The notes below the pieces were generated by a model, which did not search any database, was not told where the DNA came from, and worked only from the letters and a program-made list of their open reading frames with translations. From assembly GCF_027943945.1 (NCBI RefSeq), contig NZ_AP027141.1, positions 2,852,001 through 2,916,000 of the forward strand: a stretch of DNA of 64,000 nt, written 5' to 3'. The stretch comes from Microbacterium terricola. Its GTDB lineage: Bacteria > Actinomycetota > Actinomycetes > Actinomycetales > Microbacteriaceae. Of the stretch, positions 1 to 64,000 are shown piece by piece. A program made the position numbers and the translations under genes. Each line of letters starts with the position of its first letter. Position 1 is the stretch's first letter.

Positions 1-670
1 GATGGCCGGTGTGACCTCCCTGCTGCACGACGGCCTGTCGTGGGGGCCGATGATCGACGGCGACCTCATCGCCGAGCCCACCATCGAGGCGCTGCGCTCC
101 GGAATCGGCGCCGACAAGCCGCTCGTGCTCGGCGCGACGGACGACGAGTTCTCGATGGCGCTCGACGGGGCGAAGGGGAAGCTGCGGCTCGTCCCCGCCG
201 GTCTCGCGCTCGGGCGACTGCTGCCGGACGCCGCGGTGCGGAAGGCGTACCTCGCCGCCAACACCGCGCAGCGCCGCAAGGGCACCGCGGCCGTGCTCGG
301 CCGGTTCGTCTCCGACTGGGTGTTCCGCCGCACTGTCGTGCAGGTGGCCGAAGCACGCGGCGTCGCCCCCACCTGGGCGTACCGGTTCGCGTGGGCCTCA
401 CCGGTGAACGGCTGGGCGTGCCACTGCCTCGACGTGCCCTTCTGGTTCGATGTGCTCGACGCCGAAGGGGTGGGGGCCATCGCGGGGCCGCGCCCGCCGC
501 GGGGGCTGGCGGCAGCATCCCACGGCTCCGCCGTCGCGTTCATCCGCGACGGGGACCCGGGCTGGACGCCGTGGTCGGCTCACCCCGGGATCGCGCGCGT
601 CTTCGACGCCGACGCGACGAGCCCGGATGTGCAGGCCGACGCCTTCGCCTCGGCGCGCGCGCTCGTCTGA
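1..670 (+). CDS. type B carboxylesterase/lipase, C-terminal part (5' end outside window)
   Basis: This is the last 222 residues of an alpha/beta-hydrolase of the para-nitrobenzyl esterase/carboxylesterase family, which hydrolyses carboxylic esters in the cytoplasm. The family marks seen are GPMIDGDLI near residue 16 of the fragment (the usual G-P-V-x-D-G block before the C-terminal subdomain), the acid-bearing segment TDDEFS near residue 46, and the His block ACHCLDVPFWF with the probable catalytic His at fragment residue 141. The nucleophile Ser elbow must lie upstream, off the window. The frame is open to the first base, so the ATG at base 2 is internal. It converges on the oxidoreductase ending at 738. 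The exact ester substrate cannot be told from this part. Confidence 0.8.
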   Translation, partial: MAGVTSLLHDGLSWGPMIDGDLIAEPTIEALRSGIGADKPLVLGATDDEFSMALDGAKGKLRLVPAGLALGRLLPDAAVRKAYLAANTAQRRKGTAAVLGRFVSDWVFRRTVVQVAEARGVAPTWAYRFAWASPVNGWACHCLDVPFWFDVLDAEGVGAIAGPRPPRGLAAASHGSAVAFIRDGDPGWTPWSAHPGIARVFDADATSPDVQADAFASARALV

Positions 671-694
671 GCGGACTCAGCCCAGACGAGCCGG

Positions 695-735
695 CGCTCG
701 TTGAGCGAGGGAGCGCAGCGACCGAGACGAAACGG
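695..735. repeat. short intergenic repeat (CTCGTTGAGCGAG... type)
   Basis: Between two convergent genes lies a 41-base stretch running from CGCTCGTTGAGCGAG to CGAGACGAAACGG. The same block (CTCGTTGAGCGAG, then GCG-AGCG/GAAGCG, then CGAGACGAAACG) occurs twice in tandem inside a coding region at 23928-24035. CTCGTTGAGCGAG itself is a small palindrome. From memory, elements of this type are widespread between genes in Microbacteriaceae, but that was not searched here. Confidence 0.6.
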
Positions 736-737
736 GC

Positions 738-1724
738 TCAGCTCAGCGCAGGGATGACCTCGGTCTCGAACAGCTGCGCACCCGACCGGTCGTACGCCAG
801 CTCGGGGAAGTAGTGGATCGCATACGTCATGCCCACATCGGCCATGGCGCGCAGCCGCTCGATCACCTGCGCCGGCGTGCCCACGAGGGCCACGCCGGAC
901 CGGTAGTCGTGCATGAAGGCGTCGAGGCGGTCACCGAGGAAGGGCGCGACGCGCGCCTCGATCGCGTCGAGGCGGCGGGCGACGTCGGCGTCGTCCACCC
1001 CGACCACGGTGTTGAAGTTCGCGGACAGCACGATCTCGGAGATGTCGCGCCCGACCGCCTCCCCGTGCCGGGCGAGGATCTCGCGCTTGTGGGCGAACTC
1101 CGTGGGGTTCGAGGCCCAGTTCGCGTAGTCGGCGTACTTGGCGACGGTGCGCAGCGTCTTCTTCTCCCCGCCGCCGGCGACCCAGATCGGGATGCCGCCC
1201 GCCTGCACGGGCAGCGGCCGCACGATCGCGCCGTCGACCTGGAAGTGCGTTCCCGCCAGCGTCGCCGTGCCGGTCTCCCACGCCTGCTTCATGATCTGGA
1301 CACCCTCGTCGAGGGCGCCCAGCCGGTCGGCGATCGCGGGGAAGCCGTAGCCGTACGCGCGCCACTCGTGCTCGTACCAGCCGCCGCCGATGCCCATCTC
1401 GACCCGCCCGCCGGAGACGTGGTCGACGGTCGCGGCCACCTTGGCCAGGTACGCGGGATTGCGGTAGCCCATGCTCGTGCACATCTGGCCGAGACGGATG
1501 CGGTCGGTCACCGCCGCGAACGCGGCCATCAGCGTCCACGCCTCGTGCGTCGCCTCCTCGCTGACCACCGGCACCGTGTGGAAGTGGTCGTAGACCCAGA
1601 GCGACTCCCACGGCCCCTCGTCGGCGCGCTGCGCGAGCGTGCGCATCACCCGCCACTGGTCAGACGGCTCGATGCCGACGAGGTCGTGACGCCAGCCCTG
1701 GGGGATGAAGGTTCCGAATCGCAT
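738..1724 (-). CDS. LLM-class F420-dependent oxidoreductase
   Basis: A 328-residue luciferase-like (bacterial luciferase fold) oxidoreductase, cytoplasmic, expected to use coenzyme F420 (or FMN) as hydride carrier; the substrate is unknown. The protein begins MRFGTFIPQGWR and carries the subfamily features GIGGGWYEHEWRAYG near residue 100 and GGGEKKTLRTVAKYAD, which contact the flavin phosphate. I chose the ATG at 1724 because it places the first beta strand at the N-terminus; an in-frame ATG at 1742 would add six residues. The window also encodes CofE (41739-42518), so F420 is probably made by this organism. It is transcribed alone, with a large inverted repeat just upstream. Confidence 0.85.
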   Translation of the reverse strand: MRFGTFIPQGWRHDLVGIEPSDQWRVMRTLAQRADEGPWESLWVYDHFHTVPVVSEEATHEAWTLMAAFAAVTDRIRLGQMCTSMGYRNPAYLAKVAATVDHVSGGRVEMGIGGGWYEHEWRAYGYGFPAIADRLGALDEGVQIMKQAWETGTATLAGTHFQVDGAIVRPLPVQAGGIPIWVAGGGEKKTLRTVAKYADYANWASNPTEFAHKREILARHGEAVGRDISEIVLSANFNTVVGVDDADVARRLDAIEARVAPFLGDRLDAFMHDYRSGVALVGTPAQVIERLRAMADVGMTYAIHYFPELAYDRSGAQLFETEVIPALS

Positions 1725-1754
1725 TGGTCCAGCATCCCCCATCCGCGCCCCATC

Positions 1755-1818
1755 CCGTTTACGGACGGGACACGCCGCATCGCACGGATCGGATGCGGCG
1801 TGTCGCGTCCGTAAACGG
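1755..1818. repeat. 27-bp inverted repeat with 10-nt loop
   Basis: Arms 1755-1781 and 1792-1818 are complementary at 26 of 27 positions and separated by GCACGGATCG; each arm has the core GTTTACGGACG next to GACACGCCGCATC. It lies between the methyltransferase stop (1826) and the oxidoreductase start (1724), both on the minus strand. It could act as a strong hairpin terminator; no T-run follows. Confidence 0.8.
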
Positions 1819-1825
1819 TGCGGGG

Positions 1826-2734
1826 TCAGGGCGAGACGACGAGCCGGGCGTGGGGCATGCGCGCGGTCATCACCGCGATCGCCTCGGGGTTGTCGTCGAC
1901 CAGGATGGCGTGACGCCCCAGCGCCGAGGCGACGGCCCCGGTCGTGCCGCTGCCGGCGAAGAAGTCGAGCACGCGATCCCCGGGACGACTCGAGGCCTGC
2001 ACGATGCGGCGCAGGATCCCCTCGGGCTTCTGGGTGGGGTACCCGGTCTTCTCGCGCCCCGTGGTCGGGACGATCGTGTGCCACCAGACGTCGGTGGGGA
2101 GCTTGCCGCGGGCAGCCTTCTCCGGCGTGACGAGACCCGGGGCCATGTAGGGCTCGCGGTCGACGGCGGTGCTGTCGAACCAGTACCGATCCGGGTCCTT
2201 GACGTAGACCAGGATCGTGTCGTGCTTCGTGGGCCAGCGGCTCCTGCTCTTCGCCCCGTAGTCGTAGGCCCAGATCAGCTCGTTGAGGAAGTGCTCACGG
2301 CCGAACAGCGCGTCGAGCAGCACCTTCGCGTAGTGCGCTTCGCGATAGTCGAGATGCAGGTACAGCGTGCCGTCGTCGGCCAGGAGCCGCCACGCCTCGA
2401 CCAGTCGCGGCTCGAGGAAGCCCCAGTAGTCGTCGAACCGGTCGTCGTAGCGGCGCAGGTCGCCGACCAGTCGCTCGTAGTCGCGGCCCCGATACCCGGC
2501 CTTGACCTGCCCACCCGCCGAGGGCGCATCACGCGGCACCGCGGTCTCGACCGCGCGCCCGCGCGAGCGCCCGGTGTTGAACGGCGGATCGAGGTAGATG
2601 AGGGTGACCGAGCCGTCGGCGAAGCCGCGGACCACGTCGAGGTTGTCGCCCTGGTGGATCTCCACCGACCCTGCGGCGGGATCGGCGAGCGGAGGCTCAG
2701 CGTCCGCGGCCGGCTCCGGTGCCTGGCCGGTCAC
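1826..2734 (-). CDS. site-specific DNA methyltransferase (beta-class N4/N6 type)
   Basis: A 302-residue AdoMet-dependent DNA methyltransferase. The catalytic motif IV is YLDPPFNTG near residue 45 and the AdoMet motif I is DFFAGSGTTGA near the C-terminus, so the order IV...I marks the beta class. A WPTKHDTILVYVKD segment is typical of phage/orphan and type III-like enzymes. The GTG start at 2734 overlaps the stop of the upstream lipoate ligase gene as GTGA, so translation is coupled. No restriction endonuclease gene is next to it, so it looks like an orphan enzyme. The target sequence cannot be deduced. An inverted repeat lies just downstream. Confidence 0.85.
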   Translation of the reverse strand: MTGQAPEPAADAEPPLADPAAGSVEIHQGDNLDVVRGFADGSVTLIYLDPPFNTGRSRGRAVETAVPRDAPSAGGQVKAGYRGRDYERLVGDLRRYDDRFDDYWGFLEPRLVEAWRLLADDGTLYLHLDYREAHYAKVLLDALFGREHFLNELIWAYDYGAKSRSRWPTKHDTILVYVKDPDRYWFDSTAVDREPYMAPGLVTPEKAARGKLPTDVWWHTIVPTTGREKTGYPTQKPEGILRRIVQASSRPGDRVLDFFAGSGTTGAVASALGRHAILVDDNPEAIAVMTARMPHARLVVSP

Positions 2735-3780
2735 GGGACGCGGTGCAGCCACGCGTCGGTCGCGAACTTCGACGCCACGAGCGCCTCCGCCTCGGCCACC
2801 TCGTCGTCGGTGACGCGCCCCTCGGTCGCGCCGTACAGCGTGGTGAAGGTCGAGGTCAGCGCGGCGATGATCTCCTCGCGGGGCATCCCGGTCTGGCTCC
2901 GCAGCGGATCGACGCGCTTCGCGGCCGAGGTCGTGCCCTTGTCGCTGAGCTTCTCGCGGCCGATGCGCAGCACGTCGGTGAGCACCTCGCCGTCCATGTC
3001 GTAGCTGAGGCTGGCGTGGTGCAGCACTCCCCCGTTGGCGAGGCGCTTCTGGGCGGCTCCGCCGATCTTGCCGTCGGGGCTCGCGATGTCGTTGAGCGGC
3101 TTGTACGTCGCGTCGATCCCGAGCGCGCGCAGCCCCTGCAGCACCCAGTCGTCGAGGAACGCATACGAGTCGGCGAAGGTCATCCCCGCGACGAGGGATG
3201 CCGGCACGTACAGCGAGTACGTGATGATCCACTCCGAGGAGATCAGCATCGCGCCGCCGCCGGAGATGCGCCGCACGACCTCGAAGCCGTGCCGCTCCGC
3301 CCCGTCCGGGTCGACCTCGTTGCGATACGACTGGAACGAGCCGATCACCACCGCCGAGGAGTCCCACTTCCAGAACCGCAGCGTCGGGCGCCGCCGACCG
3401 TCGCCGACGCGGGTGGTGAGCACCTCGTCGAGCGCCAGGTTCATGTGCGGCGAGCGCGCCTCGTCGAGCACGACCTCCCACTCGAAGTCGCGCCAGCCGG
3501 GCGCCGTGATCAGCGCGCGGCGCACGGCCGTGCCCACAGATTCGGGCGTGAATCCGAGCAGCTGGGCACCCTCAGGCAGCGCCGCGCGCACCGCCGCCGC
3601 GATCGTCGCCACATCCGCGGTGAGCGGGAGCCCCGTCACCGCCGCGTCGATGTCGGCGAGCGCGTCATCCGGCTCGAGGAAGAAGTCGCCCGCGAGGTGG
3701 AAGTCCGCGATGCGGCCGTCGCGCTCCTCGAGGTCGACGACGACCAGCTTGCCGCCGGGGACCTTGTATTCGCCGTGCAT
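2731..3780 (-). CDS. lipoate-protein ligase A family protein
   Basis: A 349-residue member of the biotin/lipoate ligase superfamily, expected to activate lipoate (or octanoate) with ATP and attach it to the E2/H proteins of 2-oxoacid dehydrogenase and glycine cleavage complexes. Residues 1-90, starting MHGEYKVPGGKLV, resemble the small accessory domain that in E. coli LplA is C-terminal; here it is N-terminal. The catalytic domain follows, with RRISGGGAMLI (substrate pocket) and DIASPDGKIGGAAQ, whose Lys normally binds the lipoyl adenylate. The stop overlaps the methyltransferase start by 4 bases, an unexpected operon partner. It could be an octanoyl transferase rather than a lipoate ligase. 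Confidence 0.8.
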   Translation of the reverse strand: MHGEYKVPGGKLVVVDLEERDGRIADFHLAGDFFLEPDDALADIDAAVTGLPLTADVATIAAAVRAALPEGAQLLGFTPESVGTAVRRALITAPGWRDFEWEVVLDEARSPHMNLALDEVLTTRVGDGRRRPTLRFWKWDSSAVVIGSFQSYRNEVDPDGAERHGFEVVRRISGGGAMLISSEWIITYSLYVPASLVAGMTFADSYAFLDDWVLQGLRALGIDATYKPLNDIASPDGKIGGAAQKRLANGGVLHHASLSYDMDGEVLTDVLRIGREKLSDKGTTSAAKRVDPLRSQTGMPREEIIAALTSTFTTLYGATEGRVTDDEVAEAEALVASKFATDAWLHRVP

Positions 3781-3814
3781 GCGACCAGCCTAGAGTCGCG
3801 CAGGGCGCGCGGCG

Positions 3815-4684
3815 TCAGTCCCGGGCGGCGAAGCGCTGGTCGAGCCAGGCGAGCAGGTCGCCGCGCACGTCCGCCTGGGCGACCTCGTTGAAGATCTCGT
3901 GGCGCGCGCCTGGGTACACGAGCGTGGTCACATCCGTGAACCCGGAGCGCTGCCGGTAGGCGTCGGCCAGCCGGTGCACGCTGCGCGGACCGCCGACCGG
4001 GTCGTCGCGACCGACCATCAGCAGAGTCGGGATGTCGCGTCCGAGACCCTTGCGCGGCTTGCCGATGATGCGCAGGGTGTCGAGCGGCCCGAACAGCTGC
4101 GGCAGGGTGCGGGTGGTCGTGAGCGGGTCGTCGAGGAAGGCACGTCCCACCTCGAGGTCGGACGACAGCCATTCGGTGCCCAGTGCGTCGGGGCCGCGCC
4201 AGGCCTTGTTGAGGTCGCCGGAGTTGAGCGAGCCGGGCCAGCGCAGCGACGACCCGCTGAGCACGAGTGCGTCGTAGGCCTCCGGATGCTGGTTCACCAG
4301 GATCTGCGCGAGGAACGACCCCCACGAGTGGCCCAGCAGCACGAGCGGCAGCCCGGGGTTCTCGGCGCGGATCAGACCGGTCAGATGCCAGATCGCCGCG
4401 ACTGCCGCGCGCAGCCCGCCCGGACCGAGGGTTCCGAGCTTCGCGGCGTCGCCGCCGTGCTGCCCCATGCCGGTGCGACCGTGGCCGCGGTGGTCGTCGG
4501 CATAGACGATGTACCCCTCCGCGGTGAGGGCTGCGATGGTGGCCGCATAGCGGCCGGCGTGCTCGCCGACGCCGTGCAGCAGCTGCACGACGGCGCGCGG
4601 GGTCGTCGCGGCGGGGTGGACGTCGTAGATGATCTCGACGCCGTGCGCGTCCGTGAAGGAACGGGCTTCGGTGGGCTCGGGCAT
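3815..4684 (-). CDS. alpha/beta hydrolase, monoacylglycerol lipase/lysophospholipase-like
   Basis: A 289-residue serine hydrolase. It has the oxyanion segment LLHGVGEHAGRY (residues 36-47), which is the signature of the monoacylglycerol lipase/PldB group, the nucleophile elbow GHSWGS with Ser120, an acid near MVGRDDPVGG and the catalytic His in PGARHEIFNE. There is no signal peptide, so it acts in the cytoplasm, probably on monoacylglycerols or lysolipids, though the substrate is unproven. It is transcribed away from the MarR gene and its stop is 34 bases from the lipoate ligase start, so the two may share a transcript. Confidence 0.8.
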   Translation of the reverse strand: MPEPTEARSFTDAHGVEIIYDVHPAATTPRAVVQLLHGVGEHAGRYAATIAALTAEGYIVYADDHRGHGRTGMGQHGGDAAKLGTLGPGGLRAAVAAIWHLTGLIRAENPGLPLVLLGHSWGSFLAQILVNQHPEAYDALVLSGSSLRWPGSLNSGDLNKAWRGPDALGTEWLSSDLEVGRAFLDDPLTTTRTLPQLFGPLDTLRIIGKPRKGLGRDIPTLLMVGRDDPVGGPRSVHRLADAYRQRSGFTDVTTLVYPGARHEIFNEVAQADVRGDLLAWLDQRFAARD

Positions 4685-4743
4685 GCACCGACTCTAGAGG
4701 TCGCACCGGTTCCGCACCCGATCCGCGCCGGTACTCCCTCGCA

Positions 4744-4781
4744 TTTACTTAGCAAGGCTAATGAGCTAAGCTAACTAATCT
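4744..4781 (+). promoter_or_regulatory. MarR-type operator and promoter region
   Basis: In an A+T-rich island just before the MarR gene, TTAGCAAGGCTAA (4749-4761) is a perfect inverted repeat TTAGC-N3-GCTAA, followed by two more GCTAA copies at 4765 and 4770. A weak promoter TTTACT (4744-4749), 17 bases, TAAGCT (4767-4772) fits around it, with a start near the ATG. The layout suggests self-repression of the MarR/MFS pair; no SD is visible before the ATG. Confidence 0.6.
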
Positions 4782-5228
4782 ATGCCGCCGACTCCAGAGC
4801 CCCCTGCCATCGACCTCGCCCACGCCGCATCCGATCTGCGGATGGCGACGTTCCGCCTCGCCCGGCGCCTGCGCGCACAGCAGGCGGTCGACACGATGAG
4901 CGACGGGCAGTACGCGGTGCTCGCCGCACTCAAGGTGCACGGCCCGCACACCCTCGGCGAGCTGGCCGATCGCGAGCGGGTCTCCGCCCCCTCGATGAAC
5001 CGCACAGTGAACTGCCTCGAGGAGCTCGGCTACCTCAGCCGCACGCCCGACACCGACGACCGCCGCAAGGTCAACATCGCCCTCACCGAGGCGGGGCTGG
5101 GCGTCGTCGACGAGACGACGCGCCGCCGCGACGCGTGGCTCGAGGGCGCGCTCTCGTCGCTGTCCGCCGACGACCTCGAGACGGTCGCCCGCGCGGCGGA
5201 CCTGATGCGGGAGGTGGCCGCACGATGA
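4782..5228 (+). CDS. MarR family transcriptional regulator
   Basis: A 148-residue winged-helix regulator. The helix-turn-helix is at about residues 58-82 (TLGELADRERVSAPSMNRTV) and the wing carries the typical DTDDRRKVNIALT motif. Members of this family usually repress an adjacent exporter and release DNA when they bind a small phenolic or toxic ligand. The gene overlaps the MFS gene by ATGA, so the two are co-translated, and a clear inverted repeat sits at its own promoter. The ligand is unknown. Because the ATG lies close to the predicted -10, the message may be leaderless. Confidence 0.88.
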   Translation: MPPTPEPPAIDLAHAASDLRMATFRLARRLRAQQAVDTMSDGQYAVLAALKVHGPHTLGELADRERVSAPSMNRTVNCLEELGYLSRTPDTDDRRKVNIALTEAGLGVVDETTRRRDAWLEGALSSLSADDLETVARAADLMREVAAR

Positions 5229-6559
5229 GCGCCATGTTCCGCTCGTTCGCCGTCTTCAACTACCGGGTCTGGTTCATCGGCGCCCTGGTGTCCAACATCG
5301 GCGCCTGGATGCAGGCGACCGCCCTCAGCTGGGTGGTGCTCACCGAGCTCACGAACAACGACGCCGGTGCGATGGGCGTCACGATGGCGCTGCAGTTCGC
5401 GCCGCCGCTGCTGCTGGTGGGAGTCACCGGCTGGGTCGCCGACCGGTTCGAGCGCCGCCGTCTGCTGATGCTCACGCAGAGCCTGCTCCTGGTGCTCGGT
5501 CTCGCCATCGGCGTCATGCTGCTGCTCGGCGCGATGACCCTGCCGATCATGTACGGCTTCGCCCTCGCGCTCGGTGTGGTCTCGGCGTTCGACAATCCCG
5601 CCCGGCAGGCCTTCGTCTCGGATCTGGTGAGCCGCGAGAACGCCTCCAACGCGGTCGCGCTCAACGCCGCCTCCTTCAACGGCGCGCGCATGATCGGCCC
5701 CGCGGTGGCCGGCATCGTGATCGTCGCCGTCGGCACCGGCTGGGTGTTCCTCGTCAACGCGGTCACCTTCCTCGCGATGATCGTCGCGCTGCGGCTCATC
5801 CGCATCGATGACCTCATCCCCCGCGCGAAGGCGACCGGGGCGGCGCGCCTGGCCGACGGGTTCCGCTACGTCGGGCGACGCCCCGACCTGCTCGTGACGT
5901 TCGCGATGGTGTTCCTGCTCGGCGCCTTCGGCATGAACTTCCCGATCTTCGCCTCGACCATGGCGCTCGAGTTCGGCCAGGAAGCCGACGGCTACGGCCT
6001 GCTCAGCTCGATCCTCGCCGTGGGCTCGCTGGCCGGCGCGCTGCTGGCCGCCCGTCGCGACCGCGCCCGCATCCGACTCGTCGTCGGCGGCACCGCACTG
6101 TTCGCGGTGGCCGCGGCGGTGTCCTCGTTCATGCCCACCTACTGGGCATATGCCATCACGCTCATGTTCACCGGATTCGCGGTCGTCACGACCCTGACCA
6201 CCGCGAACGGCTACGTCCAGACCACCACCGACCCGGTGCTGCGTGGCCGCGTGATGGCCCTGTACATGGCGATCCTGATGGGGGGAACGCCGTTCGGTGC
6301 TCCCATCGTCGGCTGGGTGGCATCCGAGTTCGGCCCGCGGTCGGCCATCCTGCTCGGCGCGGCGGCCGCGTTCGTCGCCTTCGCCATCGGGGCGACCTGG
6401 ATGCTGGCATCCGGCCGCGTGCACCGGCACGAGACGAAGCGGTTCACCCTGACGATCGACGAGACCGTCCCGGTGACCGTCATCCGCCCGGAGCCTGAGC
6501 AGTTCAGCGACGAGGTCGCCGGCACCACCCCGATCGCGCTGCCGCGGCCCACGCGCTGA
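5225..6559 (+). CDS. MFS transporter, EntS/DHA3-like drug or siderophore exporter
   Basis: A 444-residue integral membrane protein with about 12 predicted helices. The start MSAMFRSFAVFNYRVWFIGALVSNIG and the loop WVADRFERRRLLM after helix 2 are typical of the DHA3/enterobactin-exporter branch, and residues 108-130 (GVVSAFDNPARQAFVSDLV) match the conserved helix 4-5 motif of that branch. It ends in a 35-residue hydrophilic cytoplasmic tail. The ATG overlaps the MarR stop as ATGA, which argues for a MarR-controlled efflux pump. The substrate cannot be predicted. Two identical palindromes follow its stop. Confidence 0.85.
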   Translation: MSAMFRSFAVFNYRVWFIGALVSNIGAWMQATALSWVVLTELTNNDAGAMGVTMALQFAPPLLLVGVTGWVADRFERRRLLMLTQSLLLVLGLAIGVMLLLGAMTLPIMYGFALALGVVSAFDNPARQAFVSDLVSRENASNAVALNAASFNGARMIGPAVAGIVIVAVGTGWVFLVNAVTFLAMIVALRLIRIDDLIPRAKATGAARLADGFRYVGRRPDLLVTFAMVFLLGAFGMNFPIFASTMALEFGQEADGYGLLSSILAVGSLAGALLAARRDRARIRLVVGGTALFAVAAAVSSFMPTYWAYAITLMFTGFAVVTTLTTANGYVQTTTDPVLRGRVMALYMAILMGGTPFGAPIVGWVASEFGPRSAILLGAAAAFVAFAIGATWMLASGRVHRHETKRFTLTIDETVPVTVIRPEPEQFSDEVAGTTPIALPRPTR

Positions 6560-6598
6560 CGCGCAGCATCCGCCGCTCTTCCGAGCCTCGCGTGTGCG

Positions 6599-6676
6599 CG
6601 AGATCACGTGATCTCGGCGAGCCCACCCGCTATGGGGCACCAGAACATGTGCGCTCATCGAGATCACGTGATCTCG
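6599..6676. repeat. two identical 18-bp perfect palindromes, 60 bp apart
   Basis: CGAGATCACGTGATCTCG occurs at 6599-6616 and again at 6659-6676. Each copy is perfectly self-complementary. They fill the gap between the convergent MFS (ends 6559) and LacI (ends 6692) genes. As RNA each could form a 7-bp hairpin, so they may serve as paired bidirectional terminators; as DNA they look like dimer binding sites with a CACGTG core. Confidence 0.85.
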
Positions 6677-6691
6677 GTGCGCGGGCGACTC

Positions 6692-7696
6692 TCAGCTGCC
6701 GGCGGTCGAGGCTCGCACGACCAGCTCCGGCTGGAACACGATGTGCTCGCGCGGCCGCGCCTCGCCCTGCTGCAGCTCGAGCAGGAGGTCGACCGCGGTC
6801 GAGCCGATCAGCGTGGCCGGCTGACGCACCGAGCTGAGCGGGATGACCGCGGCCGCGGAGAAGTCGATGTCGTCGTAGCCGATCAGGGCGATGTCGTCGG
6901 GCACGCGCACGTCGCCGGTCATCACGAGACTCTGCAGGATGCCGAGGGCGAGCAGGTCGTTCGCGGCGAACACCGCATCAGGACGGGCGGATGCGTCACG
7001 CTGCAGGATGCGGGCGCCGGCCCGCCGACCCTCCTCCACCGTCAGCGCGTCGGTGCCGATGAACTCGATGGACGCACCGGCGTCGGCCACGGCGCCCTGC
7101 GCGCCGGCGAGGCGGTCGGAGACCTGGCGGATCGAGACGGGCCCGCCCACGAACGCGATGCGCCGGCGTCCGATGTCGAGCAGATGACGTGCGGCGATGC
7201 GGCCGCCCTCGACGTCGTCCACCGCGACCGACGCGAACGTCGGATCGTGCGACTCGCGGTCGACCAGGACCGTCGGGATGCCGCGGTCGCGCATCCGGCT
7301 GAGGCGGGGCAGGTTCTCGGCGACCGGGGTCACCAGCACCCCGAAGACGCGCTGCTGCTCGAACAGATCGAGGTGCGTCGCCTCCCTGTCCTGCCGCTCG
7401 TCGCTGTTGGCCACCAGGACGGAGAGCCCGTGCTCGCCCGCACGCTCCTCGGCACCGCGCGCGACCTCCGTGAAGAACGGGTTGCGCAGGTCGAGGACGA
7501 CCAGCCCGATCGTGCGGCTGCGCCCCGCACGTAGCTGGCGGGCCGCGTCGTTGCGCACGAACCCGAGTCGCTCGATCGACGCCTGCACCCGGGCCACCGT
7601 CTCGGCGCCGACCTTCTCGGGCCGGTTGAGCACATTCGACACCGTGCCGACCGACACACCGGCGTCGTCGGCGACGTCCCGCACGCTGACCGTCAT
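6692..7696 (-). CDS. LacI family regulator of the rhamnose operon
   Basis: A 334-residue repressor with an N-terminal helix-turn-helix (VRDVADDAGVSVGTVSNVLNRP, residues 5-26 in broken form) and a periplasmic-binding-protein-like sensor domain from about residue 60. It is divergent from the rhamnose ABC genes, with two similar ATGAAACGA-type operators in the shared region, one over its own promoter zone and one just after the probable start site of the rhamnose operon. A strong SD (GAAGGAGGG) precedes the ATG at 7696. Most likely it represses the operon without rhamnose or a pathway intermediate; the effector is inferred from context only. Confidence 0.88.
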   Translation of the reverse strand: MTVSVRDVADDAGVSVGTVSNVLNRPEKVGAETVARVQASIERLGFVRNDAARQLRAGRSRTIGLVVLDLRNPFFTEVARGAEERAGEHGLSVLVANSDERQDREATHLDLFEQQRVFGVLVTPVAENLPRLSRMRDRGIPTVLVDRESHDPTFASVAVDDVEGGRIAARHLLDIGRRRIAFVGGPVSIRQVSDRLAGAQGAVADAGASIEFIGTDALTVEEGRRAGARILQRDASARPDAVFAANDLLALGILQSLVMTGDVRVPDDIALIGYDDIDFSAAAVIPLSSVRQPATLIGSTAVDLLLELQQGEARPREHIVFQPELVVRASTAGS

Positions 7697-7734
7697 CGGC
7701 CCTCCTTCGTTGGTGCACTCTATCCAACACCCGA

Positions 7735-7748
7735 ATGAAACGACTCAC
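7735..7748. promoter_or_regulatory. LacI-type operator O1
   Basis: ATGAAACGACTCAC matches the second operator (7812-7825) at 12 of 14 positions. It lies just upstream of a -10-like TAGAGT for the LacI gene (7717-7722, minus strand), so it could mediate autoregulation. Confidence 0.6.
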
Positions 7749-7767
7749 TCACGATCTCCCCGCTCGC

Positions 7768-7797
7768 TTGACAGCCATTCGGCGCGTGCCCTAATCT
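7768..7797 (+). promoter_or_regulatory. sigma-70-type promoter of the rhamnose operon
   Basis: TTGACA at 7768-7773 and TAATCT at 7792-7797 are separated by 18 bases, an unusually good match for this genome. The start of transcription would be near 7804, just before operator O2, and the SD GGAGAGA (7834-7840) precedes the first gene's ATG at 7848. Confidence 0.75.
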
Positions 7798-7811
7798 CGC
7801 ATTCGCAGGGC

Positions 7812-7825
7812 ATGAAACGATTCAT
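7812..7825. promoter_or_regulatory. LacI-type operator O2
   Basis: ATGAAACGATTCAT is an inverted repeat ATGAA-N4-TTCAT with the CG centre typical of LacI-family sites. It sits right after the predicted transcription start of the rhamnose operon, where a bound repressor would block RNA polymerase. Confidence 0.75.
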
Positions 7826-7847
7826 CCCTCAATGGAGAGAGTGGGTG

Positions 7848-9362
7848 ATGTCCTCGATGCGCGCGACGCCAGTGCTCGAACTCGCGGACGTTCAGAAGGC
7901 CTTCGGCGCGGTGATCGCCCTGCGGTCAGGCACCATCTCGGTCGACGCGGGTTCGATCCACGCGCTCGTCGGCGAGAACGGTGCGGGCAAGTCGACGCTC
8001 GTGAAGATCGTCGCGGGGCTGTACCAGCGCGACGGCGGCATCTTCCGACTGAAGGGCGAGGACGTCGACTTCACCTCGACCGCCCAGTCGAAGGCCGCGG
8101 GGATCGCGGTGATCTACCAGGAGCCCACGCTCTTCCCCGACCTCTCCGTCACCGAGAACATCTTCATGGGACGCCAGCCCACCGGCCGGCTCGGCCGGAT
8201 CGACCGCAAGTCGATGCGCCACGAGGTCGAGCGGCTCTTCACGCGGCTGGGCGTCGCGATCGACCCGGACCGTCCGGCCGAGGGACTCTCCATCGCCGAC
8301 CAGCAGGTCATCGAGATCGCCAAGGCCGTGTCGCTCGACGCCACGCTGCTCATCATGGACGAGCCGACCGCCGCGCTCTCCGGCGTCGAGGTCGAGCGGC
8401 TGTTCACGATCGCGCGGAGCCTGCGCGACGAGGGCCGCGCCCTCATCTTCATCTCGCACCGGTTCGACGAGGTGTTCGCACTCTGCGACACCATCACCGT
8501 CATGCGCGACGGCGCCTACATCGCCACCAGCCCGATCTCCGAGACCTCCGTCGACCAGATCGTGCGCCAGATGGTCGGCCGTGAGGTCACCGAGCTGTAC
8601 CCCAAGCAGGAGACCACAGTCGGCGAGCCTCTGCTCGAGGTCGAGGGGCTGACCAGCCCCGGCGTCTTCCACGACATCTCCTTCACGGTGCGCGCCGGCG
8701 AGATCGTGGGGCTCGCGGGCCTCGTCGGCGCCGGTCGCAGCGAGGTCGCCCGCGCCGTCTTCGGCGTCGACGGGTACCGCGACGGGACCGTCCGCGTGAG
8801 CGGCAAGACGATCGGGCGCAGCCGCCCCGTCGACGCCATGCGCGCCGGCATCGCGCTCGTCCCGGAAGACCGCCGCAAGCAGGGGCTCGTGGTCGAGTCC
8901 GGCGTCGGCCACAACATCACGCTGGCCATCCGCAAGCAGCTCGCGAAGTTCGGCCTGCTCACCACCGGCATGGAGAACCGCGCCGCGAAGGAGTGGGCCA
9001 GCCGCCTCGAGGTGAAGACGCATGCGCTCGACACCGTGGCGGCGACGCTGTCCGGCGGCAACCAGCAGAAGGTCGTCCTGGCCAAGTGGCTCGCCACGCA
9101 GCCCAAGGTGCTGATCATCGACGAGCCCACCCGCGGCATCGACGTCGGCACGAAGTCCGAGGTGCACCGGCTCATCTCGCAGCTCGCCGGCGAAGGCATG
9201 GGGATCCTGATGATCTCGTCCGAGCTGCCCGAGGTGCTCGGCATGGCCGACCGCGTCCTCGTCATGCGCGAAGGCCGCATCACGGCCGAGATCGCCCGCT
9301 CGGAGGCCACCTCCGAGAACGTCATGTTCGCCGCCACCCACGCATCGGAGCAGCTGAAGTGA
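7848..9362 (+). CDS. rhaT: rhamnose ABC importer, ATP-binding subunit (two ABC domains)
   Basis: A 504-residue sugar-import ATPase with two nucleotide-binding halves. Half one has Walker A GENGAGKST (residues 42-50) and Walker B LLIMDEPTAALS; half two has a degenerate P-loop GLVGAGRSE and an intact SGGNQQK signature followed by LIIDEPTRGIDVG, as usual for ribose/rhamnose-type (CUT2) systems. I took the ATG at 7848 because SD GGAGAGA lies 7 bases before it; an ATG at 7813 is inside the operator. It drives the two permeases that follow, with GTGA overlap to the first. The symbol follows the rhizobial rhaTPQS naming and rests on the rhamnose enzymes downstream. Confidence 0.88.
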   Translation: MSSMRATPVLELADVQKAFGAVIALRSGTISVDAGSIHALVGENGAGKSTLVKIVAGLYQRDGGIFRLKGEDVDFTSTAQSKAAGIAVIYQEPTLFPDLSVTENIFMGRQPTGRLGRIDRKSMRHEVERLFTRLGVAIDPDRPAEGLSIADQQVIEIAKAVSLDATLLIMDEPTAALSGVEVERLFTIARSLRDEGRALIFISHRFDEVFALCDTITVMRDGAYIATSPISETSVDQIVRQMVGREVTELYPKQETTVGEPLLEVEGLTSPGVFHDISFTVRAGEIVGLAGLVGAGRSEVARAVFGVDGYRDGTVRVSGKTIGRSRPVDAMRAGIALVPEDRRKQGLVVESGVGHNITLAIRKQLAKFGLLTTGMENRAAKEWASRLEVKTHALDTVAATLSGGNQQKVVLAKWLATQPKVLIIDEPTRGIDVGTKSEVHRLISQLAGEGMGILMISSELPEVLGMADRVLVMREGRITAEIARSEATSENVMFAATHASEQLK

Positions 9363-10390
9363 CCAGCGCACCCACGACCCGCATCCCCGTCTCCGGGCTC
9401 ACCAAGCACATCGGCGCGCTCGGCAAGGCGCGCGAGTTCGGCATCCTGATCGCGCTCGCCCTCGTCGTGATCGCCGCCACCGTGAAGAACCCGGCGTTCC
9501 TGTTCAGCGCCGACGGCTGGCGCGACCTCCTGCTGACCCCGTCGATCCTCGTGCTCGTCGCAGTCGGCCAGGCGATCGTCATCATCACCCGCAACGTCGA
9601 CCTCTCGGTCGGATCGGTGATGGGCCTGTCCGCCTACCTGACCGGCAGCCTGTTCATCAACGTGCCGGCCCTGCCGATCCCCGTCGTCGTCCTCATCGCC
9701 GTCGTCTTCGGCGCCCTGCTCGGCGCGATCAACGGTGCGCTCGTCGCCTTCGCGCGGGTGCCTGCCATGGTGATCACCCTCGGCACGCTGTACGCCTACC
9801 GCGGCATCAACGTCATGTGGGCGGGCAGCAACCGCGTGAACGCCTCGGACATGCCGCCGGAGTTCCTGGCCCTCGGCACCGGCTCGATCCTGTGGATCCC
9901 GATCCTCTCCATCGTCGCCGTCGTCGTGCTGGCCGTGGCCGCCTGGTACATGCGCAACACCCGCGGCGGCCGCGAGTACTACGCGATCGGCTCCGACCCG
10001 GCAGCCGCCGAGCTGTACGGCCTGCGCGTCACCCGCCGGGTGCTCACCGCCTTCATCCTCTCCGGGGCGCTCGCGGGCCTGGCCGGTGTGTTCTACGCCG
10101 CCCGCTACGGCTCGGTCAGCTCGCAGGCCGGAGCCGGATGGGAGCTGGATGCTGTCGGCGCCGCCGTCATCGGCGGCGTCGCGATCACCGGCGGTGTCGG
10201 CTCGGTCTGGGGCGCGGCGATCGGCGCGGTCCTGCTGATGACCATCAACCGGGCGCTGCCCATCCTCGGCATCCCCGACTTCTGGCAGCGCGCCGTCGTC
10301 GGCGTGCTCATCATCGGCGCCATCGTGCTCGACCGCGTGCTCGCGGTCAGACAGAGACGGCGGCTCATCGAGGCGAGGGACCAATCATGA
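9359..10390 (+). CDS. rhaP: rhamnose ABC importer, permease subunit 1
   Basis: A 343-residue polytopic membrane protein of the CUT2 (RbsC-like) permease family. The diagnostic segments are IITRNVDLSVGSVMGLSAYLTG after helix 2-3, INGALVAFARVPAMVITLGTL, and the cytoplasmic coupling region RNTRGGREYYAIGSDPAAAELYGLRVTR. The GTG start overlaps the ATPase stop as GTGA, and its own stop overlaps the next permease as ATGA, so the three are co-translated. It should pair with the second permease to form the membrane channel. Confidence 0.86.
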   Translation: MTSAPTTRIPVSGLTKHIGALGKAREFGILIALALVVIAATVKNPAFLFSADGWRDLLLTPSILVLVAVGQAIVIITRNVDLSVGSVMGLSAYLTGSLFINVPALPIPVVVLIAVVFGALLGAINGALVAFARVPAMVITLGTLYAYRGINVMWAGSNRVNASDMPPEFLALGTGSILWIPILSIVAVVVLAVAAWYMRNTRGGREYYAIGSDPAAAELYGLRVTRRVLTAFILSGALAGLAGVFYAARYGSVSSQAGAGWELDAVGAAVIGGVAITGGVGSVWGAAIGAVLLMTINRALPILGIPDFWQRAVVGVLIIGAIVLDRVLAVRQRRRLIEARDQS

Positions 10391-11439
10391 CCACCACCGC
10401 CACCACCGAGACCACCCGCGTGATCCGCGACTACGACAAGCCCCTGTGGCGCCGGCTGCTGCTGACGCGCGAGGCCGCCATCGTCGGCCTGCTGATCCTG
10501 GTCGTCGTCGTCGCCTCCGCCACGGTGCGCGGCTTCGGTCAGCCCATCACGCTGAACTACCTGCTGCTGGACATCGCGCCGATCCTCCTCATCGCGCTGC
10601 CGATGACCCTCATCATGATCACCGGCGAGATCGACCTGTCGGTCGGCAGCATGGTCGGCCTGTCCAGCGTCGTCACCGGCGTCGGCATCCAGGCCGGGCT
10701 CCCCTTCGAGGTCGCCGCACTGCTGGCGCTGCTCGTCGGCGTGGTCGGGGGCGCCTTCAACGGCTTCCTCGTGACCGTCGTCGGCCTGCCCTCGCTCGCC
10801 GTCACGATCGGAACCCTGGCGCTGTTCCGCGGGCTCGCGGTCGGCCTCCTCGGCACCACAGCGGTGACGAACTTCCCGGAGACCTGGACGGCATTGGCCA
10901 AGGCGAAGATCGCCGGCACGACGATCCCGTACATCATGGTGCCGTTCCTCATCCTGCTGGCGATCTTCGTGATCATGCTGCACTTCACCCCGTTCGGGCG
11001 CGGGATCTACGCCATCGGCCTGTCGAAGGATGCTGCGCGCTTCTCCGGCGTCGACGTCGAGCGCACGAAGATGGTGCTGTTCGTGCTCGCCGGAGTGGTC
11101 TCGGCGTTCGCCGGCATCTACTACACGCTGCGCTTCGGCAGCGCCCGCGGCGACAACGCCACCGGGCTCGAGCTGCAGGTGATCGCAGCGGTCGTGCTCG
11201 GCGGGGTGTCGGTCTTCGGCGGCCGAGGCCAGCTCTACGGGGTCGTCGCCGCCGCGCTCCTCATCGGCGTCCTCGCCAGCGCTCTGCGCCTGGCCAACGT
11301 CACCTCCGACGTCATCAACATCATCACCGGCGTGCTCCTGGTGCTCTCGGTCGTCGCAGCCAGCGTCCTGACGTGGCTGCAGAAGGCCAGACGCCGCCCG
11401 GGGCGCCCCCCACGCGTCGCGACCTCCACAGCACCATGA
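10387..11439 (+). CDS. rhaQ: rhamnose ABC importer, permease subunit 2
   Basis: A 350-residue CUT2-type permease, paralogous to its upstream neighbour: MITGEIDLSVGSMVGLSSVVTG and the loop FTPFGRGIYAIGLSKDAARFSGVDVERTK correspond to the same motifs there. It starts with a Thr-rich cytoplasmic leader (MTTTATTETTRVIRDYDKP). ATGA overlap with the preceding gene. A heteromeric permease pair of this kind is what is seen in known rhamnose importers. About 62 bases separate it from the binding protein gene. Confidence 0.86.
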   Translation: MTTTATTETTRVIRDYDKPLWRRLLLTREAAIVGLLILVVVVASATVRGFGQPITLNYLLLDIAPILLIALPMTLIMITGEIDLSVGSMVGLSSVVTGVGIQAGLPFEVAALLALLVGVVGGAFNGFLVTVVGLPSLAVTIGTLALFRGLAVGLLGTTAVTNFPETWTALAKAKIAGTTIPYIMVPFLILLAIFVIMLHFTPFGRGIYAIGLSKDAARFSGVDVERTKMVLFVLAGVVSAFAGIYYTLRFGSARGDNATGLELQVIAAVVLGGVSVFGGRGQLYGVVAAALLIGVLASALRLANVTSDVINIITGVLLVLSVVAASVLTWLQKARRRPGRPPRVATSTAP

Positions 11440-11501
11440 CGAGGTCGCAACTCCCCGCCGACGACAGCAGTCACGGCGGACCCCACGAAAGGAAAAGAAC
11501 A

Positions 11502-12545
11502 ATGACGTTTGCACGCAAGCGTGTGGCCGGGGTGGCGGCGGTGGCCGTGGCGGCTGCGCTGGCCCTGTCCGGCTGTGCCGACACCGGCACCTCCGGCTCG
11601 CCGTCGGAGGAGCCGGGCTCCGGCGACACCGGCAACCTGGCGGTCACGTTCCTGCCGAAGAACCTCGGCAACCCGTACTTCGACACGTCCAGCAAGGGCG
11701 GCAAGGCGGCGGTCGAGGAGTTCGGCGGCACGTTCGCCGAGGTCGGCCCCGCAGAGGCCACCCCCGACGCGCAGGTCTCCTACATCAACACCGCGACCCA
11801 GCAGGGTGTCGGTGCGCTGGTGGTCTCCGCGAACGACCCGCAGGCGATCTGCGACGCCCTGAACGAGGCGCGCGACGCCGACGTGAAGGTCGTCACGTTC
11901 GACTCGGACACGAACCCGGACTGCCGTGACCTGTTCATCAACCAGGCCACCGCGGACGGCATCGCGAAGATCCAGGTCGACCTGATCGCCGAGCAGATCG
12001 GCGACGAGGGCGAGATCGCGATCCTGTCGGCCTCGGCCAACGCGACCAACCAGAACGCGTGGATCGAGACGATGACCGAGATCCTCGCCGCCGACCACCC
12101 GAACATCACCCTGGTGGAGACGGTGTACGGCGACGACGACGACCAGACCTCGTTCGACAAGACGGCGGCGCTGCTGCAGTCCCACCCGAACCTGAAGGGC
12201 ATCATCTCGCCCACCACGGTCGGCATCTCGGCCGCCGCCCGCTACCTGTCCACCTCGGACTACAAGGGCAAGGTCGCGCTGACCGGCCTCGGCACCCCGA
12301 ACCAGATGCGCGAGTTCGTCGAGGACGGCACCGTCACCGCGTTCGCGCTGTGGAACCCGGAAGACCTCGGCTACCTCGCCGCGTGGGCCGCGCAGGCGCT
12401 CATCACCGGTGAGATCACCGGCGCAGAGGGCGACTCGTTCTCGGCCGGCAAGCTCGGCGACTACGAGGTCGGCGCCGACGGCACCGTCCTGCTCGGCGAC
12501 CCCTACGTCTTCGACGCAGACAACATCGGCGACTTCGACTTCTAA
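11502..12545 (+). CDS. rhaS: rhamnose-binding lipoprotein of the ABC importer
   Basis: A 347-residue substrate-binding protein. It has a lipoprotein signal peptide, with a basic start MTFARKRV, a hydrophobic stretch and the lipobox ALSGC, so Cys25 should be lipidated and anchor the protein to the outer face of the membrane. The mature part starts with a Ser/Gly/Glu linker and then the periplasmic-binding fold (VTFLPKNLGNPYFDTSSKGG), as in RbsB/RhaS proteins. SD GAAAGGAAAAG lies just before the ATG. Ligand assignment to rhamnose is from the operon. A G+C-rich hairpin follows the stop. Confidence 0.87.
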   Translation: MTFARKRVAGVAAVAVAAALALSGCADTGTSGSPSEEPGSGDTGNLAVTFLPKNLGNPYFDTSSKGGKAAVEEFGGTFAEVGPAEATPDAQVSYINTATQQGVGALVVSANDPQAICDALNEARDADVKVVTFDSDTNPDCRDLFINQATADGIAKIQVDLIAEQIGDEGEIAILSASANATNQNAWIETMTEILAADHPNITLVETVYGDDDDQTSFDKTAALLQSHPNLKGIISPTTVGISAAARYLSTSDYKGKVALTGLGTPNQMREFVEDGTVTAFALWNPEDLGYLAAWAAQALITGEITGAEGDSFSAGKLGDYEVGADGTVLLGDPYVFDADNIGDFDF

Positions 12546-12556
12546 GAAGCCGCCAC

Positions 12557-12586
12557 GCCCGGCCGGTCGGCAACGGCCGGCCGGGC
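12557..12586 (+). terminator. intercistronic hairpin after rhaS
   Basis: GCCCGGCCG (12557-12565) pairs perfectly with CGGCCGGGC (12578-12586) across a 12-nt loop, right after the binding-protein stop. Such hairpins behind binding-protein genes often stabilise the upstream message and lower downstream expression; without a T-run it is probably not a full terminator because the operon continues. Confidence 0.6.
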
Positions 12587-12606
12587 ACCCCCCGAAAGAG
12601 GAAACC

Positions 12607-12990
12607 ATGACGCGCGTGTCCTTCCAGCTCCAGGTCGCACCCGAGCTGCTCGACGAGTACATCGCCCGTCACACCCCCGTCTGGCCCGAGATGCTCGCAG
12701 AGATCGCGGCAGCCGGGCGACGCAACTACTCCCTGTTCCTCGGCGACGGCGGCCGCCTGTTCGGCTACTACGAGACCGACGACGACGCGGCAGCGCAGGC
12801 ATATCTCGCCGCCTCCCCCGTCGCCGCCCGCTGGGAAGCGGAGATGGGCCGATTCTTCGTCGGCCTCGACGGACGCCCCGACCAGGCGGCCACCCCCTTG
12901 ACCGAGGTGTTCCACCTCGAAGACCAGCTCGCCGCGGCGAGCGCGCAGACCCCACGTACCGACACCCTCACCGAAAGCGACGCATCGTGA
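12607..12990 (+). CDS. rhaM: L-rhamnose mutarotase
   Basis: A 127-residue protein of the RhaM/YiiL family, which interconverts alpha- and beta-L-rhamnose before isomerisation. The core ARHTPVWPEML places His at residue 22, the position of the catalytic acid/base in the E. coli enzyme, and LFGYYETDD and SPVAARWEAEM match the family. The C-terminus (after about residue 105) is a short hydrophilic tail beyond the usual ~104 residues. SD AAAGAGG precedes the ATG. It overlaps the isomerase gene as GTGA. The rhizobial name is rhaU. Confidence 0.9.
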   Translation: MTRVSFQLQVAPELLDEYIARHTPVWPEMLAEIAAAGRRNYSLFLGDGGRLFGYYETDDDAAAQAYLAASPVAARWEAEMGRFFVGLDGRPDQAATPLTEVFHLEDQLAAASAQTPRTDTLTESDAS

Positions 12991-14153
12991 GCACTCTGAC
13001 TCCCGACATCCTCTCCACCCTGGAGCAGCAGGGCATCGAACTCCCCTCGTGGGCGTTCGGCAACTCGGGCACCCGCTTCAAGGTGTTCACGACCCCGGGC
13101 ACCCCGCGCGACCCGTTCGAGAAGATCGCGGACGCCGCCGAGGTGAACCGGGTGACCGCCCTCGCCCCGAGCGTGGCGCTGCACATCCCGTGGGACAAGG
13201 TCGACGACTACGCCGTGCTGCGCAGGCACGCCGAGGACCTCGGCGTCGCGCTCGGCACGATCAACTCCAACACCTTCCAGGACGACGACTACAAGTTCGG
13301 CGCCCTCACCCACGAGGACGCGGGCGTGCGCCGAAAGGCCATCGACCACCACCTCGAGTGCATCGACATCATGGACGCCACGGGCTCCCGCGATCTGAAG
13401 ATCTGGCTCGCGGAGGGGTCGAACTACCCCGGTCAGGCCGATCTCCGCGGCCGGCAGGATCGCCTGCACGAGTCGCTGCAGGAGATCTACGCCCGCCTGT
13501 CGGGCGAGCAGCGGCTCGTGCTCGAGTACAAGTTCTTCGAGCCGGCGTTCTACCACACCGACGTCCCGGACTGGGGCACCAGCTACGCGCAGGTGGCCGC
13601 ACTGGGCGACCGCGCGATGGTGTGCCTGGACACCGGCCACCACGCGCCCGGCACGAACATCGAGTTCATCGTGATGCAGCTGCTGCGGCTCGGGAAGCTC
13701 GGCTCGTTCGACTTCAACTCGCGGTTCTATGCCGACGACGACCTGATCGTCGGGGCCGCCGACCCGTTCCAGCTGTTCCGGATCGTCTACGAGGTCATCC
13801 GCGGCGGCGGGCTCAACAACCCCGATGTCGCCTTCATGCTCGACCAGTGCCACAACGTCGAGAAGAAGATCCCCGGCCAGATCCGCTCGGTACTGAACGT
13901 GCAGGAGATGACCGCTCGCGCGCTGCTCGTCGACGCCGAGGCGCTGCGCGCCGCCCAGGTCTCCGGCGACGTGCTCGCCGCGAACGCCGTGCTCATGGAC
14001 GCGTTCTACACCGACGTGCGTCCGGCCCTGGCCGAATGGCGCGAGTCGCGCGGACTGCCGGCCGACCCGATGGCGGGGTTCGCAGCATCCGGCTATCAGG
14101 AGAAGATCGAGGCCGATCGCGTCGGCGGCGTGCAGGCCGGATGGGGCGCGTGA
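12987..14153 (+). CDS. rhaI: L-rhamnose isomerase (RhaI type)
   Basis: A 388-residue TIM-barrel isomerase that turns L-rhamnose into L-rhamnulose with a divalent metal. Probable metal-site segments are LEYKFFEPAFYHTDVPDWG, CLDTGHHAPGTNIEF and GSFDFNSRFYADDDL, giving the Glu/Asp/His set of the xylose-isomerase-like barrel. It is the RhaI branch found in actinobacteria and rhizobia, clearly different from E. coli RhaA. GTG start with GTGA overlap to the mutarotase, and GTGA overlap to the next gene, so expression is tightly coupled. Confidence 0.9.
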   Translation: MSTLTPDILSTLEQQGIELPSWAFGNSGTRFKVFTTPGTPRDPFEKIADAAEVNRVTALAPSVALHIPWDKVDDYAVLRRHAEDLGVALGTINSNTFQDDDYKFGALTHEDAGVRRKAIDHHLECIDIMDATGSRDLKIWLAEGSNYPGQADLRGRQDRLHESLQEIYARLSGEQRLVLEYKFFEPAFYHTDVPDWGTSYAQVAALGDRAMVCLDTGHHAPGTNIEFIVMQLLRLGKLGSFDFNSRFYADDDLIVGAADPFQLFRIVYEVIRGGGLNNPDVAFMLDQCHNVEKKIPGQIRSVLNVQEMTARALLVDAEALRAAQVSGDVLAANAVLMDAFYTDVRPALAEWRESRGLPADPMAGFAASGYQEKIEADRVGGVQAGWGA

Positions 14154-16216
14154 CCGCGATGACGAACGACACCACCGTTCCGGTTCCTGAGCCTGTCCAA
14201 GGGCTCGTCGCGCGCAGCAACCGTCTGGGCTCCGACCCGAAGAACACGAACTACGCCGGCGGCAACACCTCCGCCAAGGGCACCGAGACCGACCCTGTGA
14301 CCGGGCAGCCGGTCGAGCTGCTGTGGGTGAAGGGCTCGGGCGGCGACCTCGGCACGCTGAAGCCCGAGGGGCTCGCGGTGCTGCGTCTGGACCGCGTGCG
14401 CGCGCTCGTGAACGTCTACCCGGGCGTCGAGCGCGAGGACGAGATGGTCGCCGCGTTCGACTACTGCCTGCACGGCAAGGGCGGCGCGGCGCCGTCGATC
14501 GACACCGCGATGCACGGACTCGTGGATGCGGCGCACGTCGACCACCTGCATCCGGATTCCGGGATCGCGATCGCGACCGCCGCCGACGGCGAGCAGCTCA
14601 CGGCGACCATCTTCGGCGACAAGGTCGTGTGGGTGCCGTGGCGGCGCCCCGGCTTCCAGCTCGGGCTCGACATCGCGGCCATCAAGGCGCAGCACCCCGA
14701 CGCGATCGGCTGCATCCTCGGCGGGCACGGCATCACCGCCTGGGGGGACACGTCGGACGAGGCGGAGGCCCACTCGCTGTGGATCATCCGCACGGCGGAG
14801 GCGTACATCGCCGAGCACGGCCGCCCCGACCCGTTCGGCGGCGTGCGTCCCGGTTTCGACGCGCTCCCGGAGGCGGACCGTCGCGCCCGCGCCGCAGCGC
14901 TCGCGCCGACGATCCGCGGCATCGCCTCGCACGACAAGCCGATGGTCGGGCATTTCACCGACGCGGACGTCGTGCTCGACTTCCTCGCCGCCGAGCGCGC
15001 GCCCGAACTGGCCGCCCTCGGCACCAGCTGCCCCGACCACTTCCTGCGCACGAAGGTCAAGCCGATGCTGCTCGACCTGCCCGCGACGGCGACGCTCGAC
15101 GAGCAGCTCGCCCGTCTGGCGGAGCTGCACCAGGAGTACCGGGCCGACTACCAGGCGTACTACGACGCGCACGCGACGGCGGATTCGCCCGCGATCCGCG
15201 GCGCCGACCCGCTCATCGTGCTGGTGCCGGGCGTCGGCATGTTCAGCTTCGGCGCGAACAAGCAGACCGCCCGGGTCGCCGGCGAGTTCTACGTCAACGC
15301 GATCAACGTGATGCGCGGCGCCGAGTCGCTGTCGACCTACTCCCCCATCTCGGACGCGGAGAAGTTCCGCATCGAGTACTGGGCGCTGGAGGAGGCCAAG
15401 CTGCAGCGGATGCCGAAGCCGAAGACCCACCAGGGGCGCATCGCGTTCGTGACCGGCGCAGCCTCCGGCATCGGCAAGGCCATCGCGGTGCGGCTGGCGG
15501 CGGAGGGCGCGTGCGTCGTCGTCGCCGACCTCGACCTCGAGAAGGCGCAGGCGGTCGCCGCGGAGCTCGGCTCGACCGACGTCGCGATCGGCGTGGCCGC
15601 GAACGTCGCGGACGCCGCGGGCGTGCAGGCCGCGATCGACGCCACCGTGCTCGCCTTCGGCGGCATCGACCTCGTCGTCAACAACGCCGGACTGTCGCTG
15701 TCGAAGCCGCTGCTGGAGACCACCGAGAAGGACTGGGATCTGCAGCACGACGTCATGGCCAAGGGCTCGTTCCTGGTGTCGAAGGCCGCGGCATCCGCCC
15801 TCATCGCGCAGAAGATGGGCGGCGACGTCATCTACATCTCGTCGAAGAACTCGGTGTTCGCGGGCCCGAACAACATCGCCTACTCGGCGACCAAGGCCGA
15901 CCAGGCGCACCAGGTGCGCCTCCTCGCGGTCGAGCTCGGCGAGCACGGCGTGCGCGTGAACGGCATCAACCCCGACGGCGTCGTGCGCGGCTCCGGCATC
16001 TTCGCGTCCGGCTGGGGCGCAAACCGCGCCGCCACCTACGGCGTCGACGAGGAAGACCTCGGCCAGTTCTACGCGAACCGCACGATCCTCAAGCGCGAGG
16101 TCGTGCCCGAGAACGTCGCCGACGCGGTCTACGTGCTGACCGGCCCTGAGCTCTCGCGCACCACCGGCCTGCACATCCCGGTCGACTCCGGCGTCGCGGC
16201 GGCATTCCTGCGATGA
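14150..16216 (+). CDS. rhaD: bifunctional rhamnulose-1-phosphate aldolase / lactaldehyde dehydrogenase
   Basis: A 688-residue fusion. Residues about 1-420 are a class II aldolase/adducin domain (NTNYAGGNTSAKG, the Zn-site segment HVDHLHPDS), which splits rhamnulose-1-phosphate to DHAP and lactaldehyde. Residues about 430-688 are a short-chain dehydrogenase (TGAASGIGKA cofactor loop; catalytic Tyr-x3-Lys in IAYSATKAD near residue 579), which oxidises lactaldehyde. The GTG at 14150 overlaps the isomerase stop; the ATG at 14159 is an alternative start. The 5' codons (14181-14203) read like a common intergenic repeat, GGTTCCTGAGCCTGTC. The symbol follows common usage; some call it rhaDE. Confidence 0.9.
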   Translation: MTAMTNDTTVPVPEPVQGLVARSNRLGSDPKNTNYAGGNTSAKGTETDPVTGQPVELLWVKGSGGDLGTLKPEGLAVLRLDRVRALVNVYPGVEREDEMVAAFDYCLHGKGGAAPSIDTAMHGLVDAAHVDHLHPDSGIAIATAADGEQLTATIFGDKVVWVPWRRPGFQLGLDIAAIKAQHPDAIGCILGGHGITAWGDTSDEAEAHSLWIIRTAEAYIAEHGRPDPFGGVRPGFDALPEADRRARAAALAPTIRGIASHDKPMVGHFTDADVVLDFLAAERAPELAALGTSCPDHFLRTKVKPMLLDLPATATLDEQLARLAELHQEYRADYQAYYDAHATADSPAIRGADPLIVLVPGVGMFSFGANKQTARVAGEFYVNAINVMRGAESLSTYSPISDAEKFRIEYWALEEAKLQRMPKPKTHQGRIAFVTGAASGIGKAIAVRLAAEGACVVVADLDLEKAQAVAAELGSTDVAIGVAANVADAAGVQAAIDATVLAFGGIDLVVNNAGLSLSKPLLETTEKDWDLQHDVMAKGSFLVSKAAASALIAQKMGGDVIYISSKNSVFAGPNNIAYSATKADQAHQVRLLAVELGEHGVRVNGINPDGVVRGSGIFASGWGANRAATYGVDEEDLGQFYANRTILKREVVPENVADAVYVLTGPELSRTTGLHIPVDSGVAAAFLR
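14181..14203. repeat. repeat-like GGTTCCTGAGCCTGTC segment inside rhaD 5' end
   Basis: The bases resemble the reverse complement of a cccttcgacaggctcagg-type intergenic repeat that I recall from many high-G+C genomes. Here it is in frame and codes VPEPVQGLV just before the conserved aldolase start, so it may be coincidence or a repeat that became coding. Confidence 0.35.
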
Positions 16217-17637
16217 CCGGAGGGAGCGTCGCGGCGGTCGACCTCGGGGCGACGAGCGGGCGGGTCATCGTCGGCCACGTCGGCCCGGACACCCTCGAGA
16301 CCACGCAGGTCGCGCGGTTCGCGAACGACCCGGTCACCGCCGGCGATGGACTGCACTGGGATGTCCTGTCGCTCTACGGCGCGGCGGTCAAGGGGCTCCG
16401 CGAGGCGTTCCGCAGCGAACCGCAGATCGCGAGCATCGGCGTGGACTCGTGGGCGGTGGACTACGGGATGCTGCGCGACGGGCGACTGCTCGGCAACCCG
16501 TTCCACTACCGCGACGAGCGCACCGCCCGCGGCGTCGAGGCGGTGCACGCGCGCATGCCGCACGCCGAGCTATTCGAGCGCAACGGCCTGCAGTTCCTGC
16601 CGTTCAACACCCTCTACCAGCTGGCCGCCGAACCGCACGAGCTGCTGCAGTTCGCCGACACCGCCCTCCTCATTCCCGACCTGGTCGGCTACTGGCTCAC
16701 CGGCCAGGCGCGCGCCGAGCAGACGAACGCCTCCACCACCGGTCTGCTCCGGGTCCTGGGCGGCGAGTGGGACGATGAGCTGATCGCCGGACTCGGCCTG
16801 CCCCGCAGCATCCTGCCCCCGCTCATCGCCCCCGGCGACACCGTCGGCACGCTGCTGCCCGACGTCGCCGCCGCTCTCGGCGCTCCCGCCGGCGTGCCGG
16901 TCACCGCCGTCGGCTCGCACGACACCGCCTCGGCGGTCGTCGCCGTCCCCATGCAGCCGGATGCTGCCGCCTACATCTCCTGCGGCACGTGGGGGCTCGT
17001 GGGCGTCGAGGTGGAGCGCCTCGTGCTCACCCCCGATGCGCTGCGCGCGAACTTCACGAACGAGGGCGGTGTGGACGGGCGCGTGCGCCTGCTGCACAAC
17101 GTGATGGGGCTGTGGGTGCTGAGCGAGGCGGTGCGCTGGTGGGAGCGCACCGAGGGCCACCGCATCGACCTGCCCACGCTGCTCGATTCCGCCGAAGAGG
17201 TGGATGCCGCGACGGTGCCCGTCTTCGACGTGAACGACCCCCGGTTCCTGGCCCCCGGCGACATGCCCGGCCGCATCGACGCGTGGTGCGCCGAGCACGG
17301 CCTGGCCGCCCCGCGCACCCGCGCCGCCTACGCCCGCTCGATCGTCGAGTCGCTCGCGCAGGCATTCGCCGATGCGGCACGCGAAGCCGGCCGCATCGGC
17401 GGCGTCGACGTGCGAGCCATCCACATCGTCGGCGGCGGCGCGCTCAACGAGCTGCTCTGCCAGCGCACCGCCGACCGGGCGGGGCTCCCCGTGCTGGCGG
17501 GTCCGGTCGAGGCGACCGCGCTCGGCAACGTGCTCGTGCAGGCGCGCGCGGCCGGTCTCGTGTCCGGCTCGCTGGAGTCGCTGCGCGACCTCGTCGCCCG
17601 CACCCACCGCCCGCGCCGTCACGAGCCGCGCAGCTAG
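16213..17637 (+). CDS. rhaB: rhamnulokinase
   Basis: A 474-residue FGGY-family sugar kinase that phosphorylates L-rhamnulose at O1 with ATP. N-terminal phosphate-binding loop VDLGATSGRV (residues 9-18), the SIGVDSWAVDYGML strand and NPFHYRDERT are typical of RhaB; the C-terminal FGGY half has GSHDTASAV, SCGTWGLVG and the adenosine motif HIVGGGALNELLCQRTA. Length is close to the usual 480-490. ATGA overlap with the aldolase gene, making it the last gene of the rhamnose operon. Confidence 0.92.
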   Translation: MTGGSVAAVDLGATSGRVIVGHVGPDTLETTQVARFANDPVTAGDGLHWDVLSLYGAAVKGLREAFRSEPQIASIGVDSWAVDYGMLRDGRLLGNPFHYRDERTARGVEAVHARMPHAELFERNGLQFLPFNTLYQLAAEPHELLQFADTALLIPDLVGYWLTGQARAEQTNASTTGLLRVLGGEWDDELIAGLGLPRSILPPLIAPGDTVGTLLPDVAAALGAPAGVPVTAVGSHDTASAVVAVPMQPDAAAYISCGTWGLVGVEVERLVLTPDALRANFTNEGGVDGRVRLLHNVMGLWVLSEAVRWWERTEGHRIDLPTLLDSAEEVDAATVPVFDVNDPRFLAPGDMPGRIDAWCAEHGLAAPRTRAAYARSIVESLAQAFADAAREAGRIGGVDVRAIHIVGGGALNELLCQRTADRAGLPVLAGPVEATALGNVLVQARAAGLVSGSLESLRDLVARTHRPRRHEPRS

Positions 17638-17638
17638 G

Positions 17639-17667
17639 GTGACGCCGCACGTCCGCGGCGATACCGT
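17639..17667 (+). promoter_or_regulatory. probable promoter giving a leaderless pgi message
   Basis: GTGACG (17639-17644), 17 bases, TACCGT (17662-17667); the predicted start, 7 bases on, is the A of the pgi ATG at 17674. No SD is visible in the 36-base gap after rhaB. Confidence 0.5.
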
Positions 17668-17673
17668 GGGGGC

Positions 17674-19353
<1,680 letters not shown>

Positions 19354-19387
19354 GGCGGCGGGTCCCGCCTGTTCGCGGCCCCGTGTC

Positions 19388-19478
19388 TGTTCGCCGACCC
19401 CACCTCCTGGTGCCCGGCACACCCTCTGCGCACCGCGCGGAAGGGGTGGGGTCGACGCCTGGGGGTGGGTTCGACGCG
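19388..19478. repeat. intergenic inverted-repeat element, copy 1
   Basis: GTTCGCCGACCCCACC (19389-19404) is identical to a segment at 31857-31872, and both are followed by two GGGTGGG-TCG-CGC arms. Here CGACCCCACC (19395-19404) pairs with GGTGGGGTCG (19446-19455), and a second arm follows near 19461-19478. Confidence 0.6.
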
Positions 19479-19527
19479 AATGCGCAAGGGGGTTACCGCG
19501 CCGCGCGGCGCGACTTAGCGTGAGGTC

Positions 19528-19677
19528 ATGACTGATCCCCGCGAGTCCGACACCCCGAAGCCCGCTGACGCTGCCCCGCTCGGCGGCGATGAGACCACCG
19601 AGGAGCAGCTCGACGCGGACAACGCCGTCGAGGAGGACACCCTGAAGACCCTCGACCCGGACTCACCCCCGGCCTGA
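19528..19677 (+). CDS. small acidic protein of unknown function (49 aa)
   Basis: An ATG at 19528 opens a 49-residue frame with almost all G or C in third codon positions, as in real genes here. The product is very acidic (Asp/Glu-rich, only a few basic residues), starting MTDPRESDTPK and ending TLKTLDPDSPPA, with no membrane segment. I do not recognise a named family, though short proteins ending in a similar TLDPD-PPA are, as far as I recall, common in Microbacterium. The SD TGAGG is only 2 bases from the ATG, which weakens the call. Convergent with the transglutaminase gene. Confidence 0.6.
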   Translation: MTDPRESDTPKPADAAPLGGDETTEEQLDADNAVEEDTLKTLDPDSPPA

Positions 19678-19706
19678 AGCGAACCCCGGCCGCTCCTGTC
19701 GCGATC

Positions 19707-19801
19707 CCGTCCTCTCGCGAGACAAGGAGATGTGGCCGACGAAGGCCTGCCGGAGCGGAAGCATCCTCCCGTCGCGTCATGTCCTTATCTCGCGACGACG
19801 G
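19707..19801. repeat. imperfect inverted repeat with TCTCGCGAGA core
   Basis: Left arm 19707-19728 and right arm 19782-19801 share CCGTC, then (T)CGCGAGA-AAGGA in inverted order, with a 53-base loop. The left arm contains the perfect palindrome TCTCGCGAGA (19713-19722). It lies between convergent genes, so it could be a terminator or a small mobile-type element. Confidence 0.55.
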
Positions 19802-19850
19802 AGGGGCGGCCAGGGCGAGGGATGCTGCGCGTCCCCGGGCTGACGCGAGC

Positions 19851-20696
19851 TCACGCCTCGCGGGTGATGGTCACCTTCACGTGCAGGTGCGACTTGAACG
19901 GGCCCGCGTACACGCCGCGCAGCGGCGGGACGTCGCCGTAGTCGCGGCCGCGACCCACCAGCACGTGCCGGTCGCCGATCTCGATGTTGTTCGTCGGGTC
20001 GAAGCCCTGCCACTCGCCGGCGAACCACTCCACCCAGGCGTGCGACTCACCGGTCACGGCCTCGCCGACCTCCGCCGACGGGCGCGGGTGCAGATAGCCC
20101 GAGACGTAGCGGGCGGGGATGCCCACCTCGCGCAGGGCGCCGAGAGTGATGTGCGCGATGTCCTGGCAGACGCCCTTGCGGGCATCCCAGGCCTCGGACG
20201 CCGTCGAGTGCACGCCGGTGATCCCGTGCATGTACTCCACCGCGTCACCGATGGCGATCGCGATCGCGTGCGCCGCGCGACCGGGGTGGTCGTGCTCGGC
20301 CGCGATCGACCGCGCGATCTCGGCGACCTCCTCGTGCGGACGCGTGCGGTTGGTCTGGCTCAGCTGCTCGACCGTCTCGATCGACCGCGACGCGTCGTCG
20401 GCGAGCTGCTGCCAGGTGTAGTCGACGTGCTCGATGGGGCGCGGTCGCACCTCGACGAGCGAGCGGGCCGTGATCGTCAGGCCGCTGTGCGGCGAGAGCA
20501 CGTCGAATGCGGCGACGCGCGTGCCGAAGTAGTCGACGTACTGGTTCACCGACGTCGACGGCTCGATGTCGAGGGTCGAGTTCAGCACGAACTGGCTGTC
20601 GGTCGAGCCGGGCAGCATCCGCGCCTCGTTGTACGAGGCGGTGACGTCGCCCTGGTACGAGAAGCCCGTCTTGTGCTCGATGCGGAGTCTTTTCAT
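19851..20696 (-). CDS. transglutaminase-like (papain-fold) protein
   Basis: A 281-residue transglutaminase-superfamily protein. The N-terminal beta domain (MKRLRIEHKTGFSYQGDVTASYNEARM) is the bacterial transglutaminase N-domain, followed by the catalytic triad: Cys in RKGVCQDIAH, His in GESHAWVEWF and Asp in GFDPTNN. No signal peptide, so it acts in the cytoplasm, probably as a peptidase or amide hydrolase rather than a crosslinker. It is the last gene of an ATP-grasp / alpha-E / transglutaminase cluster found in many bacteria and thought to make or process a short peptide. The ATG at 20696 fits the family start. Confidence 0.88.
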   Translation of the reverse strand: MKRLRIEHKTGFSYQGDVTASYNEARMLPGSTDSQFVLNSTLDIEPSTSVNQYVDYFGTRVAAFDVLSPHSGLTITARSLVEVRPRPIEHVDYTWQQLADDASRSIETVEQLSQTNRTRPHEEVAEIARSIAAEHDHPGRAAHAIAIAIGDAVEYMHGITGVHSTASEAWDARKGVCQDIAHITLGALREVGIPARYVSGYLHPRPSAEVGEAVTGESHAWVEWFAGEWQGFDPTNNIEIGDRHVLVGRGRDYGDVPPLRGVYAGPFKSHLHVKVTITREA

Positions 20697-20751
20697 GCGC
20701 TGCGCTCCTGCCCGCAGGAGCGGCCGGCTGGTCCCTGAGTCCGTCGCAGGG

Positions 20752-21684
20752 TCATGAGATCTCTCCGATCCAGCTCGGCTCCGCCTGTGTCGGGAAGAAC
20801 CGGCCGCGGATGGCCTCCGATGCCTCCCGTGAGACGGTCTGCACCCGCCGCATGTGCGCGGGGAGTTCGCTGAGGATCTCGCTGATGGGGCTGTACTCCA
20901 GGTCGTTGCGGATCTGGCCGAGCGCACGGAGCACCGTGTTCGAATGCCCGACGCGGTCGGCGCGAGGGTCGATGGCGCTCATGCACTCCTCGGCACGCTG
21001 GATCGAGTAGATGATCGACCGCGGGAACAGCCGGTCGAGCAGCAGGAACTCGGCCGCGTTGCGGGCGCTCGGCATGCCGCGGTACGTGCGCAGGTACGCC
21101 TCGTACGCGCCGCAGGAGCGCAGGATCGTGGTCCACGACGGCCCGGACGCCTCGGTCAAGGAGCGGGTCGCCAGCATCCGCGCGGTCATGTCGGTGCGCT
21201 CGATCGAACGGCCCAGCGTGAAGAACTGCCACGCCTCGTCCCGGCTCGTGGAGGCGTCGACGATGCCGACGGCGAGCGCTGCACGCTCGCGCACCCACTG
21301 GAAGAACTCGTGCGCCTTCTCGGTCTGCAGGCGCCGCGGCATGCGCGCGTTCGTGGTGTTCAGGCACTCCCACAGCTCGGTCGACACGATCTCGCGGGCA
21401 CGGCGGGCGTTCTCGCGCGCGGCCGACAGCGAGTAGGCGATGGATGCGGGATTCATGCGGTCGCCGGCGAGGCGCTGCAGCACGTCGCCCCGGCGGACGA
21501 CCTCGAGCCCATCCGGCGGGAACGAGCCCATCACGCTGAGGAGCGACCGGCACGCGGTGTCCTCGTCGATCCAGGGGTCCTCCAGCAGCAGCTGCAGGTG
21601 CACGTCGAGGATGCGGGCCGTGCCGTCCGACCGCTCGATGTACCGCCCGATCCAGAACAGCGACTCGGCGATGCGGCTCAGCAT
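20752..21684 (-). CDS. alpha-E domain-containing protein
   Basis: A 310-residue, mostly helical protein of the alpha-E family (MLSRIAESLFWIGRYIERSDGTARILDVHLQLLLED is the typical start, in two parts). No catalytic residues are known for the family; it is nearly always encoded between a circularly permuted ATP-grasp enzyme and a transglutaminase-like protein, as here, and may act as their partner or scaffold. Its ATG overlaps the ATP-grasp stop by 7 bases (ATGCTGA), so the two are translationally coupled; 55 bases separate it from the transglutaminase gene. Confidence 0.88.
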   Translation of the reverse strand: MLSRIAESLFWIGRYIERSDGTARILDVHLQLLLEDPWIDEDTACRSLLSVMGSFPPDGLEVVRRGDVLQRLAGDRMNPASIAYSLSAARENARRAREIVSTELWECLNTTNARMPRRLQTEKAHEFFQWVRERAALAVGIVDASTSRDEAWQFFTLGRSIERTDMTARMLATRSLTEASGPSWTTILRSCGAYEAYLRTYRGMPSARNAAEFLLLDRLFPRSIIYSIQRAEECMSAIDPRADRVGHSNTVLRALGQIRNDLEYSPISEILSELPAHMRRVQTVSREASEAIRGRFFPTQAEPSWIGEIS

Positions 21685-23387
21685 GCGTCGTCCTCGCGGG
21701 TCGGCGCGTCAGCCAGCGGGGCGTCCTCCGCCTGCTGCTGTTGCTGCTCCTGCTGCTCGACGCGCGAGCGCGGGCGGTCCTGCGGCGAGTGGGTGACCTC
21801 GTCCTGGTCCTCGTAGATGATCGGGATGGCTGCGGTGATGGTCGCGGCCTGATCGGCGACGAGACCGGCGAGCCCTGCCCCCTGGCCGTACTCGACGTGG
21901 CCGGGAGCAGAGCCGCCCACGATCCAGGTGTCCTTCGAGCCGCCGCCCTGACTGGAGTTGACGACCAGCTGGCCTTCGGGGAGTGCCACGCGGGTAAGCC
22001 CGCCCGGGAGCACCCAGATGTCCTCGCCGTCGTTCACGGCGAAGGGCCGGAGATCGGCGTGCCGCGGCCGCATCCCGTCTTCGACGAGGGTGGGGATGGT
22101 CGAGAGCATCACGACCGGCTGCGCGATCCATCCGCGCGGGTCGGCCCGCAGCCGCGCGCGCAGCGCATCGAGCTCCGCGGGCGACGCGTCGGGTCCGACG
22201 ACGAGGCCCTTGCCGCCCGAGCCGTCGACCGGCTTCACGACGAGCTCGTCGATGCGGTCGAGCACCTCCTCGAGAGCGCCCGGATCCTCGAGCCGCCAGG
22301 TGTCGACGTTCTTGAGGATGGGCTCCTCGGCGAGGTAGTACCTGATCAGGTCGGGGACGTACGTGTAGAGCAGCTTGTCGTCGGCGACGCCGTTGCCGAC
22401 GGCGTTGGCGATGGTGACGTTGCCCAGGCGTGCGGCGAGCATGAGACCGGGGGCGCCGAGCATCGAGTCGGCGCGGAACTGCAGCGGATCGAGGAACTCG
22501 TCGTCGACCCGGCGATAGATCACGTCGACGCGCTTGGGGCCGCGCGTGGTGCGCATGAAGACCTTCCCGCCGATGCAGAGCAGGTCGCGGCCCTCGACGA
22601 GCTCGACGCCCATGAGGCGGGCGAGCAGCGTGTGCTCGAAGTAGGCCGAGTTGTAGACGCCGGGGGTCAGCACGACGACGTTCGGCTCCTCGATGCCGGC
22701 GGGGGCCGAGGCGCGCAGCGCGAGCAGGAGCTTGTTCGGGTAGTCGCCGACCGGCCGCACCCGCATCGACACGAAGAGCTCGGGCAGCGTCTGCGCCATG
22801 ACCCGTCGGTTCGCGATCACGTAGCTCACGCCTGAGGGCACGCGCACGTTGTCTTCGAGGACGCGCATCTCGCCGTGCTCGTCGCGGATGAGGTCGATCC
22901 CGGACACCTGGATGCGGACGCCATTGGCACTGTGGATGTTCGCTGCCTGGCGGTAGAAGTACTGCGACGAGGCGATCAGCGCCGCCGGCAGCACGCCGTC
23001 GCGCACGCAGTACTGGTGCCCGTACGCGTCATCGAGGAACGCCTCCAGCGCGCGCACGCGCTGCTTGACTCCCGCCTCGACCCGCGACCACTCGTCGTAG
23101 TCGATGATGCGGGGCACGGCATCCAACGGGAAGGGGCGCTCCTCGCCCGCGAAGTCGAAGGTGACGCCCTGCGCGAGGTACGAGCTCGCCAGCGAATCCG
23201 TGCGGCCGCGCAGCTCTTCCTGCGTCATCTGCGCCAGCGCCTGGTACAGCTCGCGGTACGCGTCGCGCGACTCCGCCAGAGCGCCGGCATGCGCCGGACC
23301 CGCGAACATCTCGTCGAACGCGGGTACGCCCGACACCGACTTGCGAGGCGCCAGCGTGGAGCCGTATCCGTCGAACAGGTCACCCAT
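21678..23387 (-). CDS. circularly permuted ATP-grasp type 2 protein
   Basis: A 569-residue ATP-grasp protein, expected to form amide/peptide bonds through an acyl phosphate. Recognisable blocks are GVTFDFAGEERPFPLDAVPRII, HSANGVRIQVSGIDLIRDEHG, LEDNVRVPSGVSYVIANRR (permuted ATP-grasp core), VVLTPGVYNSAYFEHTLLARLMG and VKPVDGSGGKGLVVG (ATP-binding loop). It ends in a Gln-rich tail (EQQEQQQQQAED) of about 45 residues that is not part of the fold. First gene of the three-gene cluster; the product peptide of such systems is not known to me. Confidence 0.9.
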   Translation of the reverse strand: MGDLFDGYGSTLAPRKSVSGVPAFDEMFAGPAHAGALAESRDAYRELYQALAQMTQEELRGRTDSLASSYLAQGVTFDFAGEERPFPLDAVPRIIDYDEWSRVEAGVKQRVRALEAFLDDAYGHQYCVRDGVLPAALIASSQYFYRQAANIHSANGVRIQVSGIDLIRDEHGEMRVLEDNVRVPSGVSYVIANRRVMAQTLPELFVSMRVRPVGDYPNKLLLALRASAPAGIEEPNVVVLTPGVYNSAYFEHTLLARLMGVELVEGRDLLCIGGKVFMRTTRGPKRVDVIYRRVDDEFLDPLQFRADSMLGAPGLMLAARLGNVTIANAVGNGVADDKLLYTYVPDLIRYYLAEEPILKNVDTWRLEDPGALEEVLDRIDELVVKPVDGSGGKGLVVGPDASPAELDALRARLRADPRGWIAQPVVMLSTIPTLVEDGMRPRHADLRPFAVNDGEDIWVLPGGLTRVALPEGQLVVNSSQGGGSKDTWIVGGSAPGHVEYGQGAGLAGLVADQAATITAAIPIIYEDQDEVTHSPQDRPRSRVEQQEQQQQQAEDAPLADAPTREDDAC

Positions 23388-23483
23388 GCGACGAGCCTAG
23401 TCCGGGCCGTGTTGCCGCGGTGTTTCGGGGCGGGCTGCACGCACACGGGGCCGCGGCGGCGTCCGCGGACGTACGCTGACGGA

Positions 23484-25100
23484 GTGAGGGAACGGGGCAC
23501 GGTCGTCCTTCCCGCCGTGGCGGGAGTCGCGTCGGTCGCGCTCGGAGCAGGCATCGGCGAACTCGTCGCCGCGCTGTTCGTGCCGTCCGCGAGCCCCGTC
23601 GCCGTCATCGGCGGCGCGCTGATCGATGCCGCTCCGTCGTGGGCGAAGGATGCTGCCATCGCCCTCTTCGGCACCGCCGACAAGATCGCGCTCGTGGTCG
23701 GGATCGCGCTGGTGCTGGTCGTGGTGGCAGGCGGGGCCGGCGTGCTGGAGGTGCGACGCCCCCCGTGGGGCAGCCTCGTGCTCGGTCTGCTCGGCGCGGT
23801 CGGAGCCGTGGTCGCCCTGACCCGCGCGGACGCCGGCGGCATGGCGTGGCTCCCCTCCGCAGTCGCGGGGCTCGTGGCAGCCTTCACCCTGCGCGCCCTC
23901 GCTCGCCTCATGCCTCGTGCGCAGGCCGACTCCGGACCGCTCGTCGAGCGAGGCCGCGAAGCGCCCGAGACGAAACGCCCAGACTCCGGACCGCTCGTTG
24001 AGCGAGGCCGCGAAGCGCCCGAGACGAAACGCCCCGACCGCCGCGCGTTCCTCGGCTGGACCATCGCGGCAGCGGCAGCGGGAGCCCTCTCGGCCATCGC
24101 CGCGTCGGCCCTGCAGGCGGGGCGGCAGGCAGCATCCGCTGTTCGTGACGCGATCACGCTCCCCCGGCCATCCGCGACCGCACCGCCGGTGCCGGCGGGC
24201 GCCGAGCTGGGCGTCGACGGGCTCGCCCCGCTGATCACCCCGAACGAGCAGTTCTACCGGATCGACACGGCGCTCATCGTGCCGTCGGTGGCGACGCAGG
24301 ACTGGAGCCTGCGGATCCACGGGATGGTCGAGCGCGAGGTCACGCTGACGTGGGACGAGCTGCTCGCCCTGCCGCTGGAGGAGAGCACCACCACGCTCGC
24401 ATGCGTGTCGAACACCGTCGGCGGCGACCTGATCGGCAACGCGCTGTGGCTCGGGTACCCGATCCGCGAGCTGCTCGCCCGCGCCGTGCCGAGCGCCGAC
24501 GCCGACATGGTGCTCTCGCGCTCGATCGACGGGTTCACCGCGAGCACTCCGCTCGAGGTCCTCACCGACGACCGCGCGGCGATCCTCGCGGTCGGCATGA
24601 ACGGCGAGCCGCTGCCCGCCGAGCACGGTTTCCCGGTGCGGATGGTGGTGCCAGGGCTGTACGGGTACGTGTCGGCGACGAAGTGGGTCACCGAGCTGGA
24701 GGTCACCCGGTTCGATGCGACGACCGCGTACTGGACGACCCGGGGGTGGAGCGAGCGCGGACCGATCAAGCTGCAGTCGCGCATCGACGTGCCGCGCCCG
24801 GGGGCGCAGGTCGCCGCGGGAGACACCGTCATCGCGGGAGTCGCGTGGCAGCAGCACGTGGGCGTGGCCGGCGTCGAGGTGCAGATCGACGAGGGCTCGT
24901 GGCAGGCGGCGACCCTGGCGACGGCGATCAGCGACGACACCTGGGTGCAGTGGAGCCTGCCGTGGACGCCCGAGTCCGGCGACCACACGATCCGCTGCCG
25001 TGCCCTCTCGGCCGATGGCACGACGCAGACCGCCGACACCGCCCCGCCCGCGCCCGACGGCGCGACCGGGCATCACACCATCCACGTCACGGTGGCCTGA
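23484..25100 (+). CDS. membrane-anchored molybdopterin oxidoreductase, sulfite oxidase family
   Basis: A 538-residue protein. Residues 1-148 hold about four or five membrane helices. Residues 149-184 are an 18-residue unit (DSGPLVERGREAPETKRP) repeated exactly twice. A Tat-like RRAFLGW plus hydrophobic stretch follows (from about 185), then the molybdopterin domain (NEQFYRIDTALIVPSV, WSLRIHGMVER) with the metal-ligand Cys307 in TTLACVSN, and a C-terminal dimerisation domain. It probably oxidises or reduces a sulfur/nitrogen substrate outside the membrane; the substrate is unknown. The GTG at 23484 was chosen since the upstream bases belong to the divergent gene's promoter. The repeat is the coding form of an intergenic element. 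Confidence 0.85.
   Translation: MRERGTVVLPAVAGVASVALGAGIGELVAALFVPSASPVAVIGGALIDAAPSWAKDAAIALFGTADKIALVVGIALVLVVVAGGAGVLEVRRPPWGSLVLGLLGAVGAVVALTRADAGGMAWLPSAVAGLVAAFTLRALARLMPRAQADSGPLVERGREAPETKRPDSGPLVERGREAPETKRPDRRAFLGWTIAAAAAGALSAIAASALQAGRQAASAVRDAITLPRPSATAPPVPAGAELGVDGLAPLITPNEQFYRIDTALIVPSVATQDWSLRIHGMVEREVTLTWDELLALPLEESTTTLACVSNTVGGDLIGNALWLGYPIRELLARAVPSADADMVLSRSIDGFTASTPLEVLTDDRAAILAVGMNGEPLPAEHGFPVRMVVPGLYGYVSATKWVTELEVTRFDATTAYWTTRGWSERGPIKLQSRIDVPRPGAQVAAGDTVIAGVAWQQHVGVAGVEVQIDEGSWQAATLATAISDDTWVQWSLPWTPESGDHTIRCRALSADGTTQTADTAPPAPDGATGHHTIHVTVA
23928..24035. repeat. 54-bp intergenic-type element, tandem x2, in frame
   Basis: Unit 1 (23928-23981) and unit 2 (23982-24035) differ at only two positions. 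Each contains CTCGT(C/T)GAGCGAGGCCGCGAAGCG and CGAGACGAAACG, the same element seen between genes at 695-735. As 54 is a multiple of three, each copy adds 18 residues to the linker of the molybdoprotein without breaking the frame. Confidence 0.85.
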
Positions 25101-25104
25101 ACGC

Positions 25105-25142
25105 GGTGAGGGGCGGACGGATCCACGTCCGCCCCGCTCACC
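25105..25142. terminator. bidirectional hairpin terminator
   Basis: GGGGCGGACG (25110-25119) pairs perfectly with CGTCCGCCCC (25126-25135) around the loop GATCCA, between the convergent stops at 25100 and 25148. Flanking GTGAG/CTCAC can lengthen the stem with a small bulge. Confidence 0.7.
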
Positions 25143-25147
25143 CGATC

Positions 25148-25990
25148 TCAGCAGAGCACTGCCAGCGTCCAGTAGAGATTGATCGCCGTGCCCGAATCGG
25201 TGTACGTGTTGGCGTAGATGTAGCTGCCCGCCACGTACGCGGATGCCCAGTACGGGCCGCCGTGCACGGAGACGACCGGCGTGCAGCCGGTGGCGTCGAT
25301 GTCCAGCAGCACTCGGTAGGACCCCGTCCCGAGATTGGTGCTCGAGAGGACCCGCGGGCTGCCGTTGTAGACACCGCCCGAGGGGGAGAGCACTGCGTGG
25401 ATCTGCGGCACGTAGTACCCGACCACATCGATGACCAGGTGCACGCTGGCGGTGAAGTTGCGCACACGCAGCTGCTTGGCGGCCCCCGCAGTGATCGTCA
25501 GAGTCGGCGTCGAGGTCATGTTCACCGCCTTCGGGTATGACAGCACCGTGGTGTTCGGTTCGGATGCCGAGGTCGGCCAGGCGCGCACGCGCCCGGCTGC
25601 GGTGGCGCCGGTCGAGGTGACCGAGGTGGCCACCGCCGTCGCCGCCAGCGGGATGCTGCAGCCTCCGGTCTGGCCTCCCTGCGGAGCGAACCCGAACGAC
25701 CCGGAGATGTAGAAGTCACGAGTCGTCCCATCACCCAGGAGGCCGCCGCCTTTGCGGGTGTCGGCCACCCGACACGGGGTGATCGGCACGTACGTGGTGG
25801 ACATCTTCGACGCATCGATCGCATCCGTGGCGGGCGGCGCATCCTCCGGCCCGAAGCCGCCCTCCGCCCCGCTGTTGGGCGAATCCGGCGGCGATTCGCC
25901 GATCGCCGCTGCAGACGTCGTGGCGATCGCACCCAGGATGAGGGTGGTCACCACCGCGGCGATCATCGATGTGCGTAGACGAGTGCTCAT
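25148..25990 (-). CDS. secreted protein with PCRVADTR motif
   Basis: A 280-residue exported protein. The signal peptide is MSTRLRTSMIAAVVTTLILGAIATTSAAA (in two parts, cleavage likely after SAAA near residue 29), followed by an acidic Ser/Pro/Gly linker. The mature part has the VPITPCRVADTRKGGG motif and the later VHLVIDVVGYYVP strand, a pair seen in many actinobacterial surface proteins of unknown fold and role. Cys residues occur in pairs, suggesting disulfides. I chose the ATG at 25990 since GGGGGC sits just before it; an upstream ATG at 26005 would leave no SD. No enzyme motif is visible; a surface adhesin or wall protein is possible. Confidence 0.75.
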   Translation of the reverse strand: MSTRLRTSMIAAVVTTLILGAIATTSAAAIGESPPDSPNSGAEGGFGPEDAPPATDAIDASKMSTTYVPITPCRVADTRKGGGLLGDGTTRDFYISGSFGFAPQGGQTGGCSIPLAATAVATSVTSTGATAAGRVRAWPTSASEPNTTVLSYPKAVNMTSTPTLTITAGAAKQLRVRNFTASVHLVIDVVGYYVPQIHAVLSPSGGVYNGSPRVLSSTNLGTGSYRVLLDIDATGCTPVVSVHGGPYWASAYVAGSYIYANTYTDSGTAINLYWTLAVLC

Positions 25991-26184
25991 TGCTGCCCCC
26001 TGCATGCTGAAGCGAGCGCACGCGCTCCTCGCATGCGCCGCACGGTGAAGACCACGAACGCGGTCTCTACCGACAGAGAGTGCCCCTGACCCCGGCCCGA
26101 TACCAGAGGAGGGCTCGCGTCAGCCGGCGAGCACCCGCACCGGGCCCCGTTTAGACTGCTAGCGCCCCTTCCCCCTGGAGTACC

Positions 26185-27765
26185 GTGCCAACCGTTCATC
26201 GGCCCTCTGTCACTCGCGCGCGCCGCTGGCTGATCGCGATCGCGGTGACGGTCCTGTTGGCCCCCCTCTCCGTGGTCACGGCCGCCCCTGCCATGGCGGC
26301 GACCGCCTCGCTCTCTGGTCGCGTCCTCAATGCAGACGGCAGCCCCGCAAGCGGGGTGTGGATCGACGCGTGGCGGCTGGGCGCGTCGAGCTCGGCGGAC
26401 AGAACGCGGACCGACACCCAAGGCGAGTTCGTCATCCAGGGCCTCCGGGCAGGGGGGACGTACCACCTGTCGGTGGTGACCGGGCGGGACGAGGGGTACG
26501 CGACTGGTTTCTTCACGGGAGACCGCGCGGACCCCGAGAGCGAAGACAGGAGCCGTGCACGCGTGTTCCTCGCCACCTCATCGGTGCGTGGCCGGATCAC
26601 GCTGCAAAGAGAAGCCCGAACCTCCGTGTCGGGGGTCTTCGTCAACGCCGACGGAACACCCCGTGCCAACGCGGAAGTCTACGTCTACGGAGTCGTCGAC
26701 TACACCCATGCGCCCGTCGGCGAGGGCCCGTTCGGCCCTACGCACACCACCCGGACCGCCGCCGACGGGACGTTCACCGTGCGCGGGCTCGAGACGAGCG
26801 GCGACGAGTTCGACGGTCACGTTGTCGCACTCCACCGCGGTCTGACCGGCTGGAGCGGCTTCATCGGGGAGGATCCATCAACCGGGCTCGTCCCGGCCGA
26901 TCGCGCCCGCGTCCACCCGCTGACGACGGCGCCGATCGACGCCGGGACGGTCACCATTCCGGTGGCCACCCTTCCCGCCGATCAGATCGTGCTCGGACAG
27001 GGGCTCACCGTCGACAACGCCGGGACGGGCGCGGCGAACGAGATCATCGCGGTCAGCGGCGGCACGCTCTCGGCTTTTCCTGTACATGACGGAGTGGTGC
27101 AGCCGGGTATCCCGATCCGCAGCGGCCTGAGCGGTCAGAAGATCTACGCGCCCGGCAATTGGGGACGCAACGACTACTTCTACCGTCCAGAAGGCGCAGA
27201 GACGGTGCCCAGGGACGACATCATCGGCGTCGACGGGAGCGGCGACATGTTCCTGTACGAGGGCGACGGCTACGGCTACCTCCGCCCGCCGGTCAAGATC
27301 GGTTCGGGATGGCAGCATCGCCGCCTCACCTTCTCCGCCGACCTCGACGGCGACAACCGGGCTGACATGCTCTCGATCGACAAGAACGGGGTGCTCAGGC
27401 TCCACCGCGGCAACGGGAAGGGCGGGTTCGTCTCGCCGTCCCACCGGGTCTCCACAGGATGGAAGGGTGACCACCTGTTTGCGGCAGGCGACCTCAACGA
27501 GGACTACAAGGCCGACCTCATCTCGGTCGACTCGAGCGGGGTCCTGTGGACGCATCTCGGGCGCGGGAACGGGACATTCCGGAAGCCCATCCGAGTCAGC
27601 AGCGGCTGGAAGTCCCTCACGATCGCGACAGGCGCCGACATCGACGACGATCGGCACTACTACGCCGACATCGTCGCCCGGGATGCCACCGGCCGCCTGT
27701 ACCTGTACTCCGGTCGGGGTGACGGCCGGTTCAAGACCAGGAAGCTCATCGCGACAGGCTGGTGA
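26185..27765 (+). CDS. secreted protein with carboxypeptidase-regulatory-like and FG-GAP/VCBS repeats
   Basis: A 526-residue exported protein. Signal peptide with basic start (RARRWLIAIAVTVLLAPL) and cleavage near AMA-ATA at residue 38-39. Two beta-sandwich units of the carboxypeptidase-regulatory-like/CNA-B type follow (ASLSGRVLNADGSPASGVWI; SVSGVFVNADGTPRANAEVYVYG). From about residue 340 come at least four FG-GAP/VCBS blades with D-x-D/N-x-D-x-x-x-D calcium loops (DLDGDNRADMLSID, DLNEDYKADLISVD, DIDDDRHYYADIVA), expected to form part of a beta propeller. GTG start with GGAG 5-10 bases upstream and a TAGACT -10-like box at 26152. Probably a surface or extracellular binding protein; it has no enzyme domain. 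Confidence 0.8.
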   Translation: MPTVHRPSVTRARRWLIAIAVTVLLAPLSVVTAAPAMAATASLSGRVLNADGSPASGVWIDAWRLGASSSADRTRTDTQGEFVIQGLRAGGTYHLSVVTGRDEGYATGFFTGDRADPESEDRSRARVFLATSSVRGRITLQREARTSVSGVFVNADGTPRANAEVYVYGVVDYTHAPVGEGPFGPTHTTRTAADGTFTVRGLETSGDEFDGHVVALHRGLTGWSGFIGEDPSTGLVPADRARVHPLTTAPIDAGTVTIPVATLPADQIVLGQGLTVDNAGTGAANEIIAVSGGTLSAFPVHDGVVQPGIPIRSGLSGQKIYAPGNWGRNDYFYRPEGAETVPRDDIIGVDGSGDMFLYEGDGYGYLRPPVKIGSGWQHRRLTFSADLDGDNRADMLSIDKNGVLRLHRGNGKGGFVSPSHRVSTGWKGDHLFAAGDLNEDYKADLISVDSSGVLWTHLGRGNGTFRKPIRVSSGWKSLTIATGADIDDDRHYYADIVARDATGRLYLYSGRGDGRFKTRKLIATGW

Positions 27766-27788
27766 GGCCAGTGTCCGCCGAGCGGCGC

Positions 27789-28871
27789 TCAGCCGATCGG
27801 CGGCCCCGCCGGCGGGATGTAGTCGCACGGAGCTCCGTTGAGGAAGAAGTCCTTGGGCGGCAGGAAGGTGTCGGTGGCGCTCGCGATGTGCACCTGGCCA
27901 GGCTCGGCCTCACCAGGTTCGATGATCGACCAGCTCCAGGGGATGTAGGTCACGACCTGACCGCTTTGGGTGATCGACTCCGCCTGCCCCGACGACGGAT
28001 ACTTGACCTGCTCGTCACCGGTCCACGACCAGACGAGCACCCACCGTTCCGGTGACGCCGTGATCGCCGTACCGGTGTTGTTGGTGATCGTGAAGTCGAT
28101 GATCGCCTCGCCCGGCCAGTGGTGGTAGACGCCCTTGACCGAGCAGGTCCCCGACGGAGGCGGAGTCGTCGTGCCCATCGCCCACGTCGCGAGCGCGCTC
28201 GATCGGTCGGAGAACGCCGCATGCGAGGAGCGCGCGACACCGACGACCACCACCAGCACCGCCACCACGAGCATGGCGATCACCACTCCGGCCTCGAGGA
28301 CCGAGTGCGTCGCCGCGCTCTTGCGCGCATTGGGCAGGAACTCGATACGGAGCGTGCCACGCACGAGGAGCGCAGTGAGCAGGACGGTCGCGACGATCAG
28401 CAGGATCGCGCCCTGGACCGCCCAGACGATGGGCAGCCCGATCGCCGGCACCAGGATGCTGCCCACGCCGATGACATTCGCCGGGTGGACCGGGGTCGAA
28501 TCGGCCGATTCGTTGGCGTCGCCCTTGGTGACCAGCATCCCGTCCTCACGCACCTCGATGATGCGGTGCATGATCTGCTGCTCGGGGTGGCTCGGATCGA
28601 TGAACAGGATCACCTGTCCGAGTGCGTACTCCTCCACAGGCCACACCAGCGCGACGTCGCCCGGCTGGATCGAGGGCCTCATCGATCCGGTCACGACGGT
28701 CGTTCCGATGAAGCCGAACGGACGCGGCACGAACGCCGCCGCGAGGAGCGTGAGGATCATGCAGAGGACGCCCCAGCACACCGCCACGCGGATGAGGACG
28801 GGCCAGCTCAGATCCTCGATCGGACGGCCGCGCCAGCCCGGGGCCGGCGCCTGCCGCCGCGGGGTCGTCAT
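27789..28871 (-). CDS. SipW-type signal peptidase I fused to a substrate-like secreted domain
   Basis: A 360-residue membrane protein. Residues 23-47 are a helix, followed by the signal peptidase core TGSMRPSIQPGD with catalytic Ser63 and MHRIIEV with His102 in place of the usual Lys (archaeal/ER/SipW type), and KGDANESAD near 118. A second helix is at about 138-172. Then comes a third helix (about 194-213) ending in HAAFSD, exactly the kind of site cleaved in SipW-dependent substrates, and a 140-residue beta-rich domain with Cys243 and Cys349. So one chain holds both enzyme and a substrate-like part. Ten bases after the camelysin-like gene, same operon. At 39131-40506 the same two parts are separate genes. 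Confidence 0.85.
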   Translation of the reverse strand: MTTPRRQAPAPGWRGRPIEDLSWPVLIRVAVCWGVLCMILTLLAAAFVPRPFGFIGTTVVTGSMRPSIQPGDVALVWPVEEYALGQVILFIDPSHPEQQIMHRIIEVREDGMLVTKGDANESADSTPVHPANVIGVGSILVPAIGLPIVWAVQGAILLIVATVLLTALLVRGTLRIEFLPNARKSAATHSVLEAGVVIAMLVVAVLVVVVGVARSSHAAFSDRSSALATWAMGTTTPPPSGTCSVKGVYHHWPGEAIIDFTITNNTGTAITASPERWVLVWSWTGDEQVKYPSSGQAESITQSGQVVTYIPWSWSIIEPGEAEPGQVHIASATDTFLPPKDFFLNGAPCDYIPPAGPPIG

Positions 28872-28881
28872 GGCCGGCAGG

Positions 28882-29460
28882 TCACTGGCTCTGGGCCTCC
28901 CAGACGAACGTGACGTCGGCGGCCGCGCCCTGAGGCGCGGTGTCCAGCACCTCGTACGCAACGGTGTACGTCTGGGACTGGCCATCGGCGAGGACGACGG
29001 GGAGGATGCCCTGCGAGAAGTCGGTGATCGCCTGGAGGTCCGCCAGCGTCCCGGTCCATTCGGCAGGGTTCGCGGGCTGGCCGGCCGAGGTGATCGTCAG
29101 CTGGATGTGATCGGCCAGATCCTGCGCCGCACCGGAGCCCTCGGAGTAGAGCCGCACCTCGGAGTCGATCGTCCCGCCGGTGTAGTTCACGACGATGTCG
29201 GAGGTGCCCGTGTCGCCGGGCGTCAGGTCCGTCTCGGTGAAGACCGCCGAGCCCTCGCTGTCGTTCGTGAGGTCGATGGTGCCCGTCGAGAACGAACTCG
29301 AGCCCGTGCCCGTCTGGGCCGTGAACGCGGCCATCGACGCCTGGTAGATCAGCACCCCCGCGACGATGATCGCCACCGCGATGATGATCGTGAGCACCCA
29401 GAACCGGGCTCCGCGTCCCCGTGACGGCTCCTCGGGCCGTGTCTCCGCCGCATCCGTCAT
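28882..29460 (-). CDS. camelysin/TasA-like SipW-dependent secreted protein (locus 1)
   Basis: A 192-residue protein with a cytoplasmic acidic start, one membrane segment (residues 20-40) and the sequence ASMAAFTAQTGTG right after it, which is the pattern of SipW-type signal peptides. The rest is a beta-sandwich (FSTGTIDLTNDSEGSAVF, DLTPGDTGTSDIVVNYTG) like TasA/camelysin, a family that forms surface fibres or acts as casein-cleaving surface protein in Bacillus; the role here is unknown. ATG at 29460 has SD GGGAGG 8 bases upstream. It directly precedes the fused signal peptidase, its likely processing enzyme. Confidence 0.8.
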   Translation of the reverse strand: MTDAAETRPEEPSRGRGARFWVLTIIIAVAIIVAGVLIYQASMAAFTAQTGTGSSSFSTGTIDLTNDSEGSAVFTETDLTPGDTGTSDIVVNYTGGTIDSEVRLYSEGSGAAQDLADHIQLTITSAGQPANPAEWTGTLADLQAITDFSQGILPVVLADGQSQTYTVAYEVLDTAPQGAAADVTFVWEAQSQ

Positions 29461-29586
29461 CGTCGTGTCCTCCCGATCCCGCGAGGTGGCGGTGCCCACC
29501 GTCGTGGGAGTCACCATAGACCGCGGAGCCAGCGGACTGACAGAGCCTGCCTCAGTCGGGCGCGATTTCACCCTGGCCGGGTGACA

Positions 29587-30810
29587 TCACTCCGTGAGGA
29601 CGATCCTGAGCTGCTCGACGGCCCAGTCCAGCTCGGTCGCGCGGATCACGAGGGGCGGGGCGATGCGCACGGTCTGGCCGTGAGTGTCCTTCACCAGCAC
29701 GCCACGGGCGAGCAGGCGCTCCGCCACCTCACGGCCGGTGCCGACGGCGGGATCGATGTCGACGCCCGCCCAGAGCCCCGCCACCCGCACGGCGGTCACG
29801 CCGTGCCCGACGAGCTCGCCGAGCCTGCCCTCGAGGTGCGCGCCGAGCGCCTTCGCGCGGGCCTGGAACTCGCCCGACGCGAGCATCTCCACGACGCGCA
29901 GCCCCACGGCGGCGGCGAGCGGATTGCCGCCGAAGGTGGAGCCGTGCTCACCGGGCCGGATGACGCCGAGCACCTCGGCGTCCGCGGCCACGGCCGACAG
30001 CGGCAGGATGCCGCCGCCCAGCGCCTTGCCGAGCAGGTACACATCGGGCACGACGCCCTCACGATCGCACGCGAACGTCTCGCCGACACGGCCGAGGCCC
30101 GACTGGATCTCGTCGGCGATGAACAGCACGTTCTGCGCCGTGCAGATCTCGCGCACTGCGCGCAGGTACCCCTCGGGCGGCAGGATGATGCCGGCCTCGC
30201 CCTGGATCGGCTCGATCAGCACGGCGACCGTGTCGGCGGTGATGGCTGCCTCGATCGCGGCGGCGTCACCGAACGGCACCTGCACGAACCCGGGCGCGTA
30301 CGGCCCGAAGTCGTCGCGTGCCTGCGGGTCGTCGCTGAAGCCGACGATCGTCGTCGTGCGGCCGTGGAAGTTGCCGTTCGCGACGACGATGGCGGCAGCA
30401 TCCGGCCGCACGCCCTTGACGCGGTAGCCCCAGGCGCGCGCGACCTTGATCCCGGTCTCGACCGCCTCGGCGCCGGTGTTCATCGGCAGCACGAGCTCCT
30501 TGCCGCACAGGTCGGCGAGCGCCGCGGCGAACACGCCGAGCCGGTCGTTGTGGAAGGCGCGGCTCGTGAGGGTCAGTCGCCCGAGCTGCTCGGTCGCGGC
30601 GTCGATGAGAGCGGGATGCCGGTGCCCGAAGTTCAGCGCCGAGTACGCCGCGAGCAGATCGAGGTAGCGCTTGCCCTCGACGTCAGTGACCCACGCCCCC
30701 TCACCGCGGGCGATGACGACGGGCAGCGGGTGGTAGTTGTGCGCGACGTGCGCCTCTTCGACGCCGATGAGCTCGGCGGTCGCAGCATCCAGGCCGGTTG
30801 CGGTGTTCAT
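29587..30810 (-). CDS. rocD: ornithine--oxo-acid aminotransferase
   Basis: A 407-residue PLP enzyme (class III aminotransferase) that moves the delta-amino group of ornithine to 2-oxoglutarate, giving glutamate semialdehyde. Features: NYHPLPVVIARGEGAWVTD near the start, NTGAEAVETGIKVARAWGY, ANGNFHGRTTTIVGFSDD, LFIADEIQSGLGR (PLP Asp), LLGKALGGGILPLSA with the Schiff-base Lys, and GEHGSTFGGNPLA. All are standard for RocD. GAGAGG before the ATG at 30810. It follows the amidino-hydrolase gene by 14 bases in the same direction, and the glutamate semialdehyde made would be oxidised by PutA encoded nearby. Confidence 0.93.
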   Translation of the reverse strand: MNTATGLDAATAELIGVEEAHVAHNYHPLPVVIARGEGAWVTDVEGKRYLDLLAAYSALNFGHRHPALIDAATEQLGRLTLTSRAFHNDRLGVFAAALADLCGKELVLPMNTGAEAVETGIKVARAWGYRVKGVRPDAAAIVVANGNFHGRTTTIVGFSDDPQARDDFGPYAPGFVQVPFGDAAAIEAAITADTVAVLIEPIQGEAGIILPPEGYLRAVREICTAQNVLFIADEIQSGLGRVGETFACDREGVVPDVYLLGKALGGGILPLSAVAADAEVLGVIRPGEHGSTFGGNPLAAAVGLRVVEMLASGEFQARAKALGAHLEGRLGELVGHGVTAVRVAGLWAGVDIDPAVGTGREVAERLLARGVLVKDTHGQTVRIAPPLVIRATELDWAVEQLRIVLTE

Positions 30811-30824
30811 CGTGCCGGCCTCTC

Positions 30825-31700
30825 TCAGCGGCGCAGCTCGAGCGTGCAGCACTTGATGCCGCCGCCGCCGAGCAGCAGCTCGGACAGGTCGACGAGCACC
30901 GGGTTGTAGCCCCGTTCGCGCAGCTGCGCCTCGAAGCCCTTCGCCCGCGGCGAGATGATCACGTTGTAGCCGTCGCTGGACGAGTTCAGGCCGAACACGG
31001 CCCCGTCCTCGTCCGACACGCGGATGGCGTCGGGGTACCGCTCGGCGAGCACCTGCTGGCTGCGCTCGTCGAAGGCGTGGGGCAGATACGCGATGTTCGC
31101 GTGCTCCGGGCCGCCGTCGGCCACGCCCTCGACCGGGTCGAGCACGGCGATCGCGGTGTCGAGGTGGTAGAACCGCGGGTCGACCAGGGTGAGCGAGACG
31201 ACCTCGCGGCCGAACACCTCACCCACCTCGCGGTGGCTGTCGCCGGTCGAGCGGAAGCCGGTGCCGGCCAGGATGGTGTCGCCGACGAGCAGGAAGTCGC
31301 CCTCGCCCTCGTTGACCTCGACCGGCTCGCGGACCTCGAAACCGTTCTCGCCGAACCAGTCCATGAAGGCCGGCCCCTCGGGCACGCGCTCCGCGAAGCG
31401 GAACTTCGCGCCGTAGGCCACGCCGTCGATCACGAACCCGCCGTTGGCCGTGTAGACCATGTCGGGCAGCCCCTCGATCGGGTCGATCAGCTGCACCTCG
31501 TGGCCGAGCTCGATGTAGGCGTCGTACAGGTCCTGCCACTGCCGCACGGCCTTGGCGGTGTCGGTCGGGTTGGCCGGCTCCATCCACGGGTTGATCGTGT
31601 AGCTCACCGTGAAGTGCTCGGGGCGGCACATCAGGTAGCGGCGGTGCTGGGCGGTACGTGCTGCGGCGGTGCCGGTCAGCGTGTCGGGGTGCGTGGACAT
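30825..31700 (-). CDS. dimethylargininase / arginine hydrolase family protein
   Basis: A 291-residue protein of the amidinotransferase (pentein) superfamily. Seen: MCRPEHFTVSYTINPWM, YTANGGFVIDG, RFAERVPEGPAF, GEGDFLLVGDTILAGTGFRS, YHLDTAIAVLDP with the catalytic His, and the terminal GGGGIKCCTLELRR with the nucleophile Cys. Databases would likely call it ddaH (N-dimethylarginine to citrulline). Because the next gene is ornithine aminotransferase, an arginine dihydrolase that gives ornithine directly, as in cyanobacterial ArgZ, is an attractive alternative. No argininosuccinate or carbamoyl genes are adjacent. The ATG at 31700 begins MSTHPDTLTG; an upstream open frame runs into repeat sequence. 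Confidence 0.8.
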   Translation of the reverse strand: MSTHPDTLTGTAAARTAQHRRYLMCRPEHFTVSYTINPWMEPANPTDTAKAVRQWQDLYDAYIELGHEVQLIDPIEGLPDMVYTANGGFVIDGVAYGAKFRFAERVPEGPAFMDWFGENGFEVREPVEVNEGEGDFLLVGDTILAGTGFRSTGDSHREVGEVFGREVVSLTLVDPRFYHLDTAIAVLDPVEGVADGGPEHANIAYLPHAFDERSQQVLAERYPDAIRVSDEDGAVFGLNSSSDGYNVIISPRAKGFEAQLRERGYNPVLVDLSELLLGGGGIKCCTLELRR

Positions 31701-31856
31701 TTCGCTCCTCAAGTGGGCCGTGGCGGACGCTGTCCTCAAGGCCCGGCGGCCTCCGACCCACGTCATCCGCTCAGGGATGGGGGGCGAAGGGACGACCCGG
31801 GCACGCCGAGCCCATTCTCGCATGCCGCACCCGCACGCTCGCCGAGCCGCGCCCCG

Positions 31857-31943
31857 GTTCGCCGACCCCACCCTGTACTGCCGAGCCCGCCCTCGCTGCA
31901 CCGCGAGCACGGGGTGGGCTCGGCGCTAGAGGGTGGGGTCGGC
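31857..31943. repeat. intergenic nested inverted repeat, copy 2
   Basis: Outer arms GCCGACCCCACCCT (31861-31874) and AGGGTGGGGTCGGC (31930-31943) pair perfectly; inner arms GCCGAGCCCGCCC (31880-31892) and GGGTGGGCTCGGC (31912-31924) pair with one G-T/mismatch. It shares a 16-base identical start with the element at 19389-19404. It fills the gap between the minus-strand ADH stop (31959) and the hydrolase start (31700). Confidence 0.7.
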
Positions 31944-31958
31944 GCACAGAGCGAGGAA

Positions 31959-32957
31959 CTAGGGCGTGACGACGACCTTGCCGACCGTGTGACCGGCATC
32001 GACGTGCGCGAGCGCGGCGCGGGCGTCGGAGAGCGGGTACACCTGCTCGATGTGCGGGCGCAGCTCGCCGGAGGCGACGAGGGCCAGCAGCTCCGCGGTC
32101 ACCTCGGGCTTCGCGGTGGCCGCGAGCGGGCGGAGGCGACGCGATGCGCCGATCGACAGGATGCCGGCGCGCGCGATCGCGCCGAGCGGACCGAACACGC
32201 GGTGCGAGCCGCCCGAGACCAGCACGACCGTCCCGCCCGGTGCGACCAGGCGGCGGAGGGCGCGCAGCGGATGGTCGCCCGCGATCATCACGACGGCGTC
32301 GAAGGATGCTGTCGCCAGCGCCTCGAGCGGGGTCTGCCGGTAGTCGAGCGCCTCGGCCGCTCCCAGCCGGCGCACCACGTCGAGCGCACGCTCGCCCGCG
32401 AGCGCCGTCACCGTGGCGCCGCGGATCGCGGCCAGCCGCACCGCGAAGGTGCCGACGCCGCCGCCCGCTCCGACGACGAGGATGCGGCGGCCACCGGCAT
32501 CCGCACCGATTCCGGCCGCTGCGAGCGCCTGCCACGCGGTGCCGCCGGCCATCGGCACGCTCGACGCGTCGACCGCGTCCACGGACACGGGCCGCCGCAC
32601 GAGCCTCGCGGCCGGCGCGACGACGAGTTCCGCGAGGCCCCCGCCAGACAGCTCGCCGACGACCTCGTCGCCCACCGCGAGGCCATCGACCCCGTCGCCG
32701 ACCTCGACGACCGTGCCCGCGACATCGCGGCCCTGCACGGGCGTCCGGGGGCGGCGCAGCCCGAACGCCAGCCGCAGGATCAGCGGGTCGCCGCGCATGA
32801 CCCGCACATCGGCGGAGTTCAGCGCCGTGGCCCGCACCCGCAGGAGCACCTCGCCGCGGCCGGCGACCGGCGCCGGCGCGTCCGTCCGCACGACCGCCTC
32901 GGGCCCGCCGTAGCGCCGCTGGATCCACATGGTCGTGGTGACGGCATCCGCGCTCAT
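31959..32957 (-). CDS. zinc-less NAD(P)-dependent alcohol dehydrogenase / quinone oxidoreductase-like
   Basis: A 332-residue medium-chain dehydrogenase/reductase. N-terminal GroES-like domain ([53 protein letters not shown]) and a Rossmann domain with [18 protein letters not shown] at about residue 170. The Cys/His set for structural and catalytic zinc is absent, as in the quinone oxidoreductase branch. It overlaps the small XRE gene by ATGA, so it belongs to the operon controlled by the repeated TGTCAA sites. Substrate unknown; NADPH-dependent reduction of quinones or enones is likely. Confidence 0.85.
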
Positions 32958-33172
32958 GATTCCTCCGGGTAGTGGAAGAGGGCGTCCAGGCTCGTGCCGA
33001 ACTCCCTGGCGATCTGGAACGCGAGCTCGAGCGTGGGCGAGTACCTGCCCTGCTCGATCGCGATGAGCGTCTGGCGGGTCACGCCGACGCGACGCGCCAG
33101 CTCGGCCTGGGTCATCCCCGCCTGCTCCCGGGCAGCGCGGATCGTGTTGACGACGCGGGTGGGGCGCACCAT
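32954..33172 (-). CDS. small XRE-family DNA-binding protein
   Basis: A 72-residue single-domain regulator of the Cro/CI type, with the helix-turn-helix [27 protein letters not shown] (in two parts, residues 20-46) filling most of the chain. Small proteins of this kind usually repress their own operon, together with an adjacent membrane protein of the DUF2178-like group, as here. Its start overlaps the stop of the membrane protein gene (TGATG) and its stop overlaps the dehydrogenase start (ATGA). The repeated TGTCAA-N6-TTGACA sites upstream of the operon are the probable binding sites. Confidence 0.85.
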
Positions 33173-33603
33173 CACTGGAACCCCTTCCGGTAGGCGAACA
33201 GGCGGGCGATGCCGCCGAGCAGCGCCGAGAGGAAGAACCCGACGAAGATCGCGTTGCCGATCCAGAACCAGTGCGCCTCGACCATCGCGAGGATGAGCCC
33301 CGCCAGACCGCCGAGCACCATGAACGCCTGCCCGACGCGGTCGCCGAACCACTCGATCTCGCGGTCGCGCTGGTCGGCGCGGTGCTCCTCCTCCGGATCG
33401 CGCATGCCCGCGCCGATCCCCCAGAGGATGCTGAGCACGATCGACCCGACGATCGCCCCGAGGAGCGACCACACCATCGGCCACACCCAGTCGACCTCGT
33501 CGACCGGCCCACCCAGCTGTGGCAGCACGATCGCGAAGTAGACGGCGGTGCCGCCGACGCTCGCGATCAGCTGCGCCCACGTGTTGCGCTCCGCGTAGCC
33601 CAT
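33172..33603 (-). CDS. small four-helix membrane protein, DUF2178-like
   Basis: A 143-residue integral membrane protein with about four helices ([69 protein letters not shown]). A charged loop [21 protein letters not shown] sits between helix 2 and 3 (in two parts). I chose ATG 33603 because GGAGGG is 4-5 bases before it; ATG 33618 lies inside the operator. Function unknown; such proteins are almost always paired with a tiny XRE regulator. Confidence 0.75.
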
Positions 33604-33617
33604 GACGCCCTCCGACA

Positions 33618-33679
33618 TGTCAAAGATTCTTGACACAGACGGTACGCTCGGCGCCGACGCGTGTCAAGAATCTTTTACT
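33618..33679 (-). promoter_or_regulatory. promoter with two TGTCAA-type XRE operators
   Basis: TGTCAAAGATTCTTGACA (33618-33635) is a TGTCAA-N6-TTGACA inverted repeat; TGTCAAGAATCTTT (33662-33675) is a second copy in the opposite sense. On the minus strand TTGACA (33667-33662), 17 bases, TACCGT (33644-33639) makes a good promoter, so one operator covers the -35 and the other the start site. Confidence 0.7.
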
Positions 33680-33736
33680 CGCTCCGATCGGCCCGGCTGA
33701 TCCCCCTCGCCACCCCGAACTGCCAGAGTGAGAACC

Positions 33737-34474
33737 ATGGGCCGCCGCACCGCCGAAGAAACCCGCCGCCTGCTGATCGACGCAGGGCTCCAGCTCCTGC
33801 TCGAGCGGGGCGTGTCGGCCGGCGTCCAGCACATCCGGCTGCAGGAGGTGCTGCGGACGGTCGGCCTCACCACCGGCGCCGCGTACCGCATCTGGGCGGA
33901 TCAGACCGAGTACCACCGCGACCTCGCGATCGCGATGGTCCGCCTGCGGTTCGCCGAGCCGACGGCCAGCGCAGAGACCGCGGTCCGGGATGCGACCTCG
34001 ATGGACGACGTCATCCGGGCCGCCGCGCTCGACCATGTGACCTACGCGGCGCAGTTCCACCTGGATCCAGGATCACGGGACTCGCACGCGTTCATCACCG
34101 CCCTCGCGCTGCGGACGGCGGCGGGCGCGTGGCCGGAGCTGCGCGAGGCGAGTGCCGCCCGCCACGCCGAGTCGGTGGCGGCGTTCGCGGCCTTCTACGC
34201 CGAGCTGATGGAGCGGTTCGGCTACCGGATGCGCGAACCCATGACCGTGCGCGATCTGGCCGAGGCGCTCGCCGCGATCGGCGAGGGCTTCGCGATCCGC
34301 GCGGCCGAAGGCCTCGACCACCCCGTCTACGTGCTCAGCGAGGACGACGAGATGGCACCGACCGGGCAGTGGACCCTGTTCGGGCTCACCGTGCGCGCGA
34401 TGTCGGATGCGTTCATGGTCCGGGTCGCGGCCACCGACCCCGGAGAAGAACTCTCCGCGGGTCGGGGCCACTGA
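33737..34474 (+). CDS. TetR-like transcriptional regulator
   Basis: A 245-residue protein whose first 60 residues (GRRTAEETRRLLIDAGLQLLLERGV..., then IRLQEVLRTVGLTTGAAYRIWADQTEYHRDLA) match the TetR helix-turn-helix. The longer helical C-terminal part has no close likeness I recognise. Ligand and targets are unknown; it is alone, convergent with putA. An in-frame GTG at 33728 would add three residues (MRT). The shared upstream region holds the XRE operators of the divergent operon, so co-control is possible. Confidence 0.75.
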   Translation: MGRRTAEETRRLLIDAGLQLLLERGVSAGVQHIRLQEVLRTVGLTTGAAYRIWADQTEYHRDLAIAMVRLRFAEPTASAETAVRDATSMDDVIRAAALDHVTYAAQFHLDPGSRDSHAFITALALRTAAGAWPELREASAARHAESVAAFAAFYAELMERFGYRMREPMTVRDLAEALAAIGEGFAIRAAEGLDHPVYVLSEDDEMAPTGQWTLFGLTVRAMSDAFMVRVAATDPGEELSAGRGH

Positions 34475-34573
34475 TCCCCAACGGTCCCTCTTCACTGCCG
34501 CGTGGCCGAACAAGCTGCGGCAGACAAGTCCCCGACCGCCATCCTGCTAGGCCGCTCCCTCCCGCGCCAGAAA

Positions 34574-34588
34574 GATAAATTGTTTATC
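34574..34588. promoter_or_regulatory. A+T-rich inverted repeat GATAAA-N3-TTTATC
   Basis: GATAAATTGTTTATC stands out in a 70% G+C context between the convergent TetR and putA genes, where no promoter is expected. It looks like a dimer-binding site; function unknown. Confidence 0.4.
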
Positions 34589-34611
34589 CTCTGCGCCGCG
34601 CGACGCGTGTC

Positions 34612-37600
34612 TCAGATCACGGCCTCGGACCACGGGTCGGGGTTGCCGAAGCGGTGGGCGGTGATGCTGATCGACTGCTCACGCAGGAACGGGAGCAGCT
34701 CGAGACGGCCGGCGGTCGTGACCTCGTTGGCGCAGACGGCGAGGTCGGGGTCGCCCGCCGTCGCCTCGGCGAGCGCTCCGTGCAGGGCGGCGACGGATGC
34801 TGCCGCCCCGACGAGCCGGACGCGCTCCGGCCGCGACTCCGCGAGCCGCATCCGCTCGATCCACTCTGGCTCTGTCTCGACGAACACCGTGATCTGCTCG
34901 TCGCCGAGCGCGCGGCGCACCTCAGCGGGGAGGCCCACGGGAACGCTCACGTCGAACGACGCCCCCGAGCGGATGCCGGCGACCACGACCCGGAGCAGCG
35001 CGTGCCACGACGCATCGCCGGTCGCACGCACCCCCACCGAGGGCATCGGGCGGTAGCGGAACAGGTTGCGCTCGACGCCGAGCTGCGAGACGTCCTTCAC
35101 CCGGCCGAATTCTCGGTCCCAGGCGATGGCATCGGACAGGGCGCCTCGGCGCAGCCACTCGAAGGACTCGTAGTCGAGGGTCGGCTGGGCCGCCTCGATG
35201 ATCGCGGTGATGCGGCTGTCGAGACCCCGCAGGTGCAGGGTCGGCGACGGCGCCGCGCCGCCGGTCGCGCGCCAGCTGCCGAGCCCGACCAGGTAGTTGG
35301 GGCCACCCGCCTTGGTGCCGCCGCCGACCGAAGAGCGCTTCCAGCCGCCGAACGGCTGACGCTGCACGATCGCGCCGGTGATGCCTCTGTTGACGTAGAG
35401 GTTGCCGGCCTCGACGGTGTCGAGCCACAGCGCCAGCTCGGCGGGGCTCTGCGTGTACAGGCCGGCGGTGAGCCCGTAGGCCACCGCGTTCTGCAGCTCG
35501 ATCGCCTGGGCGAGCGACGAGGCGTGCATGACGCCCATCACCGGGCCGAAGAACTCCTCGGTGTGGAAGCGCGAGCCGGGCCGGACGCCGACCCGGATGC
35601 CGGGCGACCACAGCCGGCCGCCTCCGCCGGCCTCATCCAGCGGCCGCGGCTCGACCAGCCACTGCTCGCCCTCGTCGAGAGTGGTCAGCGCCCACTCGAG
35701 CTTGCCCTGCGGCGGTTCGATGACCGGCCCGACCTCGCTGAGCGGATCGGTGGGCAGCCCGACGCGCAGCGAGTCGGCAGCATCCCGCAGCTGCCGTGCG
35801 AAGCGCCGGGAACGGCCGACCGGCCCGACCAGGATCGCGAGCGAGGCCGCGGAGCACTTCTGCCCCGCGTGGCCGAAGGCGCTCTTGATGAGGTCGGATG
35901 CTGCCAGGTCGAGGTCGGCCGACGGCATCACGATCATGGCGTTCTTGCCGCTGGTCTCGGCGAGCAGGGGCAGGTCGGGGCGCCACGAGCGGAACAGCGC
36001 CGCCGTCTCCCACGACCCGGTCAGGATCACCCGGTCGACATCGGGGTGCGAGAGCAGCCGGCGACCGAGCGCACCCTCGTCGATGTCGACGAGCGCGAGC
36101 ACCTCGCGAGGGACGCCCGCTTCCCAGAGCGCCTCCGCGACGACCGCCGCACAGCGGCGCGCCTGCGGGGCGGGCTTGAACACGACGCCCGAGCCGGCGG
36201 CGAGCGCGGCGAGCACCCCGCCCGCCGGGATCGCGATCGGGAAGTTCCAGGGCGGCGTCACGACCGTCACGCGCTCCGGCTCGAAGATCGCGCCGGACAC
36301 CCGGTCGAGCTCCCGCGCGGTCGCGGCGTAGTAGTTGGCGAAGTCGACGGCCTCGCTCACTTCGACATCGGCCTCGGCGAAGACCTTCCCGGTCTCGCTG
36401 GCAGCCACCTCGATGAGATCGCCGCGGCGCGCCTCGAGCGTGCGTGCGGCCGCCAGGAGGACGGCGGCGCGATCGGACGCGGGTAGGCCACCCCACGACG
36501 CGGCAGCATCCCGCACCGTGGCGACGATCGCCTCGAGGGCGTCCTCGTCGTCGACGCGTGCGGCCGCGACGGCGGCGTCGCCGAGGCTCGATCCGTCGAT
36601 GCGGGCGAGGATCTCGCGCGCCCACTCGCGGTTCGCCGGCAGTGCCGGGTCGGTGTCGGCGGTGTTGCGGAAGCCCGGTGCACCCTCGGCGACCTCGTCC
36701 TCGCGCGGCGCGAAGACCGCGGTCTCGACGAAGGCCTCGCCGCCGAACAGCTGCGCCTCGGCCGGCGGCGCGACCGGGGCGGTCTCGCCTGGGTCGATCC
36801 TCGGAGTGCTCGACCCGCGCGCGATGTCGAGAACGGCTTCGGTCAGGCCGCCGTCGTCGTCAGCCGGCGTCTGCTCGCGCCGCACCCGCCCGTCGGCGCG
36901 CACCGCACCGGTCGCGACAGGGGCACGGCGATCCTGCGTGCGGTTCGAGCCGATCGGCAGCGTGGGGTCGGCGGCCCGCGCGATCGAAGCGAGGAAGCGG
37001 TCGCGCTCACGCTCGAACAGGGCGGGCTCGTCGGCCAGATCGAACGCGGCCGACAGGAAGTTCTCGCTCGACGCGTTCTCCTCGAGCCGGCGCACCAGAT
37101 AGCTGATCGCGACGTCGAACTCGTCGGGGCGGACCACCGGCACGTACAGCAGCACGTGTCCGACTTCGCGGGTGACGGCGGCCACCTGGCCCTGTGCCAT
37201 GCCGAGCAGCATCTCGAACTCGAGTGCCGGCGTCTCCGCCTGCCCCGCGTCGGAGGTCGCCGGGCGGACGCCGCGCTCCCCTGCGAGCAGCCAGGCGTAC
37301 GCGATGTCGAAGAGGTTGTGGCCGGCGACACCCAGCCGCACCGCCGCCGTGCGCTCGGCATCCAGTGCGTAGTCGAGGCAGCGCAGGTAGTTCGCGTCGG
37401 AGTCGAGCTTCGTGCCGTAGGTCGCCAGCGGCCAGTCGTGCATGACCGCATCCACGGTCTCCATCGCCAGGTTCGCGCCCTTGACCAGCCGCACCTTGAT
37501 GCGCGCGCCGCCCGCGGCGACGCGCTGCTGCGCCCAGCCGGTGAGCCGCTGGAGGGCCGGCAGCGCATCGGGCAGGTAGGCCTGCAGCACGATGCCGGCC

Positions 37601-38367
37601 TCGAGGGCCCGCAGCCGGGGATCATCCAGGATGCGGGTGAACACCGCGATCGTCAGGTCGAGGTCGCGGTACTCCTCCATGTCGAGGTTGATGAACGTCT
37701 CCGCGCCGGCCGCCGGATCGCTCGCCGTCAGGTACAGCGGCATCAGGCGCTCGACCACCTTGTCGACGACCTCGTCGAACGCCCACATGGAGATGTGGCT
37801 GGCGATGGCGGACACCTTGACCGACACGTAGTCGACGTCGTCGCGCCGGATCAGGTCGTGGATGCCCTCGAGTCGGCGAAGCGCCTCGGCCTCGCCGAGC
37901 ACCGCCTCGCCGAGCAGGTTGAGGTTCAGCCGCGCACCGTCCGCGCGCAGCGCCGCGATCGCGGGGCCGAGCTTGTCGGGCCGTGCGTCGACGACCAGGT
38001 GTCCGACCATCTCGCGCAGCACCCGGCGCGCGATCGGCACCACGGGCGACGGCAGCACCGGCGCCATCGCTCCGCCCACCCGGACCGCGCCGCGCAGGTA
38101 CCAGGGCAGGAACTCGGGCACGAGGGGGGCGACGCCGTGGAGTCGGGATGCTGCCGCGGCGAGGCTCTCCGGGCGCATCACGCCGTCGACGAAGCCGATC
38201 GTGAACGGCAGCCCGTTCGGGTCCTTGAGGACGCCGGCGAGGCGCTCGGCCGATGCGTCGGCCGGGTAGTCGGCACTCTCGGCGACCCAGAGCCGCGCGA
38301 GGTCGACGGCGCGGGTGCCCAGATCGTGGTCGGAAGGAGTCGTGTCGTGTGCTCGGCTTGTGGCCAT
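34612..38367 (-). CDS. putA: bifunctional proline dehydrogenase / glutamate-semialdehyde dehydrogenase
   Basis: A 1251-residue PutA. Residues about 100-450 are the FAD-dependent proline dehydrogenase barrel (YVSVKVSAIASH, NLDMEEYRDLDLT, IKVRLVKGANLAMET, RLGVAGHNLFDIAYAW). Residues about 560-1000 are the aldehyde dehydrogenase (VTPPWNFPIAIP; catalytic Cys838 in GHAGQKCSAASL; TGSWETAALF). A C-terminal ALDH-like domain of about 200 residues follows, as in longer PutA types; no N-terminal DNA-binding domain, so it is not its own repressor. It converts proline to glutamate, with the pyrroline-carboxylate channelled between sites. A TAGGCT box 7 bases before the ATG suggests a leaderless message. 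Confidence 0.94.
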   Translation of the reverse strand: MATSRAHDTTPSDHDLGTRAVDLARLWVAESADYPADASAERLAGVLKDPNGLPFTIGFVDGVMRPESLAAAASRLHGVAPLVPEFLPWYLRGAVRVGGAMAPVLPSPVVPIARRVLREMVGHLVVDARPDKLGPAIAALRADGARLNLNLLGEAVLGEAEALRRLEGIHDLIRRDDVDYVSVKVSAIASHISMWAFDEVVDKVVERLMPLYLTASDPAAGAETFINLDMEEYRDLDLTIAVFTRILDDPRLRALEAGIVLQAYLPDALPALQRLTGWAQQRVAAGGARIKVRLVKGANLAMETVDAVMHDWPLATYGTKLDSDANYLRCLDYALDAERTAAVRLGVAGHNLFDIAYAWLLAGERGVRPATSDAGQAETPALEFEMLLGMAQGQVAAVTREVGHVLLYVPVVRPDEFDVAISYLVRRLEENASSENFLSAAFDLADEPALFERERDRFLASIARAADPTLPIGSNRTQDRRAPVATGAVRADGRVRREQTPADDDGGLTEAVLDIARGSSTPRIDPGETAPVAPPAEAQLFGGEAFVETAVFAPREDEVAEGAPGFRNTADTDPALPANREWAREILARIDGSSLGDAAVAAARVDDEDALEAIVATVRDAAASWGGLPASDRAAVLLAAARTLEARRGDLIEVAASETGKVFAEADVEVSEAVDFANYYAATARELDRVSGAIFEPERVTVVTPPWNFPIAIPAGGVLAALAAGSGVVFKPAPQARRCAAVVAEALWEAGVPREVLALVDIDEGALGRRLLSHPDVDRVILTGSWETAALFRSWRPDLPLLAETSGKNAMIVMPSADLDLAASDLIKSAFGHAGQKCSAASLAILVGPVGRSRRFARQLRDAADSLRVGLPTDPLSEVGPVIEPPQGKLEWALTTLDEGEQWLVEPRPLDEAGGGGRLWSPGIRVGVRPGSRFHTEEFFGPVMGVMHASSLAQAIELQNAVAYGLTAGLYTQSPAELALWLDTVEAGNLYVNRGITGAIVQRQPFGGWKRSSVGGGTKAGGPNYLVGLGSWRATGGAAPSPTLHLRGLDSRITAIIEAAQPTLDYESFEWLRRGALSDAIAWDREFGRVKDVSQLGVERNLFRYRPMPSVGVRATGDASWHALLRVVVAGIRSGASFDVSVPVGLPAEVRRALGDEQITVFVETEPEWIERMRLAESRPERVRLVGAAASVAALHGALAEATAGDPDLAVCANEVTTAGRLELLPFLREQSISITAHRFGNPDPWSEAVI

Positions 38368-38461
38368 GCGCCCAGCCTAAGGTCTCGGCGGGAGCCGGGA
38401 AGGCAGACACCGGGCCGCCTTTCGAGGCTGAGTGATTGCTGTGCGGAAGGGCGATGATCCA

Positions 38462-38487
38462 CTGTGGTCTGACCACAGTCGTATACT
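38462..38487 (+). promoter_or_regulatory. FadR/GntR-type palindrome next to a -10 box
   Basis: CTGTGGTCTGACCACAG (38462-38478) is a perfect 7-base inverted repeat with the TGGTC-N-GACCA core used by FadR-type GntR regulators. TATACT (38482-38487) follows at once. It lies between divergent putA and the camelysin-like gene, so it could control either. Confidence 0.6.
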
Positions 38488-38574
38488 GAGGGTGCATTCA
38501 CACGGATGCACGTGCCGGCGGCTCCGCCGGCGCTGTGACCGGCGGCACGTCGCCGCCCTCTGAAAGGACAGCTC

Positions 38575-39099
38575 ATGTCTTCGCGCGACCGGACGGACCG
38601 GAAGGACCGGCGCAACACCATCATCCGCATCTCGATCGCCGGACTCGCGGTCTTCGGGATCGGCGCCGCGATCACCACCGCCGCGTGGACCGACCAGGTC
38701 TGGTTCGCCGCCGAAGCGGACGTCGCCTCTCTCGATCTGAAGGGCAGCACTACGGCCACCGGCCCGTGGGACGACTACGCCACCGAGGGGGACGCCCTCA
38801 CGATCCCCGTCTCCGCGTCGGACTTCGGCGCCCTCCAGCCGAACCGCACCTACGAGATGGAGGTCTACGTGAAGAACGCGGACACCGCCGACGCCACGCT
38901 GACGGTGGACGCCGACCTGACGGGCGCGATCGCCGACGCCGGCTCGACCATCACGGTCGACGCCGTGGCCGCCGAGACCGCTCTCGCGACCGACGACGTC
39001 ACGGCGGTCACCATCACGCTGACCACCGGCGACATCCCGGCCACGCTCCAGGGCGCGACGGGGACCGCGCTGGTCACCGTCACCGGAACCAGCAGCTGA
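38575..39099 (+). CDS. camelysin/TasA-like SipW-dependent secreted protein (locus 2)
   Basis: A 174-residue protein: basic/acidic head MSSRDRTDRKDRRN, one hydrophobic segment (residues 15-34) and TTAAWTDQVWFAAEAD after it, the SipW-type cleavage pattern (here AA-W-T-D, compare AA-F-T-A and AA-F-S-D in locus 1). The mature part is a small beta-sandwich (LTIPVSASDFGALQPNRTYEMEVYVKNADT), rich in Thr, Ala and Asp. Probably a surface-exposed structural protein. AAAGGA SD upstream, and a strong TATACT -10 at 38482. First gene of a three-gene operon with SipW. Confidence 0.8.
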   Translation: MSSRDRTDRKDRRNTIIRISIAGLAVFGIGAAITTAAWTDQVWFAAEADVASLDLKGSTTATGPWDDYATEGDALTIPVSASDFGALQPNRTYEMEVYVKNADTADATLTVDADLTGAIADAGSTITVDAVAAETALATDDVTAVTITLTTGDIPATLQGATGTALVTVTGTSS

Positions 39100-39130
39100 C
39101 CGCGCGCACGCCCACGGCAGGAAGAAGCTC

Positions 39131-39667
39131 ATGAGCACCGTCGTCGGCCGCGCCCTGCGCGCGATCAGTTCCGCCGTGCTGTGGCTTCTCGTCGCCGTGG
39201 GCGTGCTCTGCGGCGGGCTCTGGGCCGCGAACGCGGCGGGGCTCGTCCAGCCCCTCGTCGTCGCCTCGGGCTCGATGTCACCCGGCATCCGGACCGGCGA
39301 CCTCCTGTTCGCCACGCCCACCCCGGCCTCCGAGGTCGCGGTGGGCGAGGTGACCACCCTGCACAGCGAGGTGACCGGAAAGCTGGTCACCCACCGGGTG
39401 ATCGAGATCACCCGGTCGGGCGACACCGTCTCGGTGCGCATGCAGGGCGACGCGAACCAGGCCGCCGATCCCGAGGCCTACGTCGTCGACGCCGACGCAT
39501 CGGTCTGGCAGCCGACGTGGACCATCCCGGGCGGCAGCTACGCCGTCATGACGCTGATGCGCCCGGCCGTCGCGATCCCCGGCATGCTCGGGATCCTCGC
39601 CCTCGTCGGCCTGACGCTGCTCCCCGCCCGTCGCCCCGCGGTGGCACCCGAGGCGGTGCCGGCCTGA
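39131..39667 (+). CDS. sipW: SipW-type signal peptidase I
   Basis: A 178-residue membrane signal peptidase with two helices (residues 10-38 and about 140-165). Catalytic Ser48 in VVASGSMSPGIRTGD and His88 in LVTHRVIEI, plus QGDANQAADPE, mark the archaeal/ER-like SipW class that uses Ser-His, not Ser-Lys. It likely matures the camelysin-like protein upstream and the 279-residue protein downstream, which it overlaps by one base (TGATG). The symbol is by family likeness only. Confidence 0.87.
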   Translation: MSTVVGRALRAISSAVLWLLVAVGVLCGGLWAANAAGLVQPLVVASGSMSPGIRTGDLLFATPTPASEVAVGEVTTLHSEVTGKLVTHRVIEITRSGDTVSVRMQGDANQAADPEAYVVDADASVWQPTWTIPGGSYAVMTLMRPAVAIPGMLGILALVGLTLLPARRPAVAPEAVPA

Positions 39668-40506
39668 TGAACGGTCTCGCGCGCGCCGCCGCAGGCGCTG
39701 CCGCCGCCGTGGCCGTCCTGCTCGCGGCGGGCAGCGTGACGTCGACCAGCGCCGCCTGGACGGACTCCGTGCACGTCGCCGCTGCGACGGACGTCGGCAC
39801 CTGGGCCGACCAGGAGCCCGACATGAACGGCCCGTTCGAACCGGGCGAGCCGAGCACGGTGATCGGCCAGGCGTCATGGACGATGCCCGCGACCAACACC
39901 TCGGGCTACTGCGCCGCACTCACCATCACGACGACCTCGCCCACGCCGATCCCCTGGTCGATGATCATCCACCTCGATGAAGCGCCGTACTGGGGCGCCG
40001 CCGGCATGATCTGGGGACAGGACGTCGAGGTCACTCCGGTATCCGGCGACCCGACCCGCGCCGTCGTGACCGGCCGGTATCCCTACGAGACGATCGCGGC
40101 CGGCACGGTGCTGACCACGAGCATCTGCAACGCCAACGCCGTGGCACCCCCGGTCGGCGACCCGGACTGGTACACCGTGACGACCGCGGTCAAGGGAACC
40201 TGGACCGCCACACGAGCCTGCATCGACATCACTGTCACCGGGCGGCGCGACCTCGCCGAGTATCCGTACTTCTTCGGCTGGACGACCACGGTCGACCTCT
40301 CGGCGGCCAAGGCGGCCATGACGGCCGCAGGCGGGCACGTGAACCACGTGGACTGGTCGCCCGCGCCGTCCGGCGGGTACGCGTTCACGGTCGATCCGTC
40401 GTCGAACAGCCCCGTCGCCGACCGCTACACGCTCACCAGCGGGACGATCACCGCGCTCCGCGGCACGCAGAGCCAGACGATCACCGTCTGCGTGAACGGC
40501 TACTGA
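39667..40506 (+). CDS. SipW-dependent secreted beta-rich protein
   Basis: A 279-residue exported protein. An Ala-rich hydrophobic segment (residues 5-25) ends in TSTSAAWTDSVHVAA, the same AA-W-T-D cleavage pattern. The mature part is a Thr/Val-rich beta protein with Cys residues (SGYCAALTITTTSPTPIPWSMII; TTSICNANA; TRACIDITVTG). Its place right after SipW, and its layout (Cys, then a strand with NT/TT-T-x-I-x-x-W), resemble the C-terminal half of the fused protein at 27789-28871. Function unknown; adhesion or carbohydrate binding are possibilities. Confidence 0.78.
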   Translation: MNGLARAAAGAAAAVAVLLAAGSVTSTSAAWTDSVHVAAATDVGTWADQEPDMNGPFEPGEPSTVIGQASWTMPATNTSGYCAALTITTTSPTPIPWSMIIHLDEAPYWGAAGMIWGQDVEVTPVSGDPTRAVVTGRYPYETIAAGTVLTTSICNANAVAPPVGDPDWYTVTTAVKGTWTATRACIDITVTGRRDLAEYPYFFGWTTTVDLSAAKAAMTAAGGHVNHVDWSPAPSGGYAFTVDPSSNSPVADRYTLTSGTITALRGTQSQTITVCVNGY

Positions 40507-40519
40507 GCCGGGTCGGGAC

Positions 40520-41101
40520 TCAGCGCCACTCGCTCGGCGCCGGCGCCTTCGTCGAGGGGAGCGCCGCGCCGGTCGCCCAGGCGGTGACCCACTCGGGCAG
40601 CGGCGGCAGGTCGTCGGGCCGGTGCAGCGCTTCGAACAGCTCCTCGAGCGGCACCACTCCTCCGCTGCGACGCAGGAAGCGGGCGCGCACGACCATCTCG
40701 GCGTAGATCTCGCCATCCACCACCGCGCGGTGGATCTGGTAGACGGCCCTGTCGTCGTGCCCGTACAGCCGTGACTCGACGGTGAAGCGCTGCCAGAGCT
40801 GCAGCGACTTGCGGAAGGTGATGGTCTCGTTGGCCACGACCGCGTACCAGCCGCGCTCGTTCATGGCGTCCCAGATGCCGGTGCGGATGAGCAGGTCGAA
40901 CCGGCCCAGGTCGAACAGAGAGGCGTACCGGCCGTTGTTCATGTGCCGCAGCAGGTCGATGTCCGTCGGCAGCGTGCGCAGTCGCACCCGACCCACCGAG
41001 GCCGGGTCGATCCTGCCGCGACGGCGCAGCAGCACCTTCGCGCGCCAGATGGTCAGGAGGGTTCGCCACCACACGTTCACGAGGCGCGATGTTAGCCGCA
41101 T
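40520..41101 (-). CDS. hot-dog-fold acyl-CoA thioesterase-like protein
   Basis: A 193-residue protein of the 4HBT/THEM6-like thioesterase group: LPTDIDLLRHMNNGRYASLFDLGRFDLLIRTG (in two parts, residues 45-76) with the D-x-x-x-H-x-N hot-dog motif, and RFLRRSGGVVPLEELFEALH near the end. Likely hydrolyses acyl-CoA thioesters, substrate unknown. ATG at 41101 (MRLTSRLVNVWW) is assumed; a GTG seven codons later is possible. Single gene, convergent with the SipW operon. Confidence 0.75.
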   Translation of the reverse strand: MRLTSRLVNVWWRTLLTIWRAKVLLRRRGRIDPASVGRVRLRTLPTDIDLLRHMNNGRYASLFDLGRFDLLIRTGIWDAMNERGWYAVVANETITFRKSLQLWQRFTVESRLYGHDDRAVYQIHRAVVDGEIYAEMVVRARFLRRSGGVVPLEELFEALHRPDDLPPLPEWVTAWATGAALPSTKAPAPSEWR

Positions 41102-41222
41102 CCGCGACAGATCCCGCAATCGCGTTGTCACTCCTCGACAAGTTTTCGCGCCCTCATTCGCACGGGATTTCTCCCGGTCTGCTCGATTAGGCCTCCTGCC
41201 GCCTTCGACGTAGAGTCTGGCC
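41102..41222. promoter_or_regulatory. divergent promoter region, thioesterase/GNAT
   Basis: TAGAGT at 41211-41216 lies 7 bases before the GNAT ATG (41223), which suggests a leaderless message. No clear -35 or operator is visible for either gene in these 121 bases. Confidence 0.4.
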
Positions 41223-41729
41223 ATGGAAGCCGAACTGCAGACAGACATCGTGGTCCGTCCTGTGCGGGACGTGGACGCCGAAGCACTCGGACGCGTCCAC
41301 GCGACCTGCTGGCACGAGACCTACGACCACCTCATCAGCAAGGCCGCGCTCGAGCGCGTGTCGCCGCGCCGGCTGGCCGAGCTGTGGACCCACTGGGCCG
41401 TCCAGGGCCCCGATTTCCGGATGAGCGCGGCGCTCGTCAACGGCGAGATCGTCGGCTTCGTCGGCTCGGGCCCCGCCCGCGACCGCGACGCACCCCGCAC
41501 CCGCGAGCTCTACTTCATCTACCTCCTCGACGCCTGGCACGGCACCGGCATCGGCCAGCGCCTGTTCGACTCCGCGGTCGACGAGGGCGAAGAGGTGTAC
41601 CTGTGGGTCGCGGAGGACAACCCGCGCGCGCACCGGTTCTACCAGCGCAACGGCTTCACCCTCGACGGCGCCACGCACACCGAGCCCTTCCTCGGCGAGA
41701 CGCTGACCGAGGTCCGGTTCGTCCGCTGA
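41223..41729 (+). CDS. GNAT family N-acetyltransferase
   Basis: A 168-residue acetyl-CoA-dependent acetyltransferase. The acetyl-CoA-binding motif is LLDAWHGTGIGQRLFDSAV (residues 100-118), followed by YLWVAEDNPRAHRFYQRNGF, the usual C-terminal strand and helix. The acceptor is unknown. It is 9 bases upstream of cofE in the same direction and probably cotranscribed. Confidence 0.87.
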   Translation: MEAELQTDIVVRPVRDVDAEALGRVHATCWHETYDHLISKAALERVSPRRLAELWTHWAVQGPDFRMSAALVNGEIVGFVGSGPARDRDAPRTRELYFIYLLDAWHGTGIGQRLFDSAVDEGEEVYLWVAEDNPRAHRFYQRNGFTLDGATHTEPFLGETLTEVRFVR

Positions 41730-41738
41730 CCCGCTGAC

Positions 41739-42518
41739 GTGCTGCAGATCTGGGCCCTCGACGGCATCGGCGAGGTGCAGGAGGGCGACGATCTCGTCGC
41801 ACTGATCGCAGCAGCGGCCGACGGCGCACTCCAGGACGGCGACATCCTCGTCGTCACCTCGAAGATCGTCTCGAAGGCCGAGGGCCGATTCGTCCGCGCC
41901 GACGACCGCGAGGACGCCATCACGGCCGAGACCGTGCGCGTGGTCGCGTCGCGCACGTCTCCGACCGGGCACATCACCCGCATCGTCGAGAACCGCCTCG
42001 GCATCGTGGCCGCTGCGGCGGGAGTCGACGCCTCCAACACTCCGCACGGCACCGTGCTGCTGCTGCCCGTCGACCCCGACGCGTCCGCCCGTGCACTGGC
42101 GGCCGGTCTGCGCGAGCGCACGGGCGCACGGGTCGGCGTGATCGTCAGCGACACCCACGGCCGCGCCTGGCGCGAGGGCCAGACGGATGCGGCCATCGGC
42201 GCCGCGGGCGTGCACGTCTTCGAGGATCTTCGCGGCGGGACGGATGCGGAGGGCCGGCCGCTGATCGTCACGATGCCGTGCGTGGCGGACGAGTTGGCCG
42301 CAGCATCCGATCTCGTGAAGGGCAAGGCGGCCGGCCTGCCGGTCGCCGTCGTCCGCGGGCGCGCCGATCTGGTCGGCGACCTCGACCTGCCGGGGGCCCG
42401 GTCGATCGTGCGGCCGCCCGAGCGGGACTTCTTCCGGCTCGGCGCCGACGAAGCGCACGCCGCCGGCCGGGCCGAGGGATATGACCTCGGCTGGGCAGAC
42501 GGCGCCGCCTCGCGCTGA
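41739..42518 (+). CDS. cofE: coenzyme F420-0:L-glutamate ligase
   Basis: A 259-residue GTP-dependent ligase that adds L-glutamate to F420-0, corresponding to the N-terminal domain of mycobacterial FbiB. Motifs: [26 protein letters not shown] (residues 35-52), [22 protein letters not shown] and the C-terminal [18 protein letters not shown] start at 41739, 9 bases after GNAT. It lacks the nitroreductase-like C-domain of FbiB, so it is a stand-alone CofE. It supports F420 use by the oxidoreductase at 738-1724. fbiA/C homologues are not in the window. Confidence 0.92.
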
Positions 42519-42525
42519 GCCCGGC

Positions 42526-43392
42526 TCAGCGCCCCGCGCGCAGCACGGCGTCTCCGGCCGACACCTCGCCGGTGATCGTGCTGGTCGCCGTGCTCGAGGT
42601 GTCGAGGTGGTTGTGCAGCTCGCCGGCCGAGACGGAGACGTTCACGTCGTAGGTGCCGTCCGGCACCGTGAGCGTGAGCGAGCCCGCACTGACGTCGAGC
42701 ACGACGTCGCGCGGGGCGCGCTCGGTCAGAGCGACGATCAGCTCGCCCGCGCTCACCGCGAGGTCGGCGTCGGCGACGCCGGACACGGCGAGGTCGGCGC
42801 TGCCCGCGCTCACGTCGGTCTGCAGCGACGAGGCTGAGCCCTCGACGTCGAGCGACCCGGCGCTCACGGTCGTCTTCAGGTCTCCGAAGGTTCCGGAGAC
42901 GGTGAGATCTCCGGCCGAGAGGTCGAGGGCGGCATCCAGGGTCCGGCTCTCGTACTCGGCCGGCAGCGTGATCACCGCGCGGCCGTTGCCGCCGAAGATC
43001 CAGCCGAAGCCGAAGAACCCGTTCGGGGTCTGGACGGTCAGGGTGTCGCCGTCGCGCTCGAGCGTCCACGCGTCCGCTCCGCGGGAGCTGGTGACCTCCA
43101 GGGTGACGTCGTCGACGTCGCCGTACTCGAGCACGACCTCGCCGGCCGACACGTCGATGTCGAGGTCGGCGATGCCGTCGGCGGTGACCGTGCGGGTCTC
43201 GGTGTGCACGGCGGCGGCGGCGAGCCCGCCGATGATGGCGGCGGTCGCGGCGCCCAGCACGATGAGTCCGCCGAAGACGATCGCGAGGATCGCGACGACC
43301 CGGGCGGCCGGGTGCGGGGGCCGCTCCTGCGGCGCGGGCGGGGTCGGAGTGGTCGGTGCCGGCGGGAGCGGCGGCGGGGTGAGGGTGGTCAT
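42526..43392 (-). CDS. membrane-anchored DUF4097 repeat protein
   Basis: A 288-residue protein: Pro-rich head (MTTLTPPPLPPAPTTPTPP), one membrane helix at about residues 30-58, then DUF4097 beta-strand repeats of the pattern (D/L)VSAG-(D/S/E)-L-x-V, seen seven or eight times (LDIDVSAGEVVLEYGD, LDLSAGDLTVSG, VSAGSLDVEG, VSAGSADLAVSG, VSAGELIVALT, VSAGSLTLTVP). The repeats likely stack as a beta helix facing the outside. Cotranslated with the response regulator by ATGA overlap, so it may be a sensory accessory or envelope-stress target of the two-component system. Confidence 0.82.
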   Translation of the reverse strand: MTTLTPPPLPPAPTTPTPPAPQERPPHPAARVVAILAIVFGGLIVLGAATAAIIGGLAAAAVHTETRTVTADGIADLDIDVSAGEVVLEYGDVDDVTLEVTSSRGADAWTLERDGDTLTVQTPNGFFGFGWIFGGNGRAVITLPAEYESRTLDAALDLSAGDLTVSGTFGDLKTTVSAGSLDVEGSASSLQTDVSAGSADLAVSGVADADLAVSAGELIVALTERAPRDVVLDVSAGSLTLTVPDGTYDVNVSVSAGELHNHLDTSSTATSTITGEVSAGDAVLRAGR

Positions 43393-44066
43393 CGGATCTC
43401 TCCTGTCGGGGGTGTGGCGCCGCCGTGCTCCAGGTGGGCCAGGACGGCGAGCACGCGGCGGTTGCCCGCCTCGTCCTGCTCGAGCTCGAGCTTCTGGAAG
43501 ACGGCCGTGATGTGCTTCTCGACGCTGCCTTCGGTGACGAAGAGCGCCTGGGCGATCGCCTGGTTGGACTTTCCTTCTGCGATGAACGCGAGCACGGTCG
43601 ACTCGCGGTCGGTGAGCCGCCGCATCCGCTCGTCGATGGCGCGTCTGCTGAGCAGCTGCGCGACGACCTCCGGATCGAACACGGTGGCGCCGGTGGCGAT
43701 GCGCTCGACGGTGTCGACGAACTCGGCGACGTCGGCGACGCGGTCCTTCAGCAGGTAGCCGAGGGCGCCGCCCTTGCCGGCGATGAGCTCGGACGCGTAG
43801 CGCTCCTCCACGTACTGCGAGAGCACCAGAACCGGCAGCTCGGGCCGGGCGGCGCGCAGTCGGAGCGCCGCCCGGATGCCCTCGTCGGTGTGGGTCGGCG
43901 GCAGCCGCACGTCGAGGATGCAGAGGTCGGGGTCGGTCTCGGCGACCGCCTCGTCGAGGTCGGTGGCGTCGGGGAGGGCCGCGACCACCTGGTGGCCGGC
44001 GTCTTCGAGCAGTCGCACGAGACCCTCCCGCAGCAGTACGGAGTCTTCGCAGATCAGGATGCGCAC
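43389..44066 (-). CDS. NarL/LuxR-type response regulator
   Basis: A 225-residue response regulator. Receiver domain with the acidic pocket ICEDSV and phospho-acceptor Asp52 in CILDVRLPP, Lys in YLLKDRV; LuxR-type helix-turn-helix near the C-terminus (RRLTDRESTVLAFIAEGKSNQAIAQALFVTEGSVEKHITAVF, in parts). Overlaps the histidine kinase gene by 13 bases and the DUF4097 gene by ATGA. Envelope-sensing NarL systems of this type (LiaRS/DesKR-like) often regulate their own operon. Confidence 0.92.
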   Translation of the reverse strand: MRILICEDSVLLREGLVRLLEDAGHQVVAALPDATDLDEAVAETDPDLCILDVRLPPTHTDEGIRAALRLRAARPELPVLVLSQYVEERYASELIAGKGGALGYLLKDRVADVAEFVDTVERIATGATVFDPEVVAQLLSRRAIDERMRRLTDRESTVLAFIAEGKSNQAIAQALFVTEGSVEKHITAVFQKLELEQDEAGNRRVLAVLAHLEHGGATPPTGEIR

Positions 44067-45313
44067 GGGATGCTCACCTCCACGGTGGTCGGGCCGCCGG
44101 CCGGGCTGTCGAGCTGGAAGGTGCCGCCCACGCCGAGCACGCGGTTAGCGATGCCGTCGAGGCCGCCACCCGGGGTGATCTGCGCATTGCCGATGCCGTT
44201 GTCCTCGACCTTGGCCCACAGCATCCCGCCGTCGCGCTGCCGGACGAGCACACGCACCTCACCGGCACGCGAGTGCTTGGCGGCGTTGGTCAGGGCTTCG
44301 GCGACGACGAAGTACACAGCCGCCTCGGCGGCGGGACTGCACCGCTGGGTGAGGCGCACGTCGAGGGCGACGGGGATATGGGATCGGCCGGCCAGCGCGG
44401 AGAGTGCCGCATCGAGGCCGCGGTCGTCGAGGACGGAGGTGTGGATGCCGCGGGCCAGCTGCCGCAGCTCGGTGACGGCGGCTTTCGTCGAGGTGTGCGC
44501 CTCGGCGATCAGCGCCTTGGCCGCCTCGGGGTCTGCGTCGACCTTCTGCTGAGCGAGCCCGAGCGTCATGCCGATGGACACCAGCCGCGGCTGGACGCCG
44601 TCGTGCAGGTCCCGCTCGATGCGGGTGCGCTCGACCTCGGCCGCGCGGACGGCTCCGGCCCGCTGGGCGCCGGACACCCGGGCGGCCTCGGTCAGCTGCG
44701 CCTCCCGCGAGGGGACCATGATGGCCCGCGAGATCATGCCGTGCACGATCGCCAGGCCGACGACCGCAGCGAGCGAGACAAGGGCGACGGCGATGCCGAT
44801 GATGGCGGCCCACGAGGTGGGCACGTCGAGGTCGGTGCGGAAGAGGCGCACGGCGCCGTCGGAGCCGAGCAGCGGGGCGAAGGCCAGCACGATGCCGGAG
44901 AAGACGAGCGTGACGAGCGGCAGCACGATGACGCCGAGCAGGGTGGCGATGGCGGCGTTGCCGACCCCGCGCCACATGGACGGGTCGATCGCCTGCTGCC
45001 AGAGGGTGCGCATCAGTCCGCCGAAGCCCGGGCGGCCGCTGCGGCGGGTGCGCAGGGCGGGGATGCCGAAGCCGTACAGGCCCTCGATACGGGCGCCCTC
45101 GACCCAGGCCGTGGCGTAGAGCGCGTAGACCAGCGCGGCGAGGAAGAGCAGGCCGATGCCGAAGATGGCGAGCAGGCCGATGCCGAGCGAGAGCAGCGTG
45201 ATCAGGATCGTGAACACGACGGTGCCGACGATGCCGACCGCCACGAGCTGGGCGATCGCGCCGAGCAGCACGAGCGGCGACGAGATGCGCCGAGACGGGG
45301 AAACGGAAGTCAT
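44054..45313 (-). CDS. sensor histidine kinase (HPK7/NarX-type)
   Basis: A 419-residue membrane kinase. Residues 1-190 hold about four to five helices of a putative sensor domain (with the cytoplasmic stretch GARIEGLYGFGIPALRTRRSGR), then the dimerisation/phospho-acceptor helix VERTRIERDLHDGVQPRLVSIG with the phosphorylated His, and the ATP-binding domain (AEALTNAAKHSRAGEV N-box; DNGIGNAQI G1; GGGLDGIANRVLGVGG). The signal is probably within the membrane. It partners with the overlapping response regulator. Confidence 0.9.
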   Translation of the reverse strand: MTSVSPSRRISSPLVLLGAIAQLVAVGIVGTVVFTILITLLSLGIGLLAIFGIGLLFLAALVYALYATAWVEGARIEGLYGFGIPALRTRRSGRPGFGGLMRTLWQQAIDPSMWRGVGNAAIATLLGVIVLPLVTLVFSGIVLAFAPLLGSDGAVRLFRTDLDVPTSWAAIIGIAVALVSLAAVVGLAIVHGMISRAIMVPSREAQLTEAARVSGAQRAGAVRAAEVERTRIERDLHDGVQPRLVSIGMTLGLAQQKVDADPEAAKALIAEAHTSTKAAVTELRQLARGIHTSVLDDRGLDAALSALAGRSHIPVALDVRLTQRCSPAAEAAVYFVVAEALTNAAKHSRAGEVRVLVRQRDGGMLWAKVEDNGIGNAQITPGGGLDGIANRVLGVGGTFQLDSPAGGPTTVEVSIPCAS

Positions 45314-45370
45314 GGCTCAAAGTTAGGCCGCGGCCGCGCCGCGCGCGCCAGAGCCATCCGGAGTCTTCTG

Positions 45371-45386
45371 CGGGGGTTATCCCCCG
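45371..45386. terminator. small hairpin CGGGGG-TTAT-CCCCCG
   Basis: A 6-bp G+C stem with a TTAT loop between the cytochrome b stop (45410) and the kinase start (45313). Could end the etf/cytochrome transcript; no T-run follows on the minus strand. Confidence 0.4.
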
Positions 45387-45409
45387 ATGCTGTTCTCGGT
45401 CGAGCCGCG

Positions 45410-47113
45410 TCAGCGTCCGCTGACGGTGCCGAACAGCCGGGCGATCGGGGCCAGGATGAGCGGGCGCGCGGCGGCCCAGCCGGCGGCGATGACGAGCAGG
45501 GAGGCGGCGAAGATCCAGAACCCGACCCAGTTCACGGCGTCCTGCGCCGCGTACATGTGGTTGAGGTTCCGCAGCGCCCCCGTCGCGAAGACGAGCGTGA
45601 CGTGCACGATGATGAACGCCACGAAGTACAGCATCACCGGGAAGTGCACGGCGCGCGCCCACTCGACGGGGTAGACGCGGTTCAGCGCCTTGGCGTCCTT
45701 CGGCCACAGCTTCGACATGCGGAAGCCGGTGATCGCGGCGAGTGGCGCCGCCAGGAACACGGTCGCGAAGTAGGCGAGCTGCTGCAGGGAGTTGTAGTTC
45801 ACCCAGCCGTTCTCGGTCGGCCAGTCGAGCGTCACGTACTGCAGGGCAGCGCTCACCGCATTCGGGAACACCTCCCAGCTGGTCGGGACGATCCGCATCC
45901 ACTGGCCGGTGACGAACAGCAGCACGACGAACACGGCTCCGTTGACGAGCCAGAAGATGTCGAGCCCCTGGTGGAACCACAGCGCGAGGCTGATCTTGCC
46001 CTTCTTGTCGCCGCGCGGCGCCCAGAACACGGTCGGGCGCTTCTCGGTGCGCACCTGCAGGCCCGAGCGGATGATCAGCACGATCAGGAAGGTGTTGAAG
46101 AAGTGCTGCCAGCCGAGCCACGCCGGGAAGCCGACCGGAGCCGACTCGGGCAGGTCGTACTCGCCGGGGTAGGCGTAGAGGAAGTCCCGCATGAACTCCA
46201 GCGAGACGAACCACCGCGTGAAGAACACGACCATCGCGGCGGCGAACAGCATCCCGATCCCGCCGACGATCACGGCGCCCGCCCACTGCGTGCGGGTGAA
46301 GGGGCCGATGCGGACGGGCTCAGGCTTCGGCTGCGGCCGCGTGCGCGCGGCGGCGCCCGGCCAGACCGTGCGGGTGAACGGCAGCGGGGCGCGCGGGCCG
46401 GCGGCGGCCGGTGCCGGTGCCGGTCGGGTCGTGGGTTCGGGACGGGTCGTGGGTTCGGCAGCGGGCGCGGGTGCGACAGGTTCTGGTGTCGGCTCGGGCT
46501 GGACCGCAGGTGCCGGAGCGGCAGCGGCCGCCCCCGGAACGGGCGCGAAGCCGGCGGGCGGCCAGGGTTCGCCGCCCGGGACGCGGGGCAGGCCCCGGCG
46601 GAGCGGTGCGCCCTCAGCTGAGGGGGCGTCTGCGGCCGGCGCGGCTGCGGCCGGTGCGGCTCCACTTCCCTGCGAGGGCGCCACATCGTTCTGGCGCGGT
46701 TGCGGAGAAAGGGCGCGGTCGGGTGCTGCGGCGCCGGGTGCGGGTGCGGGCGCGGATGCGGATGCGGCCGCGGGCAGGGAGGCTGCCGCCACCGCCGCGG
46801 CGGGCGGCCACGGCTCGCCACCGGGGGTGCGGGGCAGGCCGCGGCGGACCCGCACGGGCGCCCCGACGGGCTCGGGTGTCAGTACAGGGCGCTCCTCGGC
46901 GACAGATGCGGCAGCATCAGCCACCTCAACCCCGGCGGTCGTGGCCACGACGGGCTCGGGTGTCAGCACGGGTCGCTCATCGGCGACGGATGCGGCAGCA
47001 TCCGCCCCCTCGACGGGCTCCGCGACGCCCTCAGCCTCACCCGCAGGCGGCCACGGCTCGCCGCCGGCCACGCGGGGCAGGCCGCGGCGCAGCGTCCGCC
47101 CGTACGTCGCCAC
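45410..47113 (-). CDS. cytochrome b/b6 domain-containing membrane protein with a repetitive N-terminal tail
   Basis: A 567-residue protein. The C-terminal 290 residues hold four to five membrane helices of a cytochrome b561-like domain, with His residues in WQHFFNTFLIVL, LWFHQGLDIFW and AVHFPVMLYFVAFIIVHV suited to bind haem. The N-terminal 270 residues are Ala/Pro-rich and modular: RRGLPR-V/T-xGGEPWPP at residues 9-24, 90-105 and 172-187; DAAASVA-x-ERPVLTPEPV twice (from 38 and 65); PFTRT-x-W-x-GA at 245 and 271. GTG at 47113 starts directly after etfA stops, supporting this start. A membrane electron carrier, perhaps partner to a soluble redox protein. Confidence 0.8.
   Translation of the reverse strand: MATYGRTLRRGLPRVAGGEPWPPAGEAEGVAEPVEGADAAASVADERPVLTPEPVVATTAGVEVADAAASVAEERPVLTPEPVGAPVRVRRGLPRTPGGEPWPPAAAVAAASLPAAASASAPAPAPGAAAPDRALSPQPRQNDVAPSQGSGAAPAAAAPAADAPSAEGAPLRRGLPRVPGGEPWPPAGFAPVPGAAAAAPAPAVQPEPTPEPVAPAPAAEPTTRPEPTTRPAPAPAAAGPRAPLPFTRTVWPGAAARTRPQPKPEPVRIGPFTRTQWAGAVIVGGIGMLFAAAMVVFFTRWFVSLEFMRDFLYAYPGEYDLPESAPVGFPAWLGWQHFFNTFLIVLIIRSGLQVRTEKRPTVFWAPRGDKKGKISLALWFHQGLDIFWLVNGAVFVVLLFVTGQWMRIVPTSWEVFPNAVSAALQYVTLDWPTENGWVNYNSLQQLAYFATVFLAAPLAAITGFRMSKLWPKDAKALNRVYPVEWARAVHFPVMLYFVAFIIVHVTLVFATGALRNLNHMYAAQDAVNWVGFWIFAASLLVIAAGWAAARPLILAPIARLFGTVSGR
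47007..47026. repeat. intergenic-type CTCGACGGGCTC repeat inside the cytochrome b gene
   Basis: CCCTCGACGGGCTCCGCGAC resembles the CTTCGACGGGCTCAGCGACC element at 59184-59206. It encodes VAEPVEG (residues 30-36) in the repetitive tail. Confidence 0.4.
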
Positions 47114-48097
47114 TCAGGCCTTCTTCGCCTCGAGCGCCGCGATGAGCTGCGGCACGACGGTGAACAGGTCGCCGACCACGCCGAAGTCGGCGATGTCGAA
47201 GATCGGCGCATCGCCGTCCTTGTTGATCGCGACGATGGTCTTCGCGGTCTGCATCCCGGCCTTGTGCTGGATCGCTCCGGATATGCCGAGCGCGACATAC
47301 AGCTGAGGGGCGACCGAGACGCCGGTCTGCCCGACCTGGTGGGCATAGGGGATGTACCCGGCGTCGACGGCCGCGCGCGAGGCGCCCACGGCCGCGCCGA
47401 GCGCGTCGGCGAGCTGCTCGACGAGCGCGAACTTCTCCTCGGAGCCCAGCCCGCGACCACCAGAGACCACCTTGGCGGCCCCGCGCAGCTCGGGTCGCGA
47501 CGAGGTCGTCACGACGGCGTCGAAGCCCTCGATGGCGGCGGCGGGCGCACCGGATGCGGTCACCGCCAGCTCCTCCACGACCACCGGCTGGGCGTCGGCC
47601 CTGGCCTCCACCGCACCCTGGCGCACCGTGATGACGGGCGCGCCGAAGGTGGCGGCCGACTCGACGTTGTACGCGCCGCCGTAGACGGAGTGGTGGGCCA
47701 CGATGCCCTCGTCGTCGCGCGAGACGCCGACCGCGTCGACCGCGATCGCGAGGTTCGCACGGGCGGCGAAGCGACCGGCGATGTCGCGGCCCTCGACCGA
47801 GTTCGACACGAACACGGCGTCCGGGCGCACCAGGTCGGCGGCGGCCGCCAGCGCGTCGACCAGGGGAACCGTGAGTGCGGTGTCGGCGCCACCGAGTCCG
47901 GTCACGAGCACCGTCGCGGCACCGAGGGCGGCAGCATCCGCCGCCAGCGCCTGCTGGCGCTCTTCGGCGACGACCACCAGGGCGACCGGGGTGCCGACGC
48001 CGGCGGCGGCGCCGAGCAGGCCGGCCGACGACTTCGCCAGCTCGCCGGTGGGCAGCACGTCCAGCAGGACGAGGATCGAATCATCCGCGAAAGCCAT
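47114..48097 (-). CDS. etfA: electron transfer flavoprotein alpha subunit
   Basis: A 327-residue FAD-binding subunit of electron transfer flavoprotein. Conserved C-terminal FAD motif: PYAHQVGQTGVSVAPQLYVALGISGAIQHKAGM (in parts), IVAINKDGDAPIFDIADFGVVGDL. It takes electrons from acyl-CoA dehydrogenases, such as the one at 51361-52521, to the membrane quinone pool. AGGAGA SD before ATG 48097. It follows etfB by 9 bases; the cytochrome b gene starts right after its stop, hinting that this cytochrome could work with Etf. Confidence 0.94.
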   Translation of the reverse strand: MAFADDSILVLLDVLPTGELAKSSAGLLGAAAGVGTPVALVVVAEERQQALAADAAALGAATVLVTGLGGADTALTVPLVDALAAAADLVRPDAVFVSNSVEGRDIAGRFAARANLAIAVDAVGVSRDDEGIVAHHSVYGGAYNVESAATFGAPVITVRQGAVEARADAQPVVVEELAVTASGAPAAAIEGFDAVVTTSSRPELRGAAKVVSGGRGLGSEEKFALVEQLADALGAAVGASRAAVDAGYIPYAHQVGQTGVSVAPQLYVALGISGAIQHKAGMQTAKTIVAINKDGDAPIFDIADFGVVGDLFTVVPQLIAALEAKKA

Positions 48098-48106
48098 CGC
48101 CGTCTC

Positions 48107-48883
48107 CTATGCCAGTCGGTTCTCGATGAGGTAGGCGGCGAGCTTCTCGCCCGCGTCGCCCTCGTCGACGATCTTCACGCCCGCGCCGCGCGGCGGCTTC
48201 TGCGCGACAGCGGTCATGATCGAGCGCGGCGCATCGGCGCGCTCGGCGTCGACGCCGAGGTCGGCCAGCGAGACCGTCTCGAACGGCTTCTTCTTCGCCG
48301 CCATGATGCCCTTGAAGTTCGGGAACCGGGCGTCGGGCAGTGCTTCGGTGATCGAGATCACGGCCGGGAGCGGCGCCGAGATCCGCGCGACCCCCGCGTC
48401 GCTCGCGCGCGACCCGCTGACGGCGTCCTCGGTGAACTCGACGGCGGACAGGGCCGTCAGCTGGGGCACCCCGAGGCGCTCGGCGAGCATGGCGGGGAGC
48501 ACGCCGCCGGACCCGTCGGTGGACTGGTTGCCGGTGATCACCAGGTCGAACCCCGCGCGCTGCACGGCGGCGGCGAGCACTTCGGAGGTGAGGCTGAGAT
48601 CGGCGCCGCGCAGAGCATCGTCGACGACCTGCAGGGCCGATGCGGCGCCCATCGCGAGGCCCTTGCGGACGGTGGCCACGGCGGTCTCAGGGGTCATCGA
48701 CACGACGACCACCTCGGTGCCCGCATGCGCGTCGGCGTACGACAGCGCGACCTCCAGGGCCCGCTCGCCGATCTCGTCGAGCACCTTCTCGCCGGCGTCA
48801 CGGTCGGCGAGACCGGTCTCGAGATTCAGCTGGCGATCCCCGTAGGTGTCCGGGACCTCCTTGACCAGGACGACGATCTTCAT
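48107..48883 (-). CDS. etfB: electron transfer flavoprotein beta subunit
   Basis: A 258-residue subunit binding AMP and closing the flavin site in the EtfAB dimer. MKIVVLVKEVPDTYGDRQLN at the start, and DLVITGNQSTDGSGGVLPAMLAERLGVPQ (in parts) are family marks. SD GAAGGAG is just upstream of ATG 48883. First gene of the etfB-etfA-cytochrome operon, divergent from a MarR regulator that is a candidate controller. Confidence 0.94.
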   Translation of the reverse strand: MKIVVLVKEVPDTYGDRQLNLETGLADRDAGEKVLDEIGERALEVALSYADAHAGTEVVVVSMTPETAVATVRKGLAMGAASALQVVDDALRGADLSLTSEVLAAAVQRAGFDLVITGNQSTDGSGGVLPAMLAERLGVPQLTALSAVEFTEDAVSGSRASDAGVARISAPLPAVISITEALPDARFPNFKGIMAAKKKPFETVSLADLGVDAERADAPRSIMTAVAQKPPRGAGVKIVDEGDAGEKLAAYLIENRLA

Positions 48884-48964
48884 AGCGCTCCGCTCCTTCG
48901 ACGTGTCGAGTCTATGGGCCGCGACGACCGGCTAGCGTTGACACCGCCACGAGGGAGGTGCGCG

Positions 48965-49507
48965 ATGGCGAAGCCGCGTCCGCTGCCAGGCGATCCCATC
49001 GCCGAGGCCAGTCGCCAGTGGTCTGCGCACGGGTGGGCGGATGCCGCACCGGGCATGGCGGCGGTCACTTCGGTGTTCCGGGTGCAGCAGCTGATGCTCG
49101 CCCGCATCGACCGCGCGCTGAAGCCCTTCGGCCTCACCTTCGCCCGGTTCGAGCTGCTGCGGCTGCTCGCGTTCACGCGGGCGGGACGGATGCCGTTGGC
49201 CAGCGCGATCACGCGGCTGCAGGTGCATCCGACCAGCGTCACGAACACGGTCGACCGGCTCGTCCGCGCGGAGCTCGTCGCACGCGAGCCCCACCCGAAC
49301 GACGGGCGTGCGGCGATGCTCGTGCTCACCCCGGCCGGCCGCGCTCTCGTCGAGCGGGCGACGCACGCGCTGAACACCGACGTGTTCGCCGACATCGGCC
49401 TCAGCGGAGGAGACACGGCCGAGCTGACCGAGCTGCTCACGCGGGCGCGCGAGAGCGCGGGCGATGCCGTGGCCCCGCCCATGCACTCGGGCGCAGCGGG
49501 CGCGTAG
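48965..49507 (+). CDS. MarR family transcriptional regulator
   Basis: A 180-residue winged-helix regulator with DNA-binding part MPLASAITRLQVHPTSVTNTVDRL (in parts, about residues 80-103) and wing REPHPNDGRAAMLVLTPAGR. SD GGAGG lies 7 bases before the ATG. It is divergent from etfBA and convergent with the enoyl-CoA hydratase, so an acyl-CoA or aromatic-acid type ligand is plausible. The N-terminal 30 residues are longer than usual. Confidence 0.86.
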   Translation: MAKPRPLPGDPIAEASRQWSAHGWADAAPGMAAVTSVFRVQQLMLARIDRALKPFGLTFARFELLRLLAFTRAGRMPLASAITRLQVHPTSVTNTVDRLVRAELVAREPHPNDGRAAMLVLTPAGRALVERATHALNTDVFADIGLSGGDTAELTELLTRARESAGDAVAPPMHSGAAGA

Positions 49508-49508
49508 C

Positions 49509-50285
49509 TCACCTGTTCTCGAAGGCCGCGGCGCGCTTCTCGCGGAACGCGGCCATCCCTTCCTTCTGGTCGGCGGTGTCGAAGAGGGCGGCGAACGCCT
49601 GCTTCTCGAACCGCAGCCCGTCGGCCAGGGACGACTCCAGAGCGGCGTCGAGCGCGGCCTTCGCGGCGAACAGCGACGGCAGCGACTTGGCGGCGATCGC
49701 CTCGGCCGTCTTCTCCGCCTCGGCCAGCAGGTCGCCGGCGGGCACCACCCGCGAGACGAGCCCGGATCGCTCGGCCTCGGCAGCATCCATCATCCGTCCG
49801 GTCAAGACGAGCTCCGCCGCCTTGTAGTACCCGACCGCGCGAACGAGGCGCTGCGTGCCGCCCATGCCGGGGATGACGCCGAGGTTGATCTCGGGCTGCC
49901 CGAAGCGGGCCGTGTCGGCCGCGAGGATCACGTCGCACATCATCGCGAGCTCGCAGCCGCCGCCGAGCGCGTAGCCCGCCACGGCGGCGATCACCGGCGT
50001 GCGCACGGCGGCGAACAGCGCCCAGTCGCCGAAGTGGTCGCCGTCGAGCATCTCCTGAGCGCTCTTGCCCTCCATCTCCTTGATGTCGGCACCGGCGGCG
50101 AAGGCCCGCTCCGACCCGGTCACCACGATCGCCCCGATCTCCGGATCGGCGTCGAAGGCGGATGCCGCGGCCACCACGTCGCGCATGAGCTGCGTGTTGA
50201 GGGCGTTCAGCGCCTCGGGGCGGTTGAGGGTGATCCACCCCACCCGCCCGCGGGTCTCGGCGAGGATCGTGTCGTACTCGGTCAT
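49509..50285 (-). CDS. enoyl-CoA hydratase
   Basis: A 258-residue crotonase-fold hydratase. Oxyanion-hole regions are [11 protein letters not shown] and [17 protein letters not shown]; the two catalytic Glu positions are in GGGCELA and [20 protein letters not shown]. It hydrates 2-enoyl-CoA, probably methacrylyl- or crotonyl-CoA, within the branched-chain/fatty acid catabolic set encoded next to it. It sits 171 bases after the hydroxyisobutyrate dehydrogenase gene, with a hairpin in that gap. Confidence 0.93.
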
Positions 50286-50326
50286 CGGTGTCTTCCTTCG
50301 TCTTGCGGCCCGGCGACGGGCGGTGT

Positions 50327-50400
50327 CAGAACAGGTGCTCCGGCCGGCACAGGAGGTTCTGCCCCTGAATCATCCTGCCTCCGCCAGAACACCTGTTCTG
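50327..50400. repeat. 11-bp inverted repeat framing a 52-base loop
   Basis: CAGAACAGGTG (50327-50337) and CACCTGTTCTG (50390-50400) are perfectly complementary, with inner GTTCTG/CAGAAC copies at 50356 and 50385. Lies in the gap between two genes on the minus strand; may form a processed hairpin. Confidence 0.6.
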
Positions 50401-50456
50401 GGTGAGGGGATTCGGTGGGGCGGATGCCGGGGCGGCGGGGTCATCGGCGAGGTGGC

Positions 50457-51359
50457 TCATTCCGGGCTGTCGTCCCGGATGGTGGTGATGATCCCGCTGA
50501 AATCCTGCCCGGCTCCGGGGCCCGAGGCGAACGCTGTGTAGATCTCGCCCGCGAGCCTGCCCATCCGGGCGTCGACCCCGGTGAGCTCGAGCGCCTGCGC
50601 GGCGAGACCGAGGTCCTTCGCCATGAGTGCTCCGGCGAAGCCCGGCTGGTACTCGCGGTTCGCGGGGCTCGTCGGCACGGGGCCGGGCACCGGGCAGTTC
50701 GTGGTGAGCGCCCAGCACTGCCCCGACGCGTTGGACGCGACGTCGAACAGCGCCTGGTGGCTGAGACCGAGCCGCTCCCCCAGCACGAACGCCTCGGCGA
50801 CGGCGATCTGGGTCACCCCGAGGATCATGTTGTTGCAGACCTTGGCCGCCTGACCGAGCCCGGCCTCGCCGCAGTGCACGACGCGGCGGCCCATCGCCTC
50901 GAGGATCGGCAGGGCGTCTTCGAAGTCGCTCTCCGCGCCGCCGACCATGAACGCGAGCGTCCCGTTCTCCGCGCCGACCACGCCGCCGGAGACGGGCGCG
51001 TCGAGGCTGCGCATGCTCGCCGACACCGCGAGCTCGTGGGCGGCCCGCGCCTCGTCGACCGCGATCGTCGAGCAGTCCAGGAACAGCGCGCCGGGGGCGG
51101 CGACCGCGAGCAGCCCCGGGTCGTCGCCGGCGCCGCGATACGCATCGATCACGTGCCGCCCGCTCGGGAACATCGTGATCACGACGTCGCAGCCGGCCGC
51201 GGCATCCGATCCGGATGCGGCGACGGGGATGGATGCGGCGCGCGCCGCGTCGACGGCGGCAGGCACGACATCGAAGCCGGTCACGTCGAACCCTGCGCGC
51301 ACCAGGTTGACGGCCATCGGGAGACCCATGTGCCCGAGGCCGAGGAAGGCGATGCGCAT
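50457..51359 (-). CDS. mmsB: 3-hydroxyisobutyrate dehydrogenase
   Basis: A 300-residue NAD-dependent beta-hydroxyacid dehydrogenase: N-terminal Rossmann motif FLGLGHMGLPMAVNLVRAGF, substrate loop DAPVSGGVVGAENGTLAFMVGG, and the catalytic Lys in GQAAKVCNNMILG. It oxidises 3-hydroxyisobutyrate to methylmalonate semialdehyde in valine breakdown. One base separates it from the acyl-CoA dehydrogenase stop, so the two are in one operon. mmsA is not in the window. Confidence 0.92.
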   Translation of the reverse strand: MRIAFLGLGHMGLPMAVNLVRAGFDVTGFDVVPAAVDAARAASIPVAASGSDAAAGCDVVITMFPSGRHVIDAYRGAGDDPGLLAVAAPGALFLDCSTIAVDEARAAHELAVSASMRSLDAPVSGGVVGAENGTLAFMVGGAESDFEDALPILEAMGRRVVHCGEAGLGQAAKVCNNMILGVTQIAVAEAFVLGERLGLSHQALFDVASNASGQCWALTTNCPVPGPVPTSPANREYQPGFAGALMAKDLGLAAQALELTGVDARMGRLAGEIYTAFASGPGAGQDFSGIITTIRDDSPE

Positions 51360-51360
51360 G

Positions 51361-52521
51361 TCAGGCCGCCAGGAGTCCGCGGCCGATGATGACGCGCATG
51401 ATCTCGTTGGTGCCCTCGAGGATCTGATGCACTCGCAGGTCGCGCACCACCTTCTCGATGCCGTAGTCGTGCAGGTAGCCGTAGCCGCCGTGCAGCTGCA
51501 GAGCCTGGTTGGCGACCGCGAAGCCGGCGTCGGTCACGTAGCGCTTGGCCATCGCGCAGCGCATCGCGGCATCCGGGGCGCCCTCGTCGAGCGCCTGGGC
51601 CGCGTCGCGCACGAGGGCGCGCGCAGCGTGGAGCTCGGTCGCCATGTCGGCGAGGGCGAACACCACGGACTGCCTCTCGGCGAGCGCCTGTCCGAACGTG
51701 AACCGCTCATGCACGTACTGCACCGTGCGGTCGAGTGCCCACTGCGCTCCCCCGAGCGAGCATGCGGCGATGCTGACGCGGCCCGCGTCGAGCGCCGACA
51801 TCGCGATCTTGAATCCCTCCCCGATCGCGCCGAGCAGCGCGGAGGCGGGCAGGCGCACCTGATCGAGGATCACCTGCCGGGTGGGCTGGGCGTGCCAGCC
51901 CATCTTCTTCTCCAGCGCGCCGAAGCTCAGGCCGGGAGCGTCTCCCGGCACGAGGAACGCGCTGATGCCCCTGGCACCCGGCAGCGCCGGCTCACCGAGC
52001 GTCGACGTGCGCGCCATGACGACGTAGACCGCGGCCTCACCACCGCCGGAGATGAACTGCTTGACGCCCGTGAGAACGAACTCGTCGCCGTCGCGGACCG
52101 CACTGGTGGTGATCGCCGCGGCGTCGGACCCTGCGCCCGGCTCGGTCAGGCAGTAGCCGCCGAACCCGGTCATCGCGGTCAACTGCGGGAGCCACCGCTG
52201 CCGCTGGGCGTCGTCGCCGTAGCCGTCGATCATGCCGGCGACCATGTTGTGGATGGAGATGTAGGCCGCCACCGCCGGGTCCGCCTGCGCGAGCTCTTCG
52301 AAGATCGCCGCGGCGTCCATCCGGCTGAGCCCGGACCCGCCGACGTCCTCGCGGATGCAGATCCCGCCCAGGCCGAGTTCGCCTGCCGCGGTCAGCTCCT
52401 CACGAGGGAAGTGGTGGCGCTCGTCCCAGTCGAGCGCGTGCGGCGCCAGCCGGGTGGTCGCGAACTCGCGCACCGCCGCGACAATCGCGGCTCTCTCATC
52501 GGTCGTCACGGTCATGCTCAT
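51361..52521 (-). CDS. acyl-CoA dehydrogenase (isobutyryl-CoA dehydrogenase-like)
   Basis: A 386-residue flavoenzyme that introduces a 2,3 double bond into an acyl-CoA. Motifs: GGYCLTEPGAGSDAAAI (FAD), KQFISGGGEAAVYVVMART, MSALDAGRVSIAACSLG, and QALQLHGGYGYLHDYGIEK then RDLRVHQILEGTNEIMR, with the catalytic base Glu in LEGTNE. The tight link to mmsB suggests isobutyryl-CoA as substrate. Electrons go to EtfAB. ATG at 52521; a second ATG two codons later is possible. A palindrome at 52588-52609 lies upstream. Confidence 0.93.
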   Translation of the reverse strand: MSMTVTTDERAAIVAAVREFATTRLAPHALDWDERHHFPREELTAAGELGLGGICIREDVGGSGLSRMDAAAIFEELAQADPAVAAYISIHNMVAGMIDGYGDDAQRQRWLPQLTAMTGFGGYCLTEPGAGSDAAAITTSAVRDGDEFVLTGVKQFISGGGEAAVYVVMARTSTLGEPALPGARGISAFLVPGDAPGLSFGALEKKMGWHAQPTRQVILDQVRLPASALLGAIGEGFKIAMSALDAGRVSIAACSLGGAQWALDRTVQYVHERFTFGQALAERQSVVFALADMATELHAARALVRDAAQALDEGAPDAAMRCAMAKRYVTDAGFAVANQALQLHGGYGYLHDYGIEKVVRDLRVHQILEGTNEIMRVIIGRGLLAA

Positions 52522-52587
52522 CGGATTTCACGTCCTTGTGGGGCATCCTGCAGGAATCCTGCGCGGCCGGGTGGGCAGCATGATGAG

Positions 52588-52609
52588 TTTAGCTGGACGT
52601 CCTAGTAAA
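52588..52609. promoter_or_regulatory. operator TTTA-N3-GGACGTCC-N3-TAAA upstream of the acyl-CoA dehydrogenase
   Basis: A 22-bp near-perfect palindrome centred on GGACGTCC, in the 121-base gap between the thiolase and the dehydrogenase, at about -70 to -90 from the ATG. Shape is typical of a TetR-family site for acyl-CoA metabolism. Confidence 0.6.
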
Positions 52610-52642
52610 TTCCATGGGTGTCGCCGATCGGCACCGCGACTG

Positions 52643-53818
52643 TCAGAGACGCTCGATGATGGTCGCGTTGGCCATGCCGCCGCCCTCGCACATGGTCTGG
52701 AGGCCCCAGCGGCCGCCGGACTCCTCGAGCTGAGCCACGAGCGTTCCGAGCAGCCGCGTTCCCGACGAGCCGAGCGCGTGGCCGAGCGCGATCGCCCCGC
52801 CCCAGGGGTTCAGCTTGGCGGGGTCTGCGTGCAGCTCCGCCGCCCAGGCGAGCGGCACGGAGGCGAACGCCTCGTTCACCTCGTAGGCGTCGAGGTCGTC
52901 CATCGTCAGCCCACCGCGCTCCAGGACCCGGCGCGTCGCCGGGATCGGACCGGTGAGCATGAGCAGCGGATCGTCGCCGACGACCGCGAACGCGTGGAAC
53001 CGTGCCCGGGGTGTGAGACCGAGCTCGACCGCCCGCTCCTCGCTCATGATGAGCGCGGCCGATGCCCCGTCGGTCAGCGGGGACGAGTTGCCTGCGGTGA
53101 TCCGCCAGTCCAGCTCGGGGAACCTCTCGGCGTAGGCGTCCGTGCGGAACGCGGGACCGAGGGCGGCCAGCGCCGCGGCGGTCGTGGCCGCCCGCACGGT
53201 CTCGTCGGAGGTGACCCCGGCCGTCGGGAGCAGCTGCCCGGCGAAGCTGCCTCGGGCTCCCGCATCCGCCGCCCTGCGATGGGACTCGGCCGCGTACGCA
53301 TCCAGCTCGGCCCGCGAGAGCCCCCACCTGTGCGCGATGAGCTCGGCGGACACTCCCTGGTTGACGAGCCCCGCGGGGTACCTCGCGGAGATGCCCGGCG
53401 ACACCGGCGATCCGCCCACGGAGGCGGCGATGCCGAGCGGGAGCCTGCTCATCGACTCGACGCCACCGGCGATCACGATGTCGTATGCCCCCGCGATGAC
53501 CCCCTGCGCGGCGAAGTGCGCGGCCTGCTGAGACGATCCGCACTGCCGGTCGATCGTCGTCGCCGGTACCGACTCGTCGAAGCCCGCGGCGAGCACGGCC
53601 TGGCGGGCGATGTTGGCGGACTGCTCGCCCGCCTGACTGACGCACCCCAGCAGCACATCGTCGATCTGCGTCGACTCGAGGCCGTTGCGCTCGAGCACGG
53701 CGGTGAGCACGCCGGCGGCGAGATCCACCGGGTGCACTCCGCTCAGCGCGCCGCCGGGCTTGCCGCGTCCGGAGGGTGTGCGGACGACGTCGACGATGAC
53801 GGCGGTGCGCGTGCTCAT
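52643..53818 (-). CDS. acetyl-CoA C-acyltransferase (thiolase)
   Basis: A 391-residue type II thiolase. Active-site residues: Cys93 in TIDRQCGSSQQA, His in GAIALGHALGSSGTRLL, and Cys in TMCEGGGMANATI; also YEVNEAFASVPLAW. It cleaves 3-ketoacyl-CoA to acetyl-CoA plus acyl-CoA, a source of propionyl-CoA for odd chains. The start overlaps the citrate synthase-type gene by one base (TGATG), so it is part of the methylcitrate operon, an unusual partner. Confidence 0.93.
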   Translation of the reverse strand: MSTRTAVIVDVVRTPSGRGKPGGALSGVHPVDLAAGVLTAVLERNGLESTQIDDVLLGCVSQAGEQSANIARQAVLAAGFDESVPATTIDRQCGSSQQAAHFAAQGVIAGAYDIVIAGGVESMSRLPLGIAASVGGSPVSPGISARYPAGLVNQGVSAELIAHRWGLSRAELDAYAAESHRRAADAGARGSFAGQLLPTAGVTSDETVRAATTAAALAALGPAFRTDAYAERFPELDWRITAGNSSPLTDGASAALIMSEERAVELGLTPRARFHAFAVVGDDPLLMLTGPIPATRRVLERGGLTMDDLDAYEVNEAFASVPLAWAAELHADPAKLNPWGGAIALGHALGSSGTRLLGTLVAQLEESGGRWGLQTMCEGGGMANATIIERL

Positions 53819-55002
53819 CAGCCGGCGGCCTCCTCCGCGCGCGTCAGCGCCTCGGCGACGGCGGGGTCGGGAACGTAGCCCTCGATGTGGCGCTCGTCGG
53901 GCCCGACGTACTCCGACAGCGGCCGGATGAGCGCGTTCGAGCCGAGCTGCTCCATGATGTGCGCGGTCCAGCCCGTGACCCGCGCCGCGACGAACAGCGG
54001 GGTGAAGGTGAGGATGTCGAACCCGATCAGGCTGTACGCGGGGCCGGACGGGTAGTCGAGGTTGGGGTAGATGCCCTTGCGCGAGACGAACTCGGACTCG
54101 AGGGTGTCGTAGAGCTCGGCGACGTCCGGCCGGTCGTAGTGCGCGACGAGCGTGTCGAGCGCGGCTTTCATCGTCGGCACGCGCGAATCGCCGCGTTTGT
54201 AGACGCGGTGGCCGAAGCCCATGATCTTGCGCTTCGAGGCGAGCGCGTCGTCGAGCCACGGCACGACGTTCGAGGCATCGCCGATCTCCTCGAAGATGTG
54301 CAGCACCGCCTCGTTCGCACCACCGTGCAGCGGGCCCTTCAGCGCGCCGACGGCGGCCACGACGGCCGAGTACAGGTCGCTGAGGGCCGAGGCGACCACG
54401 CGGGCCGTGAACGTCGAGGCATTGAACGAGTGCTCGGCGTACAGCACCATCGACCGGTTGAACGCGTCCACGACGACCGGGTCGGCCTCGACGCCGAAGG
54501 TCATCCAGAGGAAGTTCGCGGCGTAGTCGAGGTCGTCGCGCGGGGCGATCGGCTCGTCGCCGTGACGGCGGCGCTGGCCGTAGGCGACGATCGCGGGGAG
54601 CGCGGCGAAGAGGCGGATGCTGCGTTCGAGGTTGTCCTCCACGCTGCCGCTGGCTTCGAGCACCGATCCGCGGCCGGCCAGGTCGATCGCGCCGATCAGG
54701 CTCAGCGCGGTGCGCACCTCGTCCATCGGATGGGCGTCCAGCGGCACCAGGTCGATCGCGGCGATCACCTCGGGTGTGAGCGTGCGGTGCGCGCGCTCGG
54801 TGGCCCGGAGGGCGGCGAGCTCGTCGTCGGTGGGCAGCTCGCCGTGCCAGAGCAGGTGGGCGACCGCCTCGAACGGCTGCGTCGCCGCGAGCTCCTGCAC
54901 CGGGTACCCGCGGTACAGCAGGGAGTTCGTCTCGGGGTTGACCTTGCTGATCGCCGTCTCGTCGGCGACGACGCCGGCCAGGCCCTTCTTGATGTCGGTC
55001 AT
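53818..55002 (-). CDS. prpC: 2-methylcitrate synthase (citrate synthase family)
   Basis: A 394-residue enzyme joining propionyl-CoA and oxaloacetate to 2-methylcitrate. MTDIKKGLAGVVADETAISKVNPETNSLLYRGYPVQELA (in parts) is a PrpC-type start. Catalytic His residues lie in GALKGPLHGGANEAVL and FGHRVYKRGDSR. ATGA overlap with prpB and TGATG with the thiolase. Its place between prpB and a thiolase, not a TCA cluster, favours methylcitrate over citrate synthase function; the enzyme probably does some of both. Confidence 0.92.
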   Translation of the reverse strand: MTDIKKGLAGVVADETAISKVNPETNSLLYRGYPVQELAATQPFEAVAHLLWHGELPTDDELAALRATERAHRTLTPEVIAAIDLVPLDAHPMDEVRTALSLIGAIDLAGRGSVLEASGSVEDNLERSIRLFAALPAIVAYGQRRRHGDEPIAPRDDLDYAANFLWMTFGVEADPVVVDAFNRSMVLYAEHSFNASTFTARVVASALSDLYSAVVAAVGALKGPLHGGANEAVLHIFEEIGDASNVVPWLDDALASKRKIMGFGHRVYKRGDSRVPTMKAALDTLVAHYDRPDVAELYDTLESEFVSRKGIYPNLDYPSGPAYSLIGFDILTFTPLFVAARVTGWTAHIMEQLGSNALIRPLSEYVGPDERHIEGYVPDPAVAEALTRAEEAAG

Positions 55003-55907
55003 GCGGGGTCCTTCTCGATCTGGAAGTTGAAGATGGAGGTGTCGAACTGGTTGTAGCCCTCGTAGTCGATCAGGTCGTACAGGTCGGCGCGATGCTGCAT
55101 CTCGCCGAGTCTCGTCGTGAGGTTGCCCTCGTCGATGAGCGTATCCAGAGCGCGGGATGCCGCGCCCATCGCGATGCGCAGCAGCGAGACCGGCCAGATC
55201 ACCATGTTGACGCCGGCGCTGCGCAGCTGCTCGACCGTGAAGAGGTCGCTCTTGCCGAACTCCGTCATGTTGGCGAGGATCGGCACGTCCAGCGCCGTGC
55301 GCATCGCCTCGAACTCCCCGAGGTCGCGCATCGCCTCGGGGAAGATCGCGTCCGCCCCGGCGTCCACGAGCGCCTTCGCGCGGTCGATCGCGGCATCGAT
55401 GCCCTCTACGGCACGGATGTCGGTGCGCGCCATGATGAGGAACCCGGGGTCGCGGCGCGCGTCGACGGCTGCGCGGATGCGCTTGACGGCGGTGTCGGCG
55501 TCGACGACGGCCTTGCCGTCGAGGTGCCCGCAGCGCTTCGGATTGACCTGGTCTTCGATGTGGGTGCCGGCGAGACCCGCGTCCTCCAGCGTCTGGATGG
55601 TCCGCGCCACGTTCATGGGCTCGCCGAATCCGGTGTCGGCGTCGATGATCGCGGGCAGATCGGTCATCCGCGCGATCTGCTGACCGCGCCCGGCGACCTC
55701 GGTGAGCGTGGTCAGCCCGATGTCGGGCAGCCCGAGATCGGCGCTCAGGACCGCGCCGGAGATGTAGACGCCGTCGAACCCCTTGCGCTCGATGAGCCGT
55801 GCCGACAGCGGGTTGAAGGCCCCGGGGAACCGCAGCAGCTCGCCCGAGGCGAGCCGCTCGCGCAGCACGCGGCGCTTCTCCGTCGCGGTGACGGTCGAGT
55901 ACAGCAT
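54999..55907 (-). CDS. prpB: methylisocitrate lyase
   Basis: A 302-residue lyase of the isocitrate lyase/PEP mutase superfamily that splits 2-methylisocitrate to pyruvate and succinate. The signature DQVNPKRCGHLDGKAVV (catalytic Cys in KRCGH), IIDADTGFGEPMNVARTI (metal Asp) and MTEFGKSDLFTVEQL are present. Length normal. ATG at 55907 overlaps the prpD stop (TGATG). Confidence 0.94.
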   Translation of the reverse strand: MLYSTVTATEKRRVLRERLASGELLRFPGAFNPLSARLIERKGFDGVYISGAVLSADLGLPDIGLTTLTEVAGRGQQIARMTDLPAIIDADTGFGEPMNVARTIQTLEDAGLAGTHIEDQVNPKRCGHLDGKAVVDADTAVKRIRAAVDARRDPGFLIMARTDIRAVEGIDAAIDRAKALVDAGADAIFPEAMRDLGEFEAMRTALDVPILANMTEFGKSDLFTVEQLRSAGVNMVIWPVSLLRIAMGAASRALDTLIDEGNLTTRLGEMQHRADLYDLIDYEGYNQFDTSIFNFQIEKDPA

Positions 55908-57448
55908 CAGAAGAGCCCCTTCGGGGCCGGCGCGGTCAGGAGCGTCCCCGGCTTCGCCACGATCGACAGCTGCTGCACCTCTTCGGCCGTGAGCTCGGGC
56001 AGACGCTGCGCGAGGTCGAGGAACCGTTCGATCTCGTCCGCCTCCAGGACCGGCTCGGCCAGGATCCGGAACTTGCGGATGTAGTCCTCCCGCGCGAACG
56101 GCCGCGCCCCGAGCGGGTGGGCGTCGGCGACCGCGATCTCGTCGACGAGCTCCGAGCCGTCGGCGAAGCGGATCACCACTCGGCCGCCGAAGGCCTTCTC
56201 GTCGGGGTCCTCCGAGTGGTACCGGCGGGTCCACTCCGCGTCCTCTGCCGTGGTGACCTTGTGCCACAGCGCCACCGTGTCGTCACGACCCGCGCGCTCC
56301 GGGGTGTACGAGTCGACGTGATGCCAGCCGCCGTCCTGCAGCGCGACCGTGAAGATGTACGGGATCGAGTGGTCGAGCGTCTCTCGCGACGCGGTCGGGT
56401 CGTACTTCTGCGGGTCGTTCGCACCCGAGCCGATCACGTAGTGCGTGTGGTGGCTGGTGTGCAGCACGACCGATTCGATCTCCGCACCCTCGTCGCTCGT
56501 GCCCTCCCGCAGGGACGGATGCTGCTCACCCAGGCGTCGGGCCAGGTCGATCCACGCCTGCGCCTGGTACTCCGCGGAGTGCTCCTTCGTGTACGAGTCG
56601 AGGATCGCGCGCTTCGCCTCGCCCTCGGCGGGCAGCGGCACGTCGTAGGCGGCGTCGGGGCCGTCCAGCATCCAGGCGATCACGCCGTCCTCGCCCTCGT
56701 AGATGGGCGACGGGGAGGTCTCGCCGCGCATCGCGCGGTCGACCGCCTCGACCGCCATCTTTCCGGCGAACGCGGGCGCATGCGCCTTCCACGTCGAGAT
56801 CTCGCCCTTGCGCGACTGACGGGTCGCGGTCGTCGTGTGCAGCGCCTGACCGATCGCCTGGTAGATGGTCTCGACCGGAAGGCCGAGGAGCGTGCCGATG
56901 CCCGCAGCGGCCGACGGGCCGAGGTGGGCGACATGGTCGATCTTGTGCTTGTGCAGCGAGATCGCCCGCACCAGGTCGATCTGGATCTCGTAGCCGGTGG
57001 CGAGGCCGCGCACGAGGGCGGCTCCGTCGGAGCCGACGTGCTGGGCGACCGCGAGGATCGGCGGGATGTTGTCGCCGGGGTGCGAGTACTCGGCGGCGAG
57101 GAACGTGTCGTGGTAGTCGAGCTCGCGGACGGCGACGCCGTTCGCCCACGCCGCCCACTCGGGCGAGGTGCGACGCTCGAGCGGGCAGCCGAAGACGGTC
57201 GCGCCCGACCCGGACACCGACACGGCGTGGTCGAGCGCCTGCTGCCGGGCGGCGCTCACCGGCGCGCGCGTGACGGATGCCGCCGCCACCGCGGCGTTGT
57301 CGATCACGCGGTTGATGATCATCTCGACCACGTCGTCGTCCACGGCGACGGGGTCGGCGGCGATCTGCGCCAGGTGCCAGGCGAGCTGTCCCTCGCGTTC
57401 GAGGTTCTCGTCACTGCGGTGGACGCGGAGGTGGTGGATGACGGTCAT
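55907..57448 (-). CDS. prpD: 2-methylcitrate dehydratase (MmgE/PrpD family)
   Basis: A 513-residue dehydratase turning 2-methylcitrate to 2-methylaconitate. [16 protein letters not shown] then [19 protein letters not shown]; a long N-terminal half with [46 protein letters not shown] (in parts), [24 protein letters not shown], and [37 protein letters not shown] typical of the family. AAAGG SD; ATG 57448 chosen over a longer frame with no SD. First enzyme gene of the operon, 10 bases after the regulator. Confidence 0.93.
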
Positions 57449-57458
57449 GTCGTGCCTT

Positions 57459-58094
57459 TCATGAGACGGACGCGAGGATGCTGACCAGCGCGTTGTGCAG
57501 GTGCACGTGCGTCGCGTGGGCCGCAAGGTCGGTGTCGCCGGCCGCGATCGCGCAGGCGATGAGCCGGTGCTCGGCCACGGATGCCGCGAGCCGGTCGGGG
57601 TTGTCGCGCGCGAGACGGCGCACGCGCACGAGATGCGTGCGCACCGTCCGGAGGGCGGCGCTGAGGTACTCGTTCGCCACAGCGTCGTCGACGGCGGCGT
57701 CGAAGCGCGCGATGAGCTCGTAGTACGCGTCGAGGCCGGCAGCGCCCTCGAGCGTGGCGACGTCGAACTCCGCGGCGAGCGCGGCGAACGTCTCGGCGCC
57801 GCCGCGGCCGGCGTGCTCGGCGGCGATCCGCGCGGCCGACTCCTCGAGTGCGCGGCGCACCTGGAACAGTTCGCGGATGTCCCCCGCGTCGATGTCGGTC
57901 ACGACCGTGACGCGGGCGGACTGCTGCGCGACGAGGCCGTCGGCGGCGAGCCGCCCGAGCGCCTCCCGCAGCGGGGTACGGCTCACGCCCAGACGCGCCG
58001 CCTGCTCGACTTCGCCGAGGACCGTGCCGGGTGAGAGGAGCCCGGACTGGATCTCGTCGAGGAGCGTGTCATAGGCGCGATCGCTCGCTCGCAT
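57459..58094 (-). CDS. GntR/FCD-type regulator of the methylcitrate operon
   Basis: A 211-residue GntR-family regulator. Winged-helix head ([44 protein letters not shown]) and C-terminal FCD helical domain ([22 protein letters not shown]) with the His/Asp set used to bind a metal and a small acid. I took ATG 58094, where GAGGGGG lies 8 bases upstream; ATG 58118 would start inside the operator zone. Being first in the prpDBC operon, it probably senses a methylcitrate-cycle intermediate. Confidence 0.86.
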
Positions 58095-58128
58095 GCGGCC
58101 CACCCCCTCGTCGCTCATCGTTCTACAT

Positions 58129-58190
58129 TGTATACATAGTTGGCGAGCGGGCGCCCCGAAGTGCCAGCTTCGGGCCGCAAGCGTATACAT
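58129..58190. promoter_or_regulatory. GntR-type GTATACA operators and a hairpin
   Basis: TGTATACA (58129-58136) is a perfect palindrome and GTATACAT recurs at 58183-58190, about 54 bases away. Between them CCCGAAG/CTTCGGG (58155-58161, 58168-58174) form a 7-bp hairpin. They lie just upstream of the GntR gene and fit autoregulation. Confidence 0.55.
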
Positions 58191-58244
58191 AATCGACTCG
58201 CCAGCGAGATCCCGCCACTCTTGCGAACCCCGCACTTCCCACTA

Positions 58245-58260
58245 TTCACAAATTCGTGAA
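58245..58260. promoter_or_regulatory. TTCAC-N6-GTGAA operator before the exporter operon
   Basis: TTCACAAATTCGTGAA is an inverted repeat just 20 bases before the ABC ATPase ATG (58281), within an A+T-rich spot. The MarR/GbsR-like regulator encoded third in the operon (60902-61378) is the natural candidate to bind it. Confidence 0.6.
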
Positions 58261-58280
58261 ATCGGCGTACGCTCGCGCGC

Positions 58281-59219
58281 ATGGCTACCGTCATCCACAC
58301 CAGCGGGCTCGTCAAGCGGTACGGCAAGGTCCGCGCGCTCGATGGCCTCGACCTCGAGGTCGAGGCCGGTCAGATCCACGGCTTCCTCGGGCCGAACGGC
58401 GCGGGGAAGTCCACCACCATCCGCGTGCTGCTGGGACTCGCCCGCGCCACCTCAGGAGAGGCCACGGTCTTGGGCGGCGACCCCTGGCGGGACGCCGTCT
58501 CGCTGCACCGCCGCATCGCGTCGGTGCCGGGCGACGTCAGCCTCTGGCCGAACCTCTCCGGCGGCGAGGCGATCGATCTGCTCGCACGCCTGCGCGGCGC
58601 CCCGCGCCGTGACGCCGCCTTCAGGGCCGAGAAGGAGCGTCTGATGCACGCGTTCCAGTTCGACCCGCGCAAGAAGGGCCGCGCCTACTCGAAGGGCAAC
58701 CGGCAGAAGGTCGCCCTGATCGCGGCGTTCTCGGTGCCCGCAGACCTGTACGTCTTCGACGAGCCGACCAGCGGTCTCGACCCGCTCATGGAGGTCGTCT
58801 TCCGCGCGGAGATCGACCGTCTCCGCGCGGCGGGGGCGACGGTGCTGCTGTCCAGCCACATCCTGTCCGAGGTCGAGCTGCTGTGCGATCGTGTCAGCAT
58901 CATCCGCGCCGGCAGGATCGTCGAGTCCGGCACGCTCGCCGAGCTGCGGCATCTCACCCGCACCGAGGTGTCGTTCGACGCAGCCGCGTCGCCGGAGGCG
59001 ATCCCCGGGGCCCACGACCTCACGGTGGCGGAGGGACGGGCGCGCTTCACCGTCGACAGCGACGCCGTGAACGCGGTCCTTCCCGTCCTCGCCGAGCGCG
59101 CGGTGCAGGGGCTGCGGATCGAGCCGCCCTCGCTGGAGGAGCTGTTCCTGCGGCACTACGGCGACGATGTGGCGGCGCTCGACGCTTCGACGGGCTCAGC
59201 GACCGGAGCGGGTCGGTGA
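58281..59219 (+). CDS. ABC exporter ATP-binding protein
   Basis: A 312-residue ATPase: Walker A GPNGAGKST (residues 38-46), a signature region AYSKGNRQKVALIAAF (variant of LSGGQ, with KGN), Walker B LYVFDEPTSGLDP and a His switch SSHIL. This variant signature and the partner type are typical of ABC-2 exporters annotated for polyketide antibiotic or drug efflux. Its last residues (ALDASTGSATGAGR) come from intergenic-type repeat sequence. Overlaps no gene but the permease ATG is 41 bases after its stop. Confidence 0.88.
   Translation: MATVIHTSGLVKRYGKVRALDGLDLEVEAGQIHGFLGPNGAGKSTTIRVLLGLARATSGEATVLGGDPWRDAVSLHRRIASVPGDVSLWPNLSGGEAIDLLARLRGAPRRDAAFRAEKERLMHAFQFDPRKKGRAYSKGNRQKVALIAAFSVPADLYVFDEPTSGLDPLMEVVFRAEIDRLRAAGATVLLSSHILSEVELLCDRVSIIRAGRIVESGTLAELRHLTRTEVSFDAAASPEAIPGAHDLTVAEGRARFTVDSDAVNAVLPVLAERAVQGLRIEPPSLEELFLRHYGDDVAALDASTGSATGAGR
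59184..59206. repeat. intergenic-type CTTCGACGGGCTCAGCGACC repeat at the gene end
   Basis: GCTTCGACGGGCTCAGCGACCGG codes the last few residues of the ABC ATPase (ASTGSATG) and is a form of the short repeat seen elsewhere (47007-47026). It is followed by two GACCGGAGCGGG copies. Confidence 0.5.
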
Positions 59220-59259
59220 CCGACCGGAGCGGGGCGATGAGCGGCGTGGCGGCGGGGCG

Positions 59260-60897
59260 ATGAGCGGCCTCGCTCCGCTGCTGCGGCAGCGGGTACAGCG
59301 CGACGGGAAGCAGCTGCTGATCTGGACGCTCGGCACCGGGCTGTTCGCGTACGCGTCGTACAGCGCCGTCTCCCAGTCCTACGGCGATCTCCAGGAGCGT
59401 CAGGCGCTCCTCGTCACGGTCATGGCGAACCCGGTCATCCTGCTCTTCCGCGGTCTTCCCTCCGGGGCTGGGGAAGGCCAGCTCATGGTGTTCCTGATCC
59501 TCCCCTGGCTGGCCATGCTCGCGGCGTTCATGAGCACGTTCCTCGCCGTGCGCCACACGCGCATGGACGAGGAGCAGGCGCGCGCCGAACTGGTCGCGGC
59601 GACTCCCGCCGGGCGCACGACCCCCGTGGTGGCGACCGTGATCCACGGGCTCATCGCGAACGTCGTCCTCGCCGCACTCACCACGCTCGGCTTCCTTGCG
59701 ACCGGACTCGAGCCGACCGAGGCGAACGTCGCCGGCGCGAAGGTCGCCGGCTTCGCCGTCGGCGCCGTCGGCGTCGCCTTCCTCGGCATCGGGCTCATCG
59801 CGGGCCAGATCATGCGCACGTCGCGCGGCGCGAACGCCCTCGCCGTGTGGACCCTCATCGTCACCTTCGTGTTCGCGGGCCTCGGCAATGCGCTCGGCAC
59901 CCCGAGCGACGACCTGCAGCGGATGGAGAGCTCATGGCTGACATGGCTCTCCCCCTTCGGCTGGGGCGAGAACACGCGCGCGTACGCCGACGACGACCTG
60001 TGGCCGGGCGTCCTCGCCCTCGGGTTCGGCCTCGCCCTGGCCGGTGTCGCCATCGCACTCCAGTCGGCGCGCGATCTCGGCGAGGGCTTCATGCCCGAGC
60101 GGGCGGCGCGCGCCGCGGCAGGCCCCCTGCTCTCGACGCCGACCGGCCTCGTCTGGCGTCTCACGTGGGGAGCGATCCTCGGGTGGACCATCGGGGGCCT
60201 GCTCACCGGGATGCTGTCGACCGCGCTCGCCTCGGTCGTCGACGAGGTGAGCGGCGACAACCCGGCCATCGTGGACATCCTCGAGAAGATCGGCGGCAGC
60301 AACGGCAGCCTCGATCAGGCGACCGTCTCGGTGTTCTTCCTGATGCTCGGCATCTTCGCGGCCGGCGCCGGGGTGCAGACGGTGATCCGCGCCCGCCAGG
60401 AGGAGGCGCACGGCACCGCAGAACCTGTGCTGTCCGCTGCCGTCGGTCGTGTGCGCTGGCTGGTCGACTACCTCGTCGTGGCCGTCATCGCCATGGTCCT
60501 CGTCGTCGCGGCGGGCATGCTCGGAGCGCTGCTGGGGCTGGGCTCGATGGACGACGGCGCGCAGCTCGTCGAGACCATCGTCGTCACCGGCCTGGGGCAG
60601 CTGGCCGCCGCATCCGTCTTCCTGGTCCTCACCGCCCTGGTCTTCGTCCTCGCTCCCCGCGCCACGATCGTGGTGGGATGGACGCTCGTCGTCGTCGGCG
60701 CGATCTTCGGGCTGTTCGGTCCGCTGTTCGGCTTCCCGGACTGGATGGCCGGCCTGTCCCCGCTGGAGGCAGCCCCCAACGTGACGGTGGACGGCGTGCA
60801 GCTCGACGGGCTCTGGTGGCTGCTCGTGGTCGCCGCGGTCGGCGGCATCGGATCCATCGCGCTGATGCGTCGCCGCGAGCTTGCCACGGGAGGATAG
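59260..60897 (+). CDS. ABC-2 type exporter permease
   Basis: A 545-residue membrane protein with about 12 helices in two six-helix halves (positions around 25-300 and 310-540), as in polyketide-antibiotic type ABC permeases. Region LAVRHTRMDEEQARAELVAATPAGRTT is the characteristic cytoplasmic loop. The ATG at 59260 is one of two ATGAGCGGC copies made by a direct duplication of GGGGCGATGAGCGGC; the first ATG (59236) reads an eight-codon frame that stops at this gene's start. Exported compound unknown. Confidence 0.85.
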   Translation: MSGLAPLLRQRVQRDGKQLLIWTLGTGLFAYASYSAVSQSYGDLQERQALLVTVMANPVILLFRGLPSGAGEGQLMVFLILPWLAMLAAFMSTFLAVRHTRMDEEQARAELVAATPAGRTTPVVATVIHGLIANVVLAALTTLGFLATGLEPTEANVAGAKVAGFAVGAVGVAFLGIGLIAGQIMRTSRGANALAVWTLIVTFVFAGLGNALGTPSDDLQRMESSWLTWLSPFGWGENTRAYADDDLWPGVLALGFGLALAGVAIALQSARDLGEGFMPERAARAAAGPLLSTPTGLVWRLTWGAILGWTIGGLLTGMLSTALASVVDEVSGDNPAIVDILEKIGGSNGSLDQATVSVFFLMLGIFAAGAGVQTVIRARQEEAHGTAEPVLSAAVGRVRWLVDYLVVAVIAMVLVVAAGMLGALLGLGSMDDGAQLVETIVVTGLGQLAAASVFLVLTALVFVLAPRATIVVGWTLVVVGAIFGLFGPLFGFPDWMAGLSPLEAAPNVTVDGVQLDGLWWLLVVAAVGGIGSIALMRRRELATGG

Positions 60898-60901
60898 GGG
60901 C

Positions 60902-61378
60902 GTGACGGAGCCGACCTACCCCGGAGCGGAGGCCGCTGAGCGCGCCGCCGCCATGCTCACCGCGGCCGGCATGCCCCGCATGGCGGCTCGCGTGATGATG
61001 GCACTGGTCGGCTCTCCCGACGAGGGCTACTCGGCGGCGGAGCTCGCGGAGCGCCTCGGGGTCTCGGCCGCCGCGGTCTCGGGGGCCGTGAGATACCTGC
61101 AGACGATCCACATCGTCCATCGGCTGTCGCGTGCGGGAGATCGCCGCGATCGCTACGACCTCATCGATGACGGCTGGCACTCGGTGCTCACCGCCAACGC
61201 GCCCCTGTACGCGATGCTCGCCGACCTCATCGACGCCGTGGCCGACGAGAACGCGGATGCGCCTCAGTCCGCCGAGCGCGCGAGGGAGATGTCCGGGTTC
61301 TTCCGGTTCTTCGCCGAGCGGATGCCGGCCTTCCTCGACGAGTGGGAGGCGGAGCGCCGGTCGGGCGCGGACTCGTAG
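60902..61378 (+). CDS. MarR/GbsR-like transcriptional regulator
   Basis: A 158-residue winged-helix regulator: MAARVMMALVGSPDEGYSAAELAERLGVSAAAVSGAVRYLQ (in parts, residues 30-65) then HRLSRAGDRRDRYDLIDDGW, typical of the GbsR/MarR branch. GTG at 60902 with GGAGG 10 bases upstream, 4 bases after the permease stop. As part of the exporter operon it likely represses the operon through the TTCAC-N6-GTGAA site. Confidence 0.86.
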   Translation: MTEPTYPGAEAAERAAAMLTAAGMPRMAARVMMALVGSPDEGYSAAELAERLGVSAAAVSGAVRYLQTIHIVHRLSRAGDRRDRYDLIDDGWHSVLTANAPLYAMLADLIDAVADENADAPQSAERAREMSGFFRFFAERMPAFLDEWEAERRSGADS

Positions 61379-61398
61379 AAGCAGCGGCGCGGCAGCCC

Positions 61399-61761
61399 TC
61401 AGACTCCCGTGGAGCCCTCGAACAGGCCGATCGTGTTGCCGTCGGGGTCGCTGAGCACCGCCCACCAGCTCGTCTCGGTGATCTGCTCCTTGCCGCGCAG
61501 CACGGTGCCGCCGGCGTCCACGGCGGCCGCGAGCGTCTGGTCGATGGAGTCGACCTCGACGTACGAGCGCGGCTGGGTGAAGCCCTCGTCGCGGGGAGCG
61601 AGCCCCCCGCCGCTGATCTTGTTCGGCGCCTGCCACATCGGGTAGCCCTCGAAGCCGGGCACGTCCGCGATCTGCCATCCGAACAGCCCCGAGTAGAACG
61701 CGGTCGCCCGCGCGTAGTCCTGCACCGGGATGTCGATGTGGGTGATGTCTCCGTGGGCCAT
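61399..61761 (-). CDS. VOC family (glyoxalase-like) protein
   Basis: A 120-residue protein with two beta-alpha-beta-beta-beta units of the vicinal oxygen chelate fold: ITHIDIPVQDYARATAFYSGLFGW near the start, and WWAVLSDPDGNTIGLFEGST at the end. These are the glyoxalase/bleomycin-resistance marks, with His (ITHID) and Glu (LFEG) positioned to bind a metal. Substrate unknown. GGAGGAG lies 5 bases upstream of the ATG at 61761. Confidence 0.88.
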   Translation of the reverse strand: MAHGDITHIDIPVQDYARATAFYSGLFGWQIADVPGFEGYPMWQAPNKISGGGLAPRDEGFTQPRSYVEVDSIDQTLAAAVDAGGTVLRGKEQITETSWWAVLSDPDGNTIGLFEGSTGV

Positions 61762-61822
61762 GGGCTCCTCCTCGTCTCGGACGTCACCCAGTGTCGCGCG
61801 GTCGCCCGCGGGCCACAACGGG

Positions 61823-62290
61823 TCAGCGGCCGGCGGCGAGGTGCCGCGCGAGCGCGTCGAGCGCGGGCACCTGTCCCCGGACGAGCTTTTCGCGTGCCGC
61901 ATCCAGGCCCACCCAGGCGACGCGGTCGGCCTCGGGGAACGACTGCATCCTGCCCGAGCGCGGCGGCCACTCCAGCTCGAACTCGCCGAACACGAGCCCG
62001 TCGGTCGCGAAGCCCTCGCCGTCGGCGGCGAACACGGTGACCCGCTTGCCGCTCGCGTAGGCCCACGTGCCGAGCTCGGTGAGCGGCTCGGGCGGCTCGA
62101 CGCCGAGCTCTTCCCGGAACTCGCGGCGCGCGGCGTCCGCCGCCGGCTCGGCGGCCTGGTCGAACTCGCCCTTCGGCAGTGACCAGGCGCCGGCATCCTT
62201 GCGCGCCCAGAAGGGGCCGCCCATGTGGGCGATCAGCACCTCGGGTTCGACCCCTCGGTGCAGCAGGATGCCGGCGCTGGTCACGGCCAT
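61823..62290 (-). CDS. NUDIX hydrolase
   Basis: A 155-residue pyrophosphohydrolase. The Nudix box runs from GEFDQAAEPAADAA to RREFREELG (G-x5-E-x7-R-E-U-x-E-E-x-G is present, with one extra spacing before the RE), residues 40-63 or so. The MAVTSAGILLHR and WSLPKGEFD context resembles the diadenosine/8-oxo-type enzymes. Substrate cannot be told. Stop at 61823 is 61 bases from the VOC start. Confidence 0.87.
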   Translation of the reverse strand: MAVTSAGILLHRGVEPEVLIAHMGGPFWARKDAGAWSLPKGEFDQAAEPAADAARREFREELGVEPPEPLTELGTWAYASGKRVTVFAADGEGFATDGLVFGEFELEWPPRSGRMQSFPEADRVAWVGLDAAREKLVRGQVPALDALARHLAAGR

Positions 62291-62303
62291 GATGCGCCGC
62301 CGG

Positions 62304-63320
62304 TCAGCTGCCCGGGCGGCTCTTCGGCGAGACCGTGTAGGTCTGCTCGGGGTCGCGCTCGGCGACGGGCGAGAGAGCCTCGTCGATCGCCGTTATGATC
62401 GCGGGCTCGAGCACGACACCGGATGCCGCGACGTTCGAGGCGATCTGCTCGGGGCGCGAGGCGCCCACCAGGGCCGAGGCCACGTTCGGGTTCTGCAGCA
62501 CCCACGCGATGGCGAGCTGCGGCATGCTCAGACCCGCCTCGTCGGCGATCGGCTTGAGCTTCTGCACGGCGGTGAGCACGTCGTCGCGCAGGAAACGCGA
62601 GATGAAGTGCGCGCCGCTCTTCTCGTCGGTCGCCCGCGACCCCTCAGGGACGGGCTGCCCGGGCAGGTACTTGCCGCTGAGCACGCCCTGCGCCATCGGC
62701 GACCAGACGATCTGCGAGATGCCGAGCTCCGCGGAGGTCGGGATGACCTTCTCCTCGATGACGCGCCAGAGCGCGGAGTACTGCGGCTGGTTCGAGACGA
62801 GCTGGAACTTCAGCTCCTTGGCGAGCGCCGCGCCCTCACGCAGCTGCTCAGCGGTCCACTCGCTGACGCCGATGTAGAGCGCCTTGCCCTGCCGCACGAC
62901 GTCGGCGAAGGCCTGCATCGTCTCCTCGATGGGGGTCTCGTAGTCGTAGCGGTGCGCCTGGTACAGGTCGACGTAGTCGACGCCGAGGCGCTGCAGCGAA
63001 CCGTTGATGCCGTCGAAGATGTGCTTGCGACTGAGGCCGGCGTCGTTCGGGCCCATGGGGCCGATCGGCCAGTACACCTTCGTGAAGATCTCGAGGCCCT
63101 CGCGGCGCTGGCCGGAGATGGCCTTGCCCAGCACGACCTCCGCGGCCGTGTTGGCGTAGGTGTCCGCCGTGTCGAACGTGGTGATGCCGGCGTCGAGCGC
63201 CGCGTGCACCGTCGCGATCGCGTCGGTGTCGTCCACCTGCGAGGCGTGCGTCACCCAGTTGCCGTACGTGATCTCCGTGACCTTGAGACCGCTGTTGCCG
63301 AGATACCGATAATTGACCAT
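62304..63320 (-). CDS. aldo/keto reductase (potassium-channel beta-subunit-like)
   Basis: A 338-residue NADP(H)-dependent TIM-barrel reductase. FDTADTYANTAAEVVLGKAI (catalytic Asp, Tyr), IFTKVYWPIG (Lys), VDYVDLYQAHRYDYETPIEE (His) and YIGVSEWTAEQL, WSPMAQGVLSGKYLP, GASRPEQIASNV match the AKR6/AKR12-like KCNAB group. Probably reduces aldehydes; substrate unknown. Stop lies 13 bases from the NUDIX start. Confidence 0.9.
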   Translation of the reverse strand: MVNYRYLGNSGLKVTEITYGNWVTHASQVDDTDAIATVHAALDAGITTFDTADTYANTAAEVVLGKAISGQRREGLEIFTKVYWPIGPMGPNDAGLSRKHIFDGINGSLQRLGVDYVDLYQAHRYDYETPIEETMQAFADVVRQGKALYIGVSEWTAEQLREGAALAKELKFQLVSNQPQYSALWRVIEEKVIPTSAELGISQIVWSPMAQGVLSGKYLPGQPVPEGSRATDEKSGAHFISRFLRDDVLTAVQKLKPIADEAGLSMPQLAIAWVLQNPNVASALVGASRPEQIASNVAASGVVLEPAIITAIDEALSPVAERDPEQTYTVSPKSRPGS

Positions 63321-63367
63321 CCCTCCACGCTAGTGGCGGACGCGGAGGGTGCGGCCCGGGTTGCGGA

Positions 63368-64000
63368 TCAGACCTCGAGCGGGGTGGCGGCGGCGACCGC
63401 CTCATCCTCTTCGGTGGCGACGAGCTGCCCGCAGGCGCCGTCGATCTCCTTGCCGCGGGTGTCGCGCAGGGTGGTGGGGATGCCGGCGTCGTTGAGACGG
63501 CGGACGAATTCGTTCTGCACGTCGACGTCGGACGCGGTCCAGATCGAGCCGGGCGTCGGGTTCAGCGGGATCGGGTTCACGTGCACCCACCCGCGACCGC
63601 GGGCGTTCAGCTTGTCGGCCAGCAGATCGGCGCGCCAGGCGTGGTCGTTCATGTCCTTGATGAGCGCGTACTCGATCGACACGCGGCGGCCGGTGCGGTC
63701 GAAGTAGGCGCGGGCGGCGTCGAGTGCCTCGTCGACCTTCCAGCGCGCGTTGACCGGGATGAGCTCGTCGCGCAGCGTGTCGTCGGGCGCGTGCAGCGAC
63801 AGCGCGAACGTGACGGGGATGTCCTCGTTCGCGAGCTTCGTGATCGCCGGCACGAGGCCGACGGTCGAGACGGTGATGCCGCGGGCGCTCATCCCGATGC
63901 CGTGGGTCTTGTCGGTCATGACGCGGACCGCCTGCATGACCCTGGCGTAGTTGGCGAGCGGCTCGCCCATGCCCATGAAGACGATGTTGGTGACGCGCTC
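63368..64000 (-). CDS. rlmN: 23S rRNA (adenine2503-C2)-methyltransferase, N-terminal part missing at window edge
   Basis: The last 210 residues of RlmN, a radical-SAM enzyme that methylates A2503 of 23S rRNA and A37 of some tRNAs. Visible: [18 protein letters not shown] (GGE/GEP cofactor motif), [61 protein letters not shown] and the conserved Cys in [10 protein letters not shown] that forms the methyl carrier. The radical-SAM CxxxCxxC cluster lies upstream of the window edge. Confidence 0.93.

Follow-up and report, generated by a model that had tools for sequence, protein, structure and literature searches.

The 64,000-nucleotide stretch of Microbacterium terricola DNA analyzed here, which we call the window, encodes on its minus strand a 360-aa protein (27789..28871, start codon at 28871) that combines a SipW-type signal peptidase and a CBM2-like passenger in one chain. 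All features of this chain are given on the same strand. It begins with a first membrane helix (residues 23-47, 28731..28805; predicted model), followed by a catalytic domain (residues 58-146, 28434..28700; profile match to SEC11A/SEC11C) in which sequence position places the catalytic residues Ser63 (28683-28685), His102 (28566-28568), and Asp118 (28518-28520), and by a second membrane helix (residues 156-178, 28338..28406; predicted model). A third hydrophobic helix (residues 186-215, 28227..28316; predicted model and sequence) may act as an internal signal sequence. Behind it lie a predicted, TasA-like cleavage site, S-x-A218|A219-F220 (28215..28220), and a donor-strand-like mature N-terminus (residues 219-231, F220 to W230, 28179..28217). 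A short Pro/Thr linker joins this peptide to a CBM2-like beta domain with Cys243 and Cys349 (residues ~243-352, 27816..28145; model, Pfam, Foldseek, and profile). In the model of the fused chain the beta domain is well predicted, and the junction (residues 210-238) is at low confidence (pLDDT <50). A preliminary description of this DNA had given the same, correct coordinates without a strand. It had also named a SipW-type signal peptidase with Ser63 and His102, a third hydrophobic helix ending in AA-F-S-D (A218-A219-F220-S221-D222), and a C-terminal beta domain that it left unnamed, all of which we find. On the plus strand, a convergent neighbor (26185-27765) encodes a protein that looks secreted and has carboxypeptidase-regulatory-like domains as well as FG-GAP repeats.

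By its profile matches, the front half of the fused protein is a SipW/archaeal-type signal peptidase I, for which cleavage of signal peptides is predicted: TIGR02228 scores 70.7 bits over residues 35-165, above its cut-off of 51.85, and a profile of 14 relatives matches SEC11 chains over residues 58-146 (SEC11C, E 1.3e-7). SEC11A and SEC11C, the catalytic subunits of the eukaryotic signal peptidase complex, are enzymes of the Ser-His and not the Ser-Lys type. Their likeness to the fused protein lies in this profile match and in the Ser-His type; they are not known to carry a passenger. Ser63, His102, and Asp118 are invariant across the alignment of the 14 relatives, which came from a protein search and are free of pattern selection bias. 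In the 40 aligned fused proteins of the larger set described below, GDAN (117-120) and Asp124 are invariant (40/40), as are Ser63 and His102, an invariance that is partly built in because the pattern used to pick the open reading frames (ORFs) demands both. TIGR02228 was matched at E 0.01 by all 40 fused proteins scanned; five of the eight shown singly fall under its cut-off. The source genome holds two TIGR02228 matches, the fused gene and a separate peptidase at 39131.

The passenger is termed CBM2-like, and not a CBM2 member, because the Pfam CBM_2 match of the fused protein (PF00553, E 1.9e-4) reaches 22.1 bits, under the gathering score of 24. The best Foldseek row for the passenger is the CBM2 fold of 6qfs (E 3.4e-9, TM-score by target 0.88), and the family profile matches 1exg with E 7.7e-15. 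Fold and sequence profile are thus those of the CBM2 cellulose-binding domain of Cellulomonas fimi (1exg, 6qfs), with the difference that the C. fimi domain is attached to a glycoside hydrolase and the one described here stands behind a signal peptidase. The CBM2-like passenger may bind sugar, with cellulose and chitin as candidates.

Directly upstream of the fused gene, across a 10 bp gap, lies a gene for a camelysin/TasA-family protein (28882..29460, minus strand; predicted mature start 29328). Its product scores 27 bits against PF12389 (gathering score 22.5) and is the one PF12389 match of the source genome. A second locus on the plus strand comprises a SipW-type substrate-like protein with predicted cleavage A|AWTD from the site scan (38575..39099), the separate SipW-type signal peptidase (39131..39667, 178 aa, TIGR02228 73.2 bits), and a two-domain beta protein with an AAWTD site in its sequence (39667..40506). 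The last two genes share a single base (TGATG, with the stop at 39665-39667 and the start at 39667). The order 'substrate, SipW, substrate' fits both loci, with the second one split. In the 127,996 six-frame residues of the window AA[FW][ST][DA] occurs six times, and four of these follow a hydrophobic stretch, namely those in the fusion, 28882, 38575, and 39667; the preliminary description had listed these same four proteins as sharing the motif. Its further step was to read the fusion as a Rosetta stone, from which the 39667 protein would be a substrate of the split peptidase. The separate, overlapping genes and the shared AA[FW][ST][DA] site hold up, and the proposed correspondence of the bodies may not: at the sequence level we found no similarity between the fused passenger body and the 39667 body (E 0.15). 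The 38575 and 39667 proteins resemble each other in no more than a 20-residue stretch spanning the cleavage site (55%). In a quick tree of 107 rows the split peptidase sits on a long branch away from the fused one. The extension from the fusion to 39667 is the weaker part of that interpretation, which overall is partly supported.

The fusion recurs in many actinobacteria. The preliminary description had proposed a search across Microbacteriaceae, and searches wider than that gave 57 fused ORFs, the window's own among them. The fused protein had a match in 160 of 299 genomes of its family, many to the peptidase part alone, and TIGR02228 exceeded its cut-off in 100 of 396 genomes of the phylum; from the profile search of named genomes the best 80 of 540 stretches were kept. 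The loci fetched contain 142 distinct ORFs (differing in the 80 residues from the Ser motif onward) with the SipW pattern, which requires Ser-Met and His-Arg/Lys. Sixty-three were flagged as fused, for a third helix followed by 80 residues or more, and 57 remained after six were removed by eye: L134 for its low-complexity tail, L157 and L171 for tails that look unrelated, and three from Pseudobutyrivibrio (L158, L160, and L162). A later scan of L160 (6923-8149) shows a sortase domain (PF04203, E 2.5e-9) behind the SipW-type peptidase, a further case of two peptidases in a single protein, and by eye L158 and L162 are like it. The proportion of 57 in 142 is no natural frequency, since loci were picked partly by similarity to the fused protein and long frames, and 57 is an undercount because at least L069, L118, and L121 carry >230 residues behind GDAN. 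L045 and L140 also look fused by eye and fall below the helix threshold. For the 39 loci without a row, a looser pattern yields an ORF in 21, all with Ser and His and four of them apparently copies of listed ones, and no call for the other 18.

Open frames of the fused kind occur in several actinobacterial families, and hosts include Agromyces, Curtobacterium, Frigoribacterium, Microbacterium testaceum, Marmoricola, Actinokineospora, Cellulomonas, and an acidimicrobial MAG. The passengers are of many kinds: the 40 of the 57 fused proteins that were aligned and scanned matched Laminin_G_3 (13), Ice_binding (4), RCC1 (2), and CBM_2 (2), and the rest matched other families once each or none. Against the TafC fimbrial protein NF052521, five of eight proteins scored 15.9-26.6 bits in the passenger, below its cut-off of 410 bits. 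Among the homologues, P0078 continues from a SipW-type peptidase into a lamin tail domain, and P0040 into a body that by eye ends in LPITG and a hydrophobic tail. Two Actinokineospora fusions (L125:6914-10378 and L129:6890-10318) have passengers of ~900 residues, with several LamG-like repeats visible by eye in L125. Two fusions from the same genus as the window (L093:3478-4659 and L095:3352-4554), each the sole TIGR02228 match in its genome, have no junction aromatic; their passengers end in LAATG or LAGTG, a hydrophobic tail, and an Arg-rich end, resembling a cell-wall sorting signal, and the sorting-signal model NF058582 matched L093, weakly, and not L095.

In the quick tree, from which P0033 and P0034 (two of the 14 protein rows meant for it) were left out because they have no pattern, 49 of 68 fused rows sit in one group of 56, and the label 'fused' needs 10 changes, at least 4 of them forced by starred branches. 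A dead-end or accidental fusion without function would agree with the sporadic occurrence of the CBM2-type fusion, which among the matches listed for 119 genomes of the genus is found at full length in the window's own genome only. Set against the catalytic residues kept in the 14 relatives and the open frames in several families, we consider such an accident very improbable.

The junction is conserved at specific positions. In the 14 relatives P3 is Ser or Ala, P1 is Ala, and P2' is Phe or Trp (14/14 each), P2 and P1' vary, and a Trp follows the P2' aromatic by ten residues (eleven in three) in 14/14. According to PMC10269814, an aromatic residue at P2' makes a site a poor substrate for LepB, and TasA, which has Phe at P2', is cut by SipW; the poor cleavage of TasA by LepB is there attributed to Trp at P2. 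In the fused protein P2 is His, and Trp at P2 occurs in none of the 14 aligned relatives. In the larger set, a loose cleavage regex matches 48 of 57 fusions, and is weak evidence alone because 518 of 1091 passenger windows match too. Among the nine fusions it misses, six have the aromatic one or two places off and three (L073, L093, and L095) have none. In 54 of 57 fusions the 20 residues ahead of helix 3 hold more Lys and Arg than those following it, as expected for an outward passenger.

Based on these sequence features, we consider it likely that the passenger is cleaved off by the chain's own peptidase. The alternative is that the passenger is never cut, or only slowly, that helix 3 anchors it for display on the membrane, and that the upstream camelysin-type protein is the sole substrate of the peptidase; were the donor-like peptide functional while tethered, the chain would then form the membrane base of a fiber. 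Helix 3 (186-215) is indeed long enough to span a membrane, and junction cleavage is itself a prediction. Against tethering, a small P3, an Ala P1, and an aromatic P2' are kept in 14/14 relatives while P1' and P2 vary, and the LAATG/LAGTG motifs and hydrophobic tails of L093 and L095 would be odd on a chain that is already anchored. We therefore regard permanent tethering as unlikely.

Conservation extends past the predicted cut into a peptide that resembles the donor strand of TasA. In TasA fibers, each mature N-terminus supplies a donor strand (28-38) that inserts into the next subunit and makes contacts through F29, I32, and F39 (PMC9674648); F220 and W230 of the fused protein are 10 residues apart, the same spacing as F29 and F39. 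The accessory protein TapA starts with AFHDI where TasA starts with AFNDI, and biofilm formation was proper in a strain that secreted no more of TapA than residues 44-57 (PMC10151520). In the 48 of the 57 fusions with a regex site (an earlier version with n=50 still included the set-aside L158 and L162), a large hydrophobic residue stands at +10/+11 from the aromatic in 44, compared with 3 at +8/+9 and 7 at +12/+13, and a second peak lies at +17 (19/48). At +3, the position of TasA I32, 7 of 48 have one, which is no peak, and I32 is without a counterpart.

The fused genes tend to adjoin SipW-substrate-like genes. Such a gene (same strand, within 1.5 kb, signal-like helix and site) lies upstream in 42 of 57 fusions; none was found in the other 15, with at least 600 bases to examine in 54 of the 57, and the upstream partner of L014 was missed by this count and is visible on separate inspection. 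Among the unfused SipW ORFs, 46 of 79 have such a neighbor on one side or the other. Gene order varies, and in L085, L096, and L079 a SipW-substrate-like gene is found downstream of the peptidase or two are found ahead of it. We scanned 30 neighbors: 28 of the 42 upstream ones, the downstream one of L085, and that of the set-aside locus L134. PF12389 was matched at E 0.01 or better by 19 of the 30 and TasA NF046066 by three, and the two best PDB rows were TasA 5of1 and 8aur, with weak E-values (0.034 and 0.044). The SipW-dependent signal TIGR04088 was matched by one of the 30 (E 0.0052) and by none of six window proteins scanned at E 1.

To compare the two kinds of protein at their N-termini, a 17-position profile built solely from the mature N-termini of the 30 neighbors was slid along each fused chain. 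Its best 17-mer falls behind helix 3 in 52 of 57 fused chains (4.1 expected by length), a test that ranks positions within each chain and counts related sequences more than once. Forty-four of the 52 are in register (position 2 aromatic, or Leu in L073), six are shifted by 1-3 places, and in two (L018 and L095) the best position is off the expected site. With the first two profile positions masked, so that the cleavage motif is no help, the peptide still ranks first in 35 and within the top three in 52 of the 57. The window's own fused protein scores only -2.5 bits, one place off register, yet this is the best position in its chain. Passengers with unlike bodies thus share their first ~15 residues with the adjoining fiber-type protein.

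These observations bear on a further alternative, in which the passenger is freed as a secreted lectin-like protein and the conserved peptide plays no part in a fiber, reflecting instead extended recognition by SipW or common descent of the front part. Several passengers do match sugar- or surface-type families, and the SipW-dependent signal is a known family, though it was found in so few neighbors. Conservation of at least 10 residues past the cut, which should lie beyond the reach of the peptidase active site, and the frequent upstream partner both argue against a free lectin-like protein, to which we give about the same low probability as to permanent tethering. Entry of the passenger into a camelysin fiber by donor strand is, judging from the shared peptide, plausible.

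In addition, we observe that passengers change behind a fixed front. The fusions of Agromyces larvae and A. intestinalis (P0020 and P0022) are identical in 201 of 207 residues through the donor-strand Trp and in 37 of 115 residues of the passenger after it. The two loci (L185 and L186) have matching surroundings: in 100-base windows, identity is 0.73-0.99 upstream (minimum just before the gene), 0.93-0.99 in the peptidase, and 0.50-0.63 in the passenger, falling right after the codon of the donor-strand Trp, and the DNA beyond the passenger is, after a gapped stretch, mostly 0.8-0.96 identical. Either exchange or very fast divergence could have produced this change. Three metagenome proteins, from short contigs in which assembly error is possible, are identical in 228-229 of 230 N-terminal residues and have passengers 31-43% identical. 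We also compared 18 pairs, some of them overlapping, whose peptidases are at least 80% identical. In 16 of these the passenger has diverged more than the peptidase, as would be expected anyway when one part is an enzyme, and in all 18 it has diverged more than the upstream protein.

Overall, the fused architecture, its recurrence, the conserved junction, the upstream partner, and the shared N-terminal peptide are well supported. We propose, with a probability of roughly 60%, that the fused peptidase releases a TapA-like passenger, swappable and tipped with a donor strand, for a camelysin fiber, with both cleavage and fiber entry as predicted steps. Helices 1 and 2 would hold the catalytic domain on the outer face, and helix 3 would insert as an internal signal sequence with its positive side in and the passenger out. 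The cut would follow Ala218, in cis or on a neighboring copy, and the same fused peptidase would process the camelysin-type 28882 protein in trans. The freed passenger would start with AFSDRSSALATW, a peptide of the kind that the camelysin-type neighbors carry and that serves as donor strand in TasA fibers. Composed of donor strand, Pro/Thr linker, and CBM2-like domain, it may start, cap, or tip the camelysin fiber as an accessory. We use 'TapA-like' by analogy, for a protein that would work like TapA as described in the literature, and not for family membership.

Among the closest known arrangements is the tapA-sipW-tasA operon of Bacillus subtilis, which likewise places a SipW-type peptidase beside a TasA/camelysin subunit and an accessory with a donor-strand-like N-terminus (PMC9674648; PMC10151520). 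In our case, however, peptidase and accessory are one chain, the body is not the Ig domain of TapA but CBM2-like, LamG-like, ice-binding-like, or other, and bodies change behind a fixed front part. For B. cereus (sipW-tasA, calY, and capP), the model of PMC13082335 has SipW process two subunits and a fiber-starting accessory; these are separate secreted proteins, and the excerpt of that paper mentions no fusion, whereas here a single chain is found. TasA-like systems in general have been described as widespread (PMC10903470). Among the titles and abstract starts listed for the open literature we found none on a SipW-type peptidase fused to a passenger, which is no proof of absence.

More tentatively, and with somewhat less confidence than even odds, we suggest that such genes encode self-launching fiber adhesins of actinobacteria, in which one gene paired with a camelysin gene would unite peptidase, internal signal, donor strand, and exchangeable surface domain. 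The launcher would stay fixed and passengers would be swapped as cassettes, giving many tips per fiber system. If true, TasA-like donor-strand fibers would extend to a widespread two-gene form in actinobacteria, with a modular launcher whose passengers may range from CBM2-like to ice-binding-like domains. The fusion would also offer a natural experiment with protease and substrate in one chain, and it would predict that some entries annotated simply as 'signal peptidase I' comprise two proteins, the second being a surface protein.
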